A stretch of DNA of 62,873 bases from contig JAMPXI010000003.1 in NCBI GenBank assembly GCA_023701265.1, positions 1-62,873 on the forward strand, written 5' to 3'. Source of the DNA: Desulfuromonadales bacterium (lineage in GTDB: Bacteria > Desulfobacterota > Desulfuromonadia > Desulfuromonadales > BM103). This document shows positions 1 to 62,873 of this stretch, piece by piece. Under the pieces are notes generated by a model that saw nothing but the letters and a program-made list of their open reading frames with translations, was not told where the DNA came from and did no database searches. A program made the position numbers and the translations under genes. Within the stretch, counting starts at the first letter, position 1, and each line of letters starts with the position of its first letter.

Positions 1-440
1 AACGCGCATTCGACGATTTCCGCGCCGAGCCCCTCGACCAGCTTGACGACCGCCGCCACCGTCCCCCCGGTTGCCAGCAGGTCATCGGCGATGAGCACCC
101 GGTCGCCGGGTTTGAAGGCATCTTCATGGATCTCCAGGGAGTCGGTCCCGTATTCCAGGGCATAGCTGACTTTGCGGGTCTTGTAGGGGAGCTTGCCGGG
201 CTTGCGGACCAGGGTGATCCCCGCGCCGAGTTTGTAGGCCAGCGCCGAACCGAGCACAAAGCCACGCGCCTCGACTCCGACGATCTGGTCGATGTGCCGA
301 CCGACATAGCGATGGGCAATCAGGTCGACCATCCGGTGGAAGTTGCGGCCGTCCGAAAGCAGCGTCGTGATATCCTTGAAGATGATGCCTTTCTTGGGGA
401 AATCGGGGATATCCCGTATGCTGTTCTTAAGTTCATCCAC
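1..440 (-). CDS. apt: Adenine phosphoribosyltransferase, 3' part outside window
   Basis: Purine salvage enzyme converting adenine and PRPP to AMP. The visible 146 codons run from a GTG start at 440 (reading [18 protein letters not shown]) to the window edge; the family is usually about 170 residues, so roughly 25 are missing. The phosphoribosyltransferase PRPP loop [13 protein letters not shown] lies near residues 115-127, and EARGF and [10 protein letters not shown] match APT. The GTG overlaps the rpoS stop codon by 8 bases, so translation is probably coupled to rpoS. Confidence 0.93.
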
Positions 441-1530
441 GGCCGCGCTCCCTTTTCTCTTCGTCACTGATGATCTGCTGCATCTTCTGCAGGGCCTTCG
501 ATTCAATCTGCCGGATCCGTTCCCTGGTCACCCCCGAAGATTGACCGATGATATCCAGCGTTTGCGGACTCATATCGTCCAGGCCGAAGCGGCGCTTCAG
601 GATCTTCAATTCATGATCGCTCAGGGCTTCCCTGATCCGGTTGAGGATCCGGGTTTCCGATGCGTTGAGGTGATCGTGGTCATCCTTGTCGGCCGTTGAA
701 AACAACTCGCGGATCGGCCGGTATTTGTTGCGCCACTCGGACAACTCGGCCGGGTTGACCGAACTGGTGTCCTCGATCGTGTCCATCAGGCTGTAATCGT
801 TGTTTTCCCCCATGGGGTGCTCGAAGGAGTAGGTGCGCTTGAGCAGAACCATCAGGCGGCGCACATAGGCGGCATCGACCCCCATGGCGTCAGCCACTTC
901 CTTGACCTGGGGCTCGCGATTGTGTTCGTGGAGGAGATTGCGGGTCACCTTGACCAGCCGGTTGATGTCGTCGGAAACGTGTACCGGCAGACGAATGGTG
1001 CGGCTTTGATTGACCAGGGCGCGCTCAATCGACTGCCGGATCCACCAGGTCGCATAGGTCGAGAAGCGGCATTCCTTGCTGAGCTTGAAACGCTCGACCG
1101 CCTTGATGAGACCGAGATTCCCTTCTTCGATCAGGTCCAGAAAGGGCAGCCCCCGGTTCATATAGCGCTTGGCGATCTTGACCACCAGGCGCAGGTTGGA
1201 TTCGATCATCCGATCACGGGCGGCCATATCCCCCTGATCGATGCGGCGGGCCAGTTCGCGCTCCTCTTCGGCTGTCAGCAGGCTGGTTTTCTGGATATCC
1301 CGAAGATAAAGCTTGATGGCATCACGAGCATGGTCTTCCTGTTCGCGGGCCTCTTCCAGCGGGTTATCGGCGTCATCATCAAGCTCTTCTTCTTCGGCCT
1401 CGGCCGCCGCGTCGAAATCAGGTTCATCATCGTTGATCTCCTCCGGATCGCCTTCACTGGAAAGCTCCGGGGATTCGACTTCCTCTTCATCGATTTCGAC
1501 GCGATCATCTTCGTTGTGCATATCATCCAT
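433..1530 (-). CDS. rpoS: RNA polymerase sigma factor RpoS
   Basis: Sigma-70 family factor for stationary-phase and stress transcription. The 365-residue protein has a very acidic N-terminus (about the first 65 residues), region 1.2 near residues 70-105, a classic region 2 ([37 protein letters not shown]), region 3, and a region 4.2 helix-turn-helix ending [10 protein letters not shown] (about 334-343). The order surE-pcm-nlpD-rpoS upstream is the one known from gammaproteobacteria and supports RpoS rather than the primary sigma RpoD. The acidic N-terminal extension is longer than in E. coli RpoS. Start ATG at 1530; a second Met follows at residue 4. Confidence 0.92.
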
Positions 1531-1590
1531 GTCTATCCGGTCTCCGGTACCCGACCCGCAGGGTGCTTCGAGTCTAAGGGAGCCACCTGG

Positions 1591-2349
1591 TCATGGCAAG
1601 TAAAAAATCGGGTTGGCGGCCGTCTTGCCTTTTCGAATTTCGAAGTGAAGTCGGGGGCTTTTGCCTCCTGACGGGGCACCGCTCAGGGCAATCCTGTCGC
1701 CCTGCCCGACGAAGCTGTCAACCGCGACCAGGTTCTTGGCATTGAACCCGTAAACGGTGAAATAGTTGTCGGCATGTTCAAGGATGATCAGGTTGCCGTA
1801 GCCGCGAATGCCATTGCCGCTATAGATCACCTTGCCGGCGGCCGCGGCAGTCACCGGCGTGCCCTGCGGGACGGCAATCTCGACCCCCTTGCTCGATTTA
1901 CCCTCGACCGTGCCGAATTCAGTCACCAGCTGGCCCCGAACCGGCCAGATGAAGGTGCCGGGCGCAGGGCGCGGACCGGAGATCGTTTCGGCCCTGCCAA
2001 CCGGTGCCGGCTTGGGCGCCGCCGGCTTTGACTTGCCGGCAACTGTCGGCGGCTTGGTCCTGACCGGTTTTTTCAGTGGTGGCGGTACAGCCGGGGCAGG
2101 CGGGGCCTTGGGGGGATCGACGGCCACCTGGCGGGTCAGCATTGCACCCGGGATATAAAGGCGCTGGCCGGCTTCCAGGCGGGTCGGATCGCTGATCCGG
2201 TTGACCTTCGCCAGGTGCGCATCGTCAACGCCATAAGCCTTGGCAATCCGATACAGCGTCTGGCCGGGTGCGACCACATGATAAATGCCGGACGGGGCAC
2301 AGGCGGCTATCACCAGGCAGACTGAGGCGATCAGCCAGGCGCGGCGCAC
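1591..2349 (-). CDS. nlpD: NlpD-like lipoprotein: LysM plus degenerate M23 (LytM) domain
   Basis: Probable activator of periplasmic amidases during septal peptidoglycan splitting. From the start there is a lipoprotein signal (LIASVCLVIAAC), a LysM repeat (YHVVAPGQTLYRIAKAYGV), a Pro/Ala/Lys linker and a C-terminal M23 fold. The zinc ligands of active M23 enzymes are mostly lost: the HxGxD motif reads KGVEIA, the HxH motif reads RLHFEIR, and YAHL reads YGFN. That is the NlpD/EnvC pattern, so it is inferred to be catalytically dead. I chose GTG 2349 because GAGGAG lies 8 bases upstream; GTG 2358, overlapping the pcm stop, is the alternative. The gene sits between pcm and rpoS. Confidence 0.85.
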   Translation of the reverse strand: MRRAWLIASVCLVIAACAPSGIYHVVAPGQTLYRIAKAYGVDDAHLAKVNRISDPTRLEAGQRLYIPGAMLTRQVAVDPPKAPPAPAVPPPLKKPVRTKPPTVAGKSKPAAPKPAPVGRAETISGPRPAPGTFIWPVRGQLVTEFGTVEGKSSKGVEIAVPQGTPVTAAAAGKVIYSGNGIRGYGNLIILEHADNYFTVYGFNAKNLVAVDSFVGQGDRIALSGAPSGGKSPRLHFEIRKGKTAANPIFYLP

Positions 2350-2354
2350 GGCGA

Positions 2355-3005
2355 TCACTCCTCGCGCCAGCCATGATCGCCGACCAGCGGCACGAACCGG
2401 CACCCGAACAGTCGCTCCTCGCGAAAATCCCGTTCGCTCAACCGGGTCACGCGCACCAGGATCTGGCTGAGGCGATCCCCGACCGGAATGACCAGACGGC
2501 CGCCGATCGCCAGCTGAGCCCGATAAGGCGGCGGTATGGACGGAGCCCCGGCGGTGACGACAATGCCGTCGAACGGAGCTTCCTCTTCCCAGCCGAACGT
2601 CCCATCGGTCACCCGGACGTTGATCCGGGCAAAGCCGCATTTGTCAAGGGTGCGGCGGGCCTGCCTGGCCAGCGCCGGGATGCGTTCCAGGGAAAAAACC
2701 TGGCGGGCCAGCAGCCCCAGGACCGCGGCCTGATAGCCCGAGCCGGTACCGATCTCGAGAACCTTGTCGCCATCCTTCAGTTGCAGCGCCTCGCTCATGA
2801 CCCCGACCATGTAAGGTTGCGAAATGGTCTGGCGCTCGCCGATCGGCAGGGGAAAATCGCTGTAGGCCTGCGCGGCGAGGGCGTCCGGCACAAACAGGTG
2901 ACGCGGCACGCGGAGCATCGCATCGATCACGCGCTGGTCCCTGACTCCTCGCGCAATGACCTGGTCCTCGACCATGCGGCGCCGGGCGATGGTGTAATCG
3001 GTCAC
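2355..3005 (-). CDS. pcm: Protein-L-isoaspartate O-methyltransferase
   Basis: Repairs isomerised aspartyl residues by SAM-dependent methylation in the cytoplasm. The 216-residue sequence has the family opening ([20 protein letters not shown]), the SAM motif [15 protein letters not shown] (near residues 81-95) and the later motif [15 protein letters not shown]. It overlaps the surE stop by 4 bases, so it is translationally coupled within surE-pcm-nlpD-rpoS. Confidence 0.95.
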
Positions 3006-3784
3006 CTTGGCCTCTCATTCGTATCGTCAGCTTCGCTATGCACGGTTTCGGCGTCCCAGTGCCGCAACCGTTCGAAGGCTGCATAGTTGGTCAGATCGAG
3101 GTGCAGCGGCGTGACCGAAACCCAGCCACGCTCCACGGCATGGACATCGGTACCTTCCAGATCATGGAAAGACAGCTCTCCGGCACCGATCCAGTAGTAG
3201 TTCCGGCCGCGAGGGTCGGTGTTCCGGACAACGGCATCCGCATAGCGGCGCTTCCCCTGCCGGGTCAGTTTCATCCCGTGCGGGCGGCCGGGTGGCACAT
3301 TGACATTAAGGAAGGTGTCGGCCGGCAACCCGTGGGTTTTGACCATGGTCGCAAGTTTTGTCGCCCACCGGCCGCCAAAGAGGAAATCCGCCTCGGCAAA
3401 CCGGTCGGCCGCAAGCGACACGGCCACCGCCGGCACCCCCATCAGGGTCGCTTCCATGGCGGCGGCAACCGTTCCGGAATAGGTCAGGTCGTCGCCGAGG
3501 TTGGCTCCCTGGTTGATCCCGGAAACGACCAGGTCCGGAGCAGCCTTGAGCAAACCGTGGATACCGAGATTGACACAGTCCGTAGGCGTGCCGTCAACGG
3601 CCCACCAGTCGGCGGCGTGCTCCGTGGCCCGCAAGGGAGAATGCAGCGTCAGCGCATGGCTGATGGCGCTCCGTTCGCGGTCCGGAGCAACCACCACCAC
3701 CTGGCCGAGAGCCTTCAGCGCCTGGGTTAAAACGCGCAGACCGGGTGAGTGGATGCCATCATCGTTGGTGACCAGAATCAGCAC
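3002..3784 (-). CDS. surE: 5'/3'-nucleotidase SurE
   Basis: Metal-dependent phosphatase acting on nucleoside monophosphates. The 260 residues begin with the diagnostic [16 protein letters not shown]; the paired Asp binds the divalent metal. [28 protein letters not shown] and [20 protein letters not shown] are all canonical SurE motifs. It heads the surE-pcm-nlpD-rpoS run, 30 bases downstream of the MerR-family gene and beyond a small hairpin. Confidence 0.96.
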
Positions 3785-3804
3785 GGAAGCGACCGGGAAA
3801 CAGC

Positions 3805-3826
3805 AACGCGCCGCTTACGGCGCGTT
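3805..3826 (-). terminator. Hairpin at the 3' end of the MerR gene
   Basis: An 8-bp perfect inverted repeat (AACGCGCC / GGCGCGTT) with a 6-base loop; the TAA stop of the MerR-family gene lies in the loop. The following sequence on the minus strand is only weakly T-rich, so this may be a leaky terminator or an mRNA-stabilising structure between merR and surE. Confidence 0.4.
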
Positions 3827-4252
3827 CGAGAGGGATGCATGCAGACGCGACAGATCGCGCCGCAACTCTTCCAGCAGACGCCGATCGATGCCGCTGCCAA
3901 GCGGCAGGGCCATCTGCCCGTCATCCGCCACCGGGGGAGGAGGAACCGCCACCGGCAGGGGGGCCGCTGCTTGCACCGGAACAGCCGGTTCCACAGGTTG
4001 GACGGGCGGTTTCCGCCGCAGCAGCTTGCGTGCCCCGGCGATGGTGTAGCCCTGATTGTAGAGAAGGTCTTTGAGGCGCAGGATCAACTCGACGTCACGC
4101 TGGCGATACAACCGCTGCTGATGCCGATTTTTGGTCGGGTGAATGCTGCCGATTTCGGTTTCCCAATAACGCAGGACATGGGGTTTGACCCCAGTGAGTT
4201 CGGCGACTTCGCCGATTTTGAAATAAAGCTTGTCGGGGATCTGCAGATCCAT
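3815..4252 (-). CDS. MerR-family transcriptional regulator
   Basis: A 145-residue DNA-binding protein. The N-terminal winged helix-turn-helix reads [22 protein letters not shown] and continues with [11 protein letters not shown], the standard MerR pattern. A short dimerisation helix follows, then a Pro/Ala/Val-rich linker and a basic C-terminal tail ([18 protein letters not shown]). No Cys-based metal site is visible, so the effector is unknown. It is the last gene of the thrS-infC-...-pheT-ihfA run; MerR proteins directly after ihfA are common in proteobacteria. Confidence 0.85.
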
Positions 4253-4311
4253 GCGTCTTGATCCGGCCTTCCTCGCAACGCTTGCAACCGCCTGATGGCC
4301 GGGTGGGGAGT

Positions 4312-4602
4312 TTAGGGCTCTCCCTCCAAGTCGTTGATCGACGACTTGAGGACCTGGCTTGGCTTGAAGGTCAGGATGCGCCGCGAGCAGATCTCGATTT
4401 CATCCCCGGTTTGAGGATTGCGCCCGCGCCGGGTCGACTTGTCCTTGACCACGAAATTGCCGAAACCGGCAATTTTAATCTTTTCACCGCGTTCCAGGGT
4501 GATTTTCATGAGATCAAAGACCATTTCGACAATCTCAGCCGATTCCTTCTTGGAAAAACCGGTCTTGAGATAAACATTTTCGACAAGGTCCGCCTTGGTC
4601 AT
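4312..4602 (-). CDS. ihfA: Integration host factor subunit alpha
   Basis: Nucleoid-associated DNA-bending protein of the HU/IHF family. From ATG 4602 it is 96 residues, the usual IhfA length, and contains [20 protein letters not shown] and [12 protein letters not shown] (the DNA-intercalating beta arm with its Pro). A strong ribosome site (GGAGG, 9 bases upstream) decides this start over a longer in-frame opening at 4677. Its position after pheT is the classical one. Confidence 0.95.
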
Positions 4603-4683
4603 GGAAAACCACCTCCAAAAGATATCTACCTGAATTTTCGAGTTTTTATAGCACAGGCCGGAATCGCTGAGCAACAACTTTTT

Positions 4684-7098
4684 TCAGCGCAATTCGGCTC
4701 CGAGCGACTTTTGCAGTGCCTGCACCAGTTTACCATGCAGTCCCTGAACGATTTCATCGGTCAGGGTTCGGTCAAGCGCACGGTAACGAGCCCTGATCGC
4801 CAGGCTTTTCTTGCCGGGGGGGAGCGACGGACCGCGGTAAACGTCGAACAGGACTATGTTTTCCAGATCCTTCAGGCGGACCTGCCGCAAGGCATCGAGC
4901 ACCTGCTGCGCGGAAACCTCTTCATCGATCAGGAGCGCACTGTCGCGTTCGACGTCCGGGTAGCGGGACAAGGGGCGGAAGCCGGGATGCCGGCCGGCCG
5001 CGGCAAACAGGGCCTCGGCATCGAGGTCCAGCAGATAGACCGGCTGGGGAATATCGAAGGTGCGCAGCACTTCGGGATGGATTTCGCCAAGGGTGCCAAG
5101 ACGCGTGCCGCCGGCATCGGCTGCACACGATTTACCCGGGTGATAAAACAGCTCCCCATGCTCGGCCGGCCAACGGGCCTCGCCGATATTGAGACCGACG
5201 AGCAAATCTTCGACCACCCCCTTGATATCGAAGAAATCGCATTCCGCGGGCTGCTGTGCCCACCCTTCCGGTTCGCGGCGACCGCTCAGCAATGCCGTCA
5301 GGCGCAAGCGCTCCCGGGGCAGTTCCTCGCCGGCGACCGGGTGAAACACCGGGCGCAGCTCGAACAGCGCCAGGTCACCGGTCCGGTAGGCGATATTGCG
5401 GGCCGCCGTTTCGAGCAGGCTGGGCACCAGCGTGGTGCGCATGACCGCCTGATCTTCCGTCAGCGGGTTGAGGAGCTGCACGCTCTGCCGGCGCGGATCG
5501 TCGGCCGCAAGCCCCAGGCGCTCAACGGAGGCCGCCGCGACAAAGGAGTAATTGATGACCTCGGCAAACCCCAGCCCGGCCATGCGCTCGCAGAGCAAAC
5601 GCTCGAGCTGCAGGTGACGGGGGAGCGGCTGACTGTTCAGCGTGCTGGTCGGCATGGTGGCCGGAATGCGCTCATAACCGATCAGCCTTGCCACCTCTTC
5701 GACGAGATCGATCTCCCGCTCGATATCGGGCCGGAAGTGCGGAACCTCGACCAGCAGGGCGCCATCGCGCCGATCGAGCACGAAATCGCTGACCAGGCCG
5801 ATCCCTTTCAGCACCCGCTGGATTTCGCTGGCATCGATCTCAACGCCGAGCTGCTGGCTGGTTTTCTGGGCGGAGATGACCAGCTGCCGTTTGGGCAATG
5901 GACTCGGATAGGCATCGATCATCCCCGCTGCCGCCCTGCCGCCGGCCAGTTCCACGATCAGGGCCGCGGCCCGGTCGAGAGCAAGCGGCACCATGTCGAT
6001 ATCGGCGCCACGCTCGAAACGATGCGAGGACTCGGTGTGCAGGCCGAGGCGCTTGCTGGTGCGGCGGATCGTCCCGGGATTGAAGTAGGCGCTTTCCAGC
6101 AGGATGTCGACGGTCTCCGGGCGGACTTCGGAATTCTCCCCCCCCATGATCCCGGCGAGGGCGACCGGCCCTTCGCCGTCGCAGATTACCAGGTCATCGG
6201 CCAGCAGGGTTCGCACCTGGCCGTCGAGCGTGGTGAAGCGGTCGCCGTCATGCGCACGCCGCACCACGATGCGCCGGTCGCGCAGGAAGTGGAAATCGAA
6301 GGCATGCAGCGGATGCCCAAGCTCCATCATGACAAAATTGGTGACGTCGACCACGTTGTTGATCGAGCGCATGCCCACGGCTTCGAGTCTGCGCGCCAGC
6401 CACGCCGGTGACGGCGCGATCGTGACCCCTTCGATCAGCCGCGCCGCATAACGAGGGCAAAGATCGGAGTCAAGGATCGTCACCGAGCTCTTGCCGGCGG
6501 CGGCGTCCCCGGCTTCGACCAGGTGCGGCACCGGCAGCCGCAGGGCGGCCCCGGTCATGCCGGCGATTTCGCGCGCCACCCCGACGACGCTGAGACAGTC
6601 GGGCCGGTTCGGTGTCAAACCAAGCTCGTAGCGCACATCCTTGAGGCCAAGCGCGACAAATACCGGAATCCCCAACTCCAGTCCCGGCGGGAGGATCAGA
6701 ATCCCCTCGGAACTGCTGGCCAGGCCAAGCTCCGTCAACGAGCAGAGCATGCCGTTGGAATCCTGACCGCGGATCTTCGACTTCCTGATCTTGAGATCGC
6801 CCGGCAGCTCGGTGCCGACCTGGGCGAAGGCCACCAGGTCGCCGGCTCGGTGATTGGTCGCGCCGCAGACCACCTGCAGGGTGACGCTGTCGGTCTCCAC
6901 GGTACAAAGCGTGAGCCGGTCGGCGTCAGGATGCGGCCTGACATCGGTCAGGCGGGCGACGATCACACTGTCCAGCCCCTCGCCAAGCTTCTCCATGGAG
7001 TCGACTTCCAGGCCGGCCATGGTGAGCCGATGGGCAAGCTCCTCGGGAAGGAGGTCGAACTCCACGTATTCCTTCAACCAGTTCTGGGTGACTTTCAT
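4684..7098 (-). CDS. pheT: Phenylalanine--tRNA ligase beta subunit
   Basis: Large subunit of the tetrameric PheRS. The 804-residue protein starts MKVTQNWLKEYVEFDL and shows, in order, a tRNA-binding (EMAP-like) domain near residues 40-150, the B3/B4 editing module (ELGLTPNRPDCLSVVGVARE), B5, the catalytic-like core (YSFVAAASVERLGL; LLNPLTEDQAVMRTTLVPSL) and a C-terminal FDX anticodon-binding domain (RYPDVERDSALLID, FDVYRGPSLPPGKKSLAI). The length is typical. It starts 13 bases after the pheS stop. Confidence 0.97.
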   Translation of the reverse strand: MKVTQNWLKEYVEFDLLPEELAHRLTMAGLEVDSMEKLGEGLDSVIVARLTDVRPHPDADRLTLCTVETDSVTLQVVCGATNHRAGDLVAFAQVGTELPGDLKIRKSKIRGQDSNGMLCSLTELGLASSSEGILILPPGLELGIPVFVALGLKDVRYELGLTPNRPDCLSVVGVAREIAGMTGAALRLPVPHLVEAGDAAAGKSSVTILDSDLCPRYAARLIEGVTIAPSPAWLARRLEAVGMRSINNVVDVTNFVMMELGHPLHAFDFHFLRDRRIVVRRAHDGDRFTTLDGQVRTLLADDLVICDGEGPVALAGIMGGENSEVRPETVDILLESAYFNPGTIRRTSKRLGLHTESSHRFERGADIDMVPLALDRAAALIVELAGGRAAAGMIDAYPSPLPKRQLVISAQKTSQQLGVEIDASEIQRVLKGIGLVSDFVLDRRDGALLVEVPHFRPDIEREIDLVEEVARLIGYERIPATMPTSTLNSQPLPRHLQLERLLCERMAGLGFAEVINYSFVAAASVERLGLAADDPRRQSVQLLNPLTEDQAVMRTTLVPSLLETAARNIAYRTGDLALFELRPVFHPVAGEELPRERLRLTALLSGRREPEGWAQQPAECDFFDIKGVVEDLLVGLNIGEARWPAEHGELFYHPGKSCAADAGGTRLGTLGEIHPEVLRTFDIPQPVYLLDLDAEALFAAAGRHPGFRPLSRYPDVERDSALLIDEEVSAQQVLDALRQVRLKDLENIVLFDVYRGPSLPPGKKSLAIRARYRALDRTLTDEIVQGLHGKLVQALQKSLGAELR

Positions 7099-7111
7099 CG
7101 GTATTCCGCCC

Positions 7112-8202
<1,091 letters not shown>

Positions 8203-8215
8203 CGCGCCTTGACGC

Positions 8216-8572
8216 TTACTGAAGTCGGGCCTTGGCCTGGCCGACCACGGCACTGAAACCCGCCGGGTCCGTCACCGCGAGCTGGGCCAGGATCTTCCGA
8301 TCGAGCCCGATCCCGGCCTGTTTGATCCCGAAAATCAGACGACTGTAGGAGAGTCCGTTTTCACGGGCCGCCGCGTTGATCCGGGCGATCCAGAGCGCCC
8401 GGAAATCGCGCTTGCGGACCTTGCGGTCGCGGAAGGCGTAATTGAGCGCCCGATCGACCGCTTCCGTGGCACTCCGGAAAAGCTTGCTGCGCGCGCCACG
8501 AAACCCCTTGGCCAGCTTCAACACCTTGTTGCGTCTGCGTCTTGCTTTAAATCCTCGTTTGACTCTTGGCAT
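8216..8572 (-). CDS. rplT: 50S ribosomal protein L20
   Basis: rRNA-binding assembly protein of the large subunit. From ATG 8572 it is 118 residues ([20 protein letters not shown]...), the usual length, with a strongly basic N-terminal helix. A longer in-frame opening at 8590 is rejected because MPRVKRG is the universal L20 start. It follows infC-rpmI, the standard order. A GC hairpin upstream may contribute to translational control, as L20 autoregulates in other bacteria. Confidence 0.97.
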
Positions 8573-8601
8573 GGTGATGCTCCTTCTCACTTATGGTATC
8601 G

Positions 8602-8619
8602 GCGGGCAGAATGGCCCGC
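8602..8619 (-). promoter_or_regulatory. Hairpin in the rpmI-rplT gap
   Basis: A 6-bp perfect inverted repeat (GCGGGC / GCCCGC, 6-base loop) lies 30 bases upstream of the rplT start in an unusually long (107-base) gap between rpmI and rplT. In other bacteria L20 binds structured mRNA in this operon; whether this hairpin is such a site is inference. Confidence 0.35.
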
Positions 8620-8679
8620 AACCGGATCTGAAGGGGGAGACAGGGCCCCTCAGTTCACGGTGGTTGAAGCAACTGGTCG

Positions 8680-8877
8680 TTACACGTACGGGATCAGACG
8701 ACTGATGTTTTTCGCATCACTCGGATTGACGATCGTCGACTGGCGCAGGCCGCGCTTGCGCTTGGTCGTCTTCTTGGTCAGGATATGACTGGCAAAAGCC
8801 TTGTTGCGGCGGATCTTGCCGCTGCCGGTCTTGCCAAAGCGCTTGGCGGCGCCGCGGTTGGTCTTGATTTTAGGCAT
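8680..8877 (-). CDS. rpmI: 50S ribosomal protein L35
   Basis: Small basic large-subunit protein, 65 residues, starting [20 protein letters not shown] and containing the L35 signature [13 protein letters not shown]. It lies between infC and rplT in the conserved translation operon. Length and composition (almost 30 percent Lys/Arg) are normal for the family. Confidence 0.96.
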
Positions 8878-8928
8878 CTGTGTATTCTCCTTGTGCGTTT
8901 ACGCTGTGCGATCTATCGACGTAAGCAG

Positions 8929-9441
8929 CTATTTTTTCGGGGCCAGCACCATGGTCATGAAGCGGCCGGACATACCCGGCATGCTTTCCGCCTGGCCGAT
9001 GTCGGCCACTTCCGTGACCATCCGTTCGATCAGGCGCTTCCCGAACTCGGGATGAGTCACCTCGCGGCCACGGAACATGACGGTCACCTTGACCTTGTTG
9101 CCTTCTTCAAGGAAACGGCGGGCGTTCTTCACCTTGAACAGGAAGTCGTGCTCCTCGGTCTTGGGGCGCATCTTGACTTCCTTGAGTTCGACCCGGACCT
9201 GTTTTTTCTTGGCCTCGGCCGCGCGTTTGCTTTGCTGATACTTGTATTTGCCATAGTCCATGATCCGGCAGACCGGTGGCTGGGCCTCAGGGGCTACCTC
9301 GACCAGGTCGAGACCACGCTGTTCCGCCGCCGCCATTGCCTCGACGATCCCCAGAATGCCAAGCTGGCCGCCCTCGTCGTCGACGACGCGGACTTCCCTG
9401 GCACGGATCATCTCATTAATGTTGATCTTGTCCTTGACTAT
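8929..9441 (-). CDS. infC: Translation initiation factor IF-3 with apparent AUA start
   Basis: IF-3 binds the 30S subunit and proofreads the start codon. Conserved blocks include INEMIRAREVRVVDDEGGQLG (N-domain), VCRIMDYGKYKYQQSKR (linker) and HDFLFKVKNARRFLEEG, TVMFRGREVTHPEFG (C-domain). No ATG, GTG or TTG sits correctly: an AGGAGGT ribosome site ends 5 bases before the codon ATA at 9441, giving a 170-residue protein of standard length. An upstream in-frame opening at 9507 would overlap thrS and add 22 residues with no homology. infC is known to use AUU, and rarely other non-canonical codons, elsewhere as an autoregulatory device; AUA here follows that logic. See findings. Confidence 0.9.
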   Translation of the reverse strand: MVKDKININEMIRAREVRVVDDEGGQLGILGIVEAMAAAEQRGLDLVEVAPEAQPPVCRIMDYGKYKYQQSKRAAEAKKKQVRVELKEVKMRPKTEEHDFLFKVKNARRFLEEGNKVKVTVMFRGREVTHPEFGKRLIERMVTEVADIGQAESMPGMSGRFMTMVLAPKK

Positions 9442-9488
9442 GGCACACCTCCTGTTTTCATCATTTTCGCGACGTTTTAGCCGGCCGG

Positions 9489-11405
9489 TTAATGATACTG
9501 CCGACACTCCTCGGCAATCAGCCGGGCAAAATCAGCCGGCGAAAGCGGCTCCAGGTTCTGGCCGGAACGATGTCGCGGCGCGACCGTTCCCGAGGCCACT
9601 TCCTTGTCGCCAACGACCAGCATATAGGGAACTTTTTCCATCTGGGCTTCGCGAATCTTGAAGCTCAGCTTCTCATTGCGCAAATCGACCTGGACCCGGA
9701 CCCCTTCACGGCGCAAAAGGTCACAGACCTCCTGCGCGTAAGCGGCCTGGCTGTCGGTCACGTTGACGATCCTGGCCTGCACCGGCGAGATCCACAACGG
9801 GAAGTTGCCGGCAAAATGCTCGATCAGCACCCCTATAAAACGTTCAATGGCCCCCAGGATGACCCGGTGGACCATGACCGGACGGTGCCGTTCGCCATCG
9901 CTCCCGATATAGGTGAGGTCAAAGCGCTCGGGAAGCGTAAAATCGCACTGGATAGTAGCACACTGCCATTTCCTGTCAAGCGCGTCTTTCAGCTTGATGT
10001 CGATCTTCGGCCCGTAGAAAGCGCCATCGCCCTCGTTGACCTCGAAGGGCAGACCCGAATCGTTGAGCGCATTCATCAGGGCACTGGTTGCCAACTCCCA
10101 GGCTTCGTCGCTGCCGATCGACTTCTCCGGACGGGTCGAAAGCTCCATCTCGTATTCGAAGCCGAAAATCGCCATCACCTCGCGGACGAAGTTCAGGACG
10201 CCCTTGATCTCCGCATCGAGCTGCTCCGGAGCGCAGAGGATATGGGCGTCGTCCTGGGTGAAGCCGCGCACCCGCAGCAGGCCGTGCAGCACCCCGCTCT
10301 TCTCGTGACGGTGCACGGTGCCCAGTTCGAAGAAGCGCAGCGGCAGGTCGCGGTAGGAGCGCAGTTTCGATTTGTAGATCAGCATGTGCGCCAGGCAGTT
10401 CATCGGCTTGATGCCGTAGCTCTGCTCGTCGACCTCGGTGAAATACATGTTATCGCGGTAGTTGTCGAAGTGCCCGGACGTCTTCCACAACTCGGTGCGC
10501 AGGATCTGCGGCCCCATGACGATGTCGTAGCCGCGCTTGAGGTGCTCGCGCCGCTCGAAATCCTCGATGAGGGTGCGCAGCAACGCCCCTTTCGGATGCC
10601 AGATCACCAACCCCGCCCCGACCTCGTCGCTGAACGAGAAGAGGTCCAGATCGCGGCCCAGCTTGCGATGGTCGCGGCGCCTGGCCTCCTCGAGCCGTTC
10701 GAGGTAGAGGTTGAGTTCCTTCTGGTCGGCAAACGCCGTCGCATAGATGCGCTGCAGCATGGCGTTCTTCTCGTCGCCGCGCCAGTAGGCGCCGGCCACG
10801 CTGGTCAGTTTGAACGCCTTGAGCAACCCGGTCGACGGGATGTGCGGACCGCGGCACAGGTCGATGAACGATCCCTGCCGATAGATCGACACCTCGGCGG
10901 CGCCGAGATCCCTGATCAGTTCGACCTTGTAGCTTTCCCCCATCCCTGCGAAGAGCCGTATCGCCTCGTCACTGGACATGACCTGGCGTTCGATCGGCAG
11001 ATCGGCCGCCGCCAACTCGGCCATCTTCTTCTCGATCCGCTCGAAATCCTCGGGGCTGAAGGTGTGGTCGGGACTGTAGAAGTCGTAGTAGAAGCCGTTC
11101 TCGATCGCCGGACCGATGGTCACCTGGACCTTCTGCCCGAACAGCTCCTTGACCGCGTGCGCCATCAGGTGCGCGGTCGAATGACGGTAAATCTCCAGCC
11201 CTTCCGGGGTATTGAGGGTAAGCAGCTGCAGCCGGCAATCGCTCTCGACGGGAAACGTCGCATCGACCAGGACATCGTCGAGGCGTGCGGCGACGGTCTG
11301 CCTGGCGAGGCGCTCGCCAATGCTCCTGGCCACCTCCAACGGGGTGGTGCCGCGGGCAACTTCCCTGACACTGCCGTCCGGCAGCGTAATCTTGAGGACA
11401 GACAT
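9489..11405 (-). CDS. thrS: Threonine--tRNA ligase
   Basis: Class II synthetase, 638 residues, with an N-terminal TGS domain ([20 protein letters not shown]), an N2 editing domain ([19 protein letters not shown]), the catalytic core (motif 2 [13 protein letters not shown]; motif 3 [18 protein letters not shown]) and a C-terminal anticodon-binding domain. The zinc ligands are visible (MNCLAHM, Cys; the HRHEKSG and later VHRV histidines). The ribosome site AAGGGG precedes ATG 11405. It leads the infC-rpmI-rplT-pheST run. Confidence 0.97.
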
Positions 11406-11420
11406 GCTTTCCCCTTAAAG

Positions 11421-11445
11421 AAAAGAGGCATCCTGGGATGCCTCT
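11421..11445 (-). terminator. Terminator after tRNA-Val / upstream of thrS
   Basis: Minus-strand hairpin AGAGGCATC..GATGCCTCT (9 bp, 4-base loop) followed by TTTTCTTT. It lies 26 bases past the tRNA 3' end and 16 bases before the thrS start codon, so it terminates the tRNA transcript and could also act as an attenuator for thrS, which has no obvious separate promoter in the remaining gap. Confidence 0.75.
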
Positions 11446-11470
11446 GTGTGGCGTTCCGGGGCGGTACGGG

Positions 11471-11545
<75 letters not shown>

Positions 11546-11573
11546 GTATCCGTCACCCAAAATGCGGACCCTT

Positions 11574-11602
11574 ACTTAACAGAAGGAAATATCGCCTGTC
11601 AA
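11574..11602 (-). promoter_or_regulatory. Sigma-70 promoter for tRNA-Val
   Basis: Minus strand: -35 TTGACA (11602-11597), 17-base spacer, -10 TTAAGT (11579-11574). The predicted start falls about 20 bases before the tRNA 5' end. Confidence 0.7.
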
Positions 11603-11626
11603 GCGCTATTCTCGGACCGCCGCGGC

Positions 11627-12145
11627 TCAACTCCGCAAACGGTGGCGCTGTTCCCATTCTAGCAGCCACCGTTTGGTCCGCAAGCCGCCGCCGCCGGAGT
11701 ACCCGCCGGTCAGGCCGTGAGAGGCAACCACCCGGTGACAGGGGATGATGATCGGCAGGGGATTCGCCGCCATTACCTGGCCGACGGCGCGCGCTGCGCG
11801 CGGGGAGCCGACCCGCGCCGCCAGTTCACCGTAGCTGAGCGTCTCCCCGTAGGGGACGGCGCGCAAGGCTGCCATAACCCTGGCACTGAATTGCGGCCAG
11901 CCGGGCAGTTCGAGCGGCACGGCGAAATCCTTGCGGAAGCCGGCGAAGTATTCTGCGAGTTCCGTTGCCGCCTGCCTGAGCACCGGCTCCGGCACCCCGG
12001 TTGCCGGCAGGATCTCCGTGGCCCGCCGGGAAGCCGGCTCTTGTTCTTCGGCAAGAATGACGATGCCGGACAGGCCTTGATTGCGTGCGTGCAGACGCAA
12101 GCTGCCGATTGGCGTCACCATGACAAGTTGTGCATCAGCCGGCAT
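11627..12145 (-). CDS. ogt: Methylated-DNA--protein-cysteine methyltransferase
   Basis: Suicide DNA-repair protein that removes O6-alkyl groups from guanine. The 172 residues contain the acceptor motif IIIPCHRVV near residue 140 and the helix-turn-helix region YGELAARVGSPRAARAVGQVMAANP with its Arg finger. The N-terminal domain is Ogt-like rather than Ada-like. ATG 12145 is chosen over GTG 12157 because GGAGG lies 5 bases upstream. It overlaps the 3' end of murJ by 11 bases, so the two are probably cotranscribed. Confidence 0.93.
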   Translation of the reverse strand: MPADAQLVMVTPIGSLRLHARNQGLSGIVILAEEQEPASRRATEILPATGVPEPVLRQAATELAEYFAGFRKDFAVPLELPGWPQFSARVMAALRAVPYGETLSYGELAARVGSPRAARAVGQVMAANPLPIIIPCHRVVASHGLTGGYSGGGGLRTKRWLLEWEQRHRLRS

Positions 12146-13727
12146 CGGCACCTCCACGCAGACGTTTTGACAGTCGCTCGGTCAGAATGTGCCACCCCTG
12201 CTTGACCTCGTCGATACGACAGAGCCAGCAGCCGGCGGCATAGGCCGCGGCACCGCTGCCAACGGCAGCGAACAGCAGCGTGAAGCGTTCCCAGAATGGC
12301 CCTTTGACCTGCCAGTCGACCAGGCCGAGCAGCGCCACGACGACCAGGCACATCGCCAGCAACCCGGGAAGCAGCCGCAGCCCGAAGCCGAGCAGGCCAC
12401 GCAGGTCGACCCCGCCCATCCGGCGGTTGAGCAGCCAGAGCAACACCACGGCATTGAAGATCGACGACACGGTCAGGGCCAGCGCGAGACCGTTATGCTG
12501 CATCGGCCGCATCAGCAGAACGCTGCAGATAACGCTGACCATGAGTGTCCAGAACGAAACCAGGACCGGGGTGCGCGTATCCTGCAGGGCATAGAAGGTC
12601 GGCGCCACCACCCGGCTGATACCGACGAACACCAGCCCCGGTGCATACCAGGCCAACGCCGTGGCAGACTGCGCGACATCGTGGGCCGTGAAGGCCCCGC
12701 CGAGGAAGAACAGGCTGTAAATCGCTTCGGCGCAGAAAGCCATGCCGATGGCGGCGGGAAAGGTAATCAGCAGGATCAGGGCCAGTGCAAAGCGCAACGA
12801 CTCCCTGAACCCGTCCTGATCCTTGGCGGCGAGTTGGCGGCTCATGCTGGGGAGGACGGCCTGGGCCAGCGACACGACGAAGATCCCCTGGGGAAATTCG
12901 AACAGCCGCTGCCCATAGTAGAGCCAGGAAACGCTCCCCTCCTGCAGCAGCGAAGCAAACAGCCGGGTGACAACCACGTTGATCTGGTAGATGGCGACGC
13001 CGACAATCCCCGGGAGCATCAATCTGGCAATCCGCTTAACCGCCGGATGGCGGAAACGAAAATCCGGGCGGAGATCATAACCGTAGTGATAAAGCACCGG
13101 GATCTGCATCAACAGCTGAACGATGCCACCACACAGCACGCCAACCGCCAGGGCAACGATCGGCTGTGAAAAGAACGGGGTGAGCAGCAGCGCGCTGCCG
13201 ATCATCGCCAGGTTGAGCAGAACCGGCGAGAGCGACGGCGAAAGAAAATGGCCGCGGACATTGAGAGCACCGGCCAGCAGGGCCAACAGGCTGACGAAGA
13301 AGATATACGGGAACATGATCCGATTGAGCTGATCGGTCAGTTCCAGCTTGCCGGGCACGTCGCTGAAACCGTAACCGATCAACTGGACCACCCAGGGCGA
13401 GGCGGCGATGCCGCCAATGGTCACCACCGCCAGGACCAGCAACAGCAGCGTCCAGCAGATGCGCAGCACTTCCCTGCTGACCTCCATCCCGTCCCGGTGA
13501 TGGACTTCCGCAAAAGTCGGCACAAAGGCCGCGGTCAGCGACCCTTCGGCAAAAAAACGGCGCAGCAGATTGGGGATGGTAAAGGCGACGAAAAACGCAT
13601 CGGCCGCGTAGCCGGCACCAAAGACGGCCGCGACCACCATGTCACGCACCAGCCCGGCGACCCGGCTCAAGCCGGTTGCCAGAGCCATAATCCCGGTCGC
13701 GTGCGCTATCCGTCGTTTTTCCCGCAT
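12135..13727 (-). CDS. murJ: Lipid II flippase MurJ
   Basis: MOP-superfamily integral membrane protein that flips lipid II for peptidoglycan synthesis. The 530 residues give about 14 hydrophobic segments and the family N-terminus (TGLSRVAGLVRDMVVAAVFG, DAFFVAFTIPNLLRRFFAEG, SLTAAFVPTF). Length and charged Arg residues in the first helices match MurJ/MviN. It is transcribed away from an AT-rich island that also carries the divergent rpsT promoter. Confidence 0.95.
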   Translation of the reverse strand: MREKRRIAHATGIMALATGLSRVAGLVRDMVVAAVFGAGYAADAFFVAFTIPNLLRRFFAEGSLTAAFVPTFAEVHHRDGMEVSREVLRICWTLLLLVLAVVTIGGIAASPWVVQLIGYGFSDVPGKLELTDQLNRIMFPYIFFVSLLALLAGALNVRGHFLSPSLSPVLLNLAMIGSALLLTPFFSQPIVALAVGVLCGGIVQLLMQIPVLYHYGYDLRPDFRFRHPAVKRIARLMLPGIVGVAIYQINVVVTRLFASLLQEGSVSWLYYGQRLFEFPQGIFVVSLAQAVLPSMSRQLAAKDQDGFRESLRFALALILLITFPAAIGMAFCAEAIYSLFFLGGAFTAHDVAQSATALAWYAPGLVFVGISRVVAPTFYALQDTRTPVLVSFWTLMVSVICSVLLMRPMQHNGLALALTVSSIFNAVVLLWLLNRRMGGVDLRGLLGFGLRLLPGLLAMCLVVVALLGLVDWQVKGPFWERFTLLFAAVGSGAAAYAAGCWLCRIDEVKQGWHILTERLSKRLRGGADAG

Positions 13728-13740
13728 GTGACTCTTCCAG

Positions 13741-13862
13741 ATCCCCGAAATATTGATTATTTTTTGTTAATACGATTATTTATGACGTTAACACATCAGA
13801 ATTACGCATTATTTTTAAATACATTTGTTTTATTTTATCTTGACTGTTAATTATCGGGATGT
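13741..13862. promoter_or_regulatory. AT-rich divergent intergenic island (murJ / rpsT)
   Basis: About 120 bases of A/T-rich sequence, in sharp contrast to the GC-rich surroundings, between the divergent murJ and rpsT. It must contain the minus-strand murJ promoter, though several weak -10-like matches prevent a single assignment, and it extends into the rpsT promoter. No open reading frame is credible. Confidence 0.5.
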
Positions 13863-13868
13863 TATATA
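13840..13868 (+). promoter_or_regulatory. Sigma-70 promoter for rpsT
   Basis: -35 TTGACT (13840-13845), exactly 17 bases, -10 TATATA (13863-13868). The predicted transcription start near 13875 gives a leader of about 45 bases before the rpsT GTG. Confidence 0.8.
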
Positions 13869-13919
13869 GCTTCTCTGAAAAGTCGAAACTTCGACAAAAC
13901 GCATCACGGAGGGAAACAC

Positions 13920-14189
13920 GTGGCCAACCACAAATCAGCGGAAAAACGCAACCGCCAGAACAAGATCCGCAACGCCCGCAACACCCATATCCGCTCGACC
14001 ATGCGCACCTACGTCAAGAAAGTCCGCACCGCCGTGGCGGAAGGCGACCAGGAAAACGCTCAGGTTCTGCTGGAAAAAGCCGTCCCCTGCATCGACAAGG
14101 CTGCCGCCAAAGGGGTTATCCACAAGGCCACTGCCAGCCGCAAGATCAGCCGACTGGTCAAACTTGTCAACGCCCTGAGCAAAGATTGA
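13920..14189 (+). CDS. rpsT: 30S ribosomal protein S20
   Basis: Small-subunit protein binding 16S rRNA, 89 residues and very basic: MANHKSAEKRNRQNKIRNAR is the S20 signature start. The start codon is GTG, preceded by GGAGGG at good spacing. The gene stands alone with its own promoter and terminator, as in many bacteria where S20 is expressed as a monocistron. Confidence 0.97.
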   Translation: MANHKSAEKRNRQNKIRNARNTHIRSTMRTYVKKVRTAVAEGDQENAQVLLEKAVPCIDKAAAKGVIHKATASRKISRLVKLVNALSKD

Positions 14190-14215
14190 TCCAACAACCA
14201 GATCAATCGACATTC

Positions 14216-14246
14216 AAGGGGCCGCATTGCGGCCCCTTTATTTTTT
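14216..14246 (+). terminator. rpsT rho-independent terminator
   Basis: Perfect 10-bp stem (AAGGGGCCGC / GCGGCCCCTT, 3-base loop) followed by TATTTTTT, 26 bases beyond the rpsT stop. It overlaps the 3' end of convergent holA and may act on both strands. Confidence 0.92.
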
Positions 14247-15248
14247 GCCAGCCGGCGGGCCGGCGGCGCAGAGCGCGAACACCAGCCCTTCAAGCTGGGC
14301 CCGCGAGTCACCGCCCGACTTCAGGGACAGGTCAACGGCCAGGAATTTCGGGAAGGCCTCGCGCAGCTGGTCATCTGAACAATTCCTTGCCTGCACCAGC
14401 AAGCCGCTCAGGAAGTAAGGGTTGACGCCGATGCGCCGGGGAAGATCCTTTTGCGGCACCCCCTGGGCCAGCAGTTCCCTGGCTTTCCAAAGCTGTCGGA
14501 AATGCCGGGTCAGCATGCTCAGGATCACCAGGGCCGGCTGACCGTCATCGAGCAGACGGCCGAGCAGGCGCAAGGCAACCGCAAGCTCTCCGGTCCCGAG
14601 GGCATCCGTCAGCGCAAAAACGCTCTCCACCCGGGTGTCGGAAACAACCGCCGCAACATCGTCTTCCTCAAAAAACTCGCGATCACCGACATAACTCGCC
14701 AGCTTGTCGAGCTCCCCCACCACCTCGGCAAGATTGTTGCCGACCCGACGGCAGAACAGCTTCAGCGCCGGACCGGTAAAGGTGCGCCCTGCTTCCCTGG
14801 CGCGGTCGCGGATGAATTGCGGCAGCTGGTTTTCATAAAGGCGACGGAATTCGATGATTTCGCCGACCTGGGCAAACTTTTGAAAAAACTTGCGGCGCTT
14901 GTCGATCGTCGTTGCGGTGACCAGCAGGAACGTTTCCGGAACCGGGTCGTCAAGGTAGGCGGAGAAGGCTTCCAGCTGTTCGGCCTGGGCTTCGTGAACG
15001 TTGCGAATGACCACCAGGCGCCGACTGGCAAACACCGGCAGGGTGCGGGCCTGATCTATCAGGGCGTTCCCCTTGAGGTCGCGGCCATGGACAACCGTCA
15101 GATTGAAATCACGGCTGTCGGCAGCAACCACGGCCGCGGTGACCTGGCGGGCGGCCTGTTCGACCAGATAGCCCTCTTCGCCGTGCAGGAGGAGAATCGG
15201 CGGGATGCGGTCGGCGTGAACAGCCTGGCTGAACTGCTCGTAGGTCAT
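14238..15248 (-). CDS. holA: DNA polymerase III subunit delta
   Basis: Clamp-loader subunit that opens the beta clamp. The 336 residues start MTYEQFSQAVHADRIPPILLLHGEEGYLVEQ, the HolA N-domain, continue with LVVIRNVHEAQAEQLEAFSAYL, and end in the collar domain (LAVDLSLKSG). The Walker A motif is absent, as expected for delta. It lies just downstream of lptE, 20 bases away, in the order leuS-lptE-holA that is common in proteobacteria. Confidence 0.93.
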   Translation of the reverse strand: MTYEQFSQAVHADRIPPILLLHGEEGYLVEQAARQVTAAVVAADSRDFNLTVVHGRDLKGNALIDQARTLPVFASRRLVVIRNVHEAQAEQLEAFSAYLDDPVPETFLLVTATTIDKRRKFFQKFAQVGEIIEFRRLYENQLPQFIRDRAREAGRTFTGPALKLFCRRVGNNLAEVVGELDKLASYVGDREFFEEDDVAAVVSDTRVESVFALTDALGTGELAVALRLLGRLLDDGQPALVILSMLTRHFRQLWKARELLAQGVPQKDLPRRIGVNPYFLSGLLVQARNCSDDQLREAFPKFLAVDLSLKSGGDSRAQLEGLVFALCAAGPPAGKK

Positions 15249-15268
15249 GTCAGCGGACAGGACACAAA

Positions 15269-15787
15269 TCAGAAGTCTTCGAGCAGTCGGGCCATGAGGT
15301 CTTCGGCCAGACGCCGGGCGGCGACCCTGGCCGCCAGACTCTCACCGGTCCGCTGCAAGCCCTTGTCGCTCTGGGATGAGTACCTTTCGCTGCGCGAGAG
15401 GGTGCCCTGCCAGAGGACGGTGTTGTCGCTGCGGCGCAGCAACCTGGCGGTCGCCGTCATCTGGGCCTGATATTCACTGATGTCGTCCCTGGCGTTGTAG
15501 GCCAGCGCCGAACTGGAAAAACCCGTGATCGTGCCGTCAATGATCAGGTCGGCAGCGCTGCGCTGCCCGGTCAGTTCGACCAGGCGGGAGCGCGCCATCT
15601 GAGCGGTGATCTCACTGGAGAGGATCGTGTCCAGATAGGGTTCGGTCGTGCTGTTGGCAAACAGCTCCACGTGGAGGGTTCGCCCCCCCTCGCCGGCCCA
15701 TTTGTCGCCGGCGCCCGGAGCATGATAACCGCAGCCGGCCAGGATCGACACCACCAGAAGACACAGAACAAGCGCGGATTTTTTCAT
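15269..15787 (-). CDS. lptE: LPS-assembly lipoprotein LptE
   Basis: Outer-membrane lipoprotein that plugs the LptD translocon. The 172 residues have a signal peptide with lipobox LAGC (Cys near residue 19), then [11 protein letters not shown] and [24 protein letters not shown], the recognisable LptE core, and [10 protein letters not shown]. It overlaps the leuS stop by 4 bases. Assignment rests on the lipobox, length and leuS-lptE-holA context. Confidence 0.88.
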
Positions 15788-18345
15788 CCCGTCACCACAC
15801 TGACCAGGCGCCCGGGAACGACCACGACCTTGCGCACAGTCAGCCCTTCGAGAAAACGAGCCACGTTCGGATCGGCCAGGGCCGTCTCGCGAACCATCTG
15901 TTCATCGGCATCGACCGGCACCGTCACCTTGCCGCGAACCTTGCCGTTGACCTGAATGACGATCAGGACCGACGAGGCCGCCAGGGCCGCTTCGTCGCAT
16001 TCCGGCCAGCCATGAGCTTCAAGGCCATCGCCATGGCCAAGCTCCCGCCACAGCTCCTCGGCGATGTGCGGAACAAACGGGCCGAGCAGCCGCACCACGG
16101 TCTCCAGCGCCTCCCGCAGCACCGCGGGGTGCCGGTTCTTGTCCGGCCAGCCGGAGATGCCGTTGATCAGTTCCATGATCGCCGCAATGGCGGTATTGAA
16201 CTGGAAACGGCCGTCGATATCATCCGTCACCTTGCGGATCGTCCGATGGACCTGGCGGCGCAGGTCGCGGGCCGACTCGTCGAGAGTCCCCGGATCGACC
16301 GCCCCGGCGCCGCGCACCGCCGCAAGATGCTCGCCCACCAACCGCCAGACCCGGTGCAGGAAGCGCGAGGAGCCTTCCACGCCCTGATCGTTCCACTCCA
16401 GCCCCTTTTCCGGCGGGGCGGCAAACAGCGTGAACAGCCGGGCGGTGTCGGCGCCGTAGCGGGCAATCAGGCCGTCGGGATCGATGACGTTCTTCTTCGA
16501 CTTGCTCATCTTCTCGTTGCGGCCGACCACGACCGGCGCCTCGCATTTGCCGCAGCGATCGCCAACCGCCTCTTCCGGGTAGAGCCAGCCGTGCTCGGGG
16601 CAGGAGCGGGTCTCCATGCAGACCATCCCCTGGGTGAGCAGGTTGGTGAACGGCTCATCGACGCCGACCATGCCGAGATCGCGCATCACCTTGGTCCAGA
16701 AACGCGCATAGAGCAGATGCATGACCGCGTGTTCCACCCCGCCGATGTACTGGTCGACCGGCATCCAGTAGTCGACGGCGGAACGCTCGACCGGGCCGTG
16801 GCCGTAGTCCGGACAGGCATAGCGCAGGAAGTACCAGGAACTTTCGACGAAGGTGTCGAAGGTGTCGGTTTCGCGGCGGGCCGGACCGCCGCAACGGGGG
16901 CAGACGGCCTTGACGAAGCTCTCCAGCCTGGCCAGCGGGCTGCCGCCTTCGCCGGTGAAGAGAACGTCGGTCGGCAGAACGACCGGCAGTTGATCCTCGG
17001 GAACCGGCACGGCGCCGCAGTCGTCGCAGTAAATGACCGGGATCGGGGTTCCCCAGTAACGCTGGCGGGAGACCAGCCAGTCGCGCAGCCGGAAGTTGAC
17101 CGTGCGCCGGCCGCAGCCAAGCTGTTCGAGCTGTTCCGCGATACGCGCCTTGCCGGTCTCGTTGTCGAGGCCGTCGAACGCTCCGGAGTTGACCATGACG
17201 CCGGGGCCTTCCCAGGCGCCAGTCATGGTCGCCGCATCCAGCGTTTCCCCTGCGGGCTGAATCACCACCTGCAGTTGCAGCCGGTATTTGCGGGCAAACT
17301 CGAAATCGCGCTGATCGTGGGTCGGCACCGCCATGACCGCGCCGGTGCCGTATTCCATCAGGACAAAGTTGGCCAGGTAAACCGGCATCTGCCGGTTGGT
17401 CACCGGGTTGATGCAGTAACTGCCGGTGAATACCCCTTCCTTTTCGAAGTCGTCGCTGGTGCGCTGCAGCCGGTCGACGGCCTGGATCCGACGGATAAAG
17501 GCTTCGACTTCACTGCGCCGCTCCGGCGTGGTCAGCGAGACAGCCAACGGATGTTCCGGCGCCAGGCTCATGAAGGTGGCGCCAAAAAGGGTATCCGGCC
17601 GGGTGGTGAAGACCCGGACCTTTTCCTCGCGGCCGGCCACCGCAAACTCGATCTCGCACCCCTGGCTGCGCCCGATCCAGTTGCGCTGCATGGTCAGCAC
17701 CGACTCCGGCCAGCCGGGCAGGCGCTCGGTCCAGGCCAGCAGTTCTTCAGCGTAGGCGGTAATGCGGAAGAACCACTGATCGAGTTCCTTCTGGATGACC
17801 GTGCTGTCACAGCGCCAGCAACAGTCGTCCTCGACCTGCTCGTTGGCCAGCACGGTCTCGCAGCTCGGGCACCAGTTCACCGCCGCGCTCTTCTTGTAGG
17901 CGAGGCCCTTTTCCAGCATGCGCAGGAAGATCAGCTGTTCCCAGCGGTAGTAATCCGGGGTGCAGGTCGCCAGCTCGCGGTCCCAGTCGTAGGAAAGGCC
18001 CATCCTTTTGAGCTGGGTCCGCATGTTGGCGATGTTTTCGACCGTCCAGGCGGCGGGATGGGTGCCGTGCTGGATGGCGGCGTTTTCGGCGGGCATGCCG
18101 AAGGCATCCCAACCCATCGGGTGCAGGACGTTATACCCCTGCAGGCGCTTGAAGCGCGCCACCACGTCGCCGATCGAGTAATTGCGGACGTGTCCCATAT
18201 GGATGCGCCCCGAGGGATAGGGGAACATCTCCAGCAGATAGTATTTGGGTTTTCCCGCATCCTCGACAACGCGGAAGACCTGGTCTTTTTCCCATTGCTC
18301 CTGCCAGCGGCTTTCGATCTCAGCCGGGTTGTAACGTTCCTGCAT
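15784..18345 (-). CDS. leuS: Leucine--tRNA ligase
   Basis: Class I synthetase, 853 residues. HIGH-type motif [15 protein letters not shown] near residue 45, the CP1 editing domain ([31 protein letters not shown]), a zinc-type insert ([11 protein letters not shown]), KMSKS reading [13 protein letters not shown] near residue 630, and the anticodon-binding and C-terminal domains. The length matches bacterial LeuRS. A second Cys pair in the CPEHGW...CGKC segment lies just before KMSKS. Confidence 0.97.
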
Positions 18346-18428
18346 ATCGCCTCCACCGCCCCCGGAGGGGACAGTTCAGAAAACATCAAAACCGGCATGC
18401 GCCGGTCGTTGCTGTACGGGTGAGCACA

Positions 18429-18456
18429 ACCCGGGCCATCGAGGTGCGGCCCGGGT
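18429..18456 (-). terminator. Hairpin after infA
   Basis: A 9-bp perfect GC-rich stem (ACCCGGGCC / GGCCCGGGT, 10-base loop) 6 bases past the infA stop, on the minus strand. No T-tract follows, so it is either a weak terminator or an RNA-stability hairpin. Confidence 0.45.
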
Positions 18457-18461
18457 CGGGA

Positions 18462-18680
18462 TTACTTCGCCCGGTAAGTGATCCGGCCGCGGCTCAGGTC
18501 ATACGGGGACAATTCAACGGTGACCCGGTCGCCAGGCAGGATGCGGATGTAGTACTTGCGCATCTTCCCGGAGATATGAGCCAGGACCACGTGTTCATTG
18601 TCGAGCTTGACGCGGAACATCGCGTTGGGGAGCGGCTCGATAACGGTACCTTCGACTTCGATTGCTTCTTCCTTCGACAA
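18462..18680 (-). CDS. infA: Translation initiation factor IF-1
   Basis: 72-residue OB-fold protein binding the 30S A site. The sequence ([20 protein letters not shown]..., [30 protein letters not shown]) is a textbook IF-1. The start codon is TTG, with AAGGAGG 5 bases upstream. It lies 31 bases behind the last chemotaxis gene with no terminator between them, so part of its expression may come from read-through of the chemosensory operon, an unusual setting for an essential factor. Confidence 0.95.
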
Positions 18681-18711
18681 GCTGGCCTCCTTGGATAAAT
18701 GCTATGGACAA

Positions 18712-19086
18712 TCAGAAATTGAGCAGACGCTTGACCGTATCGAGGATCTGAATGGTCTGGATCGGCTTGGTAATGTAGGCATTGGCGCCGAGGGCAAGAG
18801 CCCGGTCACGGTCCTCCGCCGCCCCTTCGGTGGTAATGATGATGATCGGCACGGTTTTGTAATTCGGGTCGTTGCGGACCATGCTGACCAGCTTCAGTCC
18901 ATCCATGATCGGCATGTTGATGTCGGTCAGGATCAGATCGAATTTCTCGGCGCTGAGTTTTTTCAGGCCATCCACCCCGTCATTGGCTTCGACAATCTGG
19001 AAATTCCGGATTCTCTTCAAGGCGAAGACGATCAACTGCCGCATGGTCGGCGAGTCTTCGACAACAAGCACTTTCAGTGCGGTCAT
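18712..19086 (-). CDS. cheY: CheY-like single-domain response regulator (first copy)
   Basis: 124 residues, a receiver domain only. The acidic pocket (ED at 10-11), phospho-acceptor Asp55 (LILTDINMP), the switch Thr (IITTEGA) and the conserved Lys in AYITKPIQT are all present, so it should accept phosphate from the CheA of this cluster. It is very similar in motif spelling to the second CheY-like gene at 29540. There is no output domain. It is the last chemosensory gene before infA. Confidence 0.88.
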   Translation of the reverse strand: MTALKVLVVEDSPTMRQLIVFALKRIRNFQIVEANDGVDGLKKLSAEKFDLILTDINMPIMDGLKLVSMVRNDPNYKTVPIIIITTEGAAEDRDRALALGANAYITKPIQTIQILDTVKRLLNF

Positions 19087-19102
19087 AGGAACACTCCCCC
19101 GA

Positions 19103-19933
19103 TTACTTGGTCAGCAGGTCGATGAAACCCTGAATGGTCGAAAGCTTGCGCTCCGACTCGGAATAAAGCCGCGAGGAGAAGACCGCCGTCGCCGCGTGTC
19201 CCGCCAGCAGCGAGAACAGTTCGTAGTCGACGCTGGTGAACTTCTCCTTCTGGGTCAGCAGCTTGTAGATCACGATGACGCCAATGACATGCTCCTTGAT
19301 CTTGAGCGGAATGCAGACCATCGGGTTGAGGAAATCGCGCTGGTACTCTTCCATGCTCTCGATGAAGTAGTTTTCCCCGCTCTTCACCGAGCCGCCGATA
19401 ATCCCCGAACCAACGCCGACGGAAGGCAACTGGCCGAGTTCCAGCCCTTCGCAGGCAATCGGCTCCAGGCGGTTGGTCTTCTCGTCGAGCAGGAGCAGAC
19501 CGAACTCCTCGGCTCCGATCAGGTTGATGACGATCTCGAGGATGATCTGCGTCACTTCCTTGAAGTCGAGGGTCGAGTGCAGCTGGTAGGAGGCGATGTA
19601 GAGATTGGCGAGCATGTTGTTCTCTTCCTCGATCTCCACATAGCGGTTGGCAAAGTCCTGATTCTCTTCTTCCGCACGCCGGACCCGGCCAAGAATTTCC
19701 GCCTTCTCCTGTTCGAGTTCTTCGATCTTCTTCAGCAGACGGGCCGAATCCTGGGACAACACCGTGCCGCCGACCTGGTCGCACTCCTTGAGAGACTCTT
19801 CGAGCTTGACGATGCGGAAGCGCAGGCGCTCGTTCTCCTTGAGCAGATCCTGGGTGAACTCCGCCCCCTTCTTGAACATCTGCAGAAAATCTTCGGCGCG
19901 GTTGAGGTTGCTCTTGTCGTCTGATTGGCTCAT
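19103..19933 (-). CDS. Coiled-coil plus GAF-domain protein of the chemosensory operon
   Basis: 276 residues. Residues 1-110 are strongly helical and charged with heptad spacing (LLKENERLRFRIVKLEESL; KKIEELEQEKAEILGRV), and residues 115-270 form a GAF domain (DFKEVTQIILEIVINLIGAE; FLNPMVCIPLKIKEHVIGVI). There is no transmembrane segment and no HAMP or MCP signalling tip. It sits between cheB and the terminal cheY, and may provide cytoplasmic sensory input in place of a receptor, but that is inference. Confidence 0.8.
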   Translation of the reverse strand: MSQSDDKSNLNRAEDFLQMFKKGAEFTQDLLKENERLRFRIVKLEESLKECDQVGGTVLSQDSARLLKKIEELEQEKAEILGRVRRAEEENQDFANRYVEIEEENNMLANLYIASYQLHSTLDFKEVTQIILEIVINLIGAEEFGLLLLDEKTNRLEPIACEGLELGQLPSVGVGSGIIGGSVKSGENYFIESMEEYQRDFLNPMVCIPLKIKEHVIGVIVIYKLLTQKEKFTSVDYELFSLLAGHAATAVFSSRLYSESERKLSTIQGFIDLLTK

Positions 19934-20026
19934 AATCTGCTCCCACTGCCGGCCTCCCGGGGCAAACCGGGGAAGAAATCGCTGAATAATAGCAATCCCG
20001 GGGAAAAATATCCAGCGGAATGCTCG

Positions 20027-21121
20027 TCAGGGAGCAACCCGGCAGTGCCGGAGGATCTCCCGGCACATCGCCGGCAAGGGAACGACCGCATTGACCTTGC
20101 CGGTGGCGATCGCTTCCTTGGGCATGCCGAACACCACGCAGCTATCCTCGTCCTCGGCCAGGACGCTCCCACCATGGTCCTTGACCGCCTGAACCCCCCG
20201 GGCACCGTCATTGCCCATCCCCGTCAGCACCACGCCCAGCAACCGCGGACCGAAGACCGGCGCCGCCGTGGTGAACAGAACATCGGCCGAGGGGATGTAG
20301 CGCTGATGAGCCTTTGGTGCGGTCACCTTGACGATCGCCTCCCCGCCACGGCGAAAGACCTCGAGATTGAAACCTCCCGGAGCGATCAGCACCTGGTTCG
20401 GCCGGATCGCGTCACCGTCGGCTGCTTCACGGATATCCAGAGCCGAGAACCGGTTCAGGCGGTCGGCAAAAGCCCGCGTAAAATCCGGGGGCATGTGCTG
20501 GGCAACGGCAAAGCCGACCGGAATGGGTTCCTGGATCGAAGAGAAGATGGTCTGCAGGGCCGGCGGGCCTCCGGTCGAAGAACCGATGACCACCATCGGA
20601 AAGTCTTTCCCCGCCGGGGCCGGAGCCGGGGCCGGGGCCGCCGTCGGACGCGGCGGTTGCGGCTCGATGCGGCGCGGCACCGCGATCGGCTGGCGACGTT
20701 CGAGGATGGTACGCAGGTTCGCCTTGGTCACTTCCCGGACCTTTTCCAGCAACTCATCGCGGATATCCATCAGGACCGGGCTGACCCGGGCGGAAGGCTT
20801 GGGGACGAATTCGACGGCACCAAGTTCGAGGGCCTTGAAGACATCTTCGTCATTGGAACGCGAGGAGACGACGATGATCGGCGTCGGTTGCTTCTGCATC
20901 ACGATCCGCAGCAGGGTAAAACCATCCATGCGCGGCATTTCGAGATCGAGGGTCACCAGGTCGGGCTTGAGGTCGATGACCTTGCGCAGCCCCTCTTCGC
21001 CGTCGCAGGCATAGCCGACCACCTCGACATCCGGCAACGCTTCGAGCATCTTGACGATGGTCCGGCGATTGAACGCCGAATCGTCGATCACCAGGACCCG
21101 GACCCGTACCCGGCCGGTCAT
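20027..21121 (-). CDS. cheB: Chemotaxis protein-glutamate methylesterase CheB
   Basis: 364 residues: an N-terminal receiver (DDSAF; phospho-acceptor Asp59 in VTLDLEMP), a Pro/Ala-rich linker, then the methylesterase domain with catalytic Ser in VIGSSTGGPPAL, His in AQHMPPDFT and Asp in GMGNDGARG. All catalytic residues are present. Its partner cheR is directly upstream with a 4-base overlap. The normal substrate, methylated MCP, is not encoded in this cluster. Confidence 0.95.
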   Translation of the reverse strand: MTGRVRVRVLVIDDSAFNRRTIVKMLEALPDVEVVGYACDGEEGLRKVIDLKPDLVTLDLEMPRMDGFTLLRIVMQKQPTPIIVVSSRSNDEDVFKALELGAVEFVPKPSARVSPVLMDIRDELLEKVREVTKANLRTILERRQPIAVPRRIEPQPPRPTAAPAPAPAPAGKDFPMVVIGSSTGGPPALQTIFSSIQEPIPVGFAVAQHMPPDFTRAFADRLNRFSALDIREAADGDAIRPNQVLIAPGGFNLEVFRRGGEAIVKVTAPKAHQRYIPSADVLFTTAAPVFGPRLLGVVLTGMGNDGARGVQAVKDHGGSVLAEDEDSCVVFGMPKEAIATGKVNAVVPLPAMCREILRHCRVAP

Positions 21122-21999
21122 GGCTTCGCTCCCGGGCCGCTGCTGTCCCCCTGCTTCTGGTAGACCATGTCGTTCTTGAAATGCCGCAGGCGAAAAGCCG
21201 TGGTGACATTGATCAGCGATTCCGAATGCCCGAGCAGGAGGAAGCCGTCAGGCTGCAGCCGCTGGTGAAAGGTCTCGACCACCTTCTTCTTGCCGTTCAG
21301 GTCAAAGTAGATGATGACATTGCGGCAGAAGATGACATCCATGCGCCCGAGCAGAGCCACCCGGGAGGTCTCGAACAGGTTGAGGTGGCTGATCGTGACC
21401 AGGCTGCGGACCTCGTCCCGGACACGGGCCCGGCCATCGGGCTCAAGCGTGAAGAAGCGCTGCCGGCAGGAGTCGTCGGTCGTACGGAAGGCCGACTCGC
21501 CATAGATCCCCTGGCGGGCCATCTGCAATACCCGCTGGCTGATATCGGTCCCGACCACCTCGACCCGCCAGTTGCGCAGCCAGGGCTGATCGAGCAGGAT
21601 CATGGCGATCGTGTACGGTTCTTCGCCGGAGGAGCAACCGGCACTCCAGATGCGCAACTGGAGATTGCCTGCCCTCTCCTTGCGGGCGCGCAGCTCCGGA
21701 AGGATCTCTTCCCGGAAAGTGCGCAGCTGGAAATCCTCGCGAAAGAAATAGGTCTCGTTGGTCGTCAGCAGATCGATGACTTCCGTCAGCTCCTGATCCT
21801 TGGCAGGGCTGTAGCGCAGCAGGTAATAGTAGTCCTTGAAGGTCTTGAGATTGTGCAGGGGCAGGCGTTTCGCCAGGCGTTTTTCGAGCAGATACTTGGA
21901 ATCCTCGTTGAAATGCAGCCCGCAGTGCTGATAGACGAAATCGCGGAAGAGCCGAAACTCCTCCAGATTCATCTGGATTTCGGGGCCGAAAAAGAGCAT
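21118..21999 (-). CDS. cheR: CheR-type protein-glutamate methyltransferase
   Basis: 293 residues: an N-terminal helical CheR domain (FRDFVYQHCGLHFNEDSKYLLEKRL) and a SAM-binding domain (RIWSAGCSSGEEPYTIAM; VVGTDISQRVL; DVIFCRNVIIYF; GFLLLGHSES). There is no C-terminal TPR. ATG 21999 is used; a second Met at 21972 is possible because neither has a clear ribosome site. Start lies 5 bases after the HEAT-repeat gene stop. Confidence 0.94.
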   Translation of the reverse strand: MLFFGPEIQMNLEEFRLFRDFVYQHCGLHFNEDSKYLLEKRLAKRLPLHNLKTFKDYYYLLRYSPAKDQELTEVIDLLTTNETYFFREDFQLRTFREEILPELRARKERAGNLQLRIWSAGCSSGEEPYTIAMILLDQPWLRNWRVEVVGTDISQRVLQMARQGIYGESAFRTTDDSCRQRFFTLEPDGRARVRDEVRSLVTISHLNLFETSRVALLGRMDVIFCRNVIIYFDLNGKKKVVETFHQRLQPDGFLLLGHSESLINVTTAFRLRHFKNDMVYQKQGDSSGPGAKP

Positions 22000-22004
22000 G
22001 GCGG

Positions 22005-24023
22005 TCAGGAGGCCGAGAGTTCCTGCAGGGCGCCGCTGATCTGCTGGCGGACCATTTCGTCGGACTCGACGGCCAGGCGCCGTTCGAGCAGCGGCCGTGC
22101 CCGTTCACCCATCAGCTCCGGCAACAGGCGGAGGCAATGAACACGAACGTTCCATGCCGGGTGGTTGACCAGGATTTCAGCATTGGCGGTCAGCCAGGGA
22201 CCGGCGCCGTGGCGGGAGAGCAATCCGAGCGCCACGTTGACCACTTCTTCATCGGGGTGATCGAGCGCCGCACACATCTGCGGGCAGGCGCGCTCGCCGA
22301 GCAGCTCGGCCAGCGTTTCCAGGGCGGCGATGCTCACCAGGCCCACCGGATCGGCAAGCAGCTGACTGATCGTTTCGGCTTCGCCCTCACCGCCGAGCCT
22401 TCCCAGGCTCCGCACCGCCGCGGCACGCACCCAGAGATCCTCATCCCGCAGGGCCAGCCGCAAACCGTCCATGGCTTCAGGGTTGCTGCTGGTGCCGAGG
22501 ATCTCGGCCGCGGCCCGACGAACCTCCAGATCCTCGTCCGTCAGCGCCAGCTGAATGGTCAACAGATAATCGTCGGCAGCGGTTCCGGGAAGCGCCCGGA
22601 TGGCGGCGCGCCTGACCTCCGCGGCGGGATCCTTGAGGGCCATGGCCAGGCGATGGGCAACGGTCCCTTCGTCGAGCCGGCCGAGGACGCCGATGGCCGC
22701 ACTCCGGCGCGCCGGGTCAGCGTCACTCAGCAGCGGCTCGAGCACGGCCAGCATCTCGGTGGGGAAACACCCGCCCAGCGTCCCCAGGGAATGAGCGGCC
22801 GCATCGCGGACATCAGCGCTGGCATGCCGAAGACAGGCCGCCAGGGGCGCAAGTTCGGCAACGCCGCCGAGTCGGCCAAGCGCGTGGGCGGCCATCTGGG
22901 TCAGGCGCAGGTCATCACTGTTCAGGGCGGCATGCAGCAGCGGCAGGGCGCCGGCGCACCGGGCTTCACCGTAAACGTAGGCGAGGTAGGCCTGCTGCAG
23001 CACCGGGGCCCGGCCCCACACCTCGATGGCGGACTGCGGGTGATGCGCGGCGATATTGATCAGCGCCGGCAGTGCGTCACGCTGCAGCGATTCATCGACA
23101 AGGGTCTGGAGCAGCGGCAGAAGCGCGCGCGGGCTGGCCAGCCAGCCCAGGACGCGGACCGCCGCCCGTCGCGAGGCAGCCGGCTGGCCATCCTCCAGAT
23201 AACCGAGCACGGCCTCGACCGTTGCGGAGACATTCTGGCTGGCCAGCACCTGGCGTACCGCTTCCGGATAGCGTTCAGCCAGCGCCACCAGTCCCGACAG
23301 ACTGGCGTCGCGCACATTGCGCATCGGGTCGGTCAGCCCGGCAAGCAGTTCGGCAACCGCCGAGGCATCGCCGACCAGGCCGAGACAGTCGATCAGGGCC
23401 TTGCGCAACAGCTTCTCGTCACGGAATGGCAGCAGGCGGCTCAGGGGCACCGGCATACCGATCTTGCCGAGGGCATCGAGGATGGTAAAGCGCAGCAGAA
23501 CATCGGGATAGCGCATGGCATCGAGCAGTTTCGGCACGGCTTCGCCCGCACGCAGCTTGCCGAGGTTCTCCGCAGCGGCCGCACGGACATTGCCATCCTC
23601 GTCATCAAGCGCTTCCAGAAGCTTGGGAACAGCGCGCGGATCGGCAATCTCGCCAAGAATGTCGACGATGAACTTGCGCACGTCGTGGTCGGGACAACGC
23701 GCCTGATCGAGCAGCATCGGCACGGCATCGCGACCCATGCGCACCAGGATGTCGACCGCGGCATTGCGCAGCCCGGCATTCTCCTCGGCGTGCAGCAGTT
23801 CGATGATTTCTCCAACCAGCCCCAGGTTGGCCGGCAGACGCAGGAAGAGGTCGGTCGCCTCCTTGCGCACCCGCCAGCTGACATCGCCAAAGCCCTGGAA
23901 TACCAGATCGAGAAGACTCCCGGCAGCTTCCGGAGTGAGCGAACGAATCCCCTCGAGGCGGGCCTCCTCGTCGGCGGAGGCCATCAGCGCCGCGATCTTT
24001 TCCCTGCTGTTTGCCGTGGTCAC
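22005..24023 (-). CDS. Large HEAT-repeat (PBS-lyase type) protein in the chemosensory operon
   Basis: 672 residues composed almost entirely of roughly 31-residue helical repeats of the PBS-lyase HEAT type: units such as DHDVRKFIVDILGEIADPRA, DEDGNVRAAAAENLGKLRAG and DEDLWVRAAAVRSLGRLGGE recur about twenty times. No catalytic domain, signal or membrane segment is visible, so it is probably a cytoplasmic scaffold. It lies between the zinc-ribbon response regulator and cheR. Its partner is unknown. Confidence 0.88.
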   Translation of the reverse strand: MTTANSREKIAALMASADEEARLEGIRSLTPEAAGSLLDLVFQGFGDVSWRVRKEATDLFLRLPANLGLVGEIIELLHAEENAGLRNAAVDILVRMGRDAVPMLLDQARCPDHDVRKFIVDILGEIADPRAVPKLLEALDDEDGNVRAAAAENLGKLRAGEAVPKLLDAMRYPDVLLRFTILDALGKIGMPVPLSRLLPFRDEKLLRKALIDCLGLVGDASAVAELLAGLTDPMRNVRDASLSGLVALAERYPEAVRQVLASQNVSATVEAVLGYLEDGQPAASRRAAVRVLGWLASPRALLPLLQTLVDESLQRDALPALINIAAHHPQSAIEVWGRAPVLQQAYLAYVYGEARCAGALPLLHAALNSDDLRLTQMAAHALGRLGGVAELAPLAACLRHASADVRDAAAHSLGTLGGCFPTEMLAVLEPLLSDADPARRSAAIGVLGRLDEGTVAHRLAMALKDPAAEVRRAAIRALPGTAADDYLLTIQLALTDEDLEVRRAAAEILGTSSNPEAMDGLRLALRDEDLWVRAAAVRSLGRLGGEGEAETISQLLADPVGLVSIAALETLAELLGERACPQMCAALDHPDEEVVNVALGLLSRHGAGPWLTANAEILVNHPAWNVRVHCLRLLPELMGERARPLLERRLAVESDEMVRQQISGALQELSAS

Positions 24024-24036
24024 CGCAACCCTCCGC

Positions 24037-24954
24037 TCAGAGGTTCAATTCGCCGCGGCGGCGTTCCAGCAAGTCGATGAACGCCGCTTCAAGGATTTTA
24101 GCCTGCTGGATGCGCTCGTCTGGGAAGCGTTCCCGAAACAGCTTGCGCGCCTCCTGGACCTCGACCGAGAGCAGCTCCGCCCAATTGCCGCCGCGGATCC
24201 CTTCATCGACCCGCTCCTGATAATAGAGGGCGATATCCGAAACGATAATCCGGGCCAGGCGACGGGCTCGCTCGCTGTCGGGGATCTCACCGTCGCTGCC
24301 GACCTGGCGGTCTTCCGCCGACTGAATCTTCTCGTTGACCAGATGGATGTAGTCGAGCGACTGATCGGCGGCTTCCTGCTTCGACAGAATCTTGCCCGCC
24401 TGTTCCTCTTCCTGCGGGGCCGGTGCCGTCACTGGTGCCGCACCGACCGCCAGGCGATTCACCTTGGGAATCAAATCATCCGGAATGTGGTGCTTTTCAA
24501 TATAGTCGTCGGCCCCGTAAAGCGACGTGGGAGACCGCTTGTAAGCCATCTTGTTGTACACCGAGGAAAGGAGAATGATCTTCACCCCCCCCAGGCCGGG
24601 ACGGCGGCGCACCTTGTCGACCACTTCGAAGGCATAGAGCCCCTGCAGCGCGACATCGACCACGGCAACCTGGGGCGGGGTCGCGTCCATCATTTTCAAG
24701 ACGGTCTCGCCATCATGTCCGACCAGGCACTGCATGCCGGCCCGCTCCAGAATTCCGCAGATGGTGCCGCACAATTCGTGATCGGTATGGGCGATCATGA
24801 CCTGGGTTCCCGGCAATTCGGCCCCGCCGCGGCGCGGCAGTTCAACCTTGAAGGGGGCGCGGCAGCGCGCACAACGGAGAGTCAGACGCTTTCCGGCGAG
24901 TTTTTCCCGGTCGATCCGGAAACGGGCCGCACATGCAGGACAGAAGACAATCAT
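24037..24954 (-). CDS. Zinc-ribbon response regulator
   Basis: 305 residues. The N-terminus is an MJ0042-type zinc finger (CPAC at 5-8, CARC at 28-31). A receiver-like domain follows (about 50-170), with candidate phospho-acceptor Asp100 in VAVVDVALQGL, although the usual acidic pair reads HTDHE, and the Lys-equivalent is in DDYIEKHH. Residues after 230 form a helical domain (IIVSDIALYYQERVDEGIRGG; RKLFRERFPDERIQQAKILE). No DNA-binding motif is obvious. Known domains combined in an unusual order; the output is unknown. Confidence 0.8.
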   Translation of the reverse strand: MIVFCPACAARFRIDREKLAGKRLTLRCARCRAPFKVELPRRGGAELPGTQVMIAHTDHELCGTICGILERAGMQCLVGHDGETVLKMMDATPPQVAVVDVALQGLYAFEVVDKVRRRPGLGGVKIILLSSVYNKMAYKRSPTSLYGADDYIEKHHIPDDLIPKVNRLAVGAAPVTAPAPQEEEQAGKILSKQEAADQSLDYIHLVNEKIQSAEDRQVGSDGEIPDSERARRLARIIVSDIALYYQERVDEGIRGGNWAELLSVEVQEARKLFRERFPDERIQQAKILEAAFIDLLERRRGELNL

Positions 24955-25032
24955 TCAAACGACCTCGGTGGGGACTTCAACGACGGAGGGGAATCGGCAA
25001 CCGGTTTATGCATCCGGAGTCAGGGATATGCA

Positions 25033-25530
25033 TCACTCCAGCTTCTGCAGGGCAATCTGTTCATCGGTCGAGAGGATCCGATCCAGATCGAGGACCATCA
25101 CCAGGTCGTCGCCGCGGCGGGCCACGCCGAGGAAGAACTCGGCTTCCGGCCCCTTGAGAAATTGCGGGGCCGGCGCAACATCCTGGCGGCCGCAGCGGCG
25201 AACCTCAAGAACCTCATCGACCAGCAGGCCGACAATCCTGCCGCTGACCGAACAGATGATGATCCGGTTCTTGCGGTTTTCCTCGCCGCAGGGCTGATCG
25301 AAACGTTTGCGCAGATCGGCCACCGGGATGACGGCACCGCGCAGGTTGATGACCCCTTCGATAAAACGCGGCGCCTTGGGAATCACCGTCAGTTTCTGCG
25401 GCCGGATGATTTCACGGATACTCATGATGTCGAGTGCGTACAACTCGCCACCGACCCGGAAACAAGCCAACTGTACTTCCTGGCGCTCCGTCCCGCCGGC
25501 GTCGGAGGACATCGAAACCTGTGCGATCAT
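25033..25530 (-). CDS. cheW: CheW-like coupling protein (first copy)
   Basis: 165 residues, a single CheW domain: VQLACFRVGGELYALDIMSIREII, PRFIEGVINLRGAVIPVADLRKRF, IICSVSGRIVGLLVDEVLEV. These are the canonical beta-barrel motifs including the NLRG receptor/CheA contact. Its presence beside a second, longer CheW suggests two coupling arrangements for one CheA. Confidence 0.92.
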   Translation of the reverse strand: MIAQVSMSSDAGGTERQEVQLACFRVGGELYALDIMSIREIIRPQKLTVIPKAPRFIEGVINLRGAVIPVADLRKRFDQPCGEENRKNRIIICSVSGRIVGLLVDEVLEVRRCGRQDVAPAPQFLKGPEAEFFLGVARRGDDLVMVLDLDRILSTDEQIALQKLE

Positions 25531-25540
25531 CGCCTTGTGC

Positions 25541-25909
25541 TCAGGTCAAAAAGCGTTGGATGGTCTCGATCACCATGGCCGATTTGAACGGCTTGGTGAT
25601 ATACCAGTCGGCGCCGACCTGTTCGCCCCGGGCCATATCCTCGCGGCTTTTCTTGGCCGTCAGCATGATGACCGGAATATGCTTGGTCGCATCGTTGTTC
25701 TTAATCTGGCGGCAGACCTCGAAACCGTCGATTTCCGGAAGCATGATGTCGAGAAGCACCAGATCGGGCTTCATGCTGCCGATGGCATCCAGGGCCGCCT
25801 GCCCATCGGCAACGCCCTTGACCTCGTACCCCCGGGAGGTCAGCAGAATACTCTCCAGCTTGAGCAAGCTTTCCTCATCCTCGACGATCAGAATCTTCTT
25901 TTTCGACAC
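25541..25909 (-). CDS. Single-domain response regulator (receiver only)
   Basis: 122 residues. Acidic pair ED (10-11), phospho-acceptor Asp54 in LVLLDIMLPEIDGFEVC, switch Thr (VIMLTAKKSRED) and Lys in YITKPFKS. This spelling (DIMLPEIDGFEV, EDMARGEQVGADWYITKPF) is closer to the PleD/gliding type of receiver than to flagellar CheY. It is located between the two cheW genes. Confidence 0.88.
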   Translation of the reverse strand: MSKKKILIVEDEESLLKLESILLTSRGYEVKGVADGQAALDAIGSMKPDLVLLDIMLPEIDGFEVCRQIKNNDATKHIPVIMLTAKKSREDMARGEQVGADWYITKPFKSAMVIETIQRFLT

Positions 25910-25928
25910 GTCCGGCTCCTTTCAGCAA

Positions 25929-26639
25929 TCAGGCCATTGCCACGTCAAGCACACTGGCCAGGTTTAAAAGAATAATCATGCGCCCTTGATAGCGCCCCAC
26001 CCCATTCACCAAATTCCGGTCGACTCCGGACAGAACCGCGGGCGGCGGCTCGACCTTGTCGGCGGCAAGTTTTATCACCTGGTTGATGCTGTCCACCAGC
26101 AAACCGGCGACGACATCCCCTTCCCTGCAGACGACGATGCGCGATGCGGCAGTAAGATGCATCTCGCCCAAGCTGAACCTGCGGCGCAGGTCAAACACCG
26201 GAACGACCACCCCACGCAGCGAAATCAGGCCCAGAATAAACTCGGGAACCCGAGGGATATCGGTATATTCTCGCGGTTTGATTATCTCGCTAATTCGCGC
26301 AATGTCCAGTGCATATTCTTCGGGACCGAGCTGAAAAGCCAGGAACTGGGACAAGCCTTCGTCTTCCCGGGCTTCCTGGGACGCCAGGGCGGTCTGGTAG
26401 TCCTCCTGGCTGGCGAACTGCACGCCACCCGTCGCCGCAAAAAGCCGGTCCAGACCCGATGCGGCAGCGTCCGTCCCGGGTGCCGGCGGATAGTCGGCAA
26501 AGACCTCTCCCGGCGGCAGTTCGGCGGTCGGCTCGGCCACCGTTTCCAGGCTGGTTTCCAGTACGGCAACCGGCGATGGCTCCCTTGCGGACCCGCCGGT
26601 TTTCCCCTTGGCTTTTCTACGGATTTCAGCAATGTCCAT
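25929..26639 (-). CDS. cheW: CheW-like coupling protein with N-terminal extension
   Basis: 236 residues: a low-complexity N-terminal extension of about 95 residues starting MDIAEIRRKAKGKTGG, then a CheW domain (FLAFQLGPEEYALDIARISEII; PEFILGLISLRGVVVPVFDLRRRF; VVAGLLVDSINQV). The extension has no recognisable domain and may act as a tether to another component. It follows the ATPase gene. Confidence 0.9.
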   Translation of the reverse strand: MDIAEIRRKAKGKTGGSAREPSPVAVLETSLETVAEPTAELPPGEVFADYPPAPGTDAAASGLDRLFAATGGVQFASQEDYQTALASQEAREDEGLSQFLAFQLGPEEYALDIARISEIIKPREYTDIPRVPEFILGLISLRGVVVPVFDLRRRFSLGEMHLTAASRIVVCREGDVVAGLLVDSINQVIKLAADKVEPPPAVLSGVDRNLVNGVGRYQGRMIILLNLASVLDVAMA

Positions 26640-26658
26640 GATTGTCGATCATCCCGTC

Positions 26659-27471
26659 TCAGCCAAGTGGCAGGTTTTCCAGTTCGAGCATGACGCTTTC
26701 CAGCACGGCTTCGTCGATCAGCCGCGCCTCGCGCCCGAACCCTTCGAGCAGGGCCAGCGATGCGGCATGGTTGATCTTGCGGGGGATCCCCCGGGAGTAC
26801 CGGTACAGCTGATCGATGGCCCCCGCGTTGAACAAGCCCGGCGCGCCGCCGGCCGTCACGATCCGAAAATCAAGATACTCCGCCAATTCTGCCCGATCAA
26901 GCGGCTGCAGGTCATACTGCATGCCGATCCGCTGCCGCAACGGCTCATAGGCCCGGTGTCTGAGCCGCTGCCGCAGTTCGCCCTGACCGATCAGCACGAC
27001 ACAGAGCAGATTCCGGTCATCAAGCTGAAAGTTGGTCAACAGGCGAATCTCGTCGAACGTTTCCTTGTGAGGCACCAGTTGCGCCTCATCGACCACCAGC
27101 ACCGGACAGATCCCCTGCTCGTAAAAACCGTAGAGCGACTCGCCGATCTGTTCCAGCAGGTCGGTTTTGAACCGTGCCGGGTCCGCGATGCCCAGCCGCA
27201 GCGCCAGGCTGCGCAGAAACTCCAGCGGCGTCAGGCGCGGGTTGATGATCAGCATGACCCGGTACTGTTCGTCGAGTGTGTCGGTCAGCGCCCGGGACAG
27301 CGTGGTCTTCCCGCAGCCGATCTCTCCGGTGAGTAGCACGATGTCGCGCTCCTCGACTGCGTACTGCAGGCGCGCCAAGGCCTCGCGGTGGCAGCGGCTC
27401 AGAAAGAGAAAGCGCGGATCAGGGGTCTTGCTGAACGGCCGCTCGCGAAAACCGTAGAACGTTTCATACAT
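26659..27471 (-). CDS. ExeA/GspA-type AAA ATPase inside the chemosensory operon
   Basis: 270 residues. MYETFYGFRERPFSKTPDPRF is the ExeA/GspA family opening; Walker A is LTGEIGCGKTTLSRAL (near 46-55) and Walker B is VLVVDEAQLV. A helical lid follows (YRYSRGIPRKINHAASLALL). Relatives serve type II secretion assembly or chromosome-associated roles; this one lacks the C-terminal membrane and peptidoglycan-binding part of GspA. ATG 27471 overlaps the cheA stop by 8 bases, implying tight coupling with CheA. Confidence 0.88.
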   Translation of the reverse strand: MYETFYGFRERPFSKTPDPRFLFLSRCHREALARLQYAVEERDIVLLTGEIGCGKTTLSRALTDTLDEQYRVMLIINPRLTPLEFLRSLALRLGIADPARFKTDLLEQIGESLYGFYEQGICPVLVVDEAQLVPHKETFDEIRLLTNFQLDDRNLLCVVLIGQGELRQRLRHRAYEPLRQRIGMQYDLQPLDRAELAEYLDFRIVTAGGAPGLFNAGAIDQLYRYSRGIPRKINHAASLALLEGFGREARLIDEAVLESVMLELENLPLG

Positions 27472-29527
27472 GGTTGACCGACTCGCCGCGCAGCGCTTCG
27501 CCCATCAGGCCGGCGACATCGAGCACCAGAATGGTCTTCTGATTGCCCAGTTCCGCCGCCCCGGCAACCCCTTTGACAAAAGCGAGAACCTTGCCCAGCG
27601 ATTTGATGACCACATCCTGCTGGCCAAGCAGGTCGTCGACCACGAAACCGAGCCGCTTGTCGGCAAGGCCGACCACGGCAACGAACAGCTTCTGATCCGC
27701 GGGCCGCCCGCCATGCGCCAGACTGAACGTCCGGTCGAGGCGCAGCAGCGGCAGGGTGCTCTCGCGCAGCTCCAGCACTTCGCGGCGCTCGATGGTGCGA
27801 ACCTGTGAGCTGTCGATCATCAGCGTCTCCTGCACCGAGTTGATCGGAACTGCATAGGTCTGACCGGCAACCTTGACAATCAACGCCTTGATGATGGCCA
27901 GCGTGATTGGCAAGGTGATCGTCATGCAGGTGCCCACGCCGGTTTCGCTGGTGAGTTCGACCATCCCGGAAAGCTGGGAGATATTGTTCTTGACCACATC
28001 CATCCCGACCCCACGGCCGGAAAGATCGCTGACCTCGTCACGGGTGGAAAACCCGGGGAGAAACAGCAGTTCGTAAATCTCGCTGCGGGTCAGCTCCTGC
28101 CCTTCGCCAACCAGTCCGCGGGCCACCGCCTTGCGGCGCACGCGTTCGGGGTCGATGCCGCGGCCATCGTCACGCACCTCGATAACGACGTGATTGCCTT
28201 TCTGGGCGGCCCACAGGCAAATCATCCCTTTTTCCGGCTTGCCGGCCTCCCGGCGCTCCGCGGGGGTTTCCAGCCCGTGATCGATGGCATTGCGGATGAT
28301 ATGCATCAAAGGATCGGAAACATCCTCGATAATCAGCTTGTCCAGTTCGGTATCGGCTCCGCGGATATCGAGTTCGACCTTTTTCCCCTGCTCGTTGGAG
28401 ACCCGGCGGACGATCCTGGTCATCTTCTCGAACAGCTGGCCGACCGGCACCATGCGCACGTCCATGACCCCCTTCTGCAAGTCATGGAGGCGCCGCTCCA
28501 GAATGCGGGTCGCCTTGGTGAGGTCCCCGGCGAGTTCCTTTTCTCCCGAGCTGCGCAACCGCTCGCTGATGCCGGTGATGGCCCCCTTGGAGAGCACCAG
28601 TTCGCCGACGATATTCATCAGCAGGTCGAGCTTGTCGATGTCGACACGCACCGTGCGGCTGATCGAGCGGAGCGATCCGGCATCGGCGGTCGCCGGCAGG
28701 GTTTCTCCATTGGCGGCAGGCAGCGGCGGCGGTTCCTCGAAGACCATCCCGACAGCGGCGGCAGCCGCTGCCGCCGGTGCGGCGCTCTCGCCAAAGGTGC
28801 GGATATCCAGGCTGTCGCGGCCCAGCAGTGCCCGGATATCGGCCTGGTCGCGTTCGCTGCCGAACAGGACCTGGAACGAAATGCGTTCGCCGATATCGCC
28901 GATGCAGGGGAGCGTACTGATGACTTCCCCCTGCTGTTTGAGCTGCTGGGTCAGCTCGGCCAGTTCCTGATCGAAACTGGACAGGTCGAAATCAACCCGG
29001 ACAAGGTGGAGGTTCCGCTTCTTCTTGATGTTTTCCAGCAGCCGGTGCTCTTCGTATTCGGTCAGTACATTGAGGATGGCCGAATCGATGGCGAGGCCGG
29101 CCAGCGGGTCATCGCCGGCCGCGGCTTTGCCGAGGGCCGCCTGTTCGATCCGCTCGAAGCTGGCCGACAGATCGAGGGTGAAGTGCTCGTCCTCGCTCTT
29201 GCCGTTGATCAGCCGGGAGAGGGTCTCCACGGCATTGAACAGGGCATCGACAGTGAACTGGTTGAAGGGAACCTTGCCCAGCCGCAACTGGTCGAGAAGG
29301 TTCTCCATGCGGTGGGCAAGCTGCGAGAGGTCGTCGAAACCGAACATTCCCGCCAGCCCCTTGATCGAATGGGCACCGCGGAAGATGCCGTTGATCAGGT
29401 CCGGGTCGTATTCGCCGCTGTCGAGCTTCTCGGCAAGGGTCACCAGGTCGAGGTTGATCGTTTCGACGATCTCCTCGGTTTCACTGATAAACTCCCTAAG
29501 CGCTTCGGATGAGCGTTTTTCGCTCAA
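27464..29527 (-). CDS. cheA: Chemotaxis histidine kinase CheA
   Basis: 687 residues: Hpt (P1) with phospho-acceptor His53 in IFRGAHSIKGLAGMFGF, a variable segment (about 130-270), P3 dimerisation (DKLDLMNIVGELVLSKGAI), P4 HATPase with N-box IRNAIDHGLETPAERR, DDGRGIDPERV, GFSTRDEVSDLSGRGVGMDV, and a C-terminal CheW-like P5 (YAVPINSVQETLMI; LLRLDRTFSL). There is no fused receiver. All ATP- and phosphate-site residues are intact. Confidence 0.96.
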   Translation of the reverse strand: MSEKRSSEALREFISETEEIVETINLDLVTLAEKLDSGEYDPDLINGIFRGAHSIKGLAGMFGFDDLSQLAHRMENLLDQLRLGKVPFNQFTVDALFNAVETLSRLINGKSEDEHFTLDLSASFERIEQAALGKAAAGDDPLAGLAIDSAILNVLTEYEEHRLLENIKKKRNLHLVRVDFDLSSFDQELAELTQQLKQQGEVISTLPCIGDIGERISFQVLFGSERDQADIRALLGRDSLDIRTFGESAAPAAAAAAAVGMVFEEPPPLPAANGETLPATADAGSLRSISRTVRVDIDKLDLLMNIVGELVLSKGAITGISERLRSSGEKELAGDLTKATRILERRLHDLQKGVMDVRMVPVGQLFEKMTRIVRRVSNEQGKKVELDIRGADTELDKLIIEDVSDPLMHIIRNAIDHGLETPAERREAGKPEKGMICLWAAQKGNHVVIEVRDDGRGIDPERVRRKAVARGLVGEGQELTRSEIYELLFLPGFSTRDEVSDLSGRGVGMDVVKNNISQLSGMVELTSETGVGTCMTITLPITLAIIKALIVKVAGQTYAVPINSVQETLMIDSSQVRTIERREVLELRESTLPLLRLDRTFSLAHGGRPADQKLFVAVVGLADKRLGFVVDDLLGQQDVVIKSLGKVLAFVKGVAGAAELGNQKTILVLDVAGLMGEALRGESVNHV

Positions 29528-29539
29528 GGGGGCCTCCCG

Positions 29540-29908
29540 TCAGGCGAGATACTTGCGCACCAGCTCCTGCAGCTGCTGCGGGGCAAACGGTTTGACCAGA
29601 TAGGCATTGGCGCCGAGGGCGAGTCCCTTTTCCCGGTCCCGTTCGCTCCCTTCGGTGCTGATGATGAACAACGGGGTGGTGCGGTAGTTCTCGTTGTTGC
29701 GGATGAAGCTGACCAGTTCCAGGCCGTTGATGTCCGGCATGTTGATGTCGGTGATGATCAGGTCGACCTTTTCACGCGGCAGGATGCGCAGCGCCTCGAA
29801 GCCGTTGGCTGCTTCCACCGTTTCGAATTCGCCCATGGCGGCAATGGTTGAAACGATCAACGATCGCATGGTCGGAGAATCTTCGGCGATCAGGATCTTT
29901 TTCGGCAC
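29540..29908 (-). CDS. cheY: CheY-like single-domain response regulator (second copy)
   Basis: 122 residues with ED (9-10), Asp54 in LIITDINMPDINGLELV, switch Ser/Thr (FIISTEGSERDREKGLALGA) and Lys in AYLVKPFAPQQL. It closely parallels the copy at 18712 in motif spelling (TDINMP, SPTMR), so the two may be paralogues receiving phosphate from the same CheA. Start ATG 29908, 21 bases after the DUF4388 gene. Confidence 0.9.
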   Translation of the reverse strand: MPKKILIAEDSPTMRSLIVSTIAAMGEFETVEAANGFEALRILPREKVDLIITDINMPDINGLELVSFIRNNENYRTTPLFIISTEGSERDREKGLALGANAYLVKPFAPQQLQELVRKYLA

Positions 29909-29929
29909 GTTCGCTTGCTCCTTGCCGGA

Positions 29930-31621
29930 TCAGCCGGCGGCACGGCTGCTCATCAGCCGCCTTTCCAACAGCGCCTTTTCCATGGCCAGGCCGGCCTGGG
30001 AAAGGAAAATCTCCAGTGCTTCGGTATCGCCGACCGGCTTCTCTTCGGGCAGGTTGTCACCGTAGAGCACGGCAACCACCCGCCCCTCGCTGATCAACGG
30101 CCCGAGGAATATTTCCTGCGGCTTCCGGCCGCCGAACTGGTTGAACAGATAGTCGTCCCACGGCTGACTGGCCGTCGTTACCCTGACCGGGCTCATGCCG
30201 GTCAGCGCCTCGCTGAACAGGCTCTCTTCCCGCGTGGGGATGCGGGTGCCGCGCACCATGACATCCGCCGACGCCCCCGGCAATTCGATGCCGAACTGGC
30301 CAAGACCGACGATCTCCTGCTCCTTGACCAGGAAGATCACCGCCCGGTTCATCAGTTCGCTGGCGAAGCGCAGGATCAGCAGGATGATGCCACCACCCAG
30401 CGACGGATTGTTCAACTCCTCGAGCATGCCGCGCAGCAGATGCAATCCCGGCGACTGCCGGGATTGCTGCGGAGTGAGGCCGGAGGCCTCGCCCAATTCA
30501 TGGTAGAGCTCGACGCCGATATTGAACAGGTGCTTATCCCGGGTGACCGGCGCGCCCTTCTGGCCGGTCAGCGAGAACAGCGCATCCGCCAGTTCGTCCA
30601 GCACCGTACCACCGAGCCCTTCGGCTATCTCACCCCTGGTCGGCTTGGGGAGCAGGGCCGGCACGCCGAAGCGGCGCACGTTCTCTTCGGCCTCGTTGCT
30701 CGGGTGGTCGGTCATGACCAGCACCGGGAAGTCCGAATAATGCTTCCTGACCTGTTCGAGCAGTTCCAGTCCGCCGAGAACGCCGCTGCCGTCGCGGCGC
30801 GGCATGATCAGGTCGATGACCAGGGTGGTCGTCTCCGGATCGGCCTGGTCAACCGCGTCGAGGAAGGGCTGGCCGGCGGTATAGGCCCGCACTTTCGCCC
30901 CGCGGGCCTGCAGCCGCTGGATGATCTGCTCGACGGTGGCGTAATCGTCGTCGACCACCAGGAAACCACGACGGGAGCCCGCGGATTCTTCGGCGCCGGG
31001 AGCGGAGGGCTTAGCCGGTTCCGCCGCCGGCGGTTCCCCCTTGACCTCGGCAAGCAACTGGTCGACATCGACCAGCGATTCGCCGCGTTCTTCGACCTCC
31101 TCGCCGCGATGGCGCTTTTCGTCGATCAGCCGGCTCCCCTCCATGGCCAGCCATTGCGGGTTGAGCCCGCTGTCAAGCATGAACTGCAGGGGGTTGAGGG
31201 ACGTTGCCGCCATCTCTTCCGGTTCGCCGAGCTCAAAGGCGAAGGCGCCCTCGGTCCAGCCGAAGAAGCTGTAGACGATCCGTTCAATCTGTTCGCGGAC
31301 GACCTTGTCGATCGACTCGCGGTTGACTTTGAATTCATCGGCCAGGATGTCGCCGATGCGCCGGCCATCGTCCTTTTCCTGCTGAATGACCAGTGCCTGC
31401 TTGAGGGTGCCAAGATCGACCATGCCGCCGCGCAGCAGCAGGTCGCCGAGATTCTCGGGGAAGGTCGTGGCCGTGGCGCGCGTGACCTGGCCGGATTGGA
31501 AAACAATCTTCCCCGAACGATCCCGGCTGTTCAGCTCGAGAATGCCCGACTTGCGGCTGAGGCTGACGATTTGCAGGATCTCGCCCAGGCCGAGGTCTTC
31601 AAGATTGCCGACAAGACTCAT
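29930..31621 (-). CDS. DUF4388 (PATAN) - receiver - GAF-like regulator
   Basis: 563 residues. Residues 1-135 form a PATAN/DUF4388 domain (LEDLGLGEILQIVSLSRKSGILEL; GKIVFQSGQVTRA). A Pro/Ala/Glu linker leads to a receiver with Asp pair in LVVDDDYATV (221-230), phospho-acceptor Asp270 in TTLVIDLIMPRRDG and Lys in ALLPKPTRG. A C-terminal GAF-like region follows (FASELMNRAVIFLVKEQEIVGLGQFG; VVAVLYGDNLPEEK). DUF4388 proteins are frequent in Deltaproteobacteria and linked to motility or polarity control. First gene of the operon; no clear ribosome site precedes ATG 31621. Confidence 0.85.
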   Translation of the reverse strand: MSLVGNLEDLGLGEILQIVSLSRKSGILELNSRDRSGKIVFQSGQVTRATATTFPENLGDLLLRGGMVDLGTLKQALVIQQEKDDGRRIGDILADEFKVNRESIDKVVREQIERIVYSFFGWTEGAFAFELGEPEEMAATSLNPLQFMLDSGLNPQWLAMEGSRLIDEKRHRGEEVEERGESLVDVDQLLAEVKGEPPAAEPAKPSAPGAEESAGSRRGFLVVDDDYATVEQIIQRLQARGAKVRAYTAGQPFLDAVDQADPETTTLVIDLIMPRRDGSGVLGGLELLEQVRKHYSDFPVLVMTDHPSNEAEENVRRFGVPALLPKPTRGEIAEGLGGTVLDELADALFSLTGQKGAPVTRDKHLFNIGVELYHELGEASGLTPQQSRQSPGLHLLRGMLEELNNPSLGGGIILLILRFASELMNRAVIFLVKEQEIVGLGQFGIELPGASADVMVRGTRIPTREESLFSEALTGMSPVRVTTASQPWDDYLFNQFGGRKPQEIFLGPLISEGRVVAVLYGDNLPEEKPVGDTEALEIFLSQAGLAMEKALLERRLMSSRAAG

Positions 31622-31728
31622 GAAATAAGCGCCGTATGATGCCGCCGCAAACTATGAACGACGGCATAACAGTTTGAAATTAAAACCAAATAAATATATC
31701 CCACGGCCCTGTTGAAGTAAAGCGGCAT

Positions 31729-33042
31729 TTAGCGCTCGCGATCCTCGAAATGCAGGCGAATCGGGCATCCGGCAAAACCGAACGCCTGGCGCAGGCAGTT
31801 GGTCAGATAGCGCCGATAGGAGAAATGCACCCCTTCGGACTTGTTGACGAAAACGATGAAGCTCGGCGGCCGGGTGCCGGTTTGGGTCATGTAGAAAAAG
31901 CGCAGCCGCTTCCCTTGATAGACCGGAGGCTGGTGCGCCTTCTGTGCTTCTTCCAGAACCTTGTTGAGGGCGGCGGTCTTGATGGTGCGCCGGTACTCGT
32001 CGCTGACCTTTTCGACATCCGCCATGATCTTGCTGACGCGCAGGCCGGTCAGGGCCGAAACGATATGGATCGGCACGTCCGGGATAAATTTGAAGGCTTC
32101 GCGCAGGTTCTTGACATACTGGCCGGCCGTGGTGTGATCCTTCGGCACCAGGTCCCACTTGTTGACCACCAGCACCACCGCCCGCCCGCGCTCGGCGGCA
32201 TAGCCGGCCACGGTCAGGTCCTGGTCGGCGATCCCTTCGCGGGCATCCAGAACCATCAGGGCGATGTCGGCCCGGTCGAGCGCTTTCAACGCCTGGACCA
32301 CCGAAAATTTTTCGAGCTTCTGCGACACCCGCCCCTTGCGGCGGATCCCGGCGGTGTCGACCAGTACGTAACGCCGGCGGTTGTAGGCGAACGGCGTGTC
32401 GACGCTGTCGCGAGTGGTGCCGGCCACCGGGTTGGCGACCATCCGCTCGTAGCCGAGCAGGCGGTTCACCAGCGACGACTTGCCGACATTCGGCCGGCCG
32501 ATGATCGCCAGGCGGGTTTCGTCTTCATCCTCGCGTCCGGCCGGGGCGGGAGGGAGCAGTTCCAGCACCCGCTCCATCAGGTCGGAAATGCCCAGGCCAT
32601 GTTCGGCCGAGACCGTGCAGAGTTCATCGACGCCAAGGGCGTAAAAATCGCCGATGCCCTCTTCCAGCTTCGGCCCGTCCACCTTGTTGACCACGAACAG
32701 GACCGGCTTCTCCACCTGGCGCAGCATCGCCGCGACCTCCTGATCGGCGGGCGTCAGCCCTTCGCGGCCGTCAAGGAGGAAGATGATGATGTCGGCCTCT
32801 TCGATGGCGAGCTGCGACTGCTCGCGCATCTGGGTCAGCAGGCGATCGTCGCTGGCCGGCTCGAAGCCGCCGGTGTCGACCAGGGTGAACGGGCGCTCGA
32901 AGCGCGTCACCTCGGCGTAATTACGGTCCCGGGTCACGCCAGGAAAATCCTCGACGATCGCCTGGCGGCGCCCCAGGATCCGGTTGAACAGGGTCGACTT
33001 GCCGACATTCGGCCGGCCGACGATGGCGACGATTGCACTCAT
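31729..33042 (-). CDS. der: GTPase Der (EngA), ribosome assembly
   Basis: 437 residues with two tandem G domains: first P-loop GRPNVGKSTLFNRI near residue 8, second GRPNVGKSSLVNRL near 182, each with DT(G/A)G switch II motifs (LVDTGGFE; LVDTAGIRRKG) and NKxD (VNKVDG; VNKWDL). The C-terminal KH-like domain follows (RLRFFYMTQTGTRPPSFIVFVN). Needed for 50S subunit maturation. It runs with era and rnc on the minus strand. Confidence 0.97.
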   Translation of the reverse strand: MSAIVAIVGRPNVGKSTLFNRILGRRQAIVEDFPGVTRDRNYAEVTRFERPFTLVDTGGFEPASDDRLLTQMREQSQLAIEEADIIIFLLDGREGLTPADQEVAAMLRQVEKPVLFVVNKVDGPKLEEGIGDFYALGVDELCTVSAEHGLGISDLMERVLELLPPAPAGREDEDETRLAIIGRPNVGKSSLVNRLLGYERMVANPVAGTTRDSVDTPFAYNRRRYVLVDTAGIRRKGRVSQKLEKFSVVQALKALDRADIALMVLDAREGIADQDLTVAGYAAERGRAVVLVVNKWDLVPKDHTTAGQYVKNLREAFKFIPDVPIHIVSALTGLRVSKIMADVEKVSDEYRRTIKTAALNKVLEEAQKAHQPPVYQGKRLRFFYMTQTGTRPPSFIVFVNKSEGVHFSYRRYLTNCLRQAFGFAGCPIRLHFEDRER

Positions 33043-33062
33043 CTAGCGTTTATCCATTTCCG

Positions 33063-33968
33063 TTATTCACCCAAAAGTCCGAGTTCGCGCAGCGCCCGGT
33101 CGGATCCGGTCCAGCCCGGCTGAACATGGACAAACAGTTCCAGAAAGACGCGCACGCCGAGCAGCGCTTCGATCGCCTGGCGCGCCTCCTGGCCGATGAG
33201 ACGGATCATCGACCCGCCCTTGCCGACGACGATGCGCTTGTGCATCTCGCGTTCGACATGGATCACCGCCCGGATCACCACCAGGTCGCGGGCGGGCTCT
33301 TCCTCGAAACTCTCGATCTGGACGGCCGCACCGTAGGGGACTTCGTCCCGGGTATGGGCGAGCAGCCGTTCGCGGATCAGTTCACTGGCGATGAAGCGCT
33401 CGGGGAGATCGGTCACCTGGTCGTCCGGGTAGTAGCGCGGCCCTTCGGGCAGCTCCCCCATGATCACCTCGACCAGGCGCTCGCACCCCGCGCCGGTCAG
33501 GGCCGACACCGGCACGATTGCCGCGAACTCGCGCAGCTGTCCGTAGGCGGCCAGCAGCGGCATCAGCTGCGGCGGGCCGGCCAGATCGCACTTGTTGACC
33601 ACCAGGATGACCCGGGCACCGCTCTGCCGCAGCGCCTCGGCAACCAGCGGCTCGTCGTCGACCGGACGGTCGGCCTCCACCAGCCAGAGGATCAGATCGA
33701 CCTCGCGGCAGGCCTCGCGCGCCCGCTCGACCATCAGCTTGTTGAGCTTTGATCGCGCCGCATGCAGCCCGGGCGTGTCGAGGAACAGTATTTGCCCGTC
33801 CGGACGACTGAGGATGCCGAGAATCCGGTTGCGCGTCGTTTGCGGCCGGCTTGAGGTAATGGCGATTTTCTGACCGATGAGACGGTTGAGCAGCGTCGAC
33901 TTGCCAACATTGGAGCGGCCGATCAGCGCGACAAATCCGGAACGGTAGGCAGTCGGCTCGTCAGTCAT
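33063..33968 (-). CDS. era: GTPase Era
   Basis: 301 residues from ATG 33968: G domain (FVALIGRSNVGKSTLLNRLIG; FLDTPGLHAARSKLN; VVNKCDLAG) and a C-terminal KH domain (ERFIASELIRERLL; RAVIHVEREMHKRIVVGKGGSMI) that binds the 3' end of 16S rRNA. A longer in-frame opening at 34055 is rejected because it would lie deep within rnc. The start overlaps the rnc stop by 8 bases, giving the classical rnc-era coupling. Confidence 0.96.
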   Translation of the reverse strand: MTDEPTAYRSGFVALIGRSNVGKSTLLNRLIGQKIAITSSRPQTTRNRILGILSRPDGQILFLDTPGLHAARSKLNKLMVERAREACREVDLILWLVEADRPVDDEPLVAEALRQSGARVILVVNKCDLAGPPQLMPLLAAYGQLREFAAIVPVSALTGAGCERLVEVIMGELPEGPRYYPDDQVTDLPERFIASELIRERLLAHTRDEVPYGAAVQIESFEEEPARDLVVIRAVIHVEREMHKRIVVGKGGSMIRLIGQEARQAIEALLGVRVFLELFVHVQPGWTGSDRALRELGLLGE

Positions 33969-34677
33969 CGCTCGTTCTCCCTTCCCCTTCGAGGTGCTCC
34001 AGTGCACAGCGGGCGGCTTCCTGCTCGGCGCGCTTCTTGGTGGTGCCCTCGCCACGCCCCAGGACCGAACCGGCCGCCAGCACCTCGACCTCGTAGCGGC
34101 GCTGATGATCCGGGCCGTGGGAGGCGGTCAGCAGGTATTCCGGGCGCTGCTGGCGACGGGCCTGCAGCAGTTCCTGCAAGCGCGTCTTGCAGTCCCGCCC
34201 GACCTGGGCAGCCTGCAGCAGCGGAGCAAACAGTCGGCTGACAACGGCTTCGGCGGCACCGTAGCCGGCATCGAGGAACACCGCGCCAATGACTGCCTCC
34301 AGGCTGTCGGCATGCAGGCTTTCACGGTCGCGCCCACCGCTGCGGTCTTCGCCGCGACCCAGCAGCAGACACTCCCCCAAAACCAGCTCCCGCGCCAGCC
34401 CGGCCAGGCTCGGCGTACTGACCAGTTCCGCCCGCAACCGGCTCAACTCCCCCTCGTCGGCCTCGGCATGGAGCATGTAAAGACGATGACCGACAATCAG
34501 GTCAAGAACCGCATCGCCGAGAAACTCCAGACGTTCGTTGTCGCCAAACGGCTGATTGCGGCATTCATTGGCATATGACCGGTGCGTCAGGGCGCGCGCC
34601 AGCAGCTCCCGGTCGAGGAAATGGTGACCGATCCGCTGCTCCAGTGCGTTCCATGTCGACTGCACCCGTGCTTCCAT
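33961..34677 (-). CDS. rnc: Ribonuclease III
   Basis: Double-strand-specific endoribonuclease, about 238 residues from ATG 34677. The RNase III signature NERLEFLGDAVLDLIVG and second catalytic block SLEAVIGAVFLDAGYGAAE are intact, followed by a double-stranded RNA-binding domain (KTRLQELLQARRQQRPEYLL; AGSVLGRGEGTTKKRAEQEAA). TTG 34707 would add ten residues; the start is uncertain as neither has a strong ribosome site. Confidence 0.95.
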   Translation of the reverse strand: MEARVQSTWNALEQRIGHHFLDRELLARALTHRSYANECRNQPFGDNERLEFLGDAVLDLIVGHRLYMLHAEADEGELSRLRAELVSTPSLAGLARELVLGECLLLGRGEDRSGGRDRESLHADSLEAVIGAVFLDAGYGAAEAVVSRLFAPLLQAAQVGRDCKTRLQELLQARRQQRPEYLLTASHGPDHQRRYEVEVLAAGSVLGRGEGTTKKRAEQEAARCALEHLEGEGRTSDD

Positions 34678-34787
34678 CCGCGGCAAAACCCTTTCGCTTG
34701 TTGTCAAAGTTTGTCATGCTACATCAGCGGAGCCAGCGAATCAATTGCCGGAGTCATTTTCCGCCACATCATTTTCCGGGTTTCTCC

Positions 34788-34816
34788 TTGATTCCCCGGC
34801 CGCCCCCCCCTATAAT
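34788..34816 (+). promoter_or_regulatory. Sigma-70 promoter for tmk-holB-PSP1-metG
   Basis: -35 TTGATT (34788-34793), 17 bases, perfect -10 TATAAT (34811-34816). The expected start near 34823 leaves a leader of about 24 bases before tmk. Confidence 0.85.
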
Positions 34817-34846
34817 GTCGAGATTAAACTATAAGACACTGAATTC

Positions 34847-35494
34847 ATGTCATTTTTCATAACTTTCGAAGGGGTCGAGGGGAGCGGCAAGTCGACCCAG
34901 ATCCAACCCCTCAGACAACAGTTGGAGTCGCGCGGCCACCGGGTCCTGACCACCCGTGAACCGGGTGGCTGCCCGATCGCCGATGCGATCCGCGCGATTC
35001 TGCTCGATTCCGCCAACCGTGTGCTGGTGCCGCGCGCCGAACTGCTGCTCTATGCCGCGGCCCGCGCCCAGCATATCGAACAGGTCGTCCGGCCGGCCCT
35101 GGCGCAGGGGGTCATCGTGCTGTGCGACCGCTTTGCCGATGCGACCACCGCCTACCAGGGCGGCGGCCGCGGCCTCGATGCCGGCCTGGTGAAAGAGCTG
35201 AACGCGATTGCGACTGCCGGCCTGCTCCCGGACCTGACCCTGCTGTTCGACCTGCCGGTCGAACTCGGGTTGTCCCGGGCCAGACACCGCAACCAGCAGG
35301 AAGCGTTGCTCGATGAGGGCCGTTTCGAGCTGGAGGAACTGGACTTCCATCAGCGGGTGCGCGCGGCCTACCTGGCTCTGGCCAGGCACGAGCGCCGCTT
35401 CCGGATCGTCGACGCAACCGGAGATCCCGGCCTGGTCGCCGCCCGTGTGACCGCCGTCGTTGATAACTTTCTGACCCGGGGTGAGCAACCGTGA
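34847..35494 (+). CDS. tmk: Thymidylate kinase
   Basis: 215 residues: P-loop FEGVEGSGKSTQIQPL at the N-terminus, the DRY-type motif CDRFADATTAYQGGGRG, LFDLPVELGLSRARHR (lid/LID region) and TREPGG typical of TMK. Phosphorylates dTMP to dTDP. First gene of a plus-strand operon with a consensus promoter. Its TGA overlaps the holB GTG start. Confidence 0.95.
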   Translation: MSFFITFEGVEGSGKSTQIQPLRQQLESRGHRVLTTREPGGCPIADAIRAILLDSANRVLVPRAELLLYAAARAQHIEQVVRPALAQGVIVLCDRFADATTAYQGGGRGLDAGLVKELNAIATAGLLPDLTLLFDLPVELGLSRARHRNQQEALLDEGRFELEELDFHQRVRAAYLALARHERRFRIVDATGDPGLVAARVTAVVDNFLTRGEQP

Positions 35495-36459
35495 CCTTTG
35501 CCCAGATCATCGGCCACGAACGCCAGAAGGATATCCTGCGCCGGGCCCTGGCCGGCGGACGCCTGGCCCATGCCTACCTCTTCGCCGGTCCGGAAGGGGT
35601 CGGCAAACGCCTGATGGCCCTGGCCGTGGCACGCACCCTGTTCTGCGAGCAGCGTACCGGCTGCGGCGAATGCGCCGCCTGCCGCAAGCTCGATCACCGC
35701 AACCATCCTGATCTGCACGTGCTCGAACCGGACGGCAGCAGCATCAAGATCGAGCAGGTCCGTGCCATTCAGCGCGACCTGAGCCTGCGGCCGGTCGAGG
35801 GCAGCCGCAAGGTCTGCCTGATCGAATCCGCCGAGGCCATGACCACGGCCGCCGCCAACGCCCTGCTCAAAACCCTTGAGGAGCCGCGTGGCGACACCCT
35901 GCTGATCCTTTTGTCCAGCCAGCCGCAGCGTTTGCTCGAAACGATCCGGTCACGCTGTCAGATCCTGCAATTCACCCGGCAGCCGCTGGAACTGATCCGC
36001 GCGAGCCTGCAGACCCAGCTGGGGGTCGCGGATGCCGAGGCCCATGTGCTGGCGGCGCTCTCCGAAGGGAGCTTCAAAAAGGCTTTCGGCAAGGATCGGC
36101 AGCTTTATCTCGACGAGCGTCGGGCCCTGCTAAAGACCTTGACGGCTCTCTCGGCTGGCAGTATTTTGCCCACTCTCGAGTTTGCTGAGCAGCTGGCCGG
36201 CGACAAGGCCGCTCTTCCCGATATTCTCGAGATCTTTCAGGCCTTTTACCGCGACGTCCTGCTGACGCTGCACGGCCGTGACGCCAGCGAGCTGGTCAAC
36301 CTCGACCTGGACGAAAAGGTGCGCAGGGTCGCCGGCCGCGAAGACGTCGCCAGCGTACTGGGCAAGCTGGACGCTTTGAAGGGCGCCCGCTGGCAACTGG
36401 AACGCAACCTCAACCCGCAACTGGTCATGGAAGTCCTCCTGCTGCGCTTGGCGGCGTAG
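35491..36459 (+). CDS. holB: DNA polymerase III subunit delta'
   Basis: 322 residues. AAA+ clamp-loader subunit: opening QIIGHERQKDILRRALAGGRLAHAYLF, P-loop GPEGVGKRLMALAVA, zinc site CGECAACRK, KIEQVRAIQRDL, and sensor region NALLKTLEEPRGDTLLILLS. Start is GTG 35491, overlapping the tmk stop (GTGA). The tmk-holB pairing is common across bacteria. Confidence 0.94.
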   Translation: MTFAQIIGHERQKDILRRALAGGRLAHAYLFAGPEGVGKRLMALAVARTLFCEQRTGCGECAACRKLDHRNHPDLHVLEPDGSSIKIEQVRAIQRDLSLRPVEGSRKVCLIESAEAMTTAAANALLKTLEEPRGDTLLILLSSQPQRLLETIRSRCQILQFTRQPLELIRASLQTQLGVADAEAHVLAALSEGSFKKAFGKDRQLYLDERRALLKTLTALSAGSILPTLEFAEQLAGDKAALPDILEIFQAFYRDVLLTLHGRDASELVNLDLDEKVRRVAGREDVASVLGKLDALKGARWQLERNLNPQLVMEVLLLRLAA

Positions 36460-36518
36460 CAGGCAACATGACCATGTTTATCATCGACCCGCCTTGAACA
36501 GGCTTATACAGGATTTTC

Positions 36519-37580
36519 ATGCTACGTATCGTTCCAGTCAAATTCAATAACGCCGGGCGCCAGTACGACTTCAACGCCCAGAGTCTCGAGCTGAAGCCCG
36601 GATCGCGGGTCGTGGTCGAGACCGACCGCGGCCGGGCTCTGGCCATCGCGGTCACGGCCCCGCGCGAAGTCCCCGAGGAGCAGGCCCCGCAAGGGCTGAA
36701 AACCATTCTGCGCCTCGCCACCGACGAAGACCTTGCCCAGGCCGCGAGCAATGCCGCCCGCGAAAAGGATGCGGTGCGCTACTGCCAGGGGCGCGTTCAG
36801 GCGCGCAACATGGAGATGAAGCTGGTGCGCGCCGAATATGCCTTCGACGGTTCGAAGATCGTCTTCTACTTCACGGCCGAGGGGCGCATCGACTTCCGTG
36901 ACCTGGTCAAGGATCTGGCCCATTATTTCCACACCCGCATCGAAATGCGCCAGATCGGCGTGCGCGATGAAGCCAAACTGGTCGGGGGAATGGGCATCTG
37001 CGGCCGCGAGCTGTGCTGCTGCTCGTTCCTGACCGAGTTTTACCCGGTCTCGGTGAAGATGGCCAAGGAGCAGGGGCTGGCACTCAATCCGACCAAGATC
37101 TCCGGACAGTGCGGCCGACTGCTCTGCTGTCTCGGCTACGAATTCGAATCGTATTGCGAGCTGCGCAAGGGGATGCCCAAGTGCGGCAAGAAGGTCTGCT
37201 GGGACGACAAGGAGTGGGAGGTCACCGCGCAGAACGCCCTCGGCCGTCAGATCACCCTGCGCAAGGGTGACGGGACGACGCGCGTTGTCACCATGGATGA
37301 ATACGAAACCGGGCACCCGCGCGAAGCCGATCCGGCGGAGCCCACGCCCGCCGAACCGCGCCGCCATCCGCAACCCGCGGCGCAGAAATCAAGGCCAGCG
37401 CCGGTGCGCGAGAGTTCCGTCCCGGTACCGGCGGTACCGCCGGTACTGCCGACAGCGCCCCCGGCGGAAGCGGCCGGCGAAGCCGCCGCCGGAGATGCGG
37501 AAAAAACCGGCGCCCGGCGCAAGCGGCGCAGGCGGCGGCGGGGAAACCGTCCGTCCACACCCGGCGAGCAAGGAGAATGA
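36519..37580 (+). CDS. ricT: PSP1-domain protein (RicT/YaaT-like)
   Basis: 353 residues. Conserved PSP1 core LVRAEYAFDGSKIVFYFTAEGRIDFRDLVKDL and Cys-rich block GGMGICGRELCCCSFL..GQCGRLLCCLGYE..MPKCGKKVCW (about 160-225). In Bacillus, RicT with partners carries iron-sulfur clusters and affects RNase Y. A long Pro/Ala linker and an Arg/Lys-rich tail (KRRRRRRGNR) follow, suggesting RNA binding. Adjacency to holB-tmk and metG is conserved in many genomes; the role here is inferred. Confidence 0.88.
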   Translation: MLRIVPVKFNNAGRQYDFNAQSLELKPGSRVVVETDRGRALAIAVTAPREVPEEQAPQGLKTILRLATDEDLAQAASNAAREKDAVRYCQGRVQARNMEMKLVRAEYAFDGSKIVFYFTAEGRIDFRDLVKDLAHYFHTRIEMRQIGVRDEAKLVGGMGICGRELCCCSFLTEFYPVSVKMAKEQGLALNPTKISGQCGRLLCCLGYEFESYCELRKGMPKCGKKVCWDDKEWEVTAQNALGRQITLRKGDGTTRVVTMDEYETGHPREADPAEPTPAEPRRHPQPAAQKSRPAPVRESSVPVPAVPPVLPTAPPAEAAGEAAAGDAEKTGARRKRRRRRRGNRPSTPGEQGE

Positions 37581-37582
37581 CC

Positions 37583-39121
37583 ATGGCCGTGCCAAAACGC
37601 TTCTGCCTGACCACGCCGATCTACTATGTCAACGACGTGCCGCACATCGGCCACGCCTATACCACCCTGGCCTGCGACGTCATGGCCCGCTACCAGCGCG
37701 GACGCGGCGCCGAAGTCTTCTTTCTGACCGGCACCGACGAGCACGGCCAGAAGGTCGAGAAAGCGGCGCAGACCAAGGGGGAAACCCCGCTGGAGCTGGC
37801 CGACCGGGTGGTCAAGCGCTTCCAGTCCCTGTGGGAGAAGCTCAACATCGACTACACCGACTTCATCCGCACCTCCCAGGAGCGGCACAAGGTGGCGGTC
37901 CAGGAGATCTTCCGCGTCATCCAGGCCAGGGGCGACATCTATCTCGGCGAGTACGAGGACTGGTACTGCACTCCCTGCGAGACGTTCTGGACCGAGACCC
38001 AGCTGATGGACGGCAACTGCCCCGACTGCGGACGGCCGACCGAAAAGCTCAAGGAATCGTCCTACTTCTTCCGCATGAGCAAGTACCAGGAGCCGTTGCT
38101 GGCGCATATCGAGGCCAATCCCGACTTCATCCAGCCCAAAAGCCGGCGCAACGAAATCCTCAGCTTCGTCCGCGAGGGGCTGCGCGACCTCTCCATCTCG
38201 CGCACCAGCTTCTCCTGGGGGATCCCGGTCCCGGGGGACGAACAGCACGTCATCTACGTCTGGTTCGACGCCCTGACCAACTACATCAGCGCCCTCGGCT
38301 ATCCCACCGATCCCGACGGCAACTACGCGTCCTTCTGGCCGTGCGACGTGCACGTCATCGGCAAGGACATCCTGCGCTTCCACACCGTCTACTGGCCAAC
38401 CTTCCTGATGGCCGCCGGACTGCCGCTGCCGAAGAAGGTCTTCGCCCACGGCTGGTGGACGGTCGAGGGACAGAAGATGAGCAAGAGCCTGACCAACGTG
38501 GTCGAGCCGAACATGCTGATCGACAAGTACGGGGTCGACGCCATCCGCTATTTCCTGTTGCGCGAGGTTCCCTTCGGCCTGGACGGCGATTTTTCCCATA
38601 CCGCGCTGGTGCACCGCATCAATTCCGACCTGGCCAACGACCTCGGCAACCTGGTGAGCCGTTCAACCGCCATGCTCAGCAAGTACTTCGACGGCGCCCT
38701 CCCCGCCCCCGGCCCGCTCGCCGAGGTCGATCGGGTCCTGCAGGGACGCTTTGCCGCCGTGTTCACCCAGGTCGACGCCCAGATGAACGAGCTCGCCTTC
38801 AACAAGGCGCTGCAATCGATCTGGGAAATGGTCGGCGCCGCCAACAAGTACATCGACGAGTCCACCCCGTGGGCGCTGGCCAAGGATCCTGCCCGGCAGG
38901 AACGCCTGGGGACGGTGATGTACACCCTGCTCGAGGCGGTGCGCCTGATCGGCGTGCTGGTGACGCCATTCATGCCCGAGACTGGCGCGAAGATCGCGGC
39001 GATCCTCGGCCGCGACCCGGCCGTCGTGCAGATCGACGGGCACACCGCATGGGGTGGGCTGCAGCCGGGCACCCTGGTCGCCAAGGCCGAGCCGCTCTTC
39101 CCGAGGATCGAAGCTGAATAG
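37583..39121 (+). CDS. metG: Methionine--tRNA ligase
   Basis: 512 residues from ATG 37583 (GGAG 7 bases upstream; an earlier ATG 37577 has too little spacing). HIGH motif in YYVNDVPHIGHAYTTLACDV, four-Cys zinc site CTPCETF...CPDCGRP, KMSKS as KMSKSLTNVVEPNM, and the anticodon-binding domain. It ends there, without the C-terminal Trbp111-like dimerisation domain of the longer MetRS form. Confidence 0.96.
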   Translation: MAVPKRFCLTTPIYYVNDVPHIGHAYTTLACDVMARYQRGRGAEVFFLTGTDEHGQKVEKAAQTKGETPLELADRVVKRFQSLWEKLNIDYTDFIRTSQERHKVAVQEIFRVIQARGDIYLGEYEDWYCTPCETFWTETQLMDGNCPDCGRPTEKLKESSYFFRMSKYQEPLLAHIEANPDFIQPKSRRNEILSFVREGLRDLSISRTSFSWGIPVPGDEQHVIYVWFDALTNYISALGYPTDPDGNYASFWPCDVHVIGKDILRFHTVYWPTFLMAAGLPLPKKVFAHGWWTVEGQKMSKSLTNVVEPNMLIDKYGVDAIRYFLLREVPFGLDGDFSHTALVHRINSDLANDLGNLVSRSTAMLSKYFDGALPAPGPLAEVDRVLQGRFAAVFTQVDAQMNELAFNKALQSIWEMVGAANKYIDESTPWALAKDPARQERLGTVMYTLLEAVRLIGVLVTPFMPETGAKIAAILGRDPAVVQIDGHTAWGGLQPGTLVAKAEPLFPRIEAE

Positions 39122-39150
39122 CAGCAATGGAGGATAGTCTCCATTGCTGC
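39121..39150 (+). terminator. Perfect 12-bp hairpin between metG and the TatD fusion
   Basis: Stem GCAGCAATGGAG / CTCCATTGCTGC with a 6-base loop, beginning directly after the metG stop. No T-tract follows, and the next gene starts 22 bases later. It may be a processing or stability element rather than a terminator. Confidence 0.55.
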
Positions 39151-39172
39151 GTTGAGTAGTTTAGTGAACATC

Positions 39173-40552
39173 ATGACAACCTCCCTGGTCGATACCCACG
39201 CTCATCTCGATTCCGGGCAGTTCCGCGATGATGTGGATGCCGTCGTCGCCCGCGCCCGGGAAAATGGCGTCGGCACGATCCTCACCGTCGGCTGCGACCT
39301 GCCAAGCTCCCATGCCAGTGTCGAACTGACCACCCGCTTCGACAACGTCTGGGCCAGCGTCGGCATTCACCCGCACGATGCCGCAACGGTTGACGATGTG
39401 GCCCTGGCCGAGCTGAAAGTGCTGGCGGCCCGGGACAAGGTCGTCGCCATCGGTGAGATCGGCCTCGACTTCTACCGCGACCGTTCCCCGCGCGAGGCAC
39501 AGCGCCAGGCGTTCCGCGCCCAGATCCGCCTGGCCCGTGAACTCGACAAGCCGCTCATCGTTCACGACCGTGACGCCCACGATGAGGTGCTGGCGATTTT
39601 GCGCGCCGAGGGGGCCAGCGAGGTCGGCGGGGTCATGCACTGTTTCTCCGGCGACCTGACCATGGCGAAGGAGTGCGTCGCCATGGGCTTTTTCATCTCC
39701 TTTGCCGGACCGCTCACCTACCCCGCCAACGAAGCTTTGCGCGCGGTGGCCGGGGGGCTGCCGATCGACGTCATGCTGGTGGAGACCGACTGCCCCTACC
39801 TTTCCCCCCAGCCATGGCGCGGCAAACGCTGCGAACCGGCGATGGTCAGGACCACCGCCGAGACGCTCGCAACGGTGAAGGGGCTGACTCTCGACGACGT
39901 GGCCCGCGTCACCAGCCTCAACGCCCTGCGCCTGTTCGGCATCGGCGCGGTCGACCAGTCGACCCGCATCGCCTACACCATCCGCAACAGCCTCTACCTG
40001 AACATCACCAACCGCTGCACCAACCACTGCACCTTCTGCGCGAAGTTCAGGGATTTCACCGTCAAGGGGCACCAACTCTGCCTGGAACGCGAGCCGAGTG
40101 CCGCCGAGGTGATCGCCGCCATCGGCGATCCGCGCCGCTTCGAGGAGGTGGTGTTCTGCGGCTACGGCGAACCGCTGCTGCGCCTCGACCTGGTCAGGGA
40201 GGTCGCCGCCTGGCTGAAAGGCCGCGGCATGACGGTGCGCATCAACACCGACGGCCAGGCCAACCTGGTGCACGGCCGCAACATCCTCCCGGAGCTGCAG
40301 GGACTGGTCGACGTCATCAGCGTCTCGCTGAACGCCCCGGATGCCGCCACCTACCAGCGCATCTGCCAGTCGGCTTGTGGAGAGGCAGGTTATGCAGCAA
40401 TCCTTGAGTTTTTACGTGAAGCCCCGAAGTACATCCCCTCCGTCACCGCCACCGCCGTCACCCTTCCCGGCATCGACATTGCCGCCTGCCGGCGGCTTGC
40501 CGAAGGTCTGGGGGTGGAATTCCGCGAGCGGATCTTCAACGAAGTGGGGTAA
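39173..40552 (+). CDS. TatD-family hydrolase fused to a radical SAM domain
   Basis: 459 residues from ATG 39173. Residues 1-255 are a TatD metal-dependent deoxyribonuclease: LVDTHAHLDSGQF, VGIHPHDA, VAIGEIGLDFYRD, PLIVHDRDAH, GVMHCFSG, LVETDCPYL. Residues 265-459 are a radical SAM module with CxxxCxxC as NRCTNHCTFCAKF and GYGEPLLRLDLV. The linked TatD/radical SAM architecture is a known family, but its substrate is not. Three possible starts exist (39152 TTG, 39164 GTG, 39173 ATG); the ATG fits the TatD N-terminus. Confidence 0.92.
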   Translation: MTTSLVDTHAHLDSGQFRDDVDAVVARARENGVGTILTVGCDLPSSHASVELTTRFDNVWASVGIHPHDAATVDDVALAELKVLAARDKVVAIGEIGLDFYRDRSPREAQRQAFRAQIRLARELDKPLIVHDRDAHDEVLAILRAEGASEVGGVMHCFSGDLTMAKECVAMGFFISFAGPLTYPANEALRAVAGGLPIDVMLVETDCPYLSPQPWRGKRCEPAMVRTTAETLATVKGLTLDDVARVTSLNALRLFGIGAVDQSTRIAYTIRNSLYLNITNRCTNHCTFCAKFRDFTVKGHQLCLEREPSAAEVIAAIGDPRRFEEVVFCGYGEPLLRLDLVREVAAWLKGRGMTVRINTDGQANLVHGRNILPELQGLVDVISVSLNAPDAATYQRICQSACGEAGYAAILEFLREAPKYIPSVTATAVTLPGIDIAACRRLAEGLGVEFRERIFNEVG

Positions 40553-40628
40553 GGAAAATCCCCCTGCCCCCCTTTCTCAAAGGGGGGATTCAGATATAAT
40601 AGCCATATTCCCCAAACTGGAGGACGTC

Positions 40629-41624
40629 ATGCCTTACACCTTCAAGGCCCTGCTCGTCGATCAGCCTGAGCAGAAGCGCTTCACCCGCAACCTTGTCGAG
40701 CGCACCCTGAGCGACCTGCCGGAGGGGGAACTGGTCGTGCGTGTGCACTGGTCGTCGCTCAACTACAAGGACGCCCTCTCCGCCACCGGCCACCCCGGTG
40801 TTACCCGCCACTTCCCGCATACCCCGGGCATCGACGCCGCCGGCGAGGTGGTGAGTGATGCCAGCGGCTGTTTCCGGCCGGGAGAAAAGGTCATCGTGAC
40901 CGGTTACGACCTCGGCATGGAGACCGACGGCGGCTACGGCCAGCTGATCCGCATCCCGGCCGCCTGGGCACTCCCCCTGCCGAAGGGGCTCTCACTGCGT
41001 GACGCCATGGTCTATGGCACCGCCGGCCTGACCGCCGCCCTCTCGGTGCATGCCCTGACCAGCCACGGCATCCGCCCCGATGCCGGCGAGATTCTGGTCA
41101 CCGGTGCCACCGGGGGCGTTGGCAGCGTGGCGGTGGCCCTGCTCGCCAAGCTCGGCTACCGGGTGACGGCGGCCACCGGCAAGCCCGAGTCCGCGGCGTT
41201 TCTGACCAGACTCGGGGCTTCCCTGGTGATTGCGCGCGAAGAGGTGACCGCCAACGTCGAGCGGCCGATGCTGAAGGAACGCTGGCATGGGGTTATCGAC
41301 TGCGTTGGCGGCGACACCCTGGCCGCCGCCATCAAGGCGACCCGATACGGCGGCGTCGTCACCTGCTGCGGCCTGGTCGGCTCCGCCGAACTGAGCCTCA
41401 ATGTCTACCCGTTCATCCTGCGCGGCGTGAGTTTGCTGGGGATCGACTCGGTGCAATGCCCGTTGGCGCTGCGCACGGCTGTCTGGAACCGGCTGGGCGG
41501 CGAATGGCACCTGTCCCAGCTTGACGAACTGGCCGAAGAGTGCTCTCTGGAGGGGTTGGGAGAGAAGATCGACGCGATTTTACAGGGGCGGTTGCAGGGA
41601 CGGACGGTGGTGAAGCTGGATTAA
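40629..41624 (+). CDS. acuI: AcuI/YhdH-type quinone oxidoreductase (acrylyl-CoA reductase family)
   Basis: 331 residues, medium-chain dehydrogenase/reductase fold: YTFKALLVDQPEQKRFTRNLV, SLNYKDALSATGHPGVTRHFPHTPGID, nucleotide motif ILVTGATGGVGSVAVALL, and VIDCVGGDTLAAAI. Zinc ligands of alcohol dehydrogenases are absent. The closest described members reduce acryloyl-CoA. ATG 40629 has GGAGG five bases upstream; a longer in-frame opening at 40341 overlaps the TatD fusion. Confidence 0.86.
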   Translation: MPYTFKALLVDQPEQKRFTRNLVERTLSDLPEGELVVRVHWSSLNYKDALSATGHPGVTRHFPHTPGIDAAGEVVSDASGCFRPGEKVIVTGYDLGMETDGGYGQLIRIPAAWALPLPKGLSLRDAMVYGTAGLTAALSVHALTSHGIRPDAGEILVTGATGGVGSVAVALLAKLGYRVTAATGKPESAAFLTRLGASLVIAREEVTANVERPMLKERWHGVIDCVGGDTLAAAIKATRYGGVVTCCGLVGSAELSLNVYPFILRGVSLLGIDSVQCPLALRTAVWNRLGGEWHLSQLDELAEECSLEGLGEKIDAILQGRLQGRTVVKLD

Positions 41625-41650
41625 ACGAGAAGCACAGTTCGCCAGATAGA

Positions 41651-41684
41651 AAAGGGGCCGGAATTGGATTCCGGCCCCTTTGTG
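41651..41684 (+). terminator. Terminator after the acuI-like gene
   Basis: GC-rich stem AAAGGGGCCGGAAT / ATTCCGGCCCCTTT with a short TGG loop, followed by GTGTTT. Sits 27 bases past the stop codon. Confidence 0.75.
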
Positions 41685-41710
41685 TTTACTCATGCTGGAT
41701 TCTTGGCGGC

Positions 41711-41817
41711 CCCCCTCACCCGGCCTACGGCCACCCTCTCCCCAAGGGAGAGGGGAACTGTTTTAATCTCCCTTCTCCTCTGGGGAGAAGGTGCCCCGAC
41801 AGGGGCGGATGAGGGGG
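41711..41817. repeat. REP-like palindromic element
   Basis: About 107 bases with inverted ends CCCCCTCA / TGAGGGGG and two internal hairpins (CTCTCCCCAAGGGAGAG; TTCTCC..GGAGAA). This matches the general plan of intergenic REP/BIME elements in proteobacteria. It fills the gap between the convergent acuI-like and AI-2E genes. Confidence 0.65.
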
Positions 41818-41819
41818 AA

Positions 41820-42842
41820 CTAGATCAGCCCCCGGCTGCTCAGCTCATCCTTCACATACGCGTAGAAGACCGGGGCGGCAATCAGGCCGCGGAAGCCGAA
41901 TACCGACTCCATGACCAGCATCGCCACCATCAGTTCCCACGCCTTGCAGCGGATGCGCGTGGCGATGATGTGGGCGTTGAGGAAATACTCCAGTTTGTGG
42001 ATCACGACGAGGAAGGTGAGCGAGGCGAGTGCCAGGCCGAACGACTTGCTCAGGCTGACGACCACGATCACCGTGTTGGACACCAGGTTGCCGATGACCG
42101 GCAGCAGCCCGGCCATGAAGGTCACCCCGATCAGGACGTTGGTGTAGGGGAGATCGTAGCCCATGATCGGCAGCGCCACGCCAAGATAGAGCCAGGTCAG
42201 GAAGGCATTGATGCCGGCGATGCGCACCTGGGCGAAGACCACCCGCCGGAACGCATCGCCGAAGCGTTCAACCCGCTCGGTCAGGGCATCGGCGAGCGGC
42301 GCGATCCCCCGCTCGCGGGGGAGCACCTCCCGCAGTGACAGAATCCCGCCGATCACAATGCCAATCAGGATGAGCACGACGGCACGGATCGATCCGGCGC
42401 CGACGATCTCGAGGTCGCCGGCATGGGCGCGCAGCCACCCCGCCATGGCCAGCTTCAGCTCCTCGACGTTCTGCGGCACGTTGTCTTCCAGGCCGGGGGG
42501 GAGAAGACTGCGCGAGGTCTCGATGATCTCGGCCATCGAGGCGACCAGGTTCGGCAGGGCCGCCGCGCTGCCGCGGATGAAGGCGGCCGTCAGCAGCGTC
42601 GTGACCGTCAGCAGGACGACGATGGCAAAGGCCAGCAGCGCCACCGCCACCACCTTGGCCCATTTTCCCGCCAGACGCTGCAGACGCAGCAGCTGCACCA
42701 GCAGGTAGACCAGCTCATACACCGCAAAGCCGGCAAAGACCGCCGAGAGCAGGCGGAATTTGACAATGGCGATCAGCAGCAGCCCGGCAATGACCCAGGA
42801 GGCGATATCATAGGGGGTGATGCGATGTTCTTTTATCGACAT
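41820..42842 (-). CDS. AI-2E family transporter
   Basis: About 340 residues with seven to eight hydrophobic segments: N-terminal pair near residues 10-60, a central soluble part (residues about 95-160), then ILIGIVIGGILSLREVL, INAFLTWLYLGVALPIMGYDLP and the family motif FMAGLLPVIGNLVSNTVIVVV near the C-terminus, ending GLIAAPVFYAYVKDEL. The family includes the AI-2 exporter TqsA, but the substrate is unproven. Start chosen at 42842 because the upstream -10 element would leave almost no leader for 42893. Confidence 0.85.
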   Translation of the reverse strand: MSIKEHRITPYDIASWVIAGLLLIAIVKFRLLSAVFAGFAVYELVYLLVQLLRLQRLAGKWAKVVAVALLAFAIVVLLTVTTLLTAAFIRGSAAALPNLVASMAEIIETSRSLLPPGLEDNVPQNVEELKLAMAGWLRAHAGDLEIVGAGSIRAVVLILIGIVIGGILSLREVLPRERGIAPLADALTERVERFGDAFRRVVFAQVRIAGINAFLTWLYLGVALPIMGYDLPYTNVLIGVTFMAGLLPVIGNLVSNTVIVVVSLSKSFGLALASLTFLVVIHKLEYFLNAHIIATRIRCKAWELMVAMLVMESVFGFRGLIAAPVFYAYVKDELSSRGLI

Positions 42843-42902
42843 GAAGAGATAATCGGCCGAGAGAGTGTGTGTGCCGCAAACAGCGTTTGCCACTGACCAG
42901 CA

Positions 42903-42931
42903 TGGTTAATGAGACAGGAGAGATTTGTCAA
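42903..42931 (-). promoter_or_regulatory. Promoter for the AI-2E family gene
   Basis: Minus strand: perfect -35 TTGACA (42931-42926), 17 bases, -10 TAACCA (42908-42903). Its location supports translation from 42842. Confidence 0.6.
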
Positions 42932-42954
42932 GAAAAACACTGGCCGGGGAGCAT

Positions 42955-44538
42955 CTAAGGCACGGTTTCAGCGTTAACGACATCCCGGCCGGCATTTCGC
43001 AACGTGAAATAGAACGCGGCCCCCTCCCCCGGCACCCCTTCCGCCCAGATGCGACCGCCGTGCCGTTCGACAATCCTCTTCACCGTTGCCAGGCCGATGC
43101 CGAACCCCTCAAACCCCTGCCCCGCGTGCAGTTGCCTGAACGGCTCGAACAACTTGTCGGCCTGCGCCATGTCGAAGCCCACGCCGTTGTCGCGAACGAA
43201 AAAGATCCGCTCCCCTGCCCTTTCGTCCATACCGAAGACGATGCGCGGCCGGGCGTGTTTGGCTGAGTATTTCCAGGCGTTGCCGAAGAGATTTTCGAGG
43301 ACGATCGTGACGAGCTGGGGGTCGGCGTCGGTTTCGCAGCCGGGCGCGATGTCGAAGTCAACCTGCCGCCCCGGATCAAACGCCATGAGCCGGTCGGCGA
43401 TCATTGCCGAGACGCGGCTGACATCGACCGGCTGGCTCTGCAGTTCGACCGTGCCCAGGCGCGCGAAGTCGAGCAGCGTGGTGATCAACTCATTCATCTG
43501 ATTGTTCGCGCCGTAAATCCCCTCGATGAACGCCTTGATTTCGGGGTCGAGCCGGGCATGGTAATCCTGCAGGAGGATCTGGCAGCGGCCGCTGATCGCC
43601 GTCAGCGGTCCGCGCAGGTCGTGGGACACCGAATAGTTGAAGGCCTCCAGGTCGCGGTTGGCGATTTCCAGGCTGGCATTGGCCGTTTCCAGTTCCCGGG
43701 TGCGTTGCCGCAATACCTGCTCGTTCCGCGTCAGCTCGCGGAACAGCAGATCGAACGGACGCACCAGGCCGGTTTCGATCACCGCCCGATAGATCCAGTA
43801 GTAACCGGCCACTTTGAACAGGTGCCCCGCCATGTTGGTGATGCCGAAGACGTCGGTATAGAGCGTGAACGAAAGTTCGGCACCGATGAAGGCATAACAG
43901 GACCAGATCAACAGCCGCAGCACCTGACCGTCGAAGTCGGCCCGCCGCCGGAGCAGCAACAGGATGGTCACGGCGAGCAGCAGCACGAAGAGATATTCGC
44001 TGACAATCTTGAACGGGGTCAGTCCGCTTCCTTCGATGAAACAGTCGGGGAAGATCCGCCACCAGAAGATACTGGCGAGCAGCAGCGCGGTGACCGCGAT
44101 GACGACCGTCAGGATGCTCCGCGGATGCGGTCTGGAACTGATGAAAAAAGGTGCCGCGAAGAGCGCGCCGACCTCCAGCCAGCGGCCGGCGATCCAGAGC
44201 TGGGTCGGCAGGTTGGCCGTCGCCGCGGGGAAGACCCCCATGTTCTTGTAGGCCAGGGCGTGAACGATATCGAGGATCGCCACGCCGAGGGAGGCGAAGC
44301 CGACGATCACGAAGAAGCCGTTTTCCAGAAAGCGCTTGGAATTCCAGGCCATCATGAAGGTGCCGGCGGCGACCGCGACGGCAAAGAGTTCGACCAGCGC
44401 GTGAAACAGCAGGTAGTTGATGCGGCTGAGCAGATAGAAGAGAATGAGCAGCGCCGCGATGACCGGCAGGCCAAGCCAGCCACCGGGCAGGACGAGGGTG
44501 CCGTTGCGCGCTTCTAGCTCCAGGGGGGATGACCGCAT
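42955..44538 (-). CDS. MASE3-domain sensor histidine kinase
   Basis: 527 residues. Residues about 20-260 hold seven to eight membrane segments of the MASE3 type (FHALVELFAVAVAAGTFMMAW; VGFASLGVAILDIVHALAYKNMG). A short coiled coil leads to HisKA (FNYSVSHDLRGPLTAISG, phospho-acceptor His) and HATPase (LENLFGNAWKYSAKH; VRDNGVGFDMAQADKLFEPF; GFGIGLATVKRIVERHGG). No receiver or partner regulator is adjacent, so it is an orphan. The ligand of MASE3 is unknown. Confidence 0.92.
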   Translation of the reverse strand: MRSSPLELEARNGTLVLPGGWLGLPVIAALLILFYLLSRINYLLFHALVELFAVAVAAGTFMMAWNSKRFLENGFFVIVGFASLGVAILDIVHALAYKNMGVFPAATANLPTQLWIAGRWLEVGALFAAPFFISSRPHPRSILTVVIAVTALLLASIFWWRIFPDCFIEGSGLTPFKIVSEYLFVLLLAVTILLLLRRRADFDGQVLRLLIWSCYAFIGAELSFTLYTDVFGITNMAGHLFKVAGYYWIYRAVIETGLVRPFDLLFRELTRNEQVLRQRTRELETANASLEIANRDLEAFNYSVSHDLRGPLTAISGRCQILLQDYHARLDPEIKAFIEGIYGANNQMNELITTLLDFARLGTVELQSQPVDVSRVSAMIADRLMAFDPGRQVDFDIAPGCETDADPQLVTIVLENLFGNAWKYSAKHARPRIVFGMDERAGERIFFVRDNGVGFDMAQADKLFEPFRQLHAGQGFEGFGIGLATVKRIVERHGGRIWAEGVPGEGAAFYFTLRNAGRDVVNAETVP

Positions 44539-44620
44539 GCACCATTCCAGTTCCGGACAAACCGGAAAACGACGCTAATCTATGACTTAAGCAGTCAATG
44601 ATGTGACGGATATTTTAATG

Positions 44621-44650
44621 ATAGTAGAGGATTGCCGGGGAATTCGTCAA
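44621..44650 (-). promoter_or_regulatory. Promoter for the MASE3 histidine kinase
   Basis: Minus strand: -35 TTGACG (44650-44645), 18 bases, -10 TACTAT (44626-44621). The surrounding 70 bases are strongly similar to the promoter segment at 46085-46150 (see findings). Confidence 0.65.
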
Positions 44651-44800
44651 GAAAGCAAAACGGCTCGGCCGCACCTCCCTGCCGACCGCAAATTGGCGGA
44701 CGGGCTCCCAAGGGGCGGCTCAACCCGGCAGGCAACCTTCCCGGGATTCGGCGGCAGGGAGATGGTCCGCCATTGAAGGGCACTTCCCCTGGCGCGACGA

Positions 44801-46051
44801 CTACTGCGCCGTGGACACCGCCTGGCGCTGCTGGCAATTCGCCGCCCAATTGTGCAGCTCGATCAGTTCGGGGTGATGGGGGGCGACCCGCCAGGCCATG
44901 TCGGCATCTTCCAGAGCCTTGTCGCTGGCGCCCATCCGGTAGCTGATTTCCGCCCGGCGCTCGTAACTCTTGAAATTGTCCGGGGCCAGCCGGATGCTGT
45001 GATCCAGCGCTTCGCGCGCCTGCGGCAGACGGTTCATTGCCGCGAGCACCCGGCTGCGCTCCAGGTAGGCATAGGCCGATTCCCCGTAGGCCTGGGCCTT
45101 GTCGTGATAGGCCAGCGCTTCATCGTACTGCTTTTCGTCTTCCCGGTACCAGGCCTGGTCGATATAGATCCGCCCGAACAGCAGGATCATTTCGGGATTG
45201 CGATCGACCTGCCGGTACGCCTCCAGGGCCAGTTCCTCCATCTCGGCGTAGCTCCCGCCCCAGCGTGGCAGCTTGGCCCAGAGGGCTTTGGTATAGAGCA
45301 GGTAGCTGTCGGGGAAAAGCGCGCGGGCCTGGGCAAAGATCCGGTCCTCGTCACCCTCCTCGCCGTCGGCGTTCTCGATGGCAAGGCGGATCAGGTAGGC
45401 GGGGAGCAGGCGCGGATTGAGCTTCAGTGCCCGGCTCAGATCGCCGCGGGCCTGTTGAAAGCACCGGCTCATGGCGGCGAAACTGTCTTCGGGGGTATCG
45501 GCGGCATACTTGCTGCCGCGCTTGTGCCACCCCAGGTTCAGCAGGTAGCTGGCCCGGGCCAGGTAGGGAGCGAACTGATCGGGCTGGGCGGCCACCCACG
45601 CCTCCAGCAGTGGGCCGTAATCGTCACGCGGCACGGCGAAGACTTCGAAGGCCCCGACCACCCGGTGCTCGTCGCGGGGGTTCTGTTCAAAGGCCTGCTG
45701 GATAGCGGCCAGCGCCGCGCTCAACTCAGGGAAGCGGCGCGCCTCGAACTGCTGGCGCAGCGCGTCCGCCTGGGCGAGCGACAACCCCGGCGCGACCCGT
45801 GCTAACGGCTGCTCCGGCGGGGGGACGCTCACTTCGTAGCCGCCGCTATCGTCGAGGGTGTAGAGCATCTCCTTGATCGACAGGCCATTCATCCGCCAGA
45901 AGATCACCCCCATGATCAGGTAGACGCCGGCCAGCCCCAGGAACATCAGGGCGGCGCGCCAGAGCCGCGAAGGGAGGCGGCAGCGATAGCTGCAGGCCGG
46001 ACAGGTCCCGTCCGGGGTCAGCTGCGTTCTGCAATCCGGGCACAACGCCAT
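44801..46051 (-). CDS. Zinc-ribbon, single-TM, TPR-repeat (DUF4034-like) protein
   Basis: About 416 residues from ATG 46051 (AAGGGA just upstream; TTG 46078 and ATG 46069 are alternatives). N-terminal zinc ribbon CPDC..CPAC, one membrane segment (ALMFLGLAGVYLIMGVIFW), then a large soluble domain of helical repeats: EAWVAAQPDQFAPYLARASYLLNLG resembles DUF4034 and the C-terminal part is TPR-like (ALAYHDKAQAYGESAYAYLERSRVLA). Topology suggests an inner-membrane anchor with a periplasmic TPR part, or the reverse. Function unknown. Confidence 0.75.
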   Translation of the reverse strand: MALCPDCRTQLTPDGTCPACSYRCRLPSRLWRAALMFLGLAGVYLIMGVIFWRMNGLSIKEMLYTLDDSGGYEVSVPPPEQPLARVAPGLSLAQADALRQQFEARRFPELSAALAAIQQAFEQNPRDEHRVVGAFEVFAVPRDDYGPLLEAWVAAQPDQFAPYLARASYLLNLGWHKRGSKYAADTPEDSFAAMSRCFQQARGDLSRALKLNPRLLPAYLIRLAIENADGEEGDEDRIFAQARALFPDSYLLYTKALWAKLPRWGGSYAEMEELALEAYRQVDRNPEMILLFGRIYIDQAWYREDEKQYDEALAYHDKAQAYGESAYAYLERSRVLAAMNRLPQAREALDHSIRLAPDNFKSYERRAEISYRMGASDKALEDADMAWRVAPHHPELIELHNWAANCQQRQAVSTAQ

Positions 46052-46119
46052 GCCGAAGTCCCTTTTCATCGTTGCCAATTCATGACCTAAGTGGCCAATA
46101 CGACTATGAATATTTGGCG

Positions 46120-46148
46120 ATATTAGAGGTTGACCGGGGATTCGTCAA
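46120..46148 (-). promoter_or_regulatory. Promoter for the zinc-ribbon/TPR gene
   Basis: Minus strand: -35 TTGACG (46148-46143), 17 bases, -10 TAATAT (46125-46120). Near copy of the promoter at 44621-44650. Confidence 0.7.
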
Positions 46149-46250
46149 GGATTACCGGGCGGGGATGGTTGTGCGTTCATGAATGGTAACACCGGATATG
46201 GCGCTACGGACTGAACCCGCTTTGCGGTGCCGGCGGACCAGGTCGATGGC

Positions 46251-46703
46251 TTATGCCGCGGTTTCGGCGTTTGACGATGACTGCAGATTGTCAATGAGAT
46301 CGATGATCTCCCGGTAGCACGCGATCAGCAAGCTGGTGTCGAGCCAGTTGTTCCAGACGATTTTCCAAAGCGAGGTGCCGAAGATCACGGTCCCCGTGCA
46401 AAGGACGATCCCGGCATAGCGAAAATCGGCGTCGGCGATCAGGTAGAGGCTGAAGACGAACAGGAGGAACATGAGCATCAGCCAGCAGACCTGGGCATTG
46501 CGGAAGGGATTTTCAAACAGGGAGAGGCTGTCGATATAAAAGGTCAGCAGTCCGCGGGTGCGCTTCAGAAACTGTTCAACTTCACCAGCCCTGCAGACGA
46601 GATAGGCATACGCCAGAAAATGCTCCTGCGCAACCTGTTGCGTTTCATGCTTCCGCTCTTCCGCATACCGCTTGATGATCCAATCGATGTCCTCGCTTTT
46701 CAT
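46251..46703 (-). CDS. Hypothetical protein with two membrane segments
   Basis: 150 residues, not recognised. N-terminal 75 residues are soluble and charged; two hydrophobic helices follow (VCWLMLMFLLFVFSLYLIADA and AGIVLCTGTVIFGTSL), then a helical tail. GGAGG lies upstream of ATG 46703. No Cys motif. It stands alone between the TPR gene and the DUF6172/RF-like pair. Confidence 0.7.
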   Translation of the reverse strand: MKSEDIDWIIKRYAEERKHETQQVAQEHFLAYAYLVCRAGEVEQFLKRTRGLLTFYIDSLSLFENPFRNAQVCWLMLMFLLFVFSLYLIADADFRYAGIVLCTGTVIFGTSLWKIVWNNWLDTSLLIACYREIIDLIDNLQSSSNAETAA

Positions 46704-46832
46704 GGGCCACCTCCGTCAGACCGAAGATGCGCGAGAGTGTTGCCGGCGCCGGGGACCCCCCTTCAATGTACTCTCAGTCTAGCACAATTAATCCGCATTT
46801 CCAGCCATGGCCCCGCCCCCTTCCCTGGCCGT

Positions 46833-47123
46833 TCACTTGGGTTTATTGCCGCGCCGACCCGGCTTGGCCAGGATTTCCAGGTAAAACGATTCGAGCTGCT
46901 GTTCTTCGGCCCGGGAGATGGCCTTGTTGATATCGGCGACATGAACAACTTCACTGTTTGCTTCATCGGCACCGAACCGGCAGTCGAAATCCCAGAAATC
47001 GACGTCGGGGGGGAGCGGCTTGCGCCGTTCCCTTTGGAGGTATTTCTTGACTTCATGCTTGATGGCTTCGACAAGCCGCGGGGCCTTGATCTTCGGATGG
47101 GTCATTTTAAAGGTTTTTTTCAT
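46833..47123 (-). CDS. DUF6172-like small protein
   Basis: 96 residues: MKKTFKMTHPKIKAPRLVEA opens a compact Lys/Arg-rich protein with FWDFDCRFG and a C-terminal helix. I associate this pattern with DUF6172, from memory. AAGGA lies just before ATG 47123, and the gene starts 9 bases after the RF-1-domain gene, so the two are probably coupled. Function unknown; association with a ribosome-rescue-type protein suggests an RNA or ribosome link. Confidence 0.7.
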   Translation of the reverse strand: MKKTFKMTHPKIKAPRLVEAIKHEVKKYLQRERRKPLPPDVDFWDFDCRFGADEANSEVVHVADINKAISRAEEQQLESFYLEILAKPGRRGNKPK

Positions 47124-47132
47124 AAGGGTCCT

Positions 47133-47495
47133 TCACGCCTCCTCGTACTTTTTGGCCGCCTTGCGACCGCGGCGGGCCTTCTGACGGCGAATCCGCTCCA
47201 ATGCGTCGGCCTTGGCCGTCTTCAGCCCACGGGCCTGCTCGATGCGCTCCAGCAGCAGGCGGCGGGCGAAGAAGCGGTTCAGTGACTGGCTCCGCTCACT
47301 CATGCACTTCACCTCGATGCCGCTGGGCCGGTGCAGGAGCTGCACGCAGGTGGAGGTCTTGTTGACGTGCTGCCCCCCCTTGCCGGAGGAGCGGACGAAG
47401 CGTTCCTCCAAGTCCTCCTCCCGGACCCCCAGGGCCTCCATCCGCCGGCGCAGTTCCTCGTTTTTCTCCGGTGACACGGCAAACGTGGGGGTCAT
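47133..47495 (-). CDS. RF-1-domain (release-factor-like) protein
   Basis: 120 residues from ATG 47495. Contains the peptidyl-tRNA hydrolysis motif GGQ in VRSSGKGGQHVNKTSTCVQL and a basic C-terminal tail (RRQKARRGRKAAKKYEEA), but none of the codon-recognition domains of RF1/RF2. This matches ArfB/mtRF-R-type ribosome rescue or release factor-like proteins. The upstream in-frame region to 47735 is not coding: it runs through a MITE-like repeat. Confidence 0.85.
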   Translation of the reverse strand: MTPTFAVSPEKNEELRRRMEALGVREEDLEERFVRSSGKGGQHVNKTSTCVQLLHRPSGIEVKCMSERSQSLNRFFARRLLLERIEQARGLKTAKADALERIRRQKARRGRKAAKKYEEA

Positions 47496-47520
47496 GGCAA
47501 CAGCTCCGGACAGGACAAAG

Positions 47521-47590
47521 GTCCGCGGTCGGCAACGTTCAGGGGCTGGGGCTGCGGGGGCGGCAAATCGAGTGTGATGTCCCCGGAATT
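47521..47590. repeat. 70-bp dispersed repeat, copy A
   Basis: First of four related 70-bp segments (others at 48240, 48921, 59331). It opens with GTCCGCGGTCGGCAACGTTC and ends GTGTGATGTCCCCGGAATT, the latter shared exactly with copy C. It lies just upstream of the RF-like gene and next to the MITE-like element. Confidence 0.75.
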
Positions 47591-47604
47591 CCGCGTGGCG
47601 TGAC

Positions 47605-47770
47605 CTAGTGTCCCGTGCGGTTAGTCCCCTGCACAAATTGTGAGGGGTTTGGGCCTCTGGCAAGGCGCGCTGACGCAGGCTTGGTGGTGCCAAACCGAGG
47701 AAGCGCAACGCCGCCAGAGGGCGAAAGGGCCACAATTTGCAAGGACAGGATTAGCCGCACGGGACACTAG
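47605..47770. mobile_element. MITE-like palindromic element (166 bp)
   Basis: Terminal inverted repeats of 23 bases, CTAGTGTCCCGTGCGGTTAG at the left and its near-perfect complement at the right (2 mismatches). Interior arms are also complementary (CACAAATTGTG vs CACAATTTG; CCTCTGGC vs GCCAGAGG). Flanked by CTAG at both ends, a target type seen for IS5-group elements. No transposase gene is present, so it is non-autonomous. Its right edge supplies the TAG stop codon of the gene at 47767. Confidence 0.8.
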
Positions 47771-48129
47771 GGACGTTTCATTCCCTTGGTCTTGCGTTTG
47801 GCGCCAACCGTGCGCGGCTTTTCGGGGTGGCCGCAGCGCGGGCAGGATTCCTGCTCCACTATCCAGGAAAACCAGGACAAGAACCCCCGCTCTCTGAACG
47901 CATGGATGAACAGTTTCAACTCGCACTTGGGGCAGACGATCGAAAATCCGGCAAAGATGAAGCTGCCAATGACCAGACCGATGCCGACGACAGCAATTGG
48001 TATCGCCAACTCTTTGCCGAGCGAGGCGTAGAGGAACCCTTGCAGCAGGCTCACGATACCCCCCACGGTCAGCATGGCGACGAAGACCCAGGCTTTCCAG
48101 GCCTGATTGGTACGTTGCAGCAGATTCAC
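47767..48129 (-). CDS. Small membrane protein with zinc-ribbon Cys motifs
   Basis: 120 residues, not recognised. Two hydrophobic helices (VFVAMLTVGGIVSLLQGFLYA; PIAVVGIGLVIGSFIFAGF), then CPKC and, further on, CPRC, a plausible zinc ribbon, and a basic tail (KRKTKGMKRP). Start GTG 48129. Its TAG stop coincides with the edge of the MITE-like element. Confidence 0.65.
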   Translation of the reverse strand: MNLLQRTNQAWKAWVFVAMLTVGGIVSLLQGFLYASLGKELAIPIAVVGIGLVIGSFIFAGFSIVCPKCELKLFIHAFRERGFLSWFSWIVEQESCPRCGHPEKPRTVGAKRKTKGMKRP

Positions 48130-48197
48130 GGATTCTTCTCACTCCCTTTAGGAAAATCCAGCGTAACCGGCCGGCCGGGTTGCCGGAAACTTAATCG

Positions 48198-48226
48198 AGA
48201 GTAGTTGTTGTCAGGGAGGGCGTCAA
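48198..48226 (-). promoter_or_regulatory. Promoter for the small zinc-ribbon membrane gene
   Basis: Minus strand: -35 TTGACG (48226-48221), 17 bases, -10 TACTCT (48203-48198). About 70 bases upstream of the GTG start. Confidence 0.55.
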
Positions 48227-48239
48227 GGGGAACCGGAAG

Positions 48240-48309
48240 GTCCGCGACCGGCAACGTTCGCTGGCGGGGGTTGCGGGGCGGTGAATTTGGCGAGGTGTTT
48301 CCGGATCCG
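48240..48309. repeat. 70-bp dispersed repeat, copy B (most diverged)
   Basis: Aligns with copies A, C and D over GTCCGCGACCGGCAACGTTC, a G-rich middle and a degenerate end (GAGGTGTTTCCGGA). Located in the divergent gap between the genes at 47767 and 48441. Confidence 0.55.
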
Positions 48310-48345
48310 GGCCCGGCACACGCGCGATTTCCAGCTTCCGTCGGT

Positions 48346-48374
48346 TTGCGCCCGATGTTTCAAAATGATATAAA
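48346..48374 (+). promoter_or_regulatory. Promoter for the gene at 48441
   Basis: -35 TTGCGC (48346-48351), 17 bases, -10 TATAAA (48369-48374), with TGA before it (extended -10). The remaining part of this roughly 310-base gap holds copy B of the 70-bp repeat and the opposing promoter. Confidence 0.6.
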
Positions 48375-48440
48375 GAGCAGGTTCACTCCCGCTCACGAGG
48401 CAATATACCGACTGAACGCTGGAAACCCGAGGAGCAAATC

Positions 48441-48860
48441 GTGACCGAGGTCATCGTTATCGAGCAGTGTTGCAATTGCCATAGAAATTTGTCGGTAGAC
48501 AAGCTGATTTACAACCAGGAACTGAAGAAATATTTCTGTGCCGATATAGGTGACTGTCGTGACGCTCAAGAACAAAACCGAGAGCAGCCGAACCGGTATA
48601 CTTCAACAGATCACAGTCGCTTCAGCCAGCCTAACGTCAGTTTCAGCTATAAGCATTCCGGCTGCAGTCGTTCATTGATCGGTTTTTTTGTTGGAGTTTC
48701 CGTATTTTTCGGAAGCTGGGTCTACGCCATAAAAACATATGGCTGGTTTCTTGGCCTTGGACTTGGGTGGATCCCTTCGATTTTCCTGGGCGTGATGGCA
48801 GGATTGTTTTGGCCGGTCGCTATCCTGATTGTTCTGGGCCTTCTCCTCTTCTCTAAATAA
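48441..48860 (+). CDS. Hypothetical membrane protein with N-terminal Cys motif
   Basis: 139 residues, not recognised. Starts with GTG 48441 after a good GAGGAG site. The N-terminus has CCNCH and a later Cys pair (CADIGDC), a possible zinc site; two hydrophobic helices follow (LIGFFVGVSVFFGSWVYAI; IFLGVMAGLFWPVAILIVLGLLLF). Noticeably more A/T-rich than its neighbours, consistent with acquisition from elsewhere. Confidence 0.65.
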   Translation: MTEVIVIEQCCNCHRNLSVDKLIYNQELKKYFCADIGDCRDAQEQNREQPNRYTSTDHSRFSQPNVSFSYKHSGCSRSLIGFFVGVSVFFGSWVYAIKTYGWFLGLGLGWIPSIFLGVMAGLFWPVAILIVLGLLLFSK

Positions 48861-48920
48861 CCAGCCCCCTATTGATTGCATGACATGACTTCAAGAAAGC
48901 GCGGACGGCTTACGACAAAT

Positions 48921-48990
48921 GTCCGCGTTCGGCAACGTTCGGCGGCAGGGATTACAAGACCGGCGAATGAAGTGTGATGTCCCCGGAATT
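48921..48990. repeat. 70-bp dispersed repeat, copy C
   Basis: Begins GTCCGCGTTCGGCAACGTTC and ends GTGTGATGTCCCCGGAATT. The preceding bases form an inverted repeat with its start (GCGGAC / GTCCGC). Lies 10 bases past the stop of the gene at 49001. Confidence 0.75.
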
Positions 48991-49000
48991 AGTGAAACGT

Positions 49001-49162
49001 TTATTTCGTAATCACCCACAGCGCATGCAATATCCCGGGCAGGTAGAAAAACAGACAAAGAACGATATTGATGAGCAGATCCTTGCCGACGCCGTTTTTC
49101 AAAAGGACCGCAAGGGGGGGAAGGATAATGGCCAGAATGATCAGAATGATTTTGTTGTCCAT
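49001..49162 (-). CDS. YqaE/Pmp3-family (UPF0057) membrane protein
   Basis: 53 residues: MDNKIILIILAIILPPLAVL begins the first helix, followed by KNGVGKDLLINIVLCLFFYL, PGILHALWVITK. This is the two-helix Pmp3 proteolipid pattern, including ILPPLAV and LPGILHALW. GAGGG precedes ATG 49162. The family is associated with stress and membrane hyperpolarisation control in other organisms. Confidence 0.9.
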   Translation of the reverse strand: MDNKIILIILAIILPPLAVLLKNGVGKDLLINIVLCLFFYLPGILHALWVITK

Positions 49163-49193
49163 CGGTCACCCTCTCGATACCCGGAAATGACTC

Positions 49194-49216
49194 AGAGGGT
49201 GGCTTAACCACCCTCT
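49194..49216 (-). terminator. Hairpin after yegP
   Basis: 9-bp perfect stem AGAGGGTGG / CCACCCTCT with a 5-base loop, between yegP and the Pmp3 gene on the minus strand. No T-run, so probably a weak terminator. Confidence 0.5.
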
Positions 49217-49233
49217 CAGCGACGGGGAGAGTC

Positions 49234-49569
49234 TCAACTTGCCAGATCTTCGACCTTGGCGTCGGGCGCATTTTTCTTCACCGACTCGATGCCGTTCTCC
49301 ATGGCCTTCGTGGAGGAATAGTACTCGCTGCGGCCGACTTCCTGGCCGTTGCTCGCCTTGAGGATGAAGTACGGCTCGCCCTTGGCATTGCTCTTGACCT
49401 CGAAAGCCCCTTCGCGAGCGGAATTCTTGCGCACCGACTCGATGCCGTTCTCGGCGCTCGGCTTGGTCTTGTAAAGCTCGCTGGTCAGGATTACCTGCCC
49501 GTTGCTTGCCTTCAGGTTGAACATGAACTGCCCGTCCTTCGCCTTTTTCAGTTCGAATTTGCCGGCCAT
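49234..49569 (-). CDS. yegP: YegP-family DUF1508 protein
   Basis: 111 residues, two tandem DUF1508 repeats: GKFELKKAKDGQFMFNLKAS and GAFEVKSNAKGEPYFILKAS, each followed by NGQ and GIESV(R/K)KN. The second repeat ends ENGIESVKKNAPDAK. Small soluble protein of unknown role, often induced by stress. Start ATG 49569 with GAGAGGAG upstream. Confidence 0.93.
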   Translation of the reverse strand: MAGKFELKKAKDGQFMFNLKASNGQVILTSELYKTKPSAENGIESVRKNSAREGAFEVKSNAKGEPYFILKASNGQEVGRSEYYSSTKAMENGIESVKKNAPDAKVEDLAS

Positions 49570-49648
49570 GAAATGCTCCTCTCTTGGTTGTATTCACAGG
49601 TCAAACCGCCATCGGAAAGGCTCCGACGCCACATGCGAATTGACTCAA

Positions 49649-50194
49649 TTATTGTTCAGAGCGGAGGGAATGCAAGGGCCAAGCCGGAGAAAATGACGGG
49701 TGGGACGACCATATCCTGGCCAGCAGGCGCGCATCGCCCAGCGCCCGGTGCAGCCGGCAATCCGCCGGGATCGCGCCGAGCACATGGCGGGCGACTTCTT
49801 CCAGGCGATGGCTTGCCAGGCGCGGGAAATGGCTGCGGCTGGCCACGAGACTGCAATGGATCGAGTTGTCCAGCGGCAAACCAAGCAAGTCAAGCTCGTA
49901 TCTGAGGAAACGGGTGTCGAAGGGGGCATTGTGGGCAATGAGCGGGGTATTGCCGGCAAACGCGAGAAAGGCCGGCCAGACCTCCTCGGGACGCGGTTTG
50001 CCAACCAGCATGGGCAGGCTGATGCCATGAACCTGATGCGCCGCCCAGTGGATCTCGCAATCGACCTCGATCAGCGTCGAGAACTCTGCCTCGACTTCCC
50101 CACCCCTGACGGCGACGGCTCCGATCTCGATGACCCGGTCACCACGGGCGGGCGAGAGGCCGCTGGTTTCAACGTCGAAGAAGATCAGGCGCAT
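49649..50194 (-). CDS. DnaQ-like 3'-5' exonuclease
   Basis: 181 residues, DEDDh exonuclease fold: Exo I FFDVETSGLSPARGDRVIEIG, Exo II LIAHNAPFDTRFL, Exo III HRALGDARLLARI. All four acidic metal ligands and the catalytic His are present. It could serve RNA or DNA end trimming or proofreading; no polymerase gene is next to it. No strong ribosome site at ATG 50194. Confidence 0.87.
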   Translation of the reverse strand: MRLIFFDVETSGLSPARGDRVIEIGAVAVRGGEVEAEFSTLIEVDCEIHWAAHQVHGISLPMLVGKPRPEEVWPAFLAFAGNTPLIAHNAPFDTRFLRYELDLLGLPLDNSIHCSLVASRSHFPRLASHRLEEVARHVLGAIPADCRLHRALGDARLLARIWSSHPSFSPAWPLHSLRSEQ

Positions 50195-50344
50195 GGGGGA
50201 CCGTGGGGGTCAGGCACTCAGGGACACTCCTGGTCGCGGCCCTGTAATGCCATCCTGTTTATTATCCCGCCAGAAGTGGCGGCTCATTGCCGGGGCCTCG
50301 AAAATCCGGGGAGTATCCCTGACTTTCTTTTGAGTGGTGCCCTC

Positions 50345-50363
50345 GAAATTTTCCGAAAATTTC
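50345..50363. repeat. Perfect A/T-rich palindrome
   Basis: GAAATTTTC C GAAAATTTC, a 9-1-9 palindrome in a GC-rich setting, in the gap between the epimerase-like and exonuclease genes. Could be an operator; no adjacent regulator gene suggests which. Confidence 0.4.
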
Positions 50364-50369
50364 CGCTGA

Positions 50370-51296
50370 TCAAAAGTGTCCCTCATTTCCCCGGGATGCG
50401 CCGGAAGGCTGCAGCGCCAGGGTGATTGCCTTGTCCAGCGGCATCAGTTTGCAGGGGAGCAGCTCCTGGATTCGTCGCTCCCGGCAGACGACCGGGTTGC
50501 CCAGCCCTTCGAGCAGCGCTTCGACCACGGCCCGGTCCTGACGGCTGAACAGGCCGACCCAGAGCCCGACCAGTGCGGGGGGGATGCGCGGCACCGGCAC
50601 GAACAGGTTGACGCTGCCGCTGATCCTGGCGAAACGCTCGAGCAGGTCGCGGTAGCTCAGCACCTCCGGACCGCAGATGTCGAAGCTCCCTCCGGCGGTG
50701 CGCGGCTCGTCGATGCAGCCCGCCAGGTAGTGCAGCATGTCGGCGAGAGCGATCGGCTGGCAGGGGGTGTCGAGCACGGCCGAATCGAGGAGCAGCGGTT
50801 GGGTGTTCACCAGATAGCGCAGCAGCTCGAAGGAGGCCCCGCCGGCGCCGAGAATGATCGCCGCGCGCAAAGTGGTGGTCTGGAAGCGCCCTGCAGCGAG
50901 GATCGCCTCGACGTCGCAGCGGCTGGCCAGATGTTCCGACAGCGGCCCGCTGCGCTCCCCGAGCCCCGACAGGTAGATGACCCGGCGCACTCCGGCCTGT
51001 TCCGCCGCCGCGACAAAATTCTCCGCCGCCTGCCGGTCCAGTTCGTGGAAGCGGTCGCGCCCGGCCGCCAGAGAATGCACCAGGTAAATGGCACAGTCGA
51101 TCCCTTCCAGGGCCGGCCCCAGCGTCTCCTGATGCAGCAGATCACCGATGGCCGTCTCCACACCGGCAGGTGCCGCCGGTTCCGGGCGACGGTAGAGACC
51201 GCGCAGCCGCTTGCCTCGCCCCAGCAGCACCGGGATCAGCCCCCGGCCGATGAAGCCGTTGGCACCGGTGATCAGAATGTCGGCTCGGGTCGGCAT
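50370..51296 (-). CDS. NAD(P)-binding epimerase/reductase-like (extended SDR) protein
   Basis: 308 residues from ATG 51296. Rossmann opening ILITGANGFIGRGLIPVLLGRG (GxxGxxG), AIGDLLHQETLGPALEGID, VIYLSGLGE and, further on, DICGPEVLSYRDLLERFARI, matching the NmrA/complex I NDUFA9-like branch. The classical YxxxK pair is replaced, so it may bind rather than convert a substrate. GTG 51320 is an alternative start. Confidence 0.8.
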   Translation of the reverse strand: MPTRADILITGANGFIGRGLIPVLLGRGKRLRGLYRRPEPAAPAGVETAIGDLLHQETLGPALEGIDCAIYLVHSLAAGRDRFHELDRQAAENFVAAAEQAGVRRVIYLSGLGERSGPLSEHLASRCDVEAILAAGRFQTTTLRAAIILGAGGASFELLRYLVNTQPLLLDSAVLDTPCQPIALADMLHYLAGCIDEPRTAGGSFDICGPEVLSYRDLLERFARISGSVNLFVPVPRIPPALVGLWVGLFSRQDRAVVEALLEGLGNPVVCRERRIQELLPCKLMPLDKAITLALQPSGASRGNEGHF

Positions 51297-51355
51297 CGCT
51301 TTCGTTCCCGCGGGCCACACAAGGTGGGCCCCGCCCCCTTAACCATCTTCCACAA

Positions 51356-51364
51356 TGCTATAAT
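51356..51364 (+). promoter_or_regulatory. Extended -10 promoter for the DUF1499 lipoprotein
   Basis: TGCTATAAT (51356-51364), a TGn-TATAAT extended -10 with a perfect hexamer, about 39 bases before the start codon. No clear -35 is needed for this class. Confidence 0.65.
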
Positions 51365-51402
51365 AACAGCTGACAGGCTGCTGTCGGGAGGACTGGCGCA
51401 AC

Positions 51403-51843
51403 ATGACTGGTAAATTCACGAGACTTACGACCATGGGGCTGCTGGCCCTGCTGGCAAGTGCATGTTTCGGCGAGCGTCCGATGAACCTGGGCGTCAAAGA
51501 CGGGGTCCTGGTGGCATGCCCGCCATCACCCAACTGCGTGTCCAGTCAGGCGGCCGACGAAGGTCACCGCATTGCCCCGTTGTCGTTCAGCGACGCCCCG
51601 GAGACCGCCATGGCCCGACTGACTGGAATTCTCAAGAGCCGGCCGGATGTCACGATCATCGAAGCGACCGACAGCTACCTGCGGGTCGAATTGAGGACCA
51701 CTTTCTTTGTCGATGACGCCGAATTTCTGCTGGATCGCGAGCGCCATGTCATCCAGGTTCGCTCCGCCTCGCGCCTCGGTTATTCGGATTTTGGCAAGAA
51801 TCGACAGAGGATGGAGGAGATCCGGGGGCAGTGGCGTCAATGA
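51403..51843 (+). CDS. DUF1499 lipoprotein
   Basis: 146 residues. Signal peptide TMGLLALLASAC with a lipobox at LASAC, then the DUF1499 core (LVACPPSPNCVSSQAADEGH; ATDSYLRVELRTTFFVDDAEFLLD; GYSDFGKNRQRMEEIR). Function not established. Its TGA overlaps the next gene's ATG (ATGA), so the pair is coupled. Confidence 0.88.
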   Translation: MTGKFTRLTTMGLLALLASACFGERPMNLGVKDGVLVACPPSPNCVSSQAADEGHRIAPLSFSDAPETAMARLTGILKSRPDVTIIEATDSYLRVELRTTFFVDDAEFLLDRERHVIQVRSASRLGYSDFGKNRQRMEEIRGQWRQ

Positions 51844-52838
51844 AACGACTGCAGGGGTTACTTAGACTTTTCCATGCATCGCCCTGCATCCTCGGCGAAG
51901 GCGCCGTAATCGAGCGCTTGCGCCGCAACCCCGACCTGGAACTCGACCGCCACCTGGTCAATGCCGCGTTCATCTATGCCGCGGCGCCGCGCGCAGCTCT
52001 GGCGTCCATCTGTCGTCAATACCTGGAGATCGGCCGACACTTCGATCTGCCGCTGCTGGTCTCCACCCCGACCTGGCGGGCAAGCCGGGAGCGGATTGCC
52101 GCGGCCGGTTACGGCAGCCACGATGTGAACGGCGACAACGCCCGGTTTCTCGAGTCCCTGCGCAACAGTTGCGGCGACTACGCGTCGAAGGTGATCATCT
52201 GCGGCCTGATGAGCTGCCAGGGGAACGCCTACGGTCCGGATGAGGCCCTGGCTGTCGATGAGGCGCAGCACTTTCACGCCTGGCAGGCCAGGCAACTCGC
52301 TGATGCCGGAGTCGATGTGCTCCTGGCCTCTACTCTACCAGCCCTGAGCGAGGCAACTGGACTGGCCAAGGCCCTGGCGGCGACCGGCAGACCGTACCTG
52401 ATCAGCTTCGTGGTGCGCCCGACGGGGACCATGCTCGATGGCACACCGTTGCACGCGGCCATTGCTGCGATTGACGCTGCCGCGACGCCGCAGCCGCTGG
52501 CCTACCTGATCAACTGCACCCACGCCTCGTTTGCGCGAGAGGCGCTGCTGCATCCGGTCAACTCGTCCCCCCTGGTGCGGCAGCGGGTCATCGGTCTGCT
52601 CGCCAACACGGCGGCACTCAGCCCGGAACAGCTGGACAACCGCACCAGCCTGGTCGAGGAAGACCCGACCGCCTTCGGCGCAACCGTCGCCGGGCTGCAC
52701 CGAGAACTGGGGCTGAAGATCCTGGGGGGCTGTTGCGGTACCGACGACCGGCATATCCGCGCTCTGGCGGCCGAACTGGCGGCCGTCCAGAGGTGGCCTC
52801 TTTCTCGACCGAATGATCAGACGTTGAAGAGGAAGTGA
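51840..52838 (+). CDS. Homocysteine S-methyltransferase-family protein
   Basis: 332 residues from ATG 51840. Zinc ligands of the family are visible as YLINCTHASF and GLKILGGCCGTDDRHI, giving one plus two Cys in the usual arrangement. YGPDEALAVDEAQHFHAWQA and LLASTLPALSEA match the betaine/homocysteine methyltransferase barrel. The natural methyl donor is not apparent. The 3' end overlaps the convergent gene by 22 bases. Confidence 0.85.
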   Translation: MKRLQGLLRLFHASPCILGEGAVIERLRRNPDLELDRHLVNAAFIYAAAPRAALASICRQYLEIGRHFDLPLLVSTPTWRASRERIAAAGYGSHDVNGDNARFLESLRNSCGDYASKVIICGLMSCQGNAYGPDEALAVDEAQHFHAWQARQLADAGVDVLLASTLPALSEATGLAKALAATGRPYLISFVVRPTGTMLDGTPLHAAIAAIDAAATPQPLAYLINCTHASFAREALLHPVNSSPLVRQRVIGLLANTAALSPEQLDNRTSLVEEDPTAFGATVAGLHRELGLKILGGCCGTDDRHIRALAAELAAVQRWPLSRPNDQTLKRK

Positions 52839-53848
52839 CAGATATCACCGTCCTCGATGATGTAGTCCTTGCCGTGCAACTGCATCTTGCCGGCCTTTTT
52901 CACGGCCTGCTCGGAGCCGGCGGCCATCAGGTCGTCAAATTTCATGACCTCGACCCGGATGAAGCCGCGCTCGATGTCGCTGTGGATCTTCCCCCCGGCC
53001 ACCGGCGCCTTCGAGCCCTTGCGGATGGTCCAGGCCCGGCACTCGTCCTCGCCGGCGGTGTAGAAACTCATCAGCCCCAGGGCGTCGTAGAGGGAGGCGT
53101 TGATCCGGTCAAGGCTCGGTTCGACGATCCCCAGCGCCTCCATGAACTCCCGCTGTTCCCCCTCATCCTCAATCCCGGCAATCTCGCGTTCAATCTCGCA
53201 GGAGAGCGTGAAAACGCCGGGGCCGAAGTCTTTGCCGATCTCGTCCTCCGAGACGTTGCAGGCATAGAGCAGCGGCGTCCGGGTGACCAAATTCAGGCTC
53301 TTGATCACCTGTTCCTCGTCAGGGGTAAGGGTCACGGTGCTCAGGAACTTCTCTTCCTCCAGGGCCGCGTTGAAGCGGTTCAGGATCTCCTCCTCCAGGG
53401 CCTGGTTGGCCGACTGGCCGCCCTTCTTCTCCTTGGCGAGGCGCTGCAGACGGGTTTCCACCAGCTGCATGTCGGCCAGAAGCAATTCGCTTTCGATCAT
53501 TGCCCGGTCCCGCGCCGGATCGACTGCGCCCAGCGGGTGAAAGACCTCCGGGGAGTCGAAGGCGCGGATCAGCAGGAAGAGCAGGTCGCAGCGCCGGGCC
53601 GGATCCATCCACAGCCGCGAGGTGCTGCCGTCGGTGATATCGGGGCAGAGCACGAAGAGGTTTTCGGCATAGGTGGTTTTTTTCGGCTTGTACAACCTGC
53701 TCAGGGCATCCACCCGGCTGTCGCGGATGGTTGCGACCCCTTCATAGGCTTCGCCGGCTTTGCGGGTGGCGGGGACCGGACGACCGGTGAGCAGGTTGAA
53801 CAGGGTTTTCTTCCCCGTCTGGGCGAGTCCCAGGATGGCGATCTTCAT
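52817..53848 (-). CDS. ychF: Divergent YchF-like GTPase/ATPase
   Basis: 343 residues. Two-domain YchF organisation: P-loop ILGLAQTGKKTLFNLLTG (the usual GxPNVGKST is changed to GLAQTGKKT), a coiled-coil middle (LVETRLQRLAKEKKGGQSA) and a C-terminal TGS-like domain (AWTIRKGSKAPVAGGKIHSD; DLMAAGS). The altered P-loop and missing G4 spelling suggest a specialised paralogue; orthologues exist as DUF933-type proteins. ATG 53848 follows AAGGA. Confidence 0.85.
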   Translation of the reverse strand: MKIAILGLAQTGKKTLFNLLTGRPVPATRKAGEAYEGVATIRDSRVDALSRLYKPKKTTYAENLFVLCPDITDGSTSRLWMDPARRCDLLFLLIRAFDSPEVFHPLGAVDPARDRAMIESELLLADMQLVETRLQRLAKEKKGGQSANQALEEEILNRFNAALEEEKFLSTVTLTPDEEQVIKSLNLVTRTPLLYACNVSEDEIGKDFGPGVFTLSCEIEREIAGIEDEGEQREFMEALGIVEPSLDRINASLYDALGLMSFYTAGEDECRAWTIRKGSKAPVAGGKIHSDIERGFIRVEVMKFDDLMAAGSEQAVKKAGKMQLHGKDYIIEDGDICHFLFNV

Positions 53849-53896
53849 AAGTCTGTCCTTTGGCAGGGGGGATTGTTCAGGCAAGCCTGTTGCGTG

Positions 53897-53925
53897 ATGT
53901 TAGCGGACCGGGGGAAAAGGAGCAA
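53897..53925 (-). promoter_or_regulatory. Promoter for the ychF-like gene
   Basis: Minus strand: -35 TTGCTC (53925-53920), 17 bases, -10 TAACAT (53902-53897). Confidence 0.5.
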
Positions 53926-53972
53926 GTCAAGTCAAATAAAGGGACACGACCAAGACACTCGAGCAGCGTCCC

Positions 53973-54275
53973 CTATGCGCCCAGTTTTTCTTGCACGCTG
54001 CGCACCTTCTCCTCCATGCTCTGCGCCCGGTCGGTGCGGGTCCCCAGTTTGATGGTGGTGGTGATGCGCGGGGCACCCATCGCGTGGACCGCCTCGTGGC
54101 AGCGCTTCACCGCCGCGAACACCGCCTCCCACTCCCCCTCGATGTTTGTCCCGTAGGCGTGCAGGGAGCTCTTCAGACCGGCTTCCGCCAGCACCTTTTC
54201 ACACGCGGCGACGTACGGCGACAGGGATACGCCGACACCGAGCGGAACGATGCACAGGTCGATCATGACCTTCAT
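53973..54275 (-). CDS. MTH1187/YqgV-type thiamine-binding protein (copy 1)
   Basis: 100 residues: DLCIVPLGVGVSLSPYVAAC, a central LHAYGTNIEGEW and MGAPRITTTIKLGTRTD. This compact beta-alpha fold is known as the MTH1187/DUF77 family, some members of which bind thiamine. A near-identical copy is at 58351-58647, about 4.4 kb away, with close nucleotide similarity. Confidence 0.88.
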   Translation of the reverse strand: MKVMIDLCIVPLGVGVSLSPYVAACEKVLAEAGLKSSLHAYGTNIEGEWEAVFAAVKRCHEAVHAMGAPRITTTIKLGTRTDRAQSMEEKVRSVQEKLGA

Positions 54276-54370
54276 GGCTGCTCTCCTCCCGGCCTCCTGG
54301 AATTAACGAGTGATGCCCCCGGCATTCGATCATGTCGGACGGCTGTATGTCATTGCCAGAACCAGACCAG

Positions 54371-54721
54371 CTACTCGGGAAACGTGACTTCGAGGGGCGG
54401 GCGACGCGACGTCGCGGCCGGTCCGTAATTGGTCGAGAGATAGTCGAGGATGATCTTCTCGAGTTCCGGCTCCAGCTGGCGCAACCCCTGATTCTTCTGC
54501 ATCCAGCGGATCATCTCCAGCCAGCCGTCGCGATCGGCCTTGTTCTGGGTGATCAGCATCGGTGAATGGCAGACCGTGCAGGTCTTTTTGACCTCCTCGA
54601 AGCCCGGCGCAACGATCAGCCCGCTGTCCTTGTCAATCTGCGGCCCGGCGGCATTCACCGGCAGAGCAGCAAGTATCTGCAGGGCCGTCAGCACGATCAG
54701 CCGGTTGATGGTCTTGTGCAT
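54371..54721 (-). CDS. SorB-like monohaem c-type cytochrome
   Basis: 116 residues from ATG 54721. Signal peptide (LIVLTALQILAALPVNAA), a single CxxCH haem motif (KTCTVCHSPM) and a likely distal Met in LITQN...MIRWMQKNQGL. It lies 13 bases behind the SorA-like gene and resembles the electron acceptor subunit of bacterial sulfite dehydrogenases. Confidence 0.87.
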   Translation of the reverse strand: MHKTINRLIVLTALQILAALPVNAAGPQIDKDSGLIVAPGFEEVKKTCTVCHSPMLITQNKADRDGWLEMIRWMQKNQGLRQLEPELEKIILDYLSTNYGPAATSRRPPLEVTFPE

Positions 54722-54734
54722 GTCGCCCCCTTGT

Positions 54735-56027
54735 TCAGACAACCTTGACGGCGACCCGGTGACAGGCATTGTTCAGGTAGCCGCGCGGGTTCCATCCGGG
54801 AACGACCATCGGCTGCATGACCCCGGAGTCGTCGGTGGCCCGTGCCCAGATCTCGTAATAGCCGGTCTGCGGAAACTTGACTTTGGACGACCAGTTCTGC
54901 CAGCCCAGCCGGTTGCGCGGCTTCATCAGGGCGCAGGGCTGCCAGGTCGAACCGAAGTCGATGGAGATTTCCATGGCCTTGACCGCGCGGTCGCCGGCCC
55001 AGGCGTGGCCGCGTACCTCCACCTCCTGCCCCAACGTCGCAACGGTCCCCGATTTGGGTGAGGTGATCAGCGACTTGACCGGCATCGATTCAATAATGAC
55101 CATATCCTCCTCGGGGACCTTGGCCCCCGGGGCGACCGGATGACCGGGGACCCGGTAGGACATGCCGGTCATTTTCGGCCCGTCGTGGACCTTGTTGCGA
55201 ATGGCGATGCGCTTAAGCCATTTGCCGCAGGTCGAACCGGGCCAGCCGCCGGTAATCAGGCGCAGCGGATGGCCATGCAGCAGTGGGATCTCTTTCCCGT
55301 TCATGGCCCAGGCGAGCAGCGATTCCTCTTCCATGGCCTTGGCGATCGGCACCCCGCGCGAGATCACGACCTTGTCCGGATCACCGCTGACATCGATATC
55401 GGCCCCGTAGTAGCCGATATAGACGGCGTCCTCCTTGAGACCGACATGCTCCAGGACGTCGCGCAGGCGGGCTCCGGTCCACTCGGCACAGGAGACAGCT
55501 CCCACCCGCCACTGATTGCCCCTGGCGGGAGGGTTGAATTCCGCGCGACCGTTGCCGCCGCATTCGATCTGGATGTGGTAGGTGTAGGCTTTGAACATCT
55601 TCTTCAGGTCGGCCAGAGGAAAGGTCATCGAACGCCTGGCCGATTCCCCGTCGATGGTCAGCGACCAGGTCGCCGCATCCGGGTTGACCGGAGGAAGGCC
55701 ATTGTTGCGCACGAACATCTTCGGAAAAGGCGTGATGTCATCGTCCAGGAAGTGCGGCGGGGTTTCGGCGTTGAGCGGCCTGGTGTTGAGTACAATCATC
55801 TCGGGAATCTTCCCCTCGATGATCATCATCTCCTCGGCATTGGCCAGGCCGACCGGCTGCAGCCCCTCCGGGAACAGTTCGCCGAACGGCACATGCATGC
55901 CAATAGCGGCGGCTATGGCCGTCGCGCTGCTGCTGCGAATGAAGGTTCGTCTGGAGACACCGGCGAAGTCCTTTTCTTCTGCATCAGATGTGTTCTGCAT
56001 CATTTCGCGATTTGCGCCTTGTTCCAT
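54735..56027 (-). CDS. SorA-like sulfite oxidase family molybdoenzyme
   Basis: 430 residues. Tat signal with twin Arg (VSRRTFIRSSSATA). Sulfite oxidase fold: Mo-ligand Cys in IQIECGGNGRAEF, then VSCAEWTGARLRDVL, GWPGSTCGKWLKRI (substrate-loop Arg/Trp pattern) and a C-terminal Mo-cofactor dimerisation domain (GQEVEVRGHAWAGDRAVKAMEISIDFGSTW). With the downstream cytochrome it forms a SorAB-type sulfite:cytochrome c oxidoreductase, exported to the periplasm. Substrate not proven: related enzymes reduce other S or N oxides. Confidence 0.88.
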   Translation of the reverse strand: MEQGANREMMQNTSDAEEKDFAGVSRRTFIRSSSATAIAAAIGMHVPFGELFPEGLQPVGLANAEEMMIIEGKIPEMIVLNTRPLNAETPPHFLDDDITPFPKMFVRNNGLPPVNPDAATWSLTIDGESARRSMTFPLADLKKMFKAYTYHIQIECGGNGRAEFNPPARGNQWRVGAVSCAEWTGARLRDVLEHVGLKEDAVYIGYYGADIDVSGDPDKVVISRGVPIAKAMEEESLLAWAMNGKEIPLLHGHPLRLITGGWPGSTCGKWLKRIAIRNKVHDGPKMTGMSYRVPGHPVAPGAKVPEEDMVIIESMPVKSLITSPKSGTVATLGQEVEVRGHAWAGDRAVKAMEISIDFGSTWQPCALMKPRNRLGWQNWSSKVKFPQTGYYEIWARATDDSGVMQPMVVPGWNPRGYLNNACHRVAVKVV

Positions 56028-56068
56028 AGCTCACCTCCCGCATCGAGAAAAAGTGGCAGTTTTTTCGA

Positions 56069-56099
56069 AGTATAGCCAATGTTTTGAAGATTGCATCAA
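56069..56099 (-). promoter_or_regulatory. Possible promoter for the SorAB genes
   Basis: Minus strand: -10 TATACT (56074-56069), with TTGATG 19 bases upstream as a poor -35. Spacing is one or two bases long, so this is tentative. Confidence 0.4.
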
Positions 56100-56116
56100 G
56101 CGGTGCGGGTGATCAC

Positions 56117-56154
56117 AAACAAATAACGGCCGCCCACCGGGGTGTGAGCGACCG
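56117..56154 (-). terminator. Terminator after the Fe-S/winged-helix gene
   Basis: An 11-bp stem (with two G:U pairs; arms 56127-56137 and 56144-56154, 6-base loop) followed on the minus strand by TTATTTGTTTG. Separates the Fe-S gene from the SorAB-like pair. Confidence 0.75.
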
Positions 56155-56220
56155 CATTTGTCAATTACCTATGCAATCCTTGTGAAAACCGGGAAATATT
56201 CCTGATTTCCTCCGTTGGCG

Positions 56221-57408
56221 CTACGGCAGGCCGGAACCGGGGCGAGGCTTGCACTTCAGCAGCCGCTTCACCCCTTGGCCGGTGATGGCAGCGACCGCCG
56301 GGAGAAGCCGGCCCTTTTCCCCGAGGATGCGGGCATAGAGCGCCGCCCGGTTGCGGGGCGGGCGGCGCCGCGCCGGGCGGTCGACCAGGTGCAGCGCCTG
56401 CTGCGGGCAGGCCTCCAGGCAGGCGCCGCAGCCGAGGCAGACCGTCTGGTCGACCGCGGCCATACCCCGCTCCGGCAGGGGGCGAATGCAGGCCGCATTG
56501 CAGGCGGTGAAGCACCGGCCGCACAGGTTGCACCGCCCGGCGTCGACAGCCGCCAGGAACGAGGTCTTGGCGAGGCCGTCCGGGAACCCCTCGCGCACGC
56601 CGGCCATCAGTTCGCAGCAGCAGTGGCAGCAGTTGCAGATGAAGGACGGCTGCTCGCGGATGTTGTCGGTGACGTGGGTCAGGTGATACCCCCGGGCGAT
56701 ATCGAGAATGGCGAGAAGCTCGGCGGTGCTCTTCTCCTGCATGAAGCCGCGCCGCACCAGAAAGCGCGCCCCCTGCCCGAGGGCGATGCAGATCCCCTCG
56801 ACCGGCGCGCCCTTGGCGCAGGTTTCGCCGAGATGCTCGCGCCGATGGCGGCAGAAGCACAGCCCGGCGGCCCCGTAGCCGGCCTCGCGCACGATGCGCC
56901 GGGCATCCTCCCAGCTGGTGACCGTGGAGGTGACCGTCACCTTGTCCTCGTAGACCAGCGCCCGGGTCAGCTGCGTCGGGGAGCCGAAAAACTCCTCGGC
57001 CTGCCCCGGCCGCACCTCGTGCAGGTAAGCCTGCATCAGCCGTGCGACCTCGGCCAGCGGCAGGTCGGTGCGGCGCTTCATGAAGGTGAACTCGAAGAAG
57101 CCGGTGAGCCCGGGCATCAGCAGCCAGCAGGTCGTGTCGCCGCACGGCAGGTCCATCACCAGCCCCTTGTCGGCCATGCGCTCCAGTTTTGGCAGCAGCT
57201 CGGCCACCGGGAGGCCGGTTGCCGCCGCCAGCTCCTCGCTGGAAGCCTCGGCCAGCGGGAAGCGCGAGGCGATGAACGCCTCCTCCGCGCTGAAGAGCAG
57301 CGTCAGGATGGCGCGCAGCTGCTCGTTGTCGACCAGCCCGACCGGGTAGCGGTTGAGTCGGTCGATCAGCGGGATCAGATCGGACTTGCCGGATAGCAGC
57401 TGGCCCAT
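56221..57408 (-). CDS. 4Fe-4S ferredoxin-type protein with N-terminal winged-helix-like region
   Basis: 395 residues. N-terminal 110 residues look like a winged helix (ASSEELAAATGLPVAELLPKLERMADKGLV), without a clear catalytic domain. The C-terminal half has Cys clusters CFCRHRREHLGETC and CNCCHCCC, then two ferredoxin motifs CNLCGRCFTAC and CLGCGACLEACP. Similar proteins combine ligand-sensing with ferredoxin domains, but I cannot name the function. It starts 5 bases after the darP-like gene. Confidence 0.8.
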   Translation of the reverse strand: MGQLLSGKSDLIPLIDRLNRYPVGLVDNEQLRAILTLLFSAEEAFIASRFPLAEASSEELAAATGLPVAELLPKLERMADKGLVMDLPCGDTTCWLLMPGLTGFFEFTFMKRRTDLPLAEVARLMQAYLHEVRPGQAEEFFGSPTQLTRALVYEDKVTVTSTVTSWEDARRIVREAGYGAAGLCFCRHRREHLGETCAKGAPVEGICIALGQGARFLVRRGFMQEKSTAELLAILDIARGYHLTHVTDNIREQPSFICNCCHCCCELMAGVREGFPDGLAKTSFLAAVDAGRCNLCGRCFTACNAACIRPLPERGMAAVDQTVCLGCGACLEACPQQALHLVDRPARRRPPRNRAALYARILGEKGRLLPAVAAITGQGVKRLLKCKPRPGSGLP

Positions 57409-57413
57409 GGGGT

Positions 57414-57914
57414 TTAGGGAAGCCCCCCCTTTTCCAGCAACCGGAAGATCGCGCGGTAGTACCTTTTGTCACCGGTATGCCGGTAGCGCTCGATCTGCTC
57501 GTGGAGCGCCGCATGGTCGAGATCAGGGGCACTCTGTTCAAGCGCGGAAAGGGCTTCGTCGCCGTGATGCGGGTCGAGCAGGCTCTCGCGCAACTCCTCG
57601 CGCTGCTGGAAGCGGAGCGCCTCCTCGTGACTTAACCGGCGCTGCCCGCCCAGAGCCATGCTCAGGGCGGCAAGGAGTTCATCGTCGGCGCGCAGATCCC
57701 CGGCAAGGTGCCGCAACTGGCGTGCGCGCGCGGCAGAGGCTTTCATTTTGCGCACCTGTTCGAATTCATCCCGCAGCTCTTGCGGCAGCGGCAGCCCCTT
57801 GAAGGCGGTATCAGGAAGTGCCGCGAGCTGATGAGTCAGCTCGACCACCGCCTCGGCCGCCAGCTTGCGCCGGGTGCGGCTGGGGCGTTCGCTATCGGGG
57901 GGGAGACGTCGCAT
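57414..57914 (-). CDS. darP: DarP/YjgA (DUF615) ribosome-associated protein
   Basis: 166 residues from ATG 57914, very charged and helical: SRTRRKLAAEAVVELTHQLA, LAALPDTAFKGLPLPQELRDE, AARARQLRHLAGDLRA, DDELLAALSM. This is the DUF615 pattern; DarP is known in E. coli as a factor for 50S subunit maturation. The longer in-frame opening at 57980 is rejected: it would start inside a palindrome. Confidence 0.9.
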   Translation of the reverse strand: MRRLPPDSERPSRTRRKLAAEAVVELTHQLAALPDTAFKGLPLPQELRDEFEQVRKMKASAARARQLRHLAGDLRADDELLAALSMALGGQRRLSHEEALRFQQREELRESLLDPHHGDEALSALEQSAPDLDHAALHEQIERYRHTGDKRYYRAIFRLLEKGGLP

Positions 57915-57948
57915 TGCAGGACCTTTCAGCCTTTTGAAAATGAGATTA

Positions 57949-57977
57949 GCTGGGGACACTTCAGAAATGTCCCCAGC
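57949..57977. repeat. 10-bp palindrome upstream of darP (GGGGACA type)
   Basis: GCTGGGGACA / TGTCCCCAGC with a 9-base loop, in the gap between darP and the lipoprotein gene. The GGGGACA / TGTCCCC sequence recurs elsewhere in this region (see findings) and resembles REP-type units. Confidence 0.55.
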
Positions 57978-57994
57978 CAATCCCGTTGATTTAT

Positions 57995-58249
57995 CTATTT
58001 CACTTCGTTTTCCGGAGCAAAGCGCCCGAGGTTGAAATCCTCCTTGCTGATTTCCTTGACCTCCGAATTCTGGATGATCACCACCGCGCCGGTGCGGGCA
58101 TCCCGGAGCCTTACCGCTCCACCGTGTATCTTATCGTAATCCTTCGTATAATAGATCTTTTCCGACACGGGATCTTTCACCTGATAGTAGGCACAACCGC
58201 CCACCAGGAATACCAGACCCGTTAACAAAGCGATACCCAGTCCTTTCAT
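57995..58249 (-). CDS. Small lipoprotein
   Basis: 84 residues, no known family recognised. Signal and lipobox VFLVGGC (Cys near residue 19), followed by AYYQVKDPVSEKIYYTKDYD and EISKEDFNLGRFAPENEVK. The stop at 57995 is 81 bases before the darP start. A strong extended -10 promoter lies upstream. Confidence 0.78.
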   Translation of the reverse strand: MKGLGIALLTGLVFLVGGCAYYQVKDPVSEKIYYTKDYDKIHGGAVRLRDARTGAVVIIQNSEVKEISKEDFNLGRFAPENEVK

Positions 58250-58300
58250 GGCTCGTTCTCCCTTCTCCTGACGTTCTTCCTGCAGTCAGGCTGCGAACCC

Positions 58301-58309
58301 ATTATAGCA
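58301..58309 (-). promoter_or_regulatory. Extended -10 promoter for the small lipoprotein
   Basis: Minus strand: TGC followed by perfect TATAAT (58306-58301). Predicted start about 45 bases before ATG 58249. Confidence 0.65.
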
Positions 58310-58350
58310 AGGTTGGTGAATGGCTGCAGGGTACCCTGATGGCATTACCA

Positions 58351-58647
58351 TCACAGCTTTTCCTGAACGCTTCGCACCTTGTCCTCCATGCTCTGCGCCC
58401 GGTCGGTGCGGGTTCCCAGTTTGATGGTGGTGGTGATGCGCGGGGCGCCCATCGCGTGCACCGTCGCGTGGCAACGCTTCACCGCCGCGAACACATCGTC
58501 CCGCTCCCCCTCGATGTTCGGCCCGTAGGCGTGCAGGGAGGTCTTCAGGCCGGCTTCCGCCAGCACCATTTCACACGCGGCGACGTACGGCGACAGGGAG
58601 ACGCCGACGCCCAAGGGGACGATGCACAGGTCGATCATGACGTTCAT
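58351..58647 (-). CDS. MTH1187/YqgV-type thiamine-binding protein (copy 2)
   Basis: 98 residues from ATG 58647. DLCIVPLGVGVSLSPYVAAC and MGAPRITTTIKLGTRTD are identical to copy 1 and only about a dozen residues differ, ending QEKL where copy 1 has two extra residues. Nucleotide identity is visibly above 90 percent. The short in-frame opening to 58686 is not used: it runs through a 9-nt repeat. Confidence 0.88.
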   Translation of the reverse strand: MNVMIDLCIVPLGVGVSLSPYVAACEMVLAEAGLKTSLHAYGPNIEGERDDVFAAVKRCHATVHAMGAPRITTTIKLGTRTDRAQSMEDKVRSVQEKL

Positions 58648-58665
58648 GGGTGTTCTCCTGCCGGA

Positions 58666-58706
58666 GTCATAAGTCCAATAGGTCATATATGACCAATAAG
58701 ACCTAT
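58666..58706. repeat. 9-nt minisatellite, extragenic part with palindrome
   Basis: On the minus strand the sequence is a series of nonamers: TATTGGTCA, TATATGACC, TATTGGACT. The centre contains the perfect palindrome GGTCATATATGACC (58681-58694). It contains the TAG stop (58703-58705) of the upstream gene and runs into the 5' region of the downstream gene. Confidence 0.65.
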
Positions 58707-59272
58707 GATGGTTTTCTACTCTCCCGCCGCAGACGATACAGCTTCTCGGTGAATCCGCCCTCCTCCAGGAAATCGCTTTCCAACCGGCGCAGCTGCTGGT
58801 CGAGCAGATAGTTGGTCTGGTGGATCAGGCAGATCAGCGTGTTGGCGGCAATTTCTGGGGAAGCTTTTTCAACATAGGTCCTATAAGTCTCATAAGACCT
58901 ATCAGACCTATAAACCAGCTTTCTGACCGCTCCCGCTTGCGGGTTTTCTTTGGTCCAGGCAGGCAGCCCCTTCTGGCGCAGGAAGTCTTCGTAATCGAGT
59001 AGCAACTCCTCCAGGCTGGCGCGGGCCACGCCGATCAGCTTCAGCTCGGTCTTCTTCGAGGTGCCGGAGGCCATGCTCCCTTCGGCGATGTTCTGCTTGC
59101 CGCTGCGGGCGGCCTGGACCATTTGGTCGATGGTGCGGCTGCGTCGGTCGATGAAGCGGTCACAGAAGCGGACGGTGGCATCGTAGACAATCTCCGCCCC
59201 CTGGTACGATTTCAGCTGCCGGTAGCCGCCGTGCGGTCCGATCAGTTCAACTCCGCGGTCTTTCTCCGCCAT
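58703..59272 (-). CDS. Four-helix-bundle suffix-domain protein
   Basis: 189 residues from ATG 59272 (GGAGGG upstream). The helices match the four-helix-bundle family related to the protein of 23S rRNA intervening sequences (FCDRFIDRRSRTIDQMVQAARS; SKKTELKLIGVARASLEELLLDYEDFL; IHQTNYLLDQQLRRLE). A segment YRSDRSYETYRTY (coded by 58874-58913) is a 9-nt repeat translated as Y-R-S/T units. Role unknown. Confidence 0.8.
   Translation of the reverse strand: MAEKDRGVELIGPHGGYRQLKSYQGAEIVYDATVRFCDRFIDRRSRTIDQMVQAARSGKQNIAEGSMASGTSKKTELKLIGVARASLEELLLDYEDFLRQKGLPAWTKENPQAGAVRKLVYRSDRSYETYRTYVEKASPEIAANTLICLIHQTNYLLDQQLRRLESDFLEEGGFTEKLYRLRRESRKPS
58874..58913. repeat. 9-nt minisatellite inside the four-helix-bundle gene
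   Basis: On the coding strand units TATAGGTCT, GATAGGTCT, TATGAGACT and TATAGGACC repeat in frame, encoding YRS DRS YET YRT. Related nonamers occur about 200 bases downstream at 58666-58706. Confidence 0.65.
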
Positions 59273-59330
59273 GGTGTTCCCTCCGGTCATTGAAACACAT
59301 ATCAATAAACAAGGACATTTTATGACAAAT

Positions 59331-59400
59331 GTCCGCGTTCGGCAATGTTCGGTGGCAGAAGTTACAAGGCCGGCGAATTATGTGTGGTGGCGCCGGAATT
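59331..59400. repeat. 70-bp dispersed repeat, copy D
   Basis: Begins GTCCGCGTTCGGCAATGTTC and ends GCGCCGGAATT. It differs from copy C in the centre and 3' end but shares the first 16 bases and the GGCGAATT core. Adjacent to the disrupted zinc-ribbon frame at 59409. Confidence 0.7.
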
Positions 59401-59408
59401 CCACCAAA

Positions 59409-59603
59409 TCATCGTGCCAGATATCGCACATCGCCGCACACCCAGCACAGATGCAGCACAACCCCCTCTCGGTGACCGACCGTAACCAGGCGATTGACCT
59501 CGACCTCGACACCAAGTAGCCCTTGGGCACGCCGGCAAAGTCACGGAGTGAATCGACCTTCTGGATACCCGGCAAAACAGATGGGACAAATTGACGAACT
59601 CAT
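59409..59603 (-). pseudogene. Small zinc-ribbon reading frame interrupted by an in-frame UGA
   Basis: From ATG 59603, with GGGAGG 9 bases before it, the frame reads MSSSICPICFAGYPEGRFTP, then TGA (59543-59541), then continues in the same frame for 43 codons as LCRRAQGLLGVEVEVNRLV through a CWVCGD motif to TGA 59411-59409. CPIC and CWVC form a plausible zinc ribbon, one half on either side of the stop. Alternatives are a nonsense mutation (CGA to TGA), a sequencing error, or selenocysteine. Family not recognised. Confidence 0.4.
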
Positions 59604-59869
59604 ACCCGTCAACCTCCCTGAAAACCCAAGGTGCTAACATAACCCTGCCTGGCAAACGAGCATCCGGCATATTTCCCGGACAGGCCGCCTCAACTGACCG
59701 GACCTCCTTCAAACGACAGACCACGGCAGGATGAGGCAACGCAAGCCCCGGCCTCACGCAACAGGCAACTATCGCCTGCCAGTCCCGCCGGGGTTTGCTT
59801 ATGGGAATAACCAGGGACGCCTTCCTGAGTCGGCCCATGAATTCGTGACCTCCGGTAAATTCCTCTGCA
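59604..59869. other. Non-coding segment with one strong hairpin
   Basis: No credible gene. An 11-bp stem GCAAGCCCCGG (59741-59751) / CCGGGGTTTGC (59788-59798), with one G:T pair, encloses a second 5-bp stem CAGGC / GCCTG (59762-59778). This could be a structured RNA in either direction, or the remains of an element. The rest shows no recognised motif. Confidence 0.35.
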
Positions 59870-61174
59870 TCAATCGGCCAACTGTCGAGACACCTCGAGA
59901 AAATCCTTTTCTCTGCGAATGAAGGCTTCAACGACCAATGGGTCGAGGGCTTTCCCTGCATCTTGACGAATCAGTTCACAACATTCTTCATGAGGATACG
60001 GCCCCTTGTAGCGCCGCCGAGAGCGCAGGGCATCGTAGATATCGGCTATTGCCATGATCCGCGCCGACAGCGGGATGTCCTCGCCCTGAAGCCCGGCCGG
60101 GTAGCCCTTGCCGTCCCAGCGCTCATGGTGGCACTGAGCGATTTCGATGGCCGTTTTCAGAAACGATTCGAAACTCAACTTGGCTTCGGCCCGGCGCAGG
60201 ACCGAGGCGCCGTACTCACTGTGCTTTTTCATCAGTTCGAACTCGTCCGGCTCGAAACGCCCCGGCTTGCACAGCACAGTATCCGGGATGCCGACCTTGC
60301 CGATATCGTGCAGCGGCGCCGACTTGGCAAGGCTGTCGATATATTTGTCGGTAAGGACCTGACGGTCGCGTTCACCGCGGCTCAACTCTTCGGCCAGCAG
60401 GCGCACGTAGCTGGTGGTCCGCTCGATGTGATTGCCGGTTTCGGTGTCGTGCATTTCGGACTGATAGGCCAGGGCGTGGATCGTCACATCCTGAGTTTCG
60501 AGCAAGCGCAGGGTGGTACGACGATAGCGGTAATGTGCCTGGTAAAAAATGGCAAACAGCAACAGGTACAGGACACCCCCCGCGACGGCAATCCATCCCC
60601 ATACCGTGCGACGGGTGTCAGCCAGGCTCCGTTCCAGGTCGATGTCGGTTTCATACAATTCAACGGCGCCGAGGACGTAGCCCGCATAAATCACCGGCGA
60701 GTAAACCTCGAGAACGATCTTCGCCCCATGCTCGGTGATATTCTCGCTCTTTTCCGCACTCTTTTTGCCATAGGCGACCTCCCCTCGCAGGGCTTGGTCG
60801 AGCAACGGGTTTCCGGCGAAATTCTGGCCGATCAACTCATTACGGTCACTCCAAAGCACGTCGCCGCGTTCGTTCCAGACCTTGATCCTGAATACTCCGG
60901 GGATATCCAACAGGGCGGCAAAAAACTCGCCGACCTCTTCCGGGACTTTCTCCCCCGGGGGACTCTGGAACCACCGGGCAGCCTCTGGATGCTGCTTGAG
61001 AGTCGTCCGCACCAACTCCGGGAAAACCCTGAGATGGCTCTGGATGACTTCCTCGGTGACCCTCTTCGTCATGATCTGCGCCAAAATGAGCGTCACCAGC
61101 AGGACCACTACGAACGTAATCACGGTGTACTGCAGGATTACGTGACTGCGGATCATCTCGCTGTGCTTGATCAT
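59870..61174 (-). CDS. Membrane HD-GYP domain protein (putative c-di-GMP phosphodiesterase)
   Basis: 434 residues. An N-terminal membrane helix (VITFVVVLLVTLILAQIM), a periplasmic sensor-like region (about 40-180), a second helix (VWGWIAVAGGVLYLLLFAIFY) and an HD-GYP domain: HIERTTSYVRLLAEEL, SAPLHDIGKVGIPDTVL (catalytic HD), MKKHSEYGASVL, HHERWDGKGYPAGLQGEDIP (GYP). All metal-binding residues are present. ATG 61174 has AGGGGG upstream. Confidence 0.92.
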   Translation of the reverse strand: MIKHSEMIRSHVILQYTVITFVVVLLVTLILAQIMTKRVTEEVIQSHLRVFPELVRTTLKQHPEAARWFQSPPGEKVPEEVGEFFAALLDIPGVFRIKVWNERGDVLWSDRNELIGQNFAGNPLLDQALRGEVAYGKKSAEKSENITEHGAKIVLEVYSPVIYAGYVLGAVELYETDIDLERSLADTRRTVWGWIAVAGGVLYLLLFAIFYQAHYRYRRTTLRLLETQDVTIHALAYQSEMHDTETGNHIERTTSYVRLLAEELSRGERDRQVLTDKYIDSLAKSAPLHDIGKVGIPDTVLCKPGRFEPDEFELMKKHSEYGASVLRRAEAKLSFESFLKTAIEIAQCHHERWDGKGYPAGLQGEDIPLSARIMAIADIYDALRSRRRYKGPYPHEECCELIRQDAGKALDPLVVEAFIRREKDFLEVSRQLAD

Positions 61175-61209
61175 GTGCCCCCTGGCGCGACGGATTAAAA
61201 TTGTTCCTC

Positions 61210-61238
61210 ATTGTAGGAGCACGCAACGACGATGTAAA
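61210..61238 (-). promoter_or_regulatory. Promoter for the HD-GYP gene
   Basis: Minus strand: -35 TTTACA (61238-61233), 17 bases, -10 TACAAT (61215-61210). About 36 bases upstream of the HD-GYP start. Confidence 0.65.
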
Positions 61239-61299
61239 TATCAACGTGGGAGAGATGGCCTACGCTGTCCGGTCCGGCCCGAGCCCGCCGGCCCAGATC

Positions 61300-61308
61300 T
61301 GGTATACT
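61300..61308 (+). promoter_or_regulatory. Extended -10 promoter for the OYE gene
   Basis: TGG directly followed by TATACT (61303-61308), a TGn extended -10, about 33 bases upstream of GTG 61342. No -35 is clear. Confidence 0.55.
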
Positions 61309-61341
61309 TTTCCAGGAACGCCCCTGCGAAAGGAACCCGCC

Positions 61342-62409
61342 GTGACCGACCTGCTCTTCTCCCCCTTTGCGATCAAGCACCTCACCCTGCGCAACCGCCT
61401 CGGCGTGGCGCCGATGACGCGGATGTCGTCGGTGGCCGACAGCATCCCCCGCCAGGACGTCCTCGATTTCCTGGTGCGTCGGGCCGAGAACGGCGCGGCC
61501 ATCGTCTACACTGAAGCGATCGTCACCGACTACGAAAGCGCCCAGGGCTATCCCGGTCAGGCGCGCCTGACCACCCAGCGCCAGATCGATGCCTGGGCCC
61601 GGGTTACCGACGGGATCCGCAAAGCCGGGGCGGTGTCGGTCATGCAGATGTTCCACTGCGGGCGGATGGCCTGGCCCGAGATCAACCCGGCCGGCCGGGC
61701 GATCGCTCCAAGCGCCGTCACTCCGCAGCAACTCAACCCACTGACCGGCCAGCCGTATCCGGTACCCGACGTGATCAGCCGCTTCGACATCGAGCATGTC
61801 ATTCACGGCTTCGGCGAAACCGCCAGGGGGGCGGTGGCGGCAGGTTTCGACGGCATCGAGATCCACGGGGCCCACGGCTACCTGATCAGCCAGTTCCTCT
61901 CCGCCTACTCCAACCGGCGCGAAGACGACTACGGCGGCTCGGCGGAGCGGCGCTGCCGCTTCGCCCTCGAGGTGATCAGGGCCGTGCGCAGCGTGGTCCC
62001 CGCCGACCGGTTGCTGCTCTTCCGTATTTCCAACTGGGGGGTGGCTGACATGGAGGTGTCGTTGTTCGCGGATGCCGCGGAATGGCAGGAGGTGATCGGC
62101 CGGCTCGTGCACGAACCGCTCGACGCCCTGTCGGTGTCGACCTACGACTACCGGACGCCGGCGTTCGGCACCACTTTGACCATGGCGGCGCTGACCCGCC
62201 AGATGACGGCCCTGCCGCTGCTCATCTGCGGGCAGATCAGTGATCGCGCCAGTGCCGAGGAGGCACTGACGGATGCCGACATCGCCCTGAGCAGCAAGTC
62301 GATCCTGCTCAACCCGGAATGGGTGGCCGACGTGCGCGCCGGCAAGAGCCTGCCGGTGCGCCGGGCGGAAGAGGCCAATATCGCCTACACCACTGAACCG
62401 CTCCCTTGA
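61342..62409 (+). CDS. NADH:flavin oxidoreductase (Old Yellow Enzyme family)
   Basis: 355 residues from GTG 61342, with AAGGA 7 bases upstream. The TIM barrel shows LRNRLGVAPMTRMSSV, MQMFHCGRMAWPE (flavin/substrate His), GFDGIEIHGAHGYLISQFLS, YSNRREDDYGGSAERRCRF, ALSSKSILLNPEWVADV. FMN enzyme of cytosolic type; C-terminal Fe-S domains of larger members are absent. The in-frame opening to 61201 is not used. Confidence 0.93.
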   Translation: MTDLLFSPFAIKHLTLRNRLGVAPMTRMSSVADSIPRQDVLDFLVRRAENGAAIVYTEAIVTDYESAQGYPGQARLTTQRQIDAWARVTDGIRKAGAVSVMQMFHCGRMAWPEINPAGRAIAPSAVTPQQLNPLTGQPYPVPDVISRFDIEHVIHGFGETARGAVAAGFDGIEIHGAHGYLISQFLSAYSNRREDDYGGSAERRCRFALEVIRAVRSVVPADRLLLFRISNWGVADMEVSLFADAAEWQEVIGRLVHEPLDALSVSTYDYRTPAFGTTLTMAALTRQMTALPLLICGQISDRASAEEALTDADIALSSKSILLNPEWVADVRAGKSLPVRRAEEANIAYTTEPLP

Positions 62410-62463
62410 GGCCTTTACCCGCCAACGGCCAACCCCGTGCCGAATCCAGACAACAGCCAAATA

Positions 62464-62493
62464 AAAAAAACCCCGATTTCTCGGGGCTTTTTG
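62464..62493. terminator. Bidirectional terminator (OYE gene / tmRNA)
   Basis: CCCCGA (62471-62476), TTTC, TCGGGG (62481-62486), followed by CTTTTTG on the plus strand and by TTTTTTTTAT on the minus strand. It ends both the OYE gene and the tmRNA transcript. Confidence 0.9.
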
Positions 62494-62522
62494 TCCAACT
62501 CTGGCTGCCGCTGGTTGATAAA

Positions 62523-62871
62523 TGGTGGAGGTGGCGGGAATCGAACCCGCGTCCGAAAATCATCCACATCAGGCGTCTACATGCTTAGTCCGCGTTTTAA
62601 GTTAACCCTAGGAACTCCCACGAACGGGATGCCTTTCGGGCGAGCCTGCTAAATTTCGCCTTGGTGCCACAGGCACTCACCAAAGCTAGCCCACTGAATG
62701 ACATCCCTGATCCCCCGTGGGCGAGAAGTTCAGAGATGTGGTCGCCTAATTAGGCGGCCAGTGCGTAATGAACGTCGTTGTCGGCGTTTATTAAGTTGGG
62801 CTTGTTACGGAGCCAGCCCACTCCGGCATGCAACCTGCGCTTCCAATCCCCGTCGAAACCTGGGCACCCCC
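62523..62871 (-). ncRNA. ssrA: Transfer-messenger RNA (tmRNA), complete
   Basis: 349 bases. Acceptor stem GGGGGTG / CACCTCC closes both ends, with encoded CCA at 62525-62523 and a T-arm GCGGG TTCGATT CCCGC. The tag reading frame is GCC GAC AAC GAC GTT CAT TAC GCA CTG GCC GCC TAA, encoding ADNDVHYALAA (after the alanine from the charged end). A sequence like ATAAAC precedes the resume codon. It rescues stalled ribosomes with SmpB. The promoter lies outside the window. Confidence 0.97.
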
Positions 62872-62873
62872 TT

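Follow-up and report, generated by a model that had tools for sequence, protein, structure and literature searches.

A selenoprotein-like reading frame in a Desulfuromonadales draft genome very probably ends in the 3′ remnant of a truncated DUF6946 gene

DUF6946 (PF22187) is a family of proteins of ~230 residues in the nuclease clan CL0236, in which it was placed following matches to type II restriction endonucleases in structure searches, according to a passage of PMC10584680; its conserved Asp and E-x-K residues may be catalytic. The toxin-antitoxin table of PMC12654330 merely lists the name DUF6946. Another described system with which the locus studied here can be compared is that of the bacterial selenoproteins with a SECIS element; almost all selenoproteins have Cys homologues, as stated in a passage of the deep-Sep paper (PMC12013277). 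The locus shares with bacterial selenoproteins an in-frame TGA, a hairpin close by, and the selenocysteine machinery encoded in the genome, but differs in that there is no Cys homologue, the frame across the TGA is unconserved, and the hairpin is at chance level. It shares with DUF6946 the ungapped alignment of its last 36 codons to the end of the family, directly followed by a stop, whereas the first ~190 codons, among them the family's conserved D...ExK stretch, are missing or unrecognisable. The feature is thus, in all likelihood, the 3′ remnant of a truncated and decayed DUF6946 gene.

The window (the whole stretch of 62,873 nucleotides that was analysed) contains on its minus strand, from 59603 to 59409, a frame of 64 codons with a single internal TGA that reads MSSSICPICFAGYPEGRFTP(TGA)LCRRAQGLLGVEVEVNRLVTVGHREGVVLHLCWVCGDVRYLAR(stop) (Table 1). 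The first-pass annotation proposed this frame as a possible selenoprotein or decaying zinc-ribbon gene, and its description of the cues is accurate: CPIC lies upstream and CWVC downstream of the TGA, and GGGAGG precedes the ATG (printed before it as GTTTTCAGGGAGGTTGACGGGT). The internal TGA is followed by 43 further codons, including CWVC, and then by a TGA stop.

Table 1. Features of the locus and its surroundings, in positions of the window.
Feature	Position	Strand	Remarks
Start ATG	59603	minus	20 sense codons, including CPIC, precede the TGA
In-frame TGA (codon 21)	59543-59541	minus	Precedes the homologous block; interpreted as an ordinary stop or out-of-frame triplet
Front part with ATG, CPIC and TGA	59520..59603	minus	Without significant homology
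5-bp hairpin CCAAG-GGCTA-CTTGG, candidate SECIS	59526-59512	minus	Stem after 14 bases, loop after 19 bases past the TGA
Tail, very probably a remnant: last 36 codons of a DUF6946 (PF22187) gene, LLGVEVEVNRLVTVGHREGVVLHLCWVCGDVRYLAR	59412..59519	minus	Profile match and identity to full-length genes
Terminal stop codon	59409..59411	minus	Profile match reaches the last model position, with the stop directly after it, the end point of the family
HD-domain gene	59870-61174	minus	Flanks the interval
23S rRNA intervening-sequence-protein-like gene	58703-59305	minus	Flanks the interval; 29.8 bits, just below the Pfam cut-off of 33.8
Repeated CCTATAAGTCTTATAGG-like short units	58670-58920		In the 23S rRNA intervening-sequence-protein-like gene and its end (by eye)
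Dispersed repeat, copy beside the remnant	59320-59400		Just downstream of the remnant's stop
Dispersed repeat, other copies	47514-47590; 48237-48278; 48914-48990		Spaced 680-720 nt, with small ORFs between
tmRNA	62523-62871	minus	Borders the contig end; 205 bits
L20 leader	8580-8662

The organism very probably makes selenoproteins, since the selD gene of its assembly (G000, a draft of 2.72 Mb in 180 contigs, 87% complete) carries an in-frame TGA of its own (KSSG-TGA-AAKMAPG; G000:C13:16098-17018, L090) and itself looks like a selenoprotein gene. It adjoins selA and selB on one contig, with the SelB winged-helix domain present in a 683-codon frame, and tRNA-Sec was found in the same assembly at 70.3 bits (gathering score 47). 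The first-pass annotation had given absence of this machinery as grounds for rejecting a selenoprotein; with selA, selB, tRNA-Sec, and selD all present, those grounds fall away. The machinery would therefore be available to a small selenoprotein of 64 residues in which the TGA is read as selenocysteine and the downstream hairpin serves as the SECIS, a reading that would represent a new family if true and that is also favoured by the plausible distance of the hairpin, by the G that comes first in its loop, and by a Cys two residues past the TGA. We nevertheless regard it as extremely unlikely, on account of the hairpin statistics and the homology described below.

The hairpin exists, with the stem, loop, and distances attributed to it, but it is at chance level. 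Our rule, modelled on the bacterial SECIS consensus and distinct from bSECISearch, called for a stem of at least 5 bp with G-U pairs allowed, a loop of 3-14 nt with G in its first two positions, and a loop start about 16-37 nt past the TGA. Counted over the two strands of the window, 53% of the 1,910 TGA trinucleotides have an equivalent hairpin by this rule, or 18% of them when the stem is restricted to Watson-Crick pairs. The 64-nt RNA from the TGA onward has a fold z of -0.77, its stability being equalled or exceeded by 43 of 200 shuffles; a SECIS better than chance was not found just downstream of the TGA. At ten places in the window, an in-frame TGA has one CxxC motif before it and another after it within the limits set by the neighbouring stops.

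The homology begins 21 bases past the TGA. From there to the stop, 59412-59519 matches positions 189-224 of 224 of a 14-row profile (two divergent rows, L044 and L057, left out) without gaps at 43.5 bits, compared with at most 19.2 bits for any of 192 control segments taken from the window. When these two rows were still part of the profile, an alignment with frameshifts permitted at high cost gave 36.7 bits versus at most 20.5 in 406 overlapping control segments. Using the part after the TGA as query, matches at E <=0.001 were obtained in three of 394 other genomes of the phylum sample: G454 (58% identity), G025 (54%), and G628 (53%), with E from 1e-7 to 5e-7. All three matches are the ends of full-length, stop-free frames of 231-256 codons, which are DUF6946 members by Pfam (E 1e-89 to 1e-92). 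Comparison of the read-through protein with 98 genomes (97 besides its own) gave one convincing match outside the window, in which residues 28-62 align to the end of a 238-codon frame of G025 (E 1.5e-6, 54% identity); this gene (E 6e-92) and one gene of G015 (E 5e-91) are full-length DUF6946 members by Pfam. PF22187 aligns to the remnant itself over profile positions 184-213 of 214 at 13.7 bits (E 0.042), and so falls short of the curated threshold, 27 bits across the ~214-position profile; the Pfam model lacks the power to recognise so short a tail. The C-terminal homology does connect the feature with DUF6946 and, judged from its sequence, it is a remnant and no functional member of the family.

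This homology also bears on the TGA and on the Cys pairs. Ungapped upstream extension of the alignment places the TGA at model position 193, a column in which 12 of the 14 rows have a letter (E, E, D, D, D, S, A, D, E, T, E, A); the N-terminus fragment L046_+638 was dropped before the column was counted, and two rows are fragments of one broken gene of G132. Cys occurs in 0 of these 12 rows, and two further homologues (L088 and L089) both have Gln at this position by eye, such that neither Cys nor Sec was found opposite the TGA. The first-pass annotation had itself held that orthologues with a sense codon for a residue other than Cys would speak against selenocysteine, and this is what the relatives have in all 12 rows with a letter (Glu, Asp, Ser, Ala, or Thr). 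What follows the TGA is the end of a family in which neither Cys nor TGA occupies that position, and no Cys homologue was found for this frame; the selenoprotein reading is thus largely refuted by homology.

The zinc ribbon fares no better, as none of the 12 rows with a letter has Cys in the CPIC and CWVC columns. CPIC, in the same ungapped extension, is aligned with family columns of Ala and of Val/Leu/Ile. The first Cys of CWVC lies in a column of Gly (11 rows) or Ala (one row), and its second Cys in a column of varied residues with no Cys in the same 12 rows; the later-found L088 alone carries Cys there (GWVCG), and the second Cys of CWVC is therefore not unusual. Two conserved CxxC knuckles were not found in the homologues. 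Of the proposed decaying zinc-ribbon gene, the decay is supported, in the form of a DUF6946 C-terminus with no recognisable gene before it, but the zinc ribbon is not.

No convincing relative of the whole 64-residue read-through frame was found in the 97 other genomes, which also argues against a selenoprotein, and 59520-59603 (CPIC included) is part of no profile match above control level. The second-best match of the read-through protein (G084, E 3.4e-4, residues 6-47) crosses the TGA position; it was rejected as a chance match, being an out-of-frame reading, with two TGAs elsewhere and Ser opposite codon 21, inside a 477-codon gene. In frameshift-tolerant profile alignment and ungapped scans of the frames, two upstream candidates for the missing body, SKPRRDWQAIVA at 59764-59799 (12.7 bits) and QKVDSLRDFAGVPK from 59563 in another frame, do not beat controls. 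With cheap gaps (4 bits), the full target scores 65.6 bits versus at most 59.9 in 406 window segments and beats all 300 shuffles, but it is the tail that accounts for this score. Taken by itself, the upstream part is equalled or bettered by 59 to 197 of the 406 controls, according to gap costs and the stretch taken, and we therefore make no claim for the suggestive upstream pieces. Nothing upstream of the remnant corresponds significantly to the family's conserved D97, E114, and K116, and the feature has no recognisable nuclease-like core (conserved D and E-x-K). Because the upstream codons are non-homologous, the TGA probably did not serve the ancestral gene as a codon in this frame; decoding as selenocysteine is unneeded to account for it. 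The simple nonsense change from CGA to TGA that had been suggested is unlikely as well, since these codons show no sign of the family's frame.

We infer that an ancestral full gene of about 230 codons would have ended at the stop at 59409, and that its first ~190 codons would have been deleted or altered beyond recognition; the last 36 codons and the stop remain, as the homology shows. Reading the same frame upstream adds ~28 codons of non-homologous DNA in which an ATG, CPIC, and a TGA occur by chance. Deletion is likely because only ~460 bases are available between the stop at 59409 and the HD-domain gene at 59870, compared with the ~690 of a complete gene. An assembly error is a possible cause in a draft genome of 180 contigs and 87% completeness; that the DUF6946 gene is intact in the organism and only the contig is broken by sequencing or assembly errors is nonetheless very unlikely, given that this space is too short, that frameshift-tolerant alignment yields no significant upstream part, and that small errors would keep the body recognisable in pieces.

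The remnant is probably translated into nothing useful, because its frame has no ATG, GTG, or TTG before codon 49 of the 64-codon frame. The same absence of an early start tells against a short gene of its own that reuses the DUF6946 tail, with a start past the TGA or in another frame, such as the 199-codon ORF at 59362-59961. In favour of such a gene, the tail retains 53-58% identity to full-length genes, but the 199-codon ORF is without a Pfam match and overlaps the end of the HD-domain gene, and we consider this reading exceedingly improbable. A young chimeric selenoprotein, in which non-coding upstream DNA joined to the DUF6946 tail would have acquired a start and a TGA that the machinery of this genome uses as selenocysteine (UxC), is scarcely credible.

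DUF6946 is patchily distributed, being found in nine of 277 genomes of the class, and a whole-genome scan of G000 (E up to 10) gave no other recognisable DUF6946 gene. A second decayed member is the broken gene of G132 (L058, C66:695-1338, JAGYPB010000002.1), from the same order as the window; unlike the remnant described here, it is recognisable over most of its length, with its pieces in different frames and internal TAG stops. The copy in G045 (L045, C6:145518-145919) matches only profile positions 1-135, ends in GTGFPGPDY, and is C-terminally truncated, a loss complementary to the N-terminal loss in the window. In G628 (L089 2257-3108, minus strand), DUF6946 directly follows a GmrSD_N + HNH gene, a restriction-like neighbour. 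There were no DUF6946 matches in phage records, seven in plasmid records (<60% identity), and one distant match in viral contigs; a contig scan with the G025 protein gave none, and one with the G015 protein six loci. PADLOC gave no match for three DUF6946 proteins at E up to 0.1.

Both same-genus genomes lack DUF6946, and there is thus no intact copy at the locus for comparison. DNA searches of 26 genomes with the interval, and searches of five with the HD neighbour, revealed no orthologous interval. Besides the interval itself, the strong matches are to the dispersed intergenic repeat beside the feature. This repeat, of ~77 nt (GACAAA.GTCCGCG..CGGCAACGTTC ... GTGTGRTGTCCCCGGAATT), is present in four copies in the window (Table 1) and in two copies in the same-genus genome G001 (C37; L079 1265 and 1774). 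Its end motif was not found in the stretches retrieved around the five Y1 transposase matches of this genome.

The patchy distribution of the family, the single recognisable trace in this genome, and the breakage in G132 fit a dispensable, nuclease-like gene that may be gained and lost. The in-frame TGA, the nearby Cys pairs, and the hairpin are all cheap in a GC-rich genome that uses selenocysteine, and where the part downstream of a TGA has homologues, this can by itself show that the frame across the TGA was probably never a gene.
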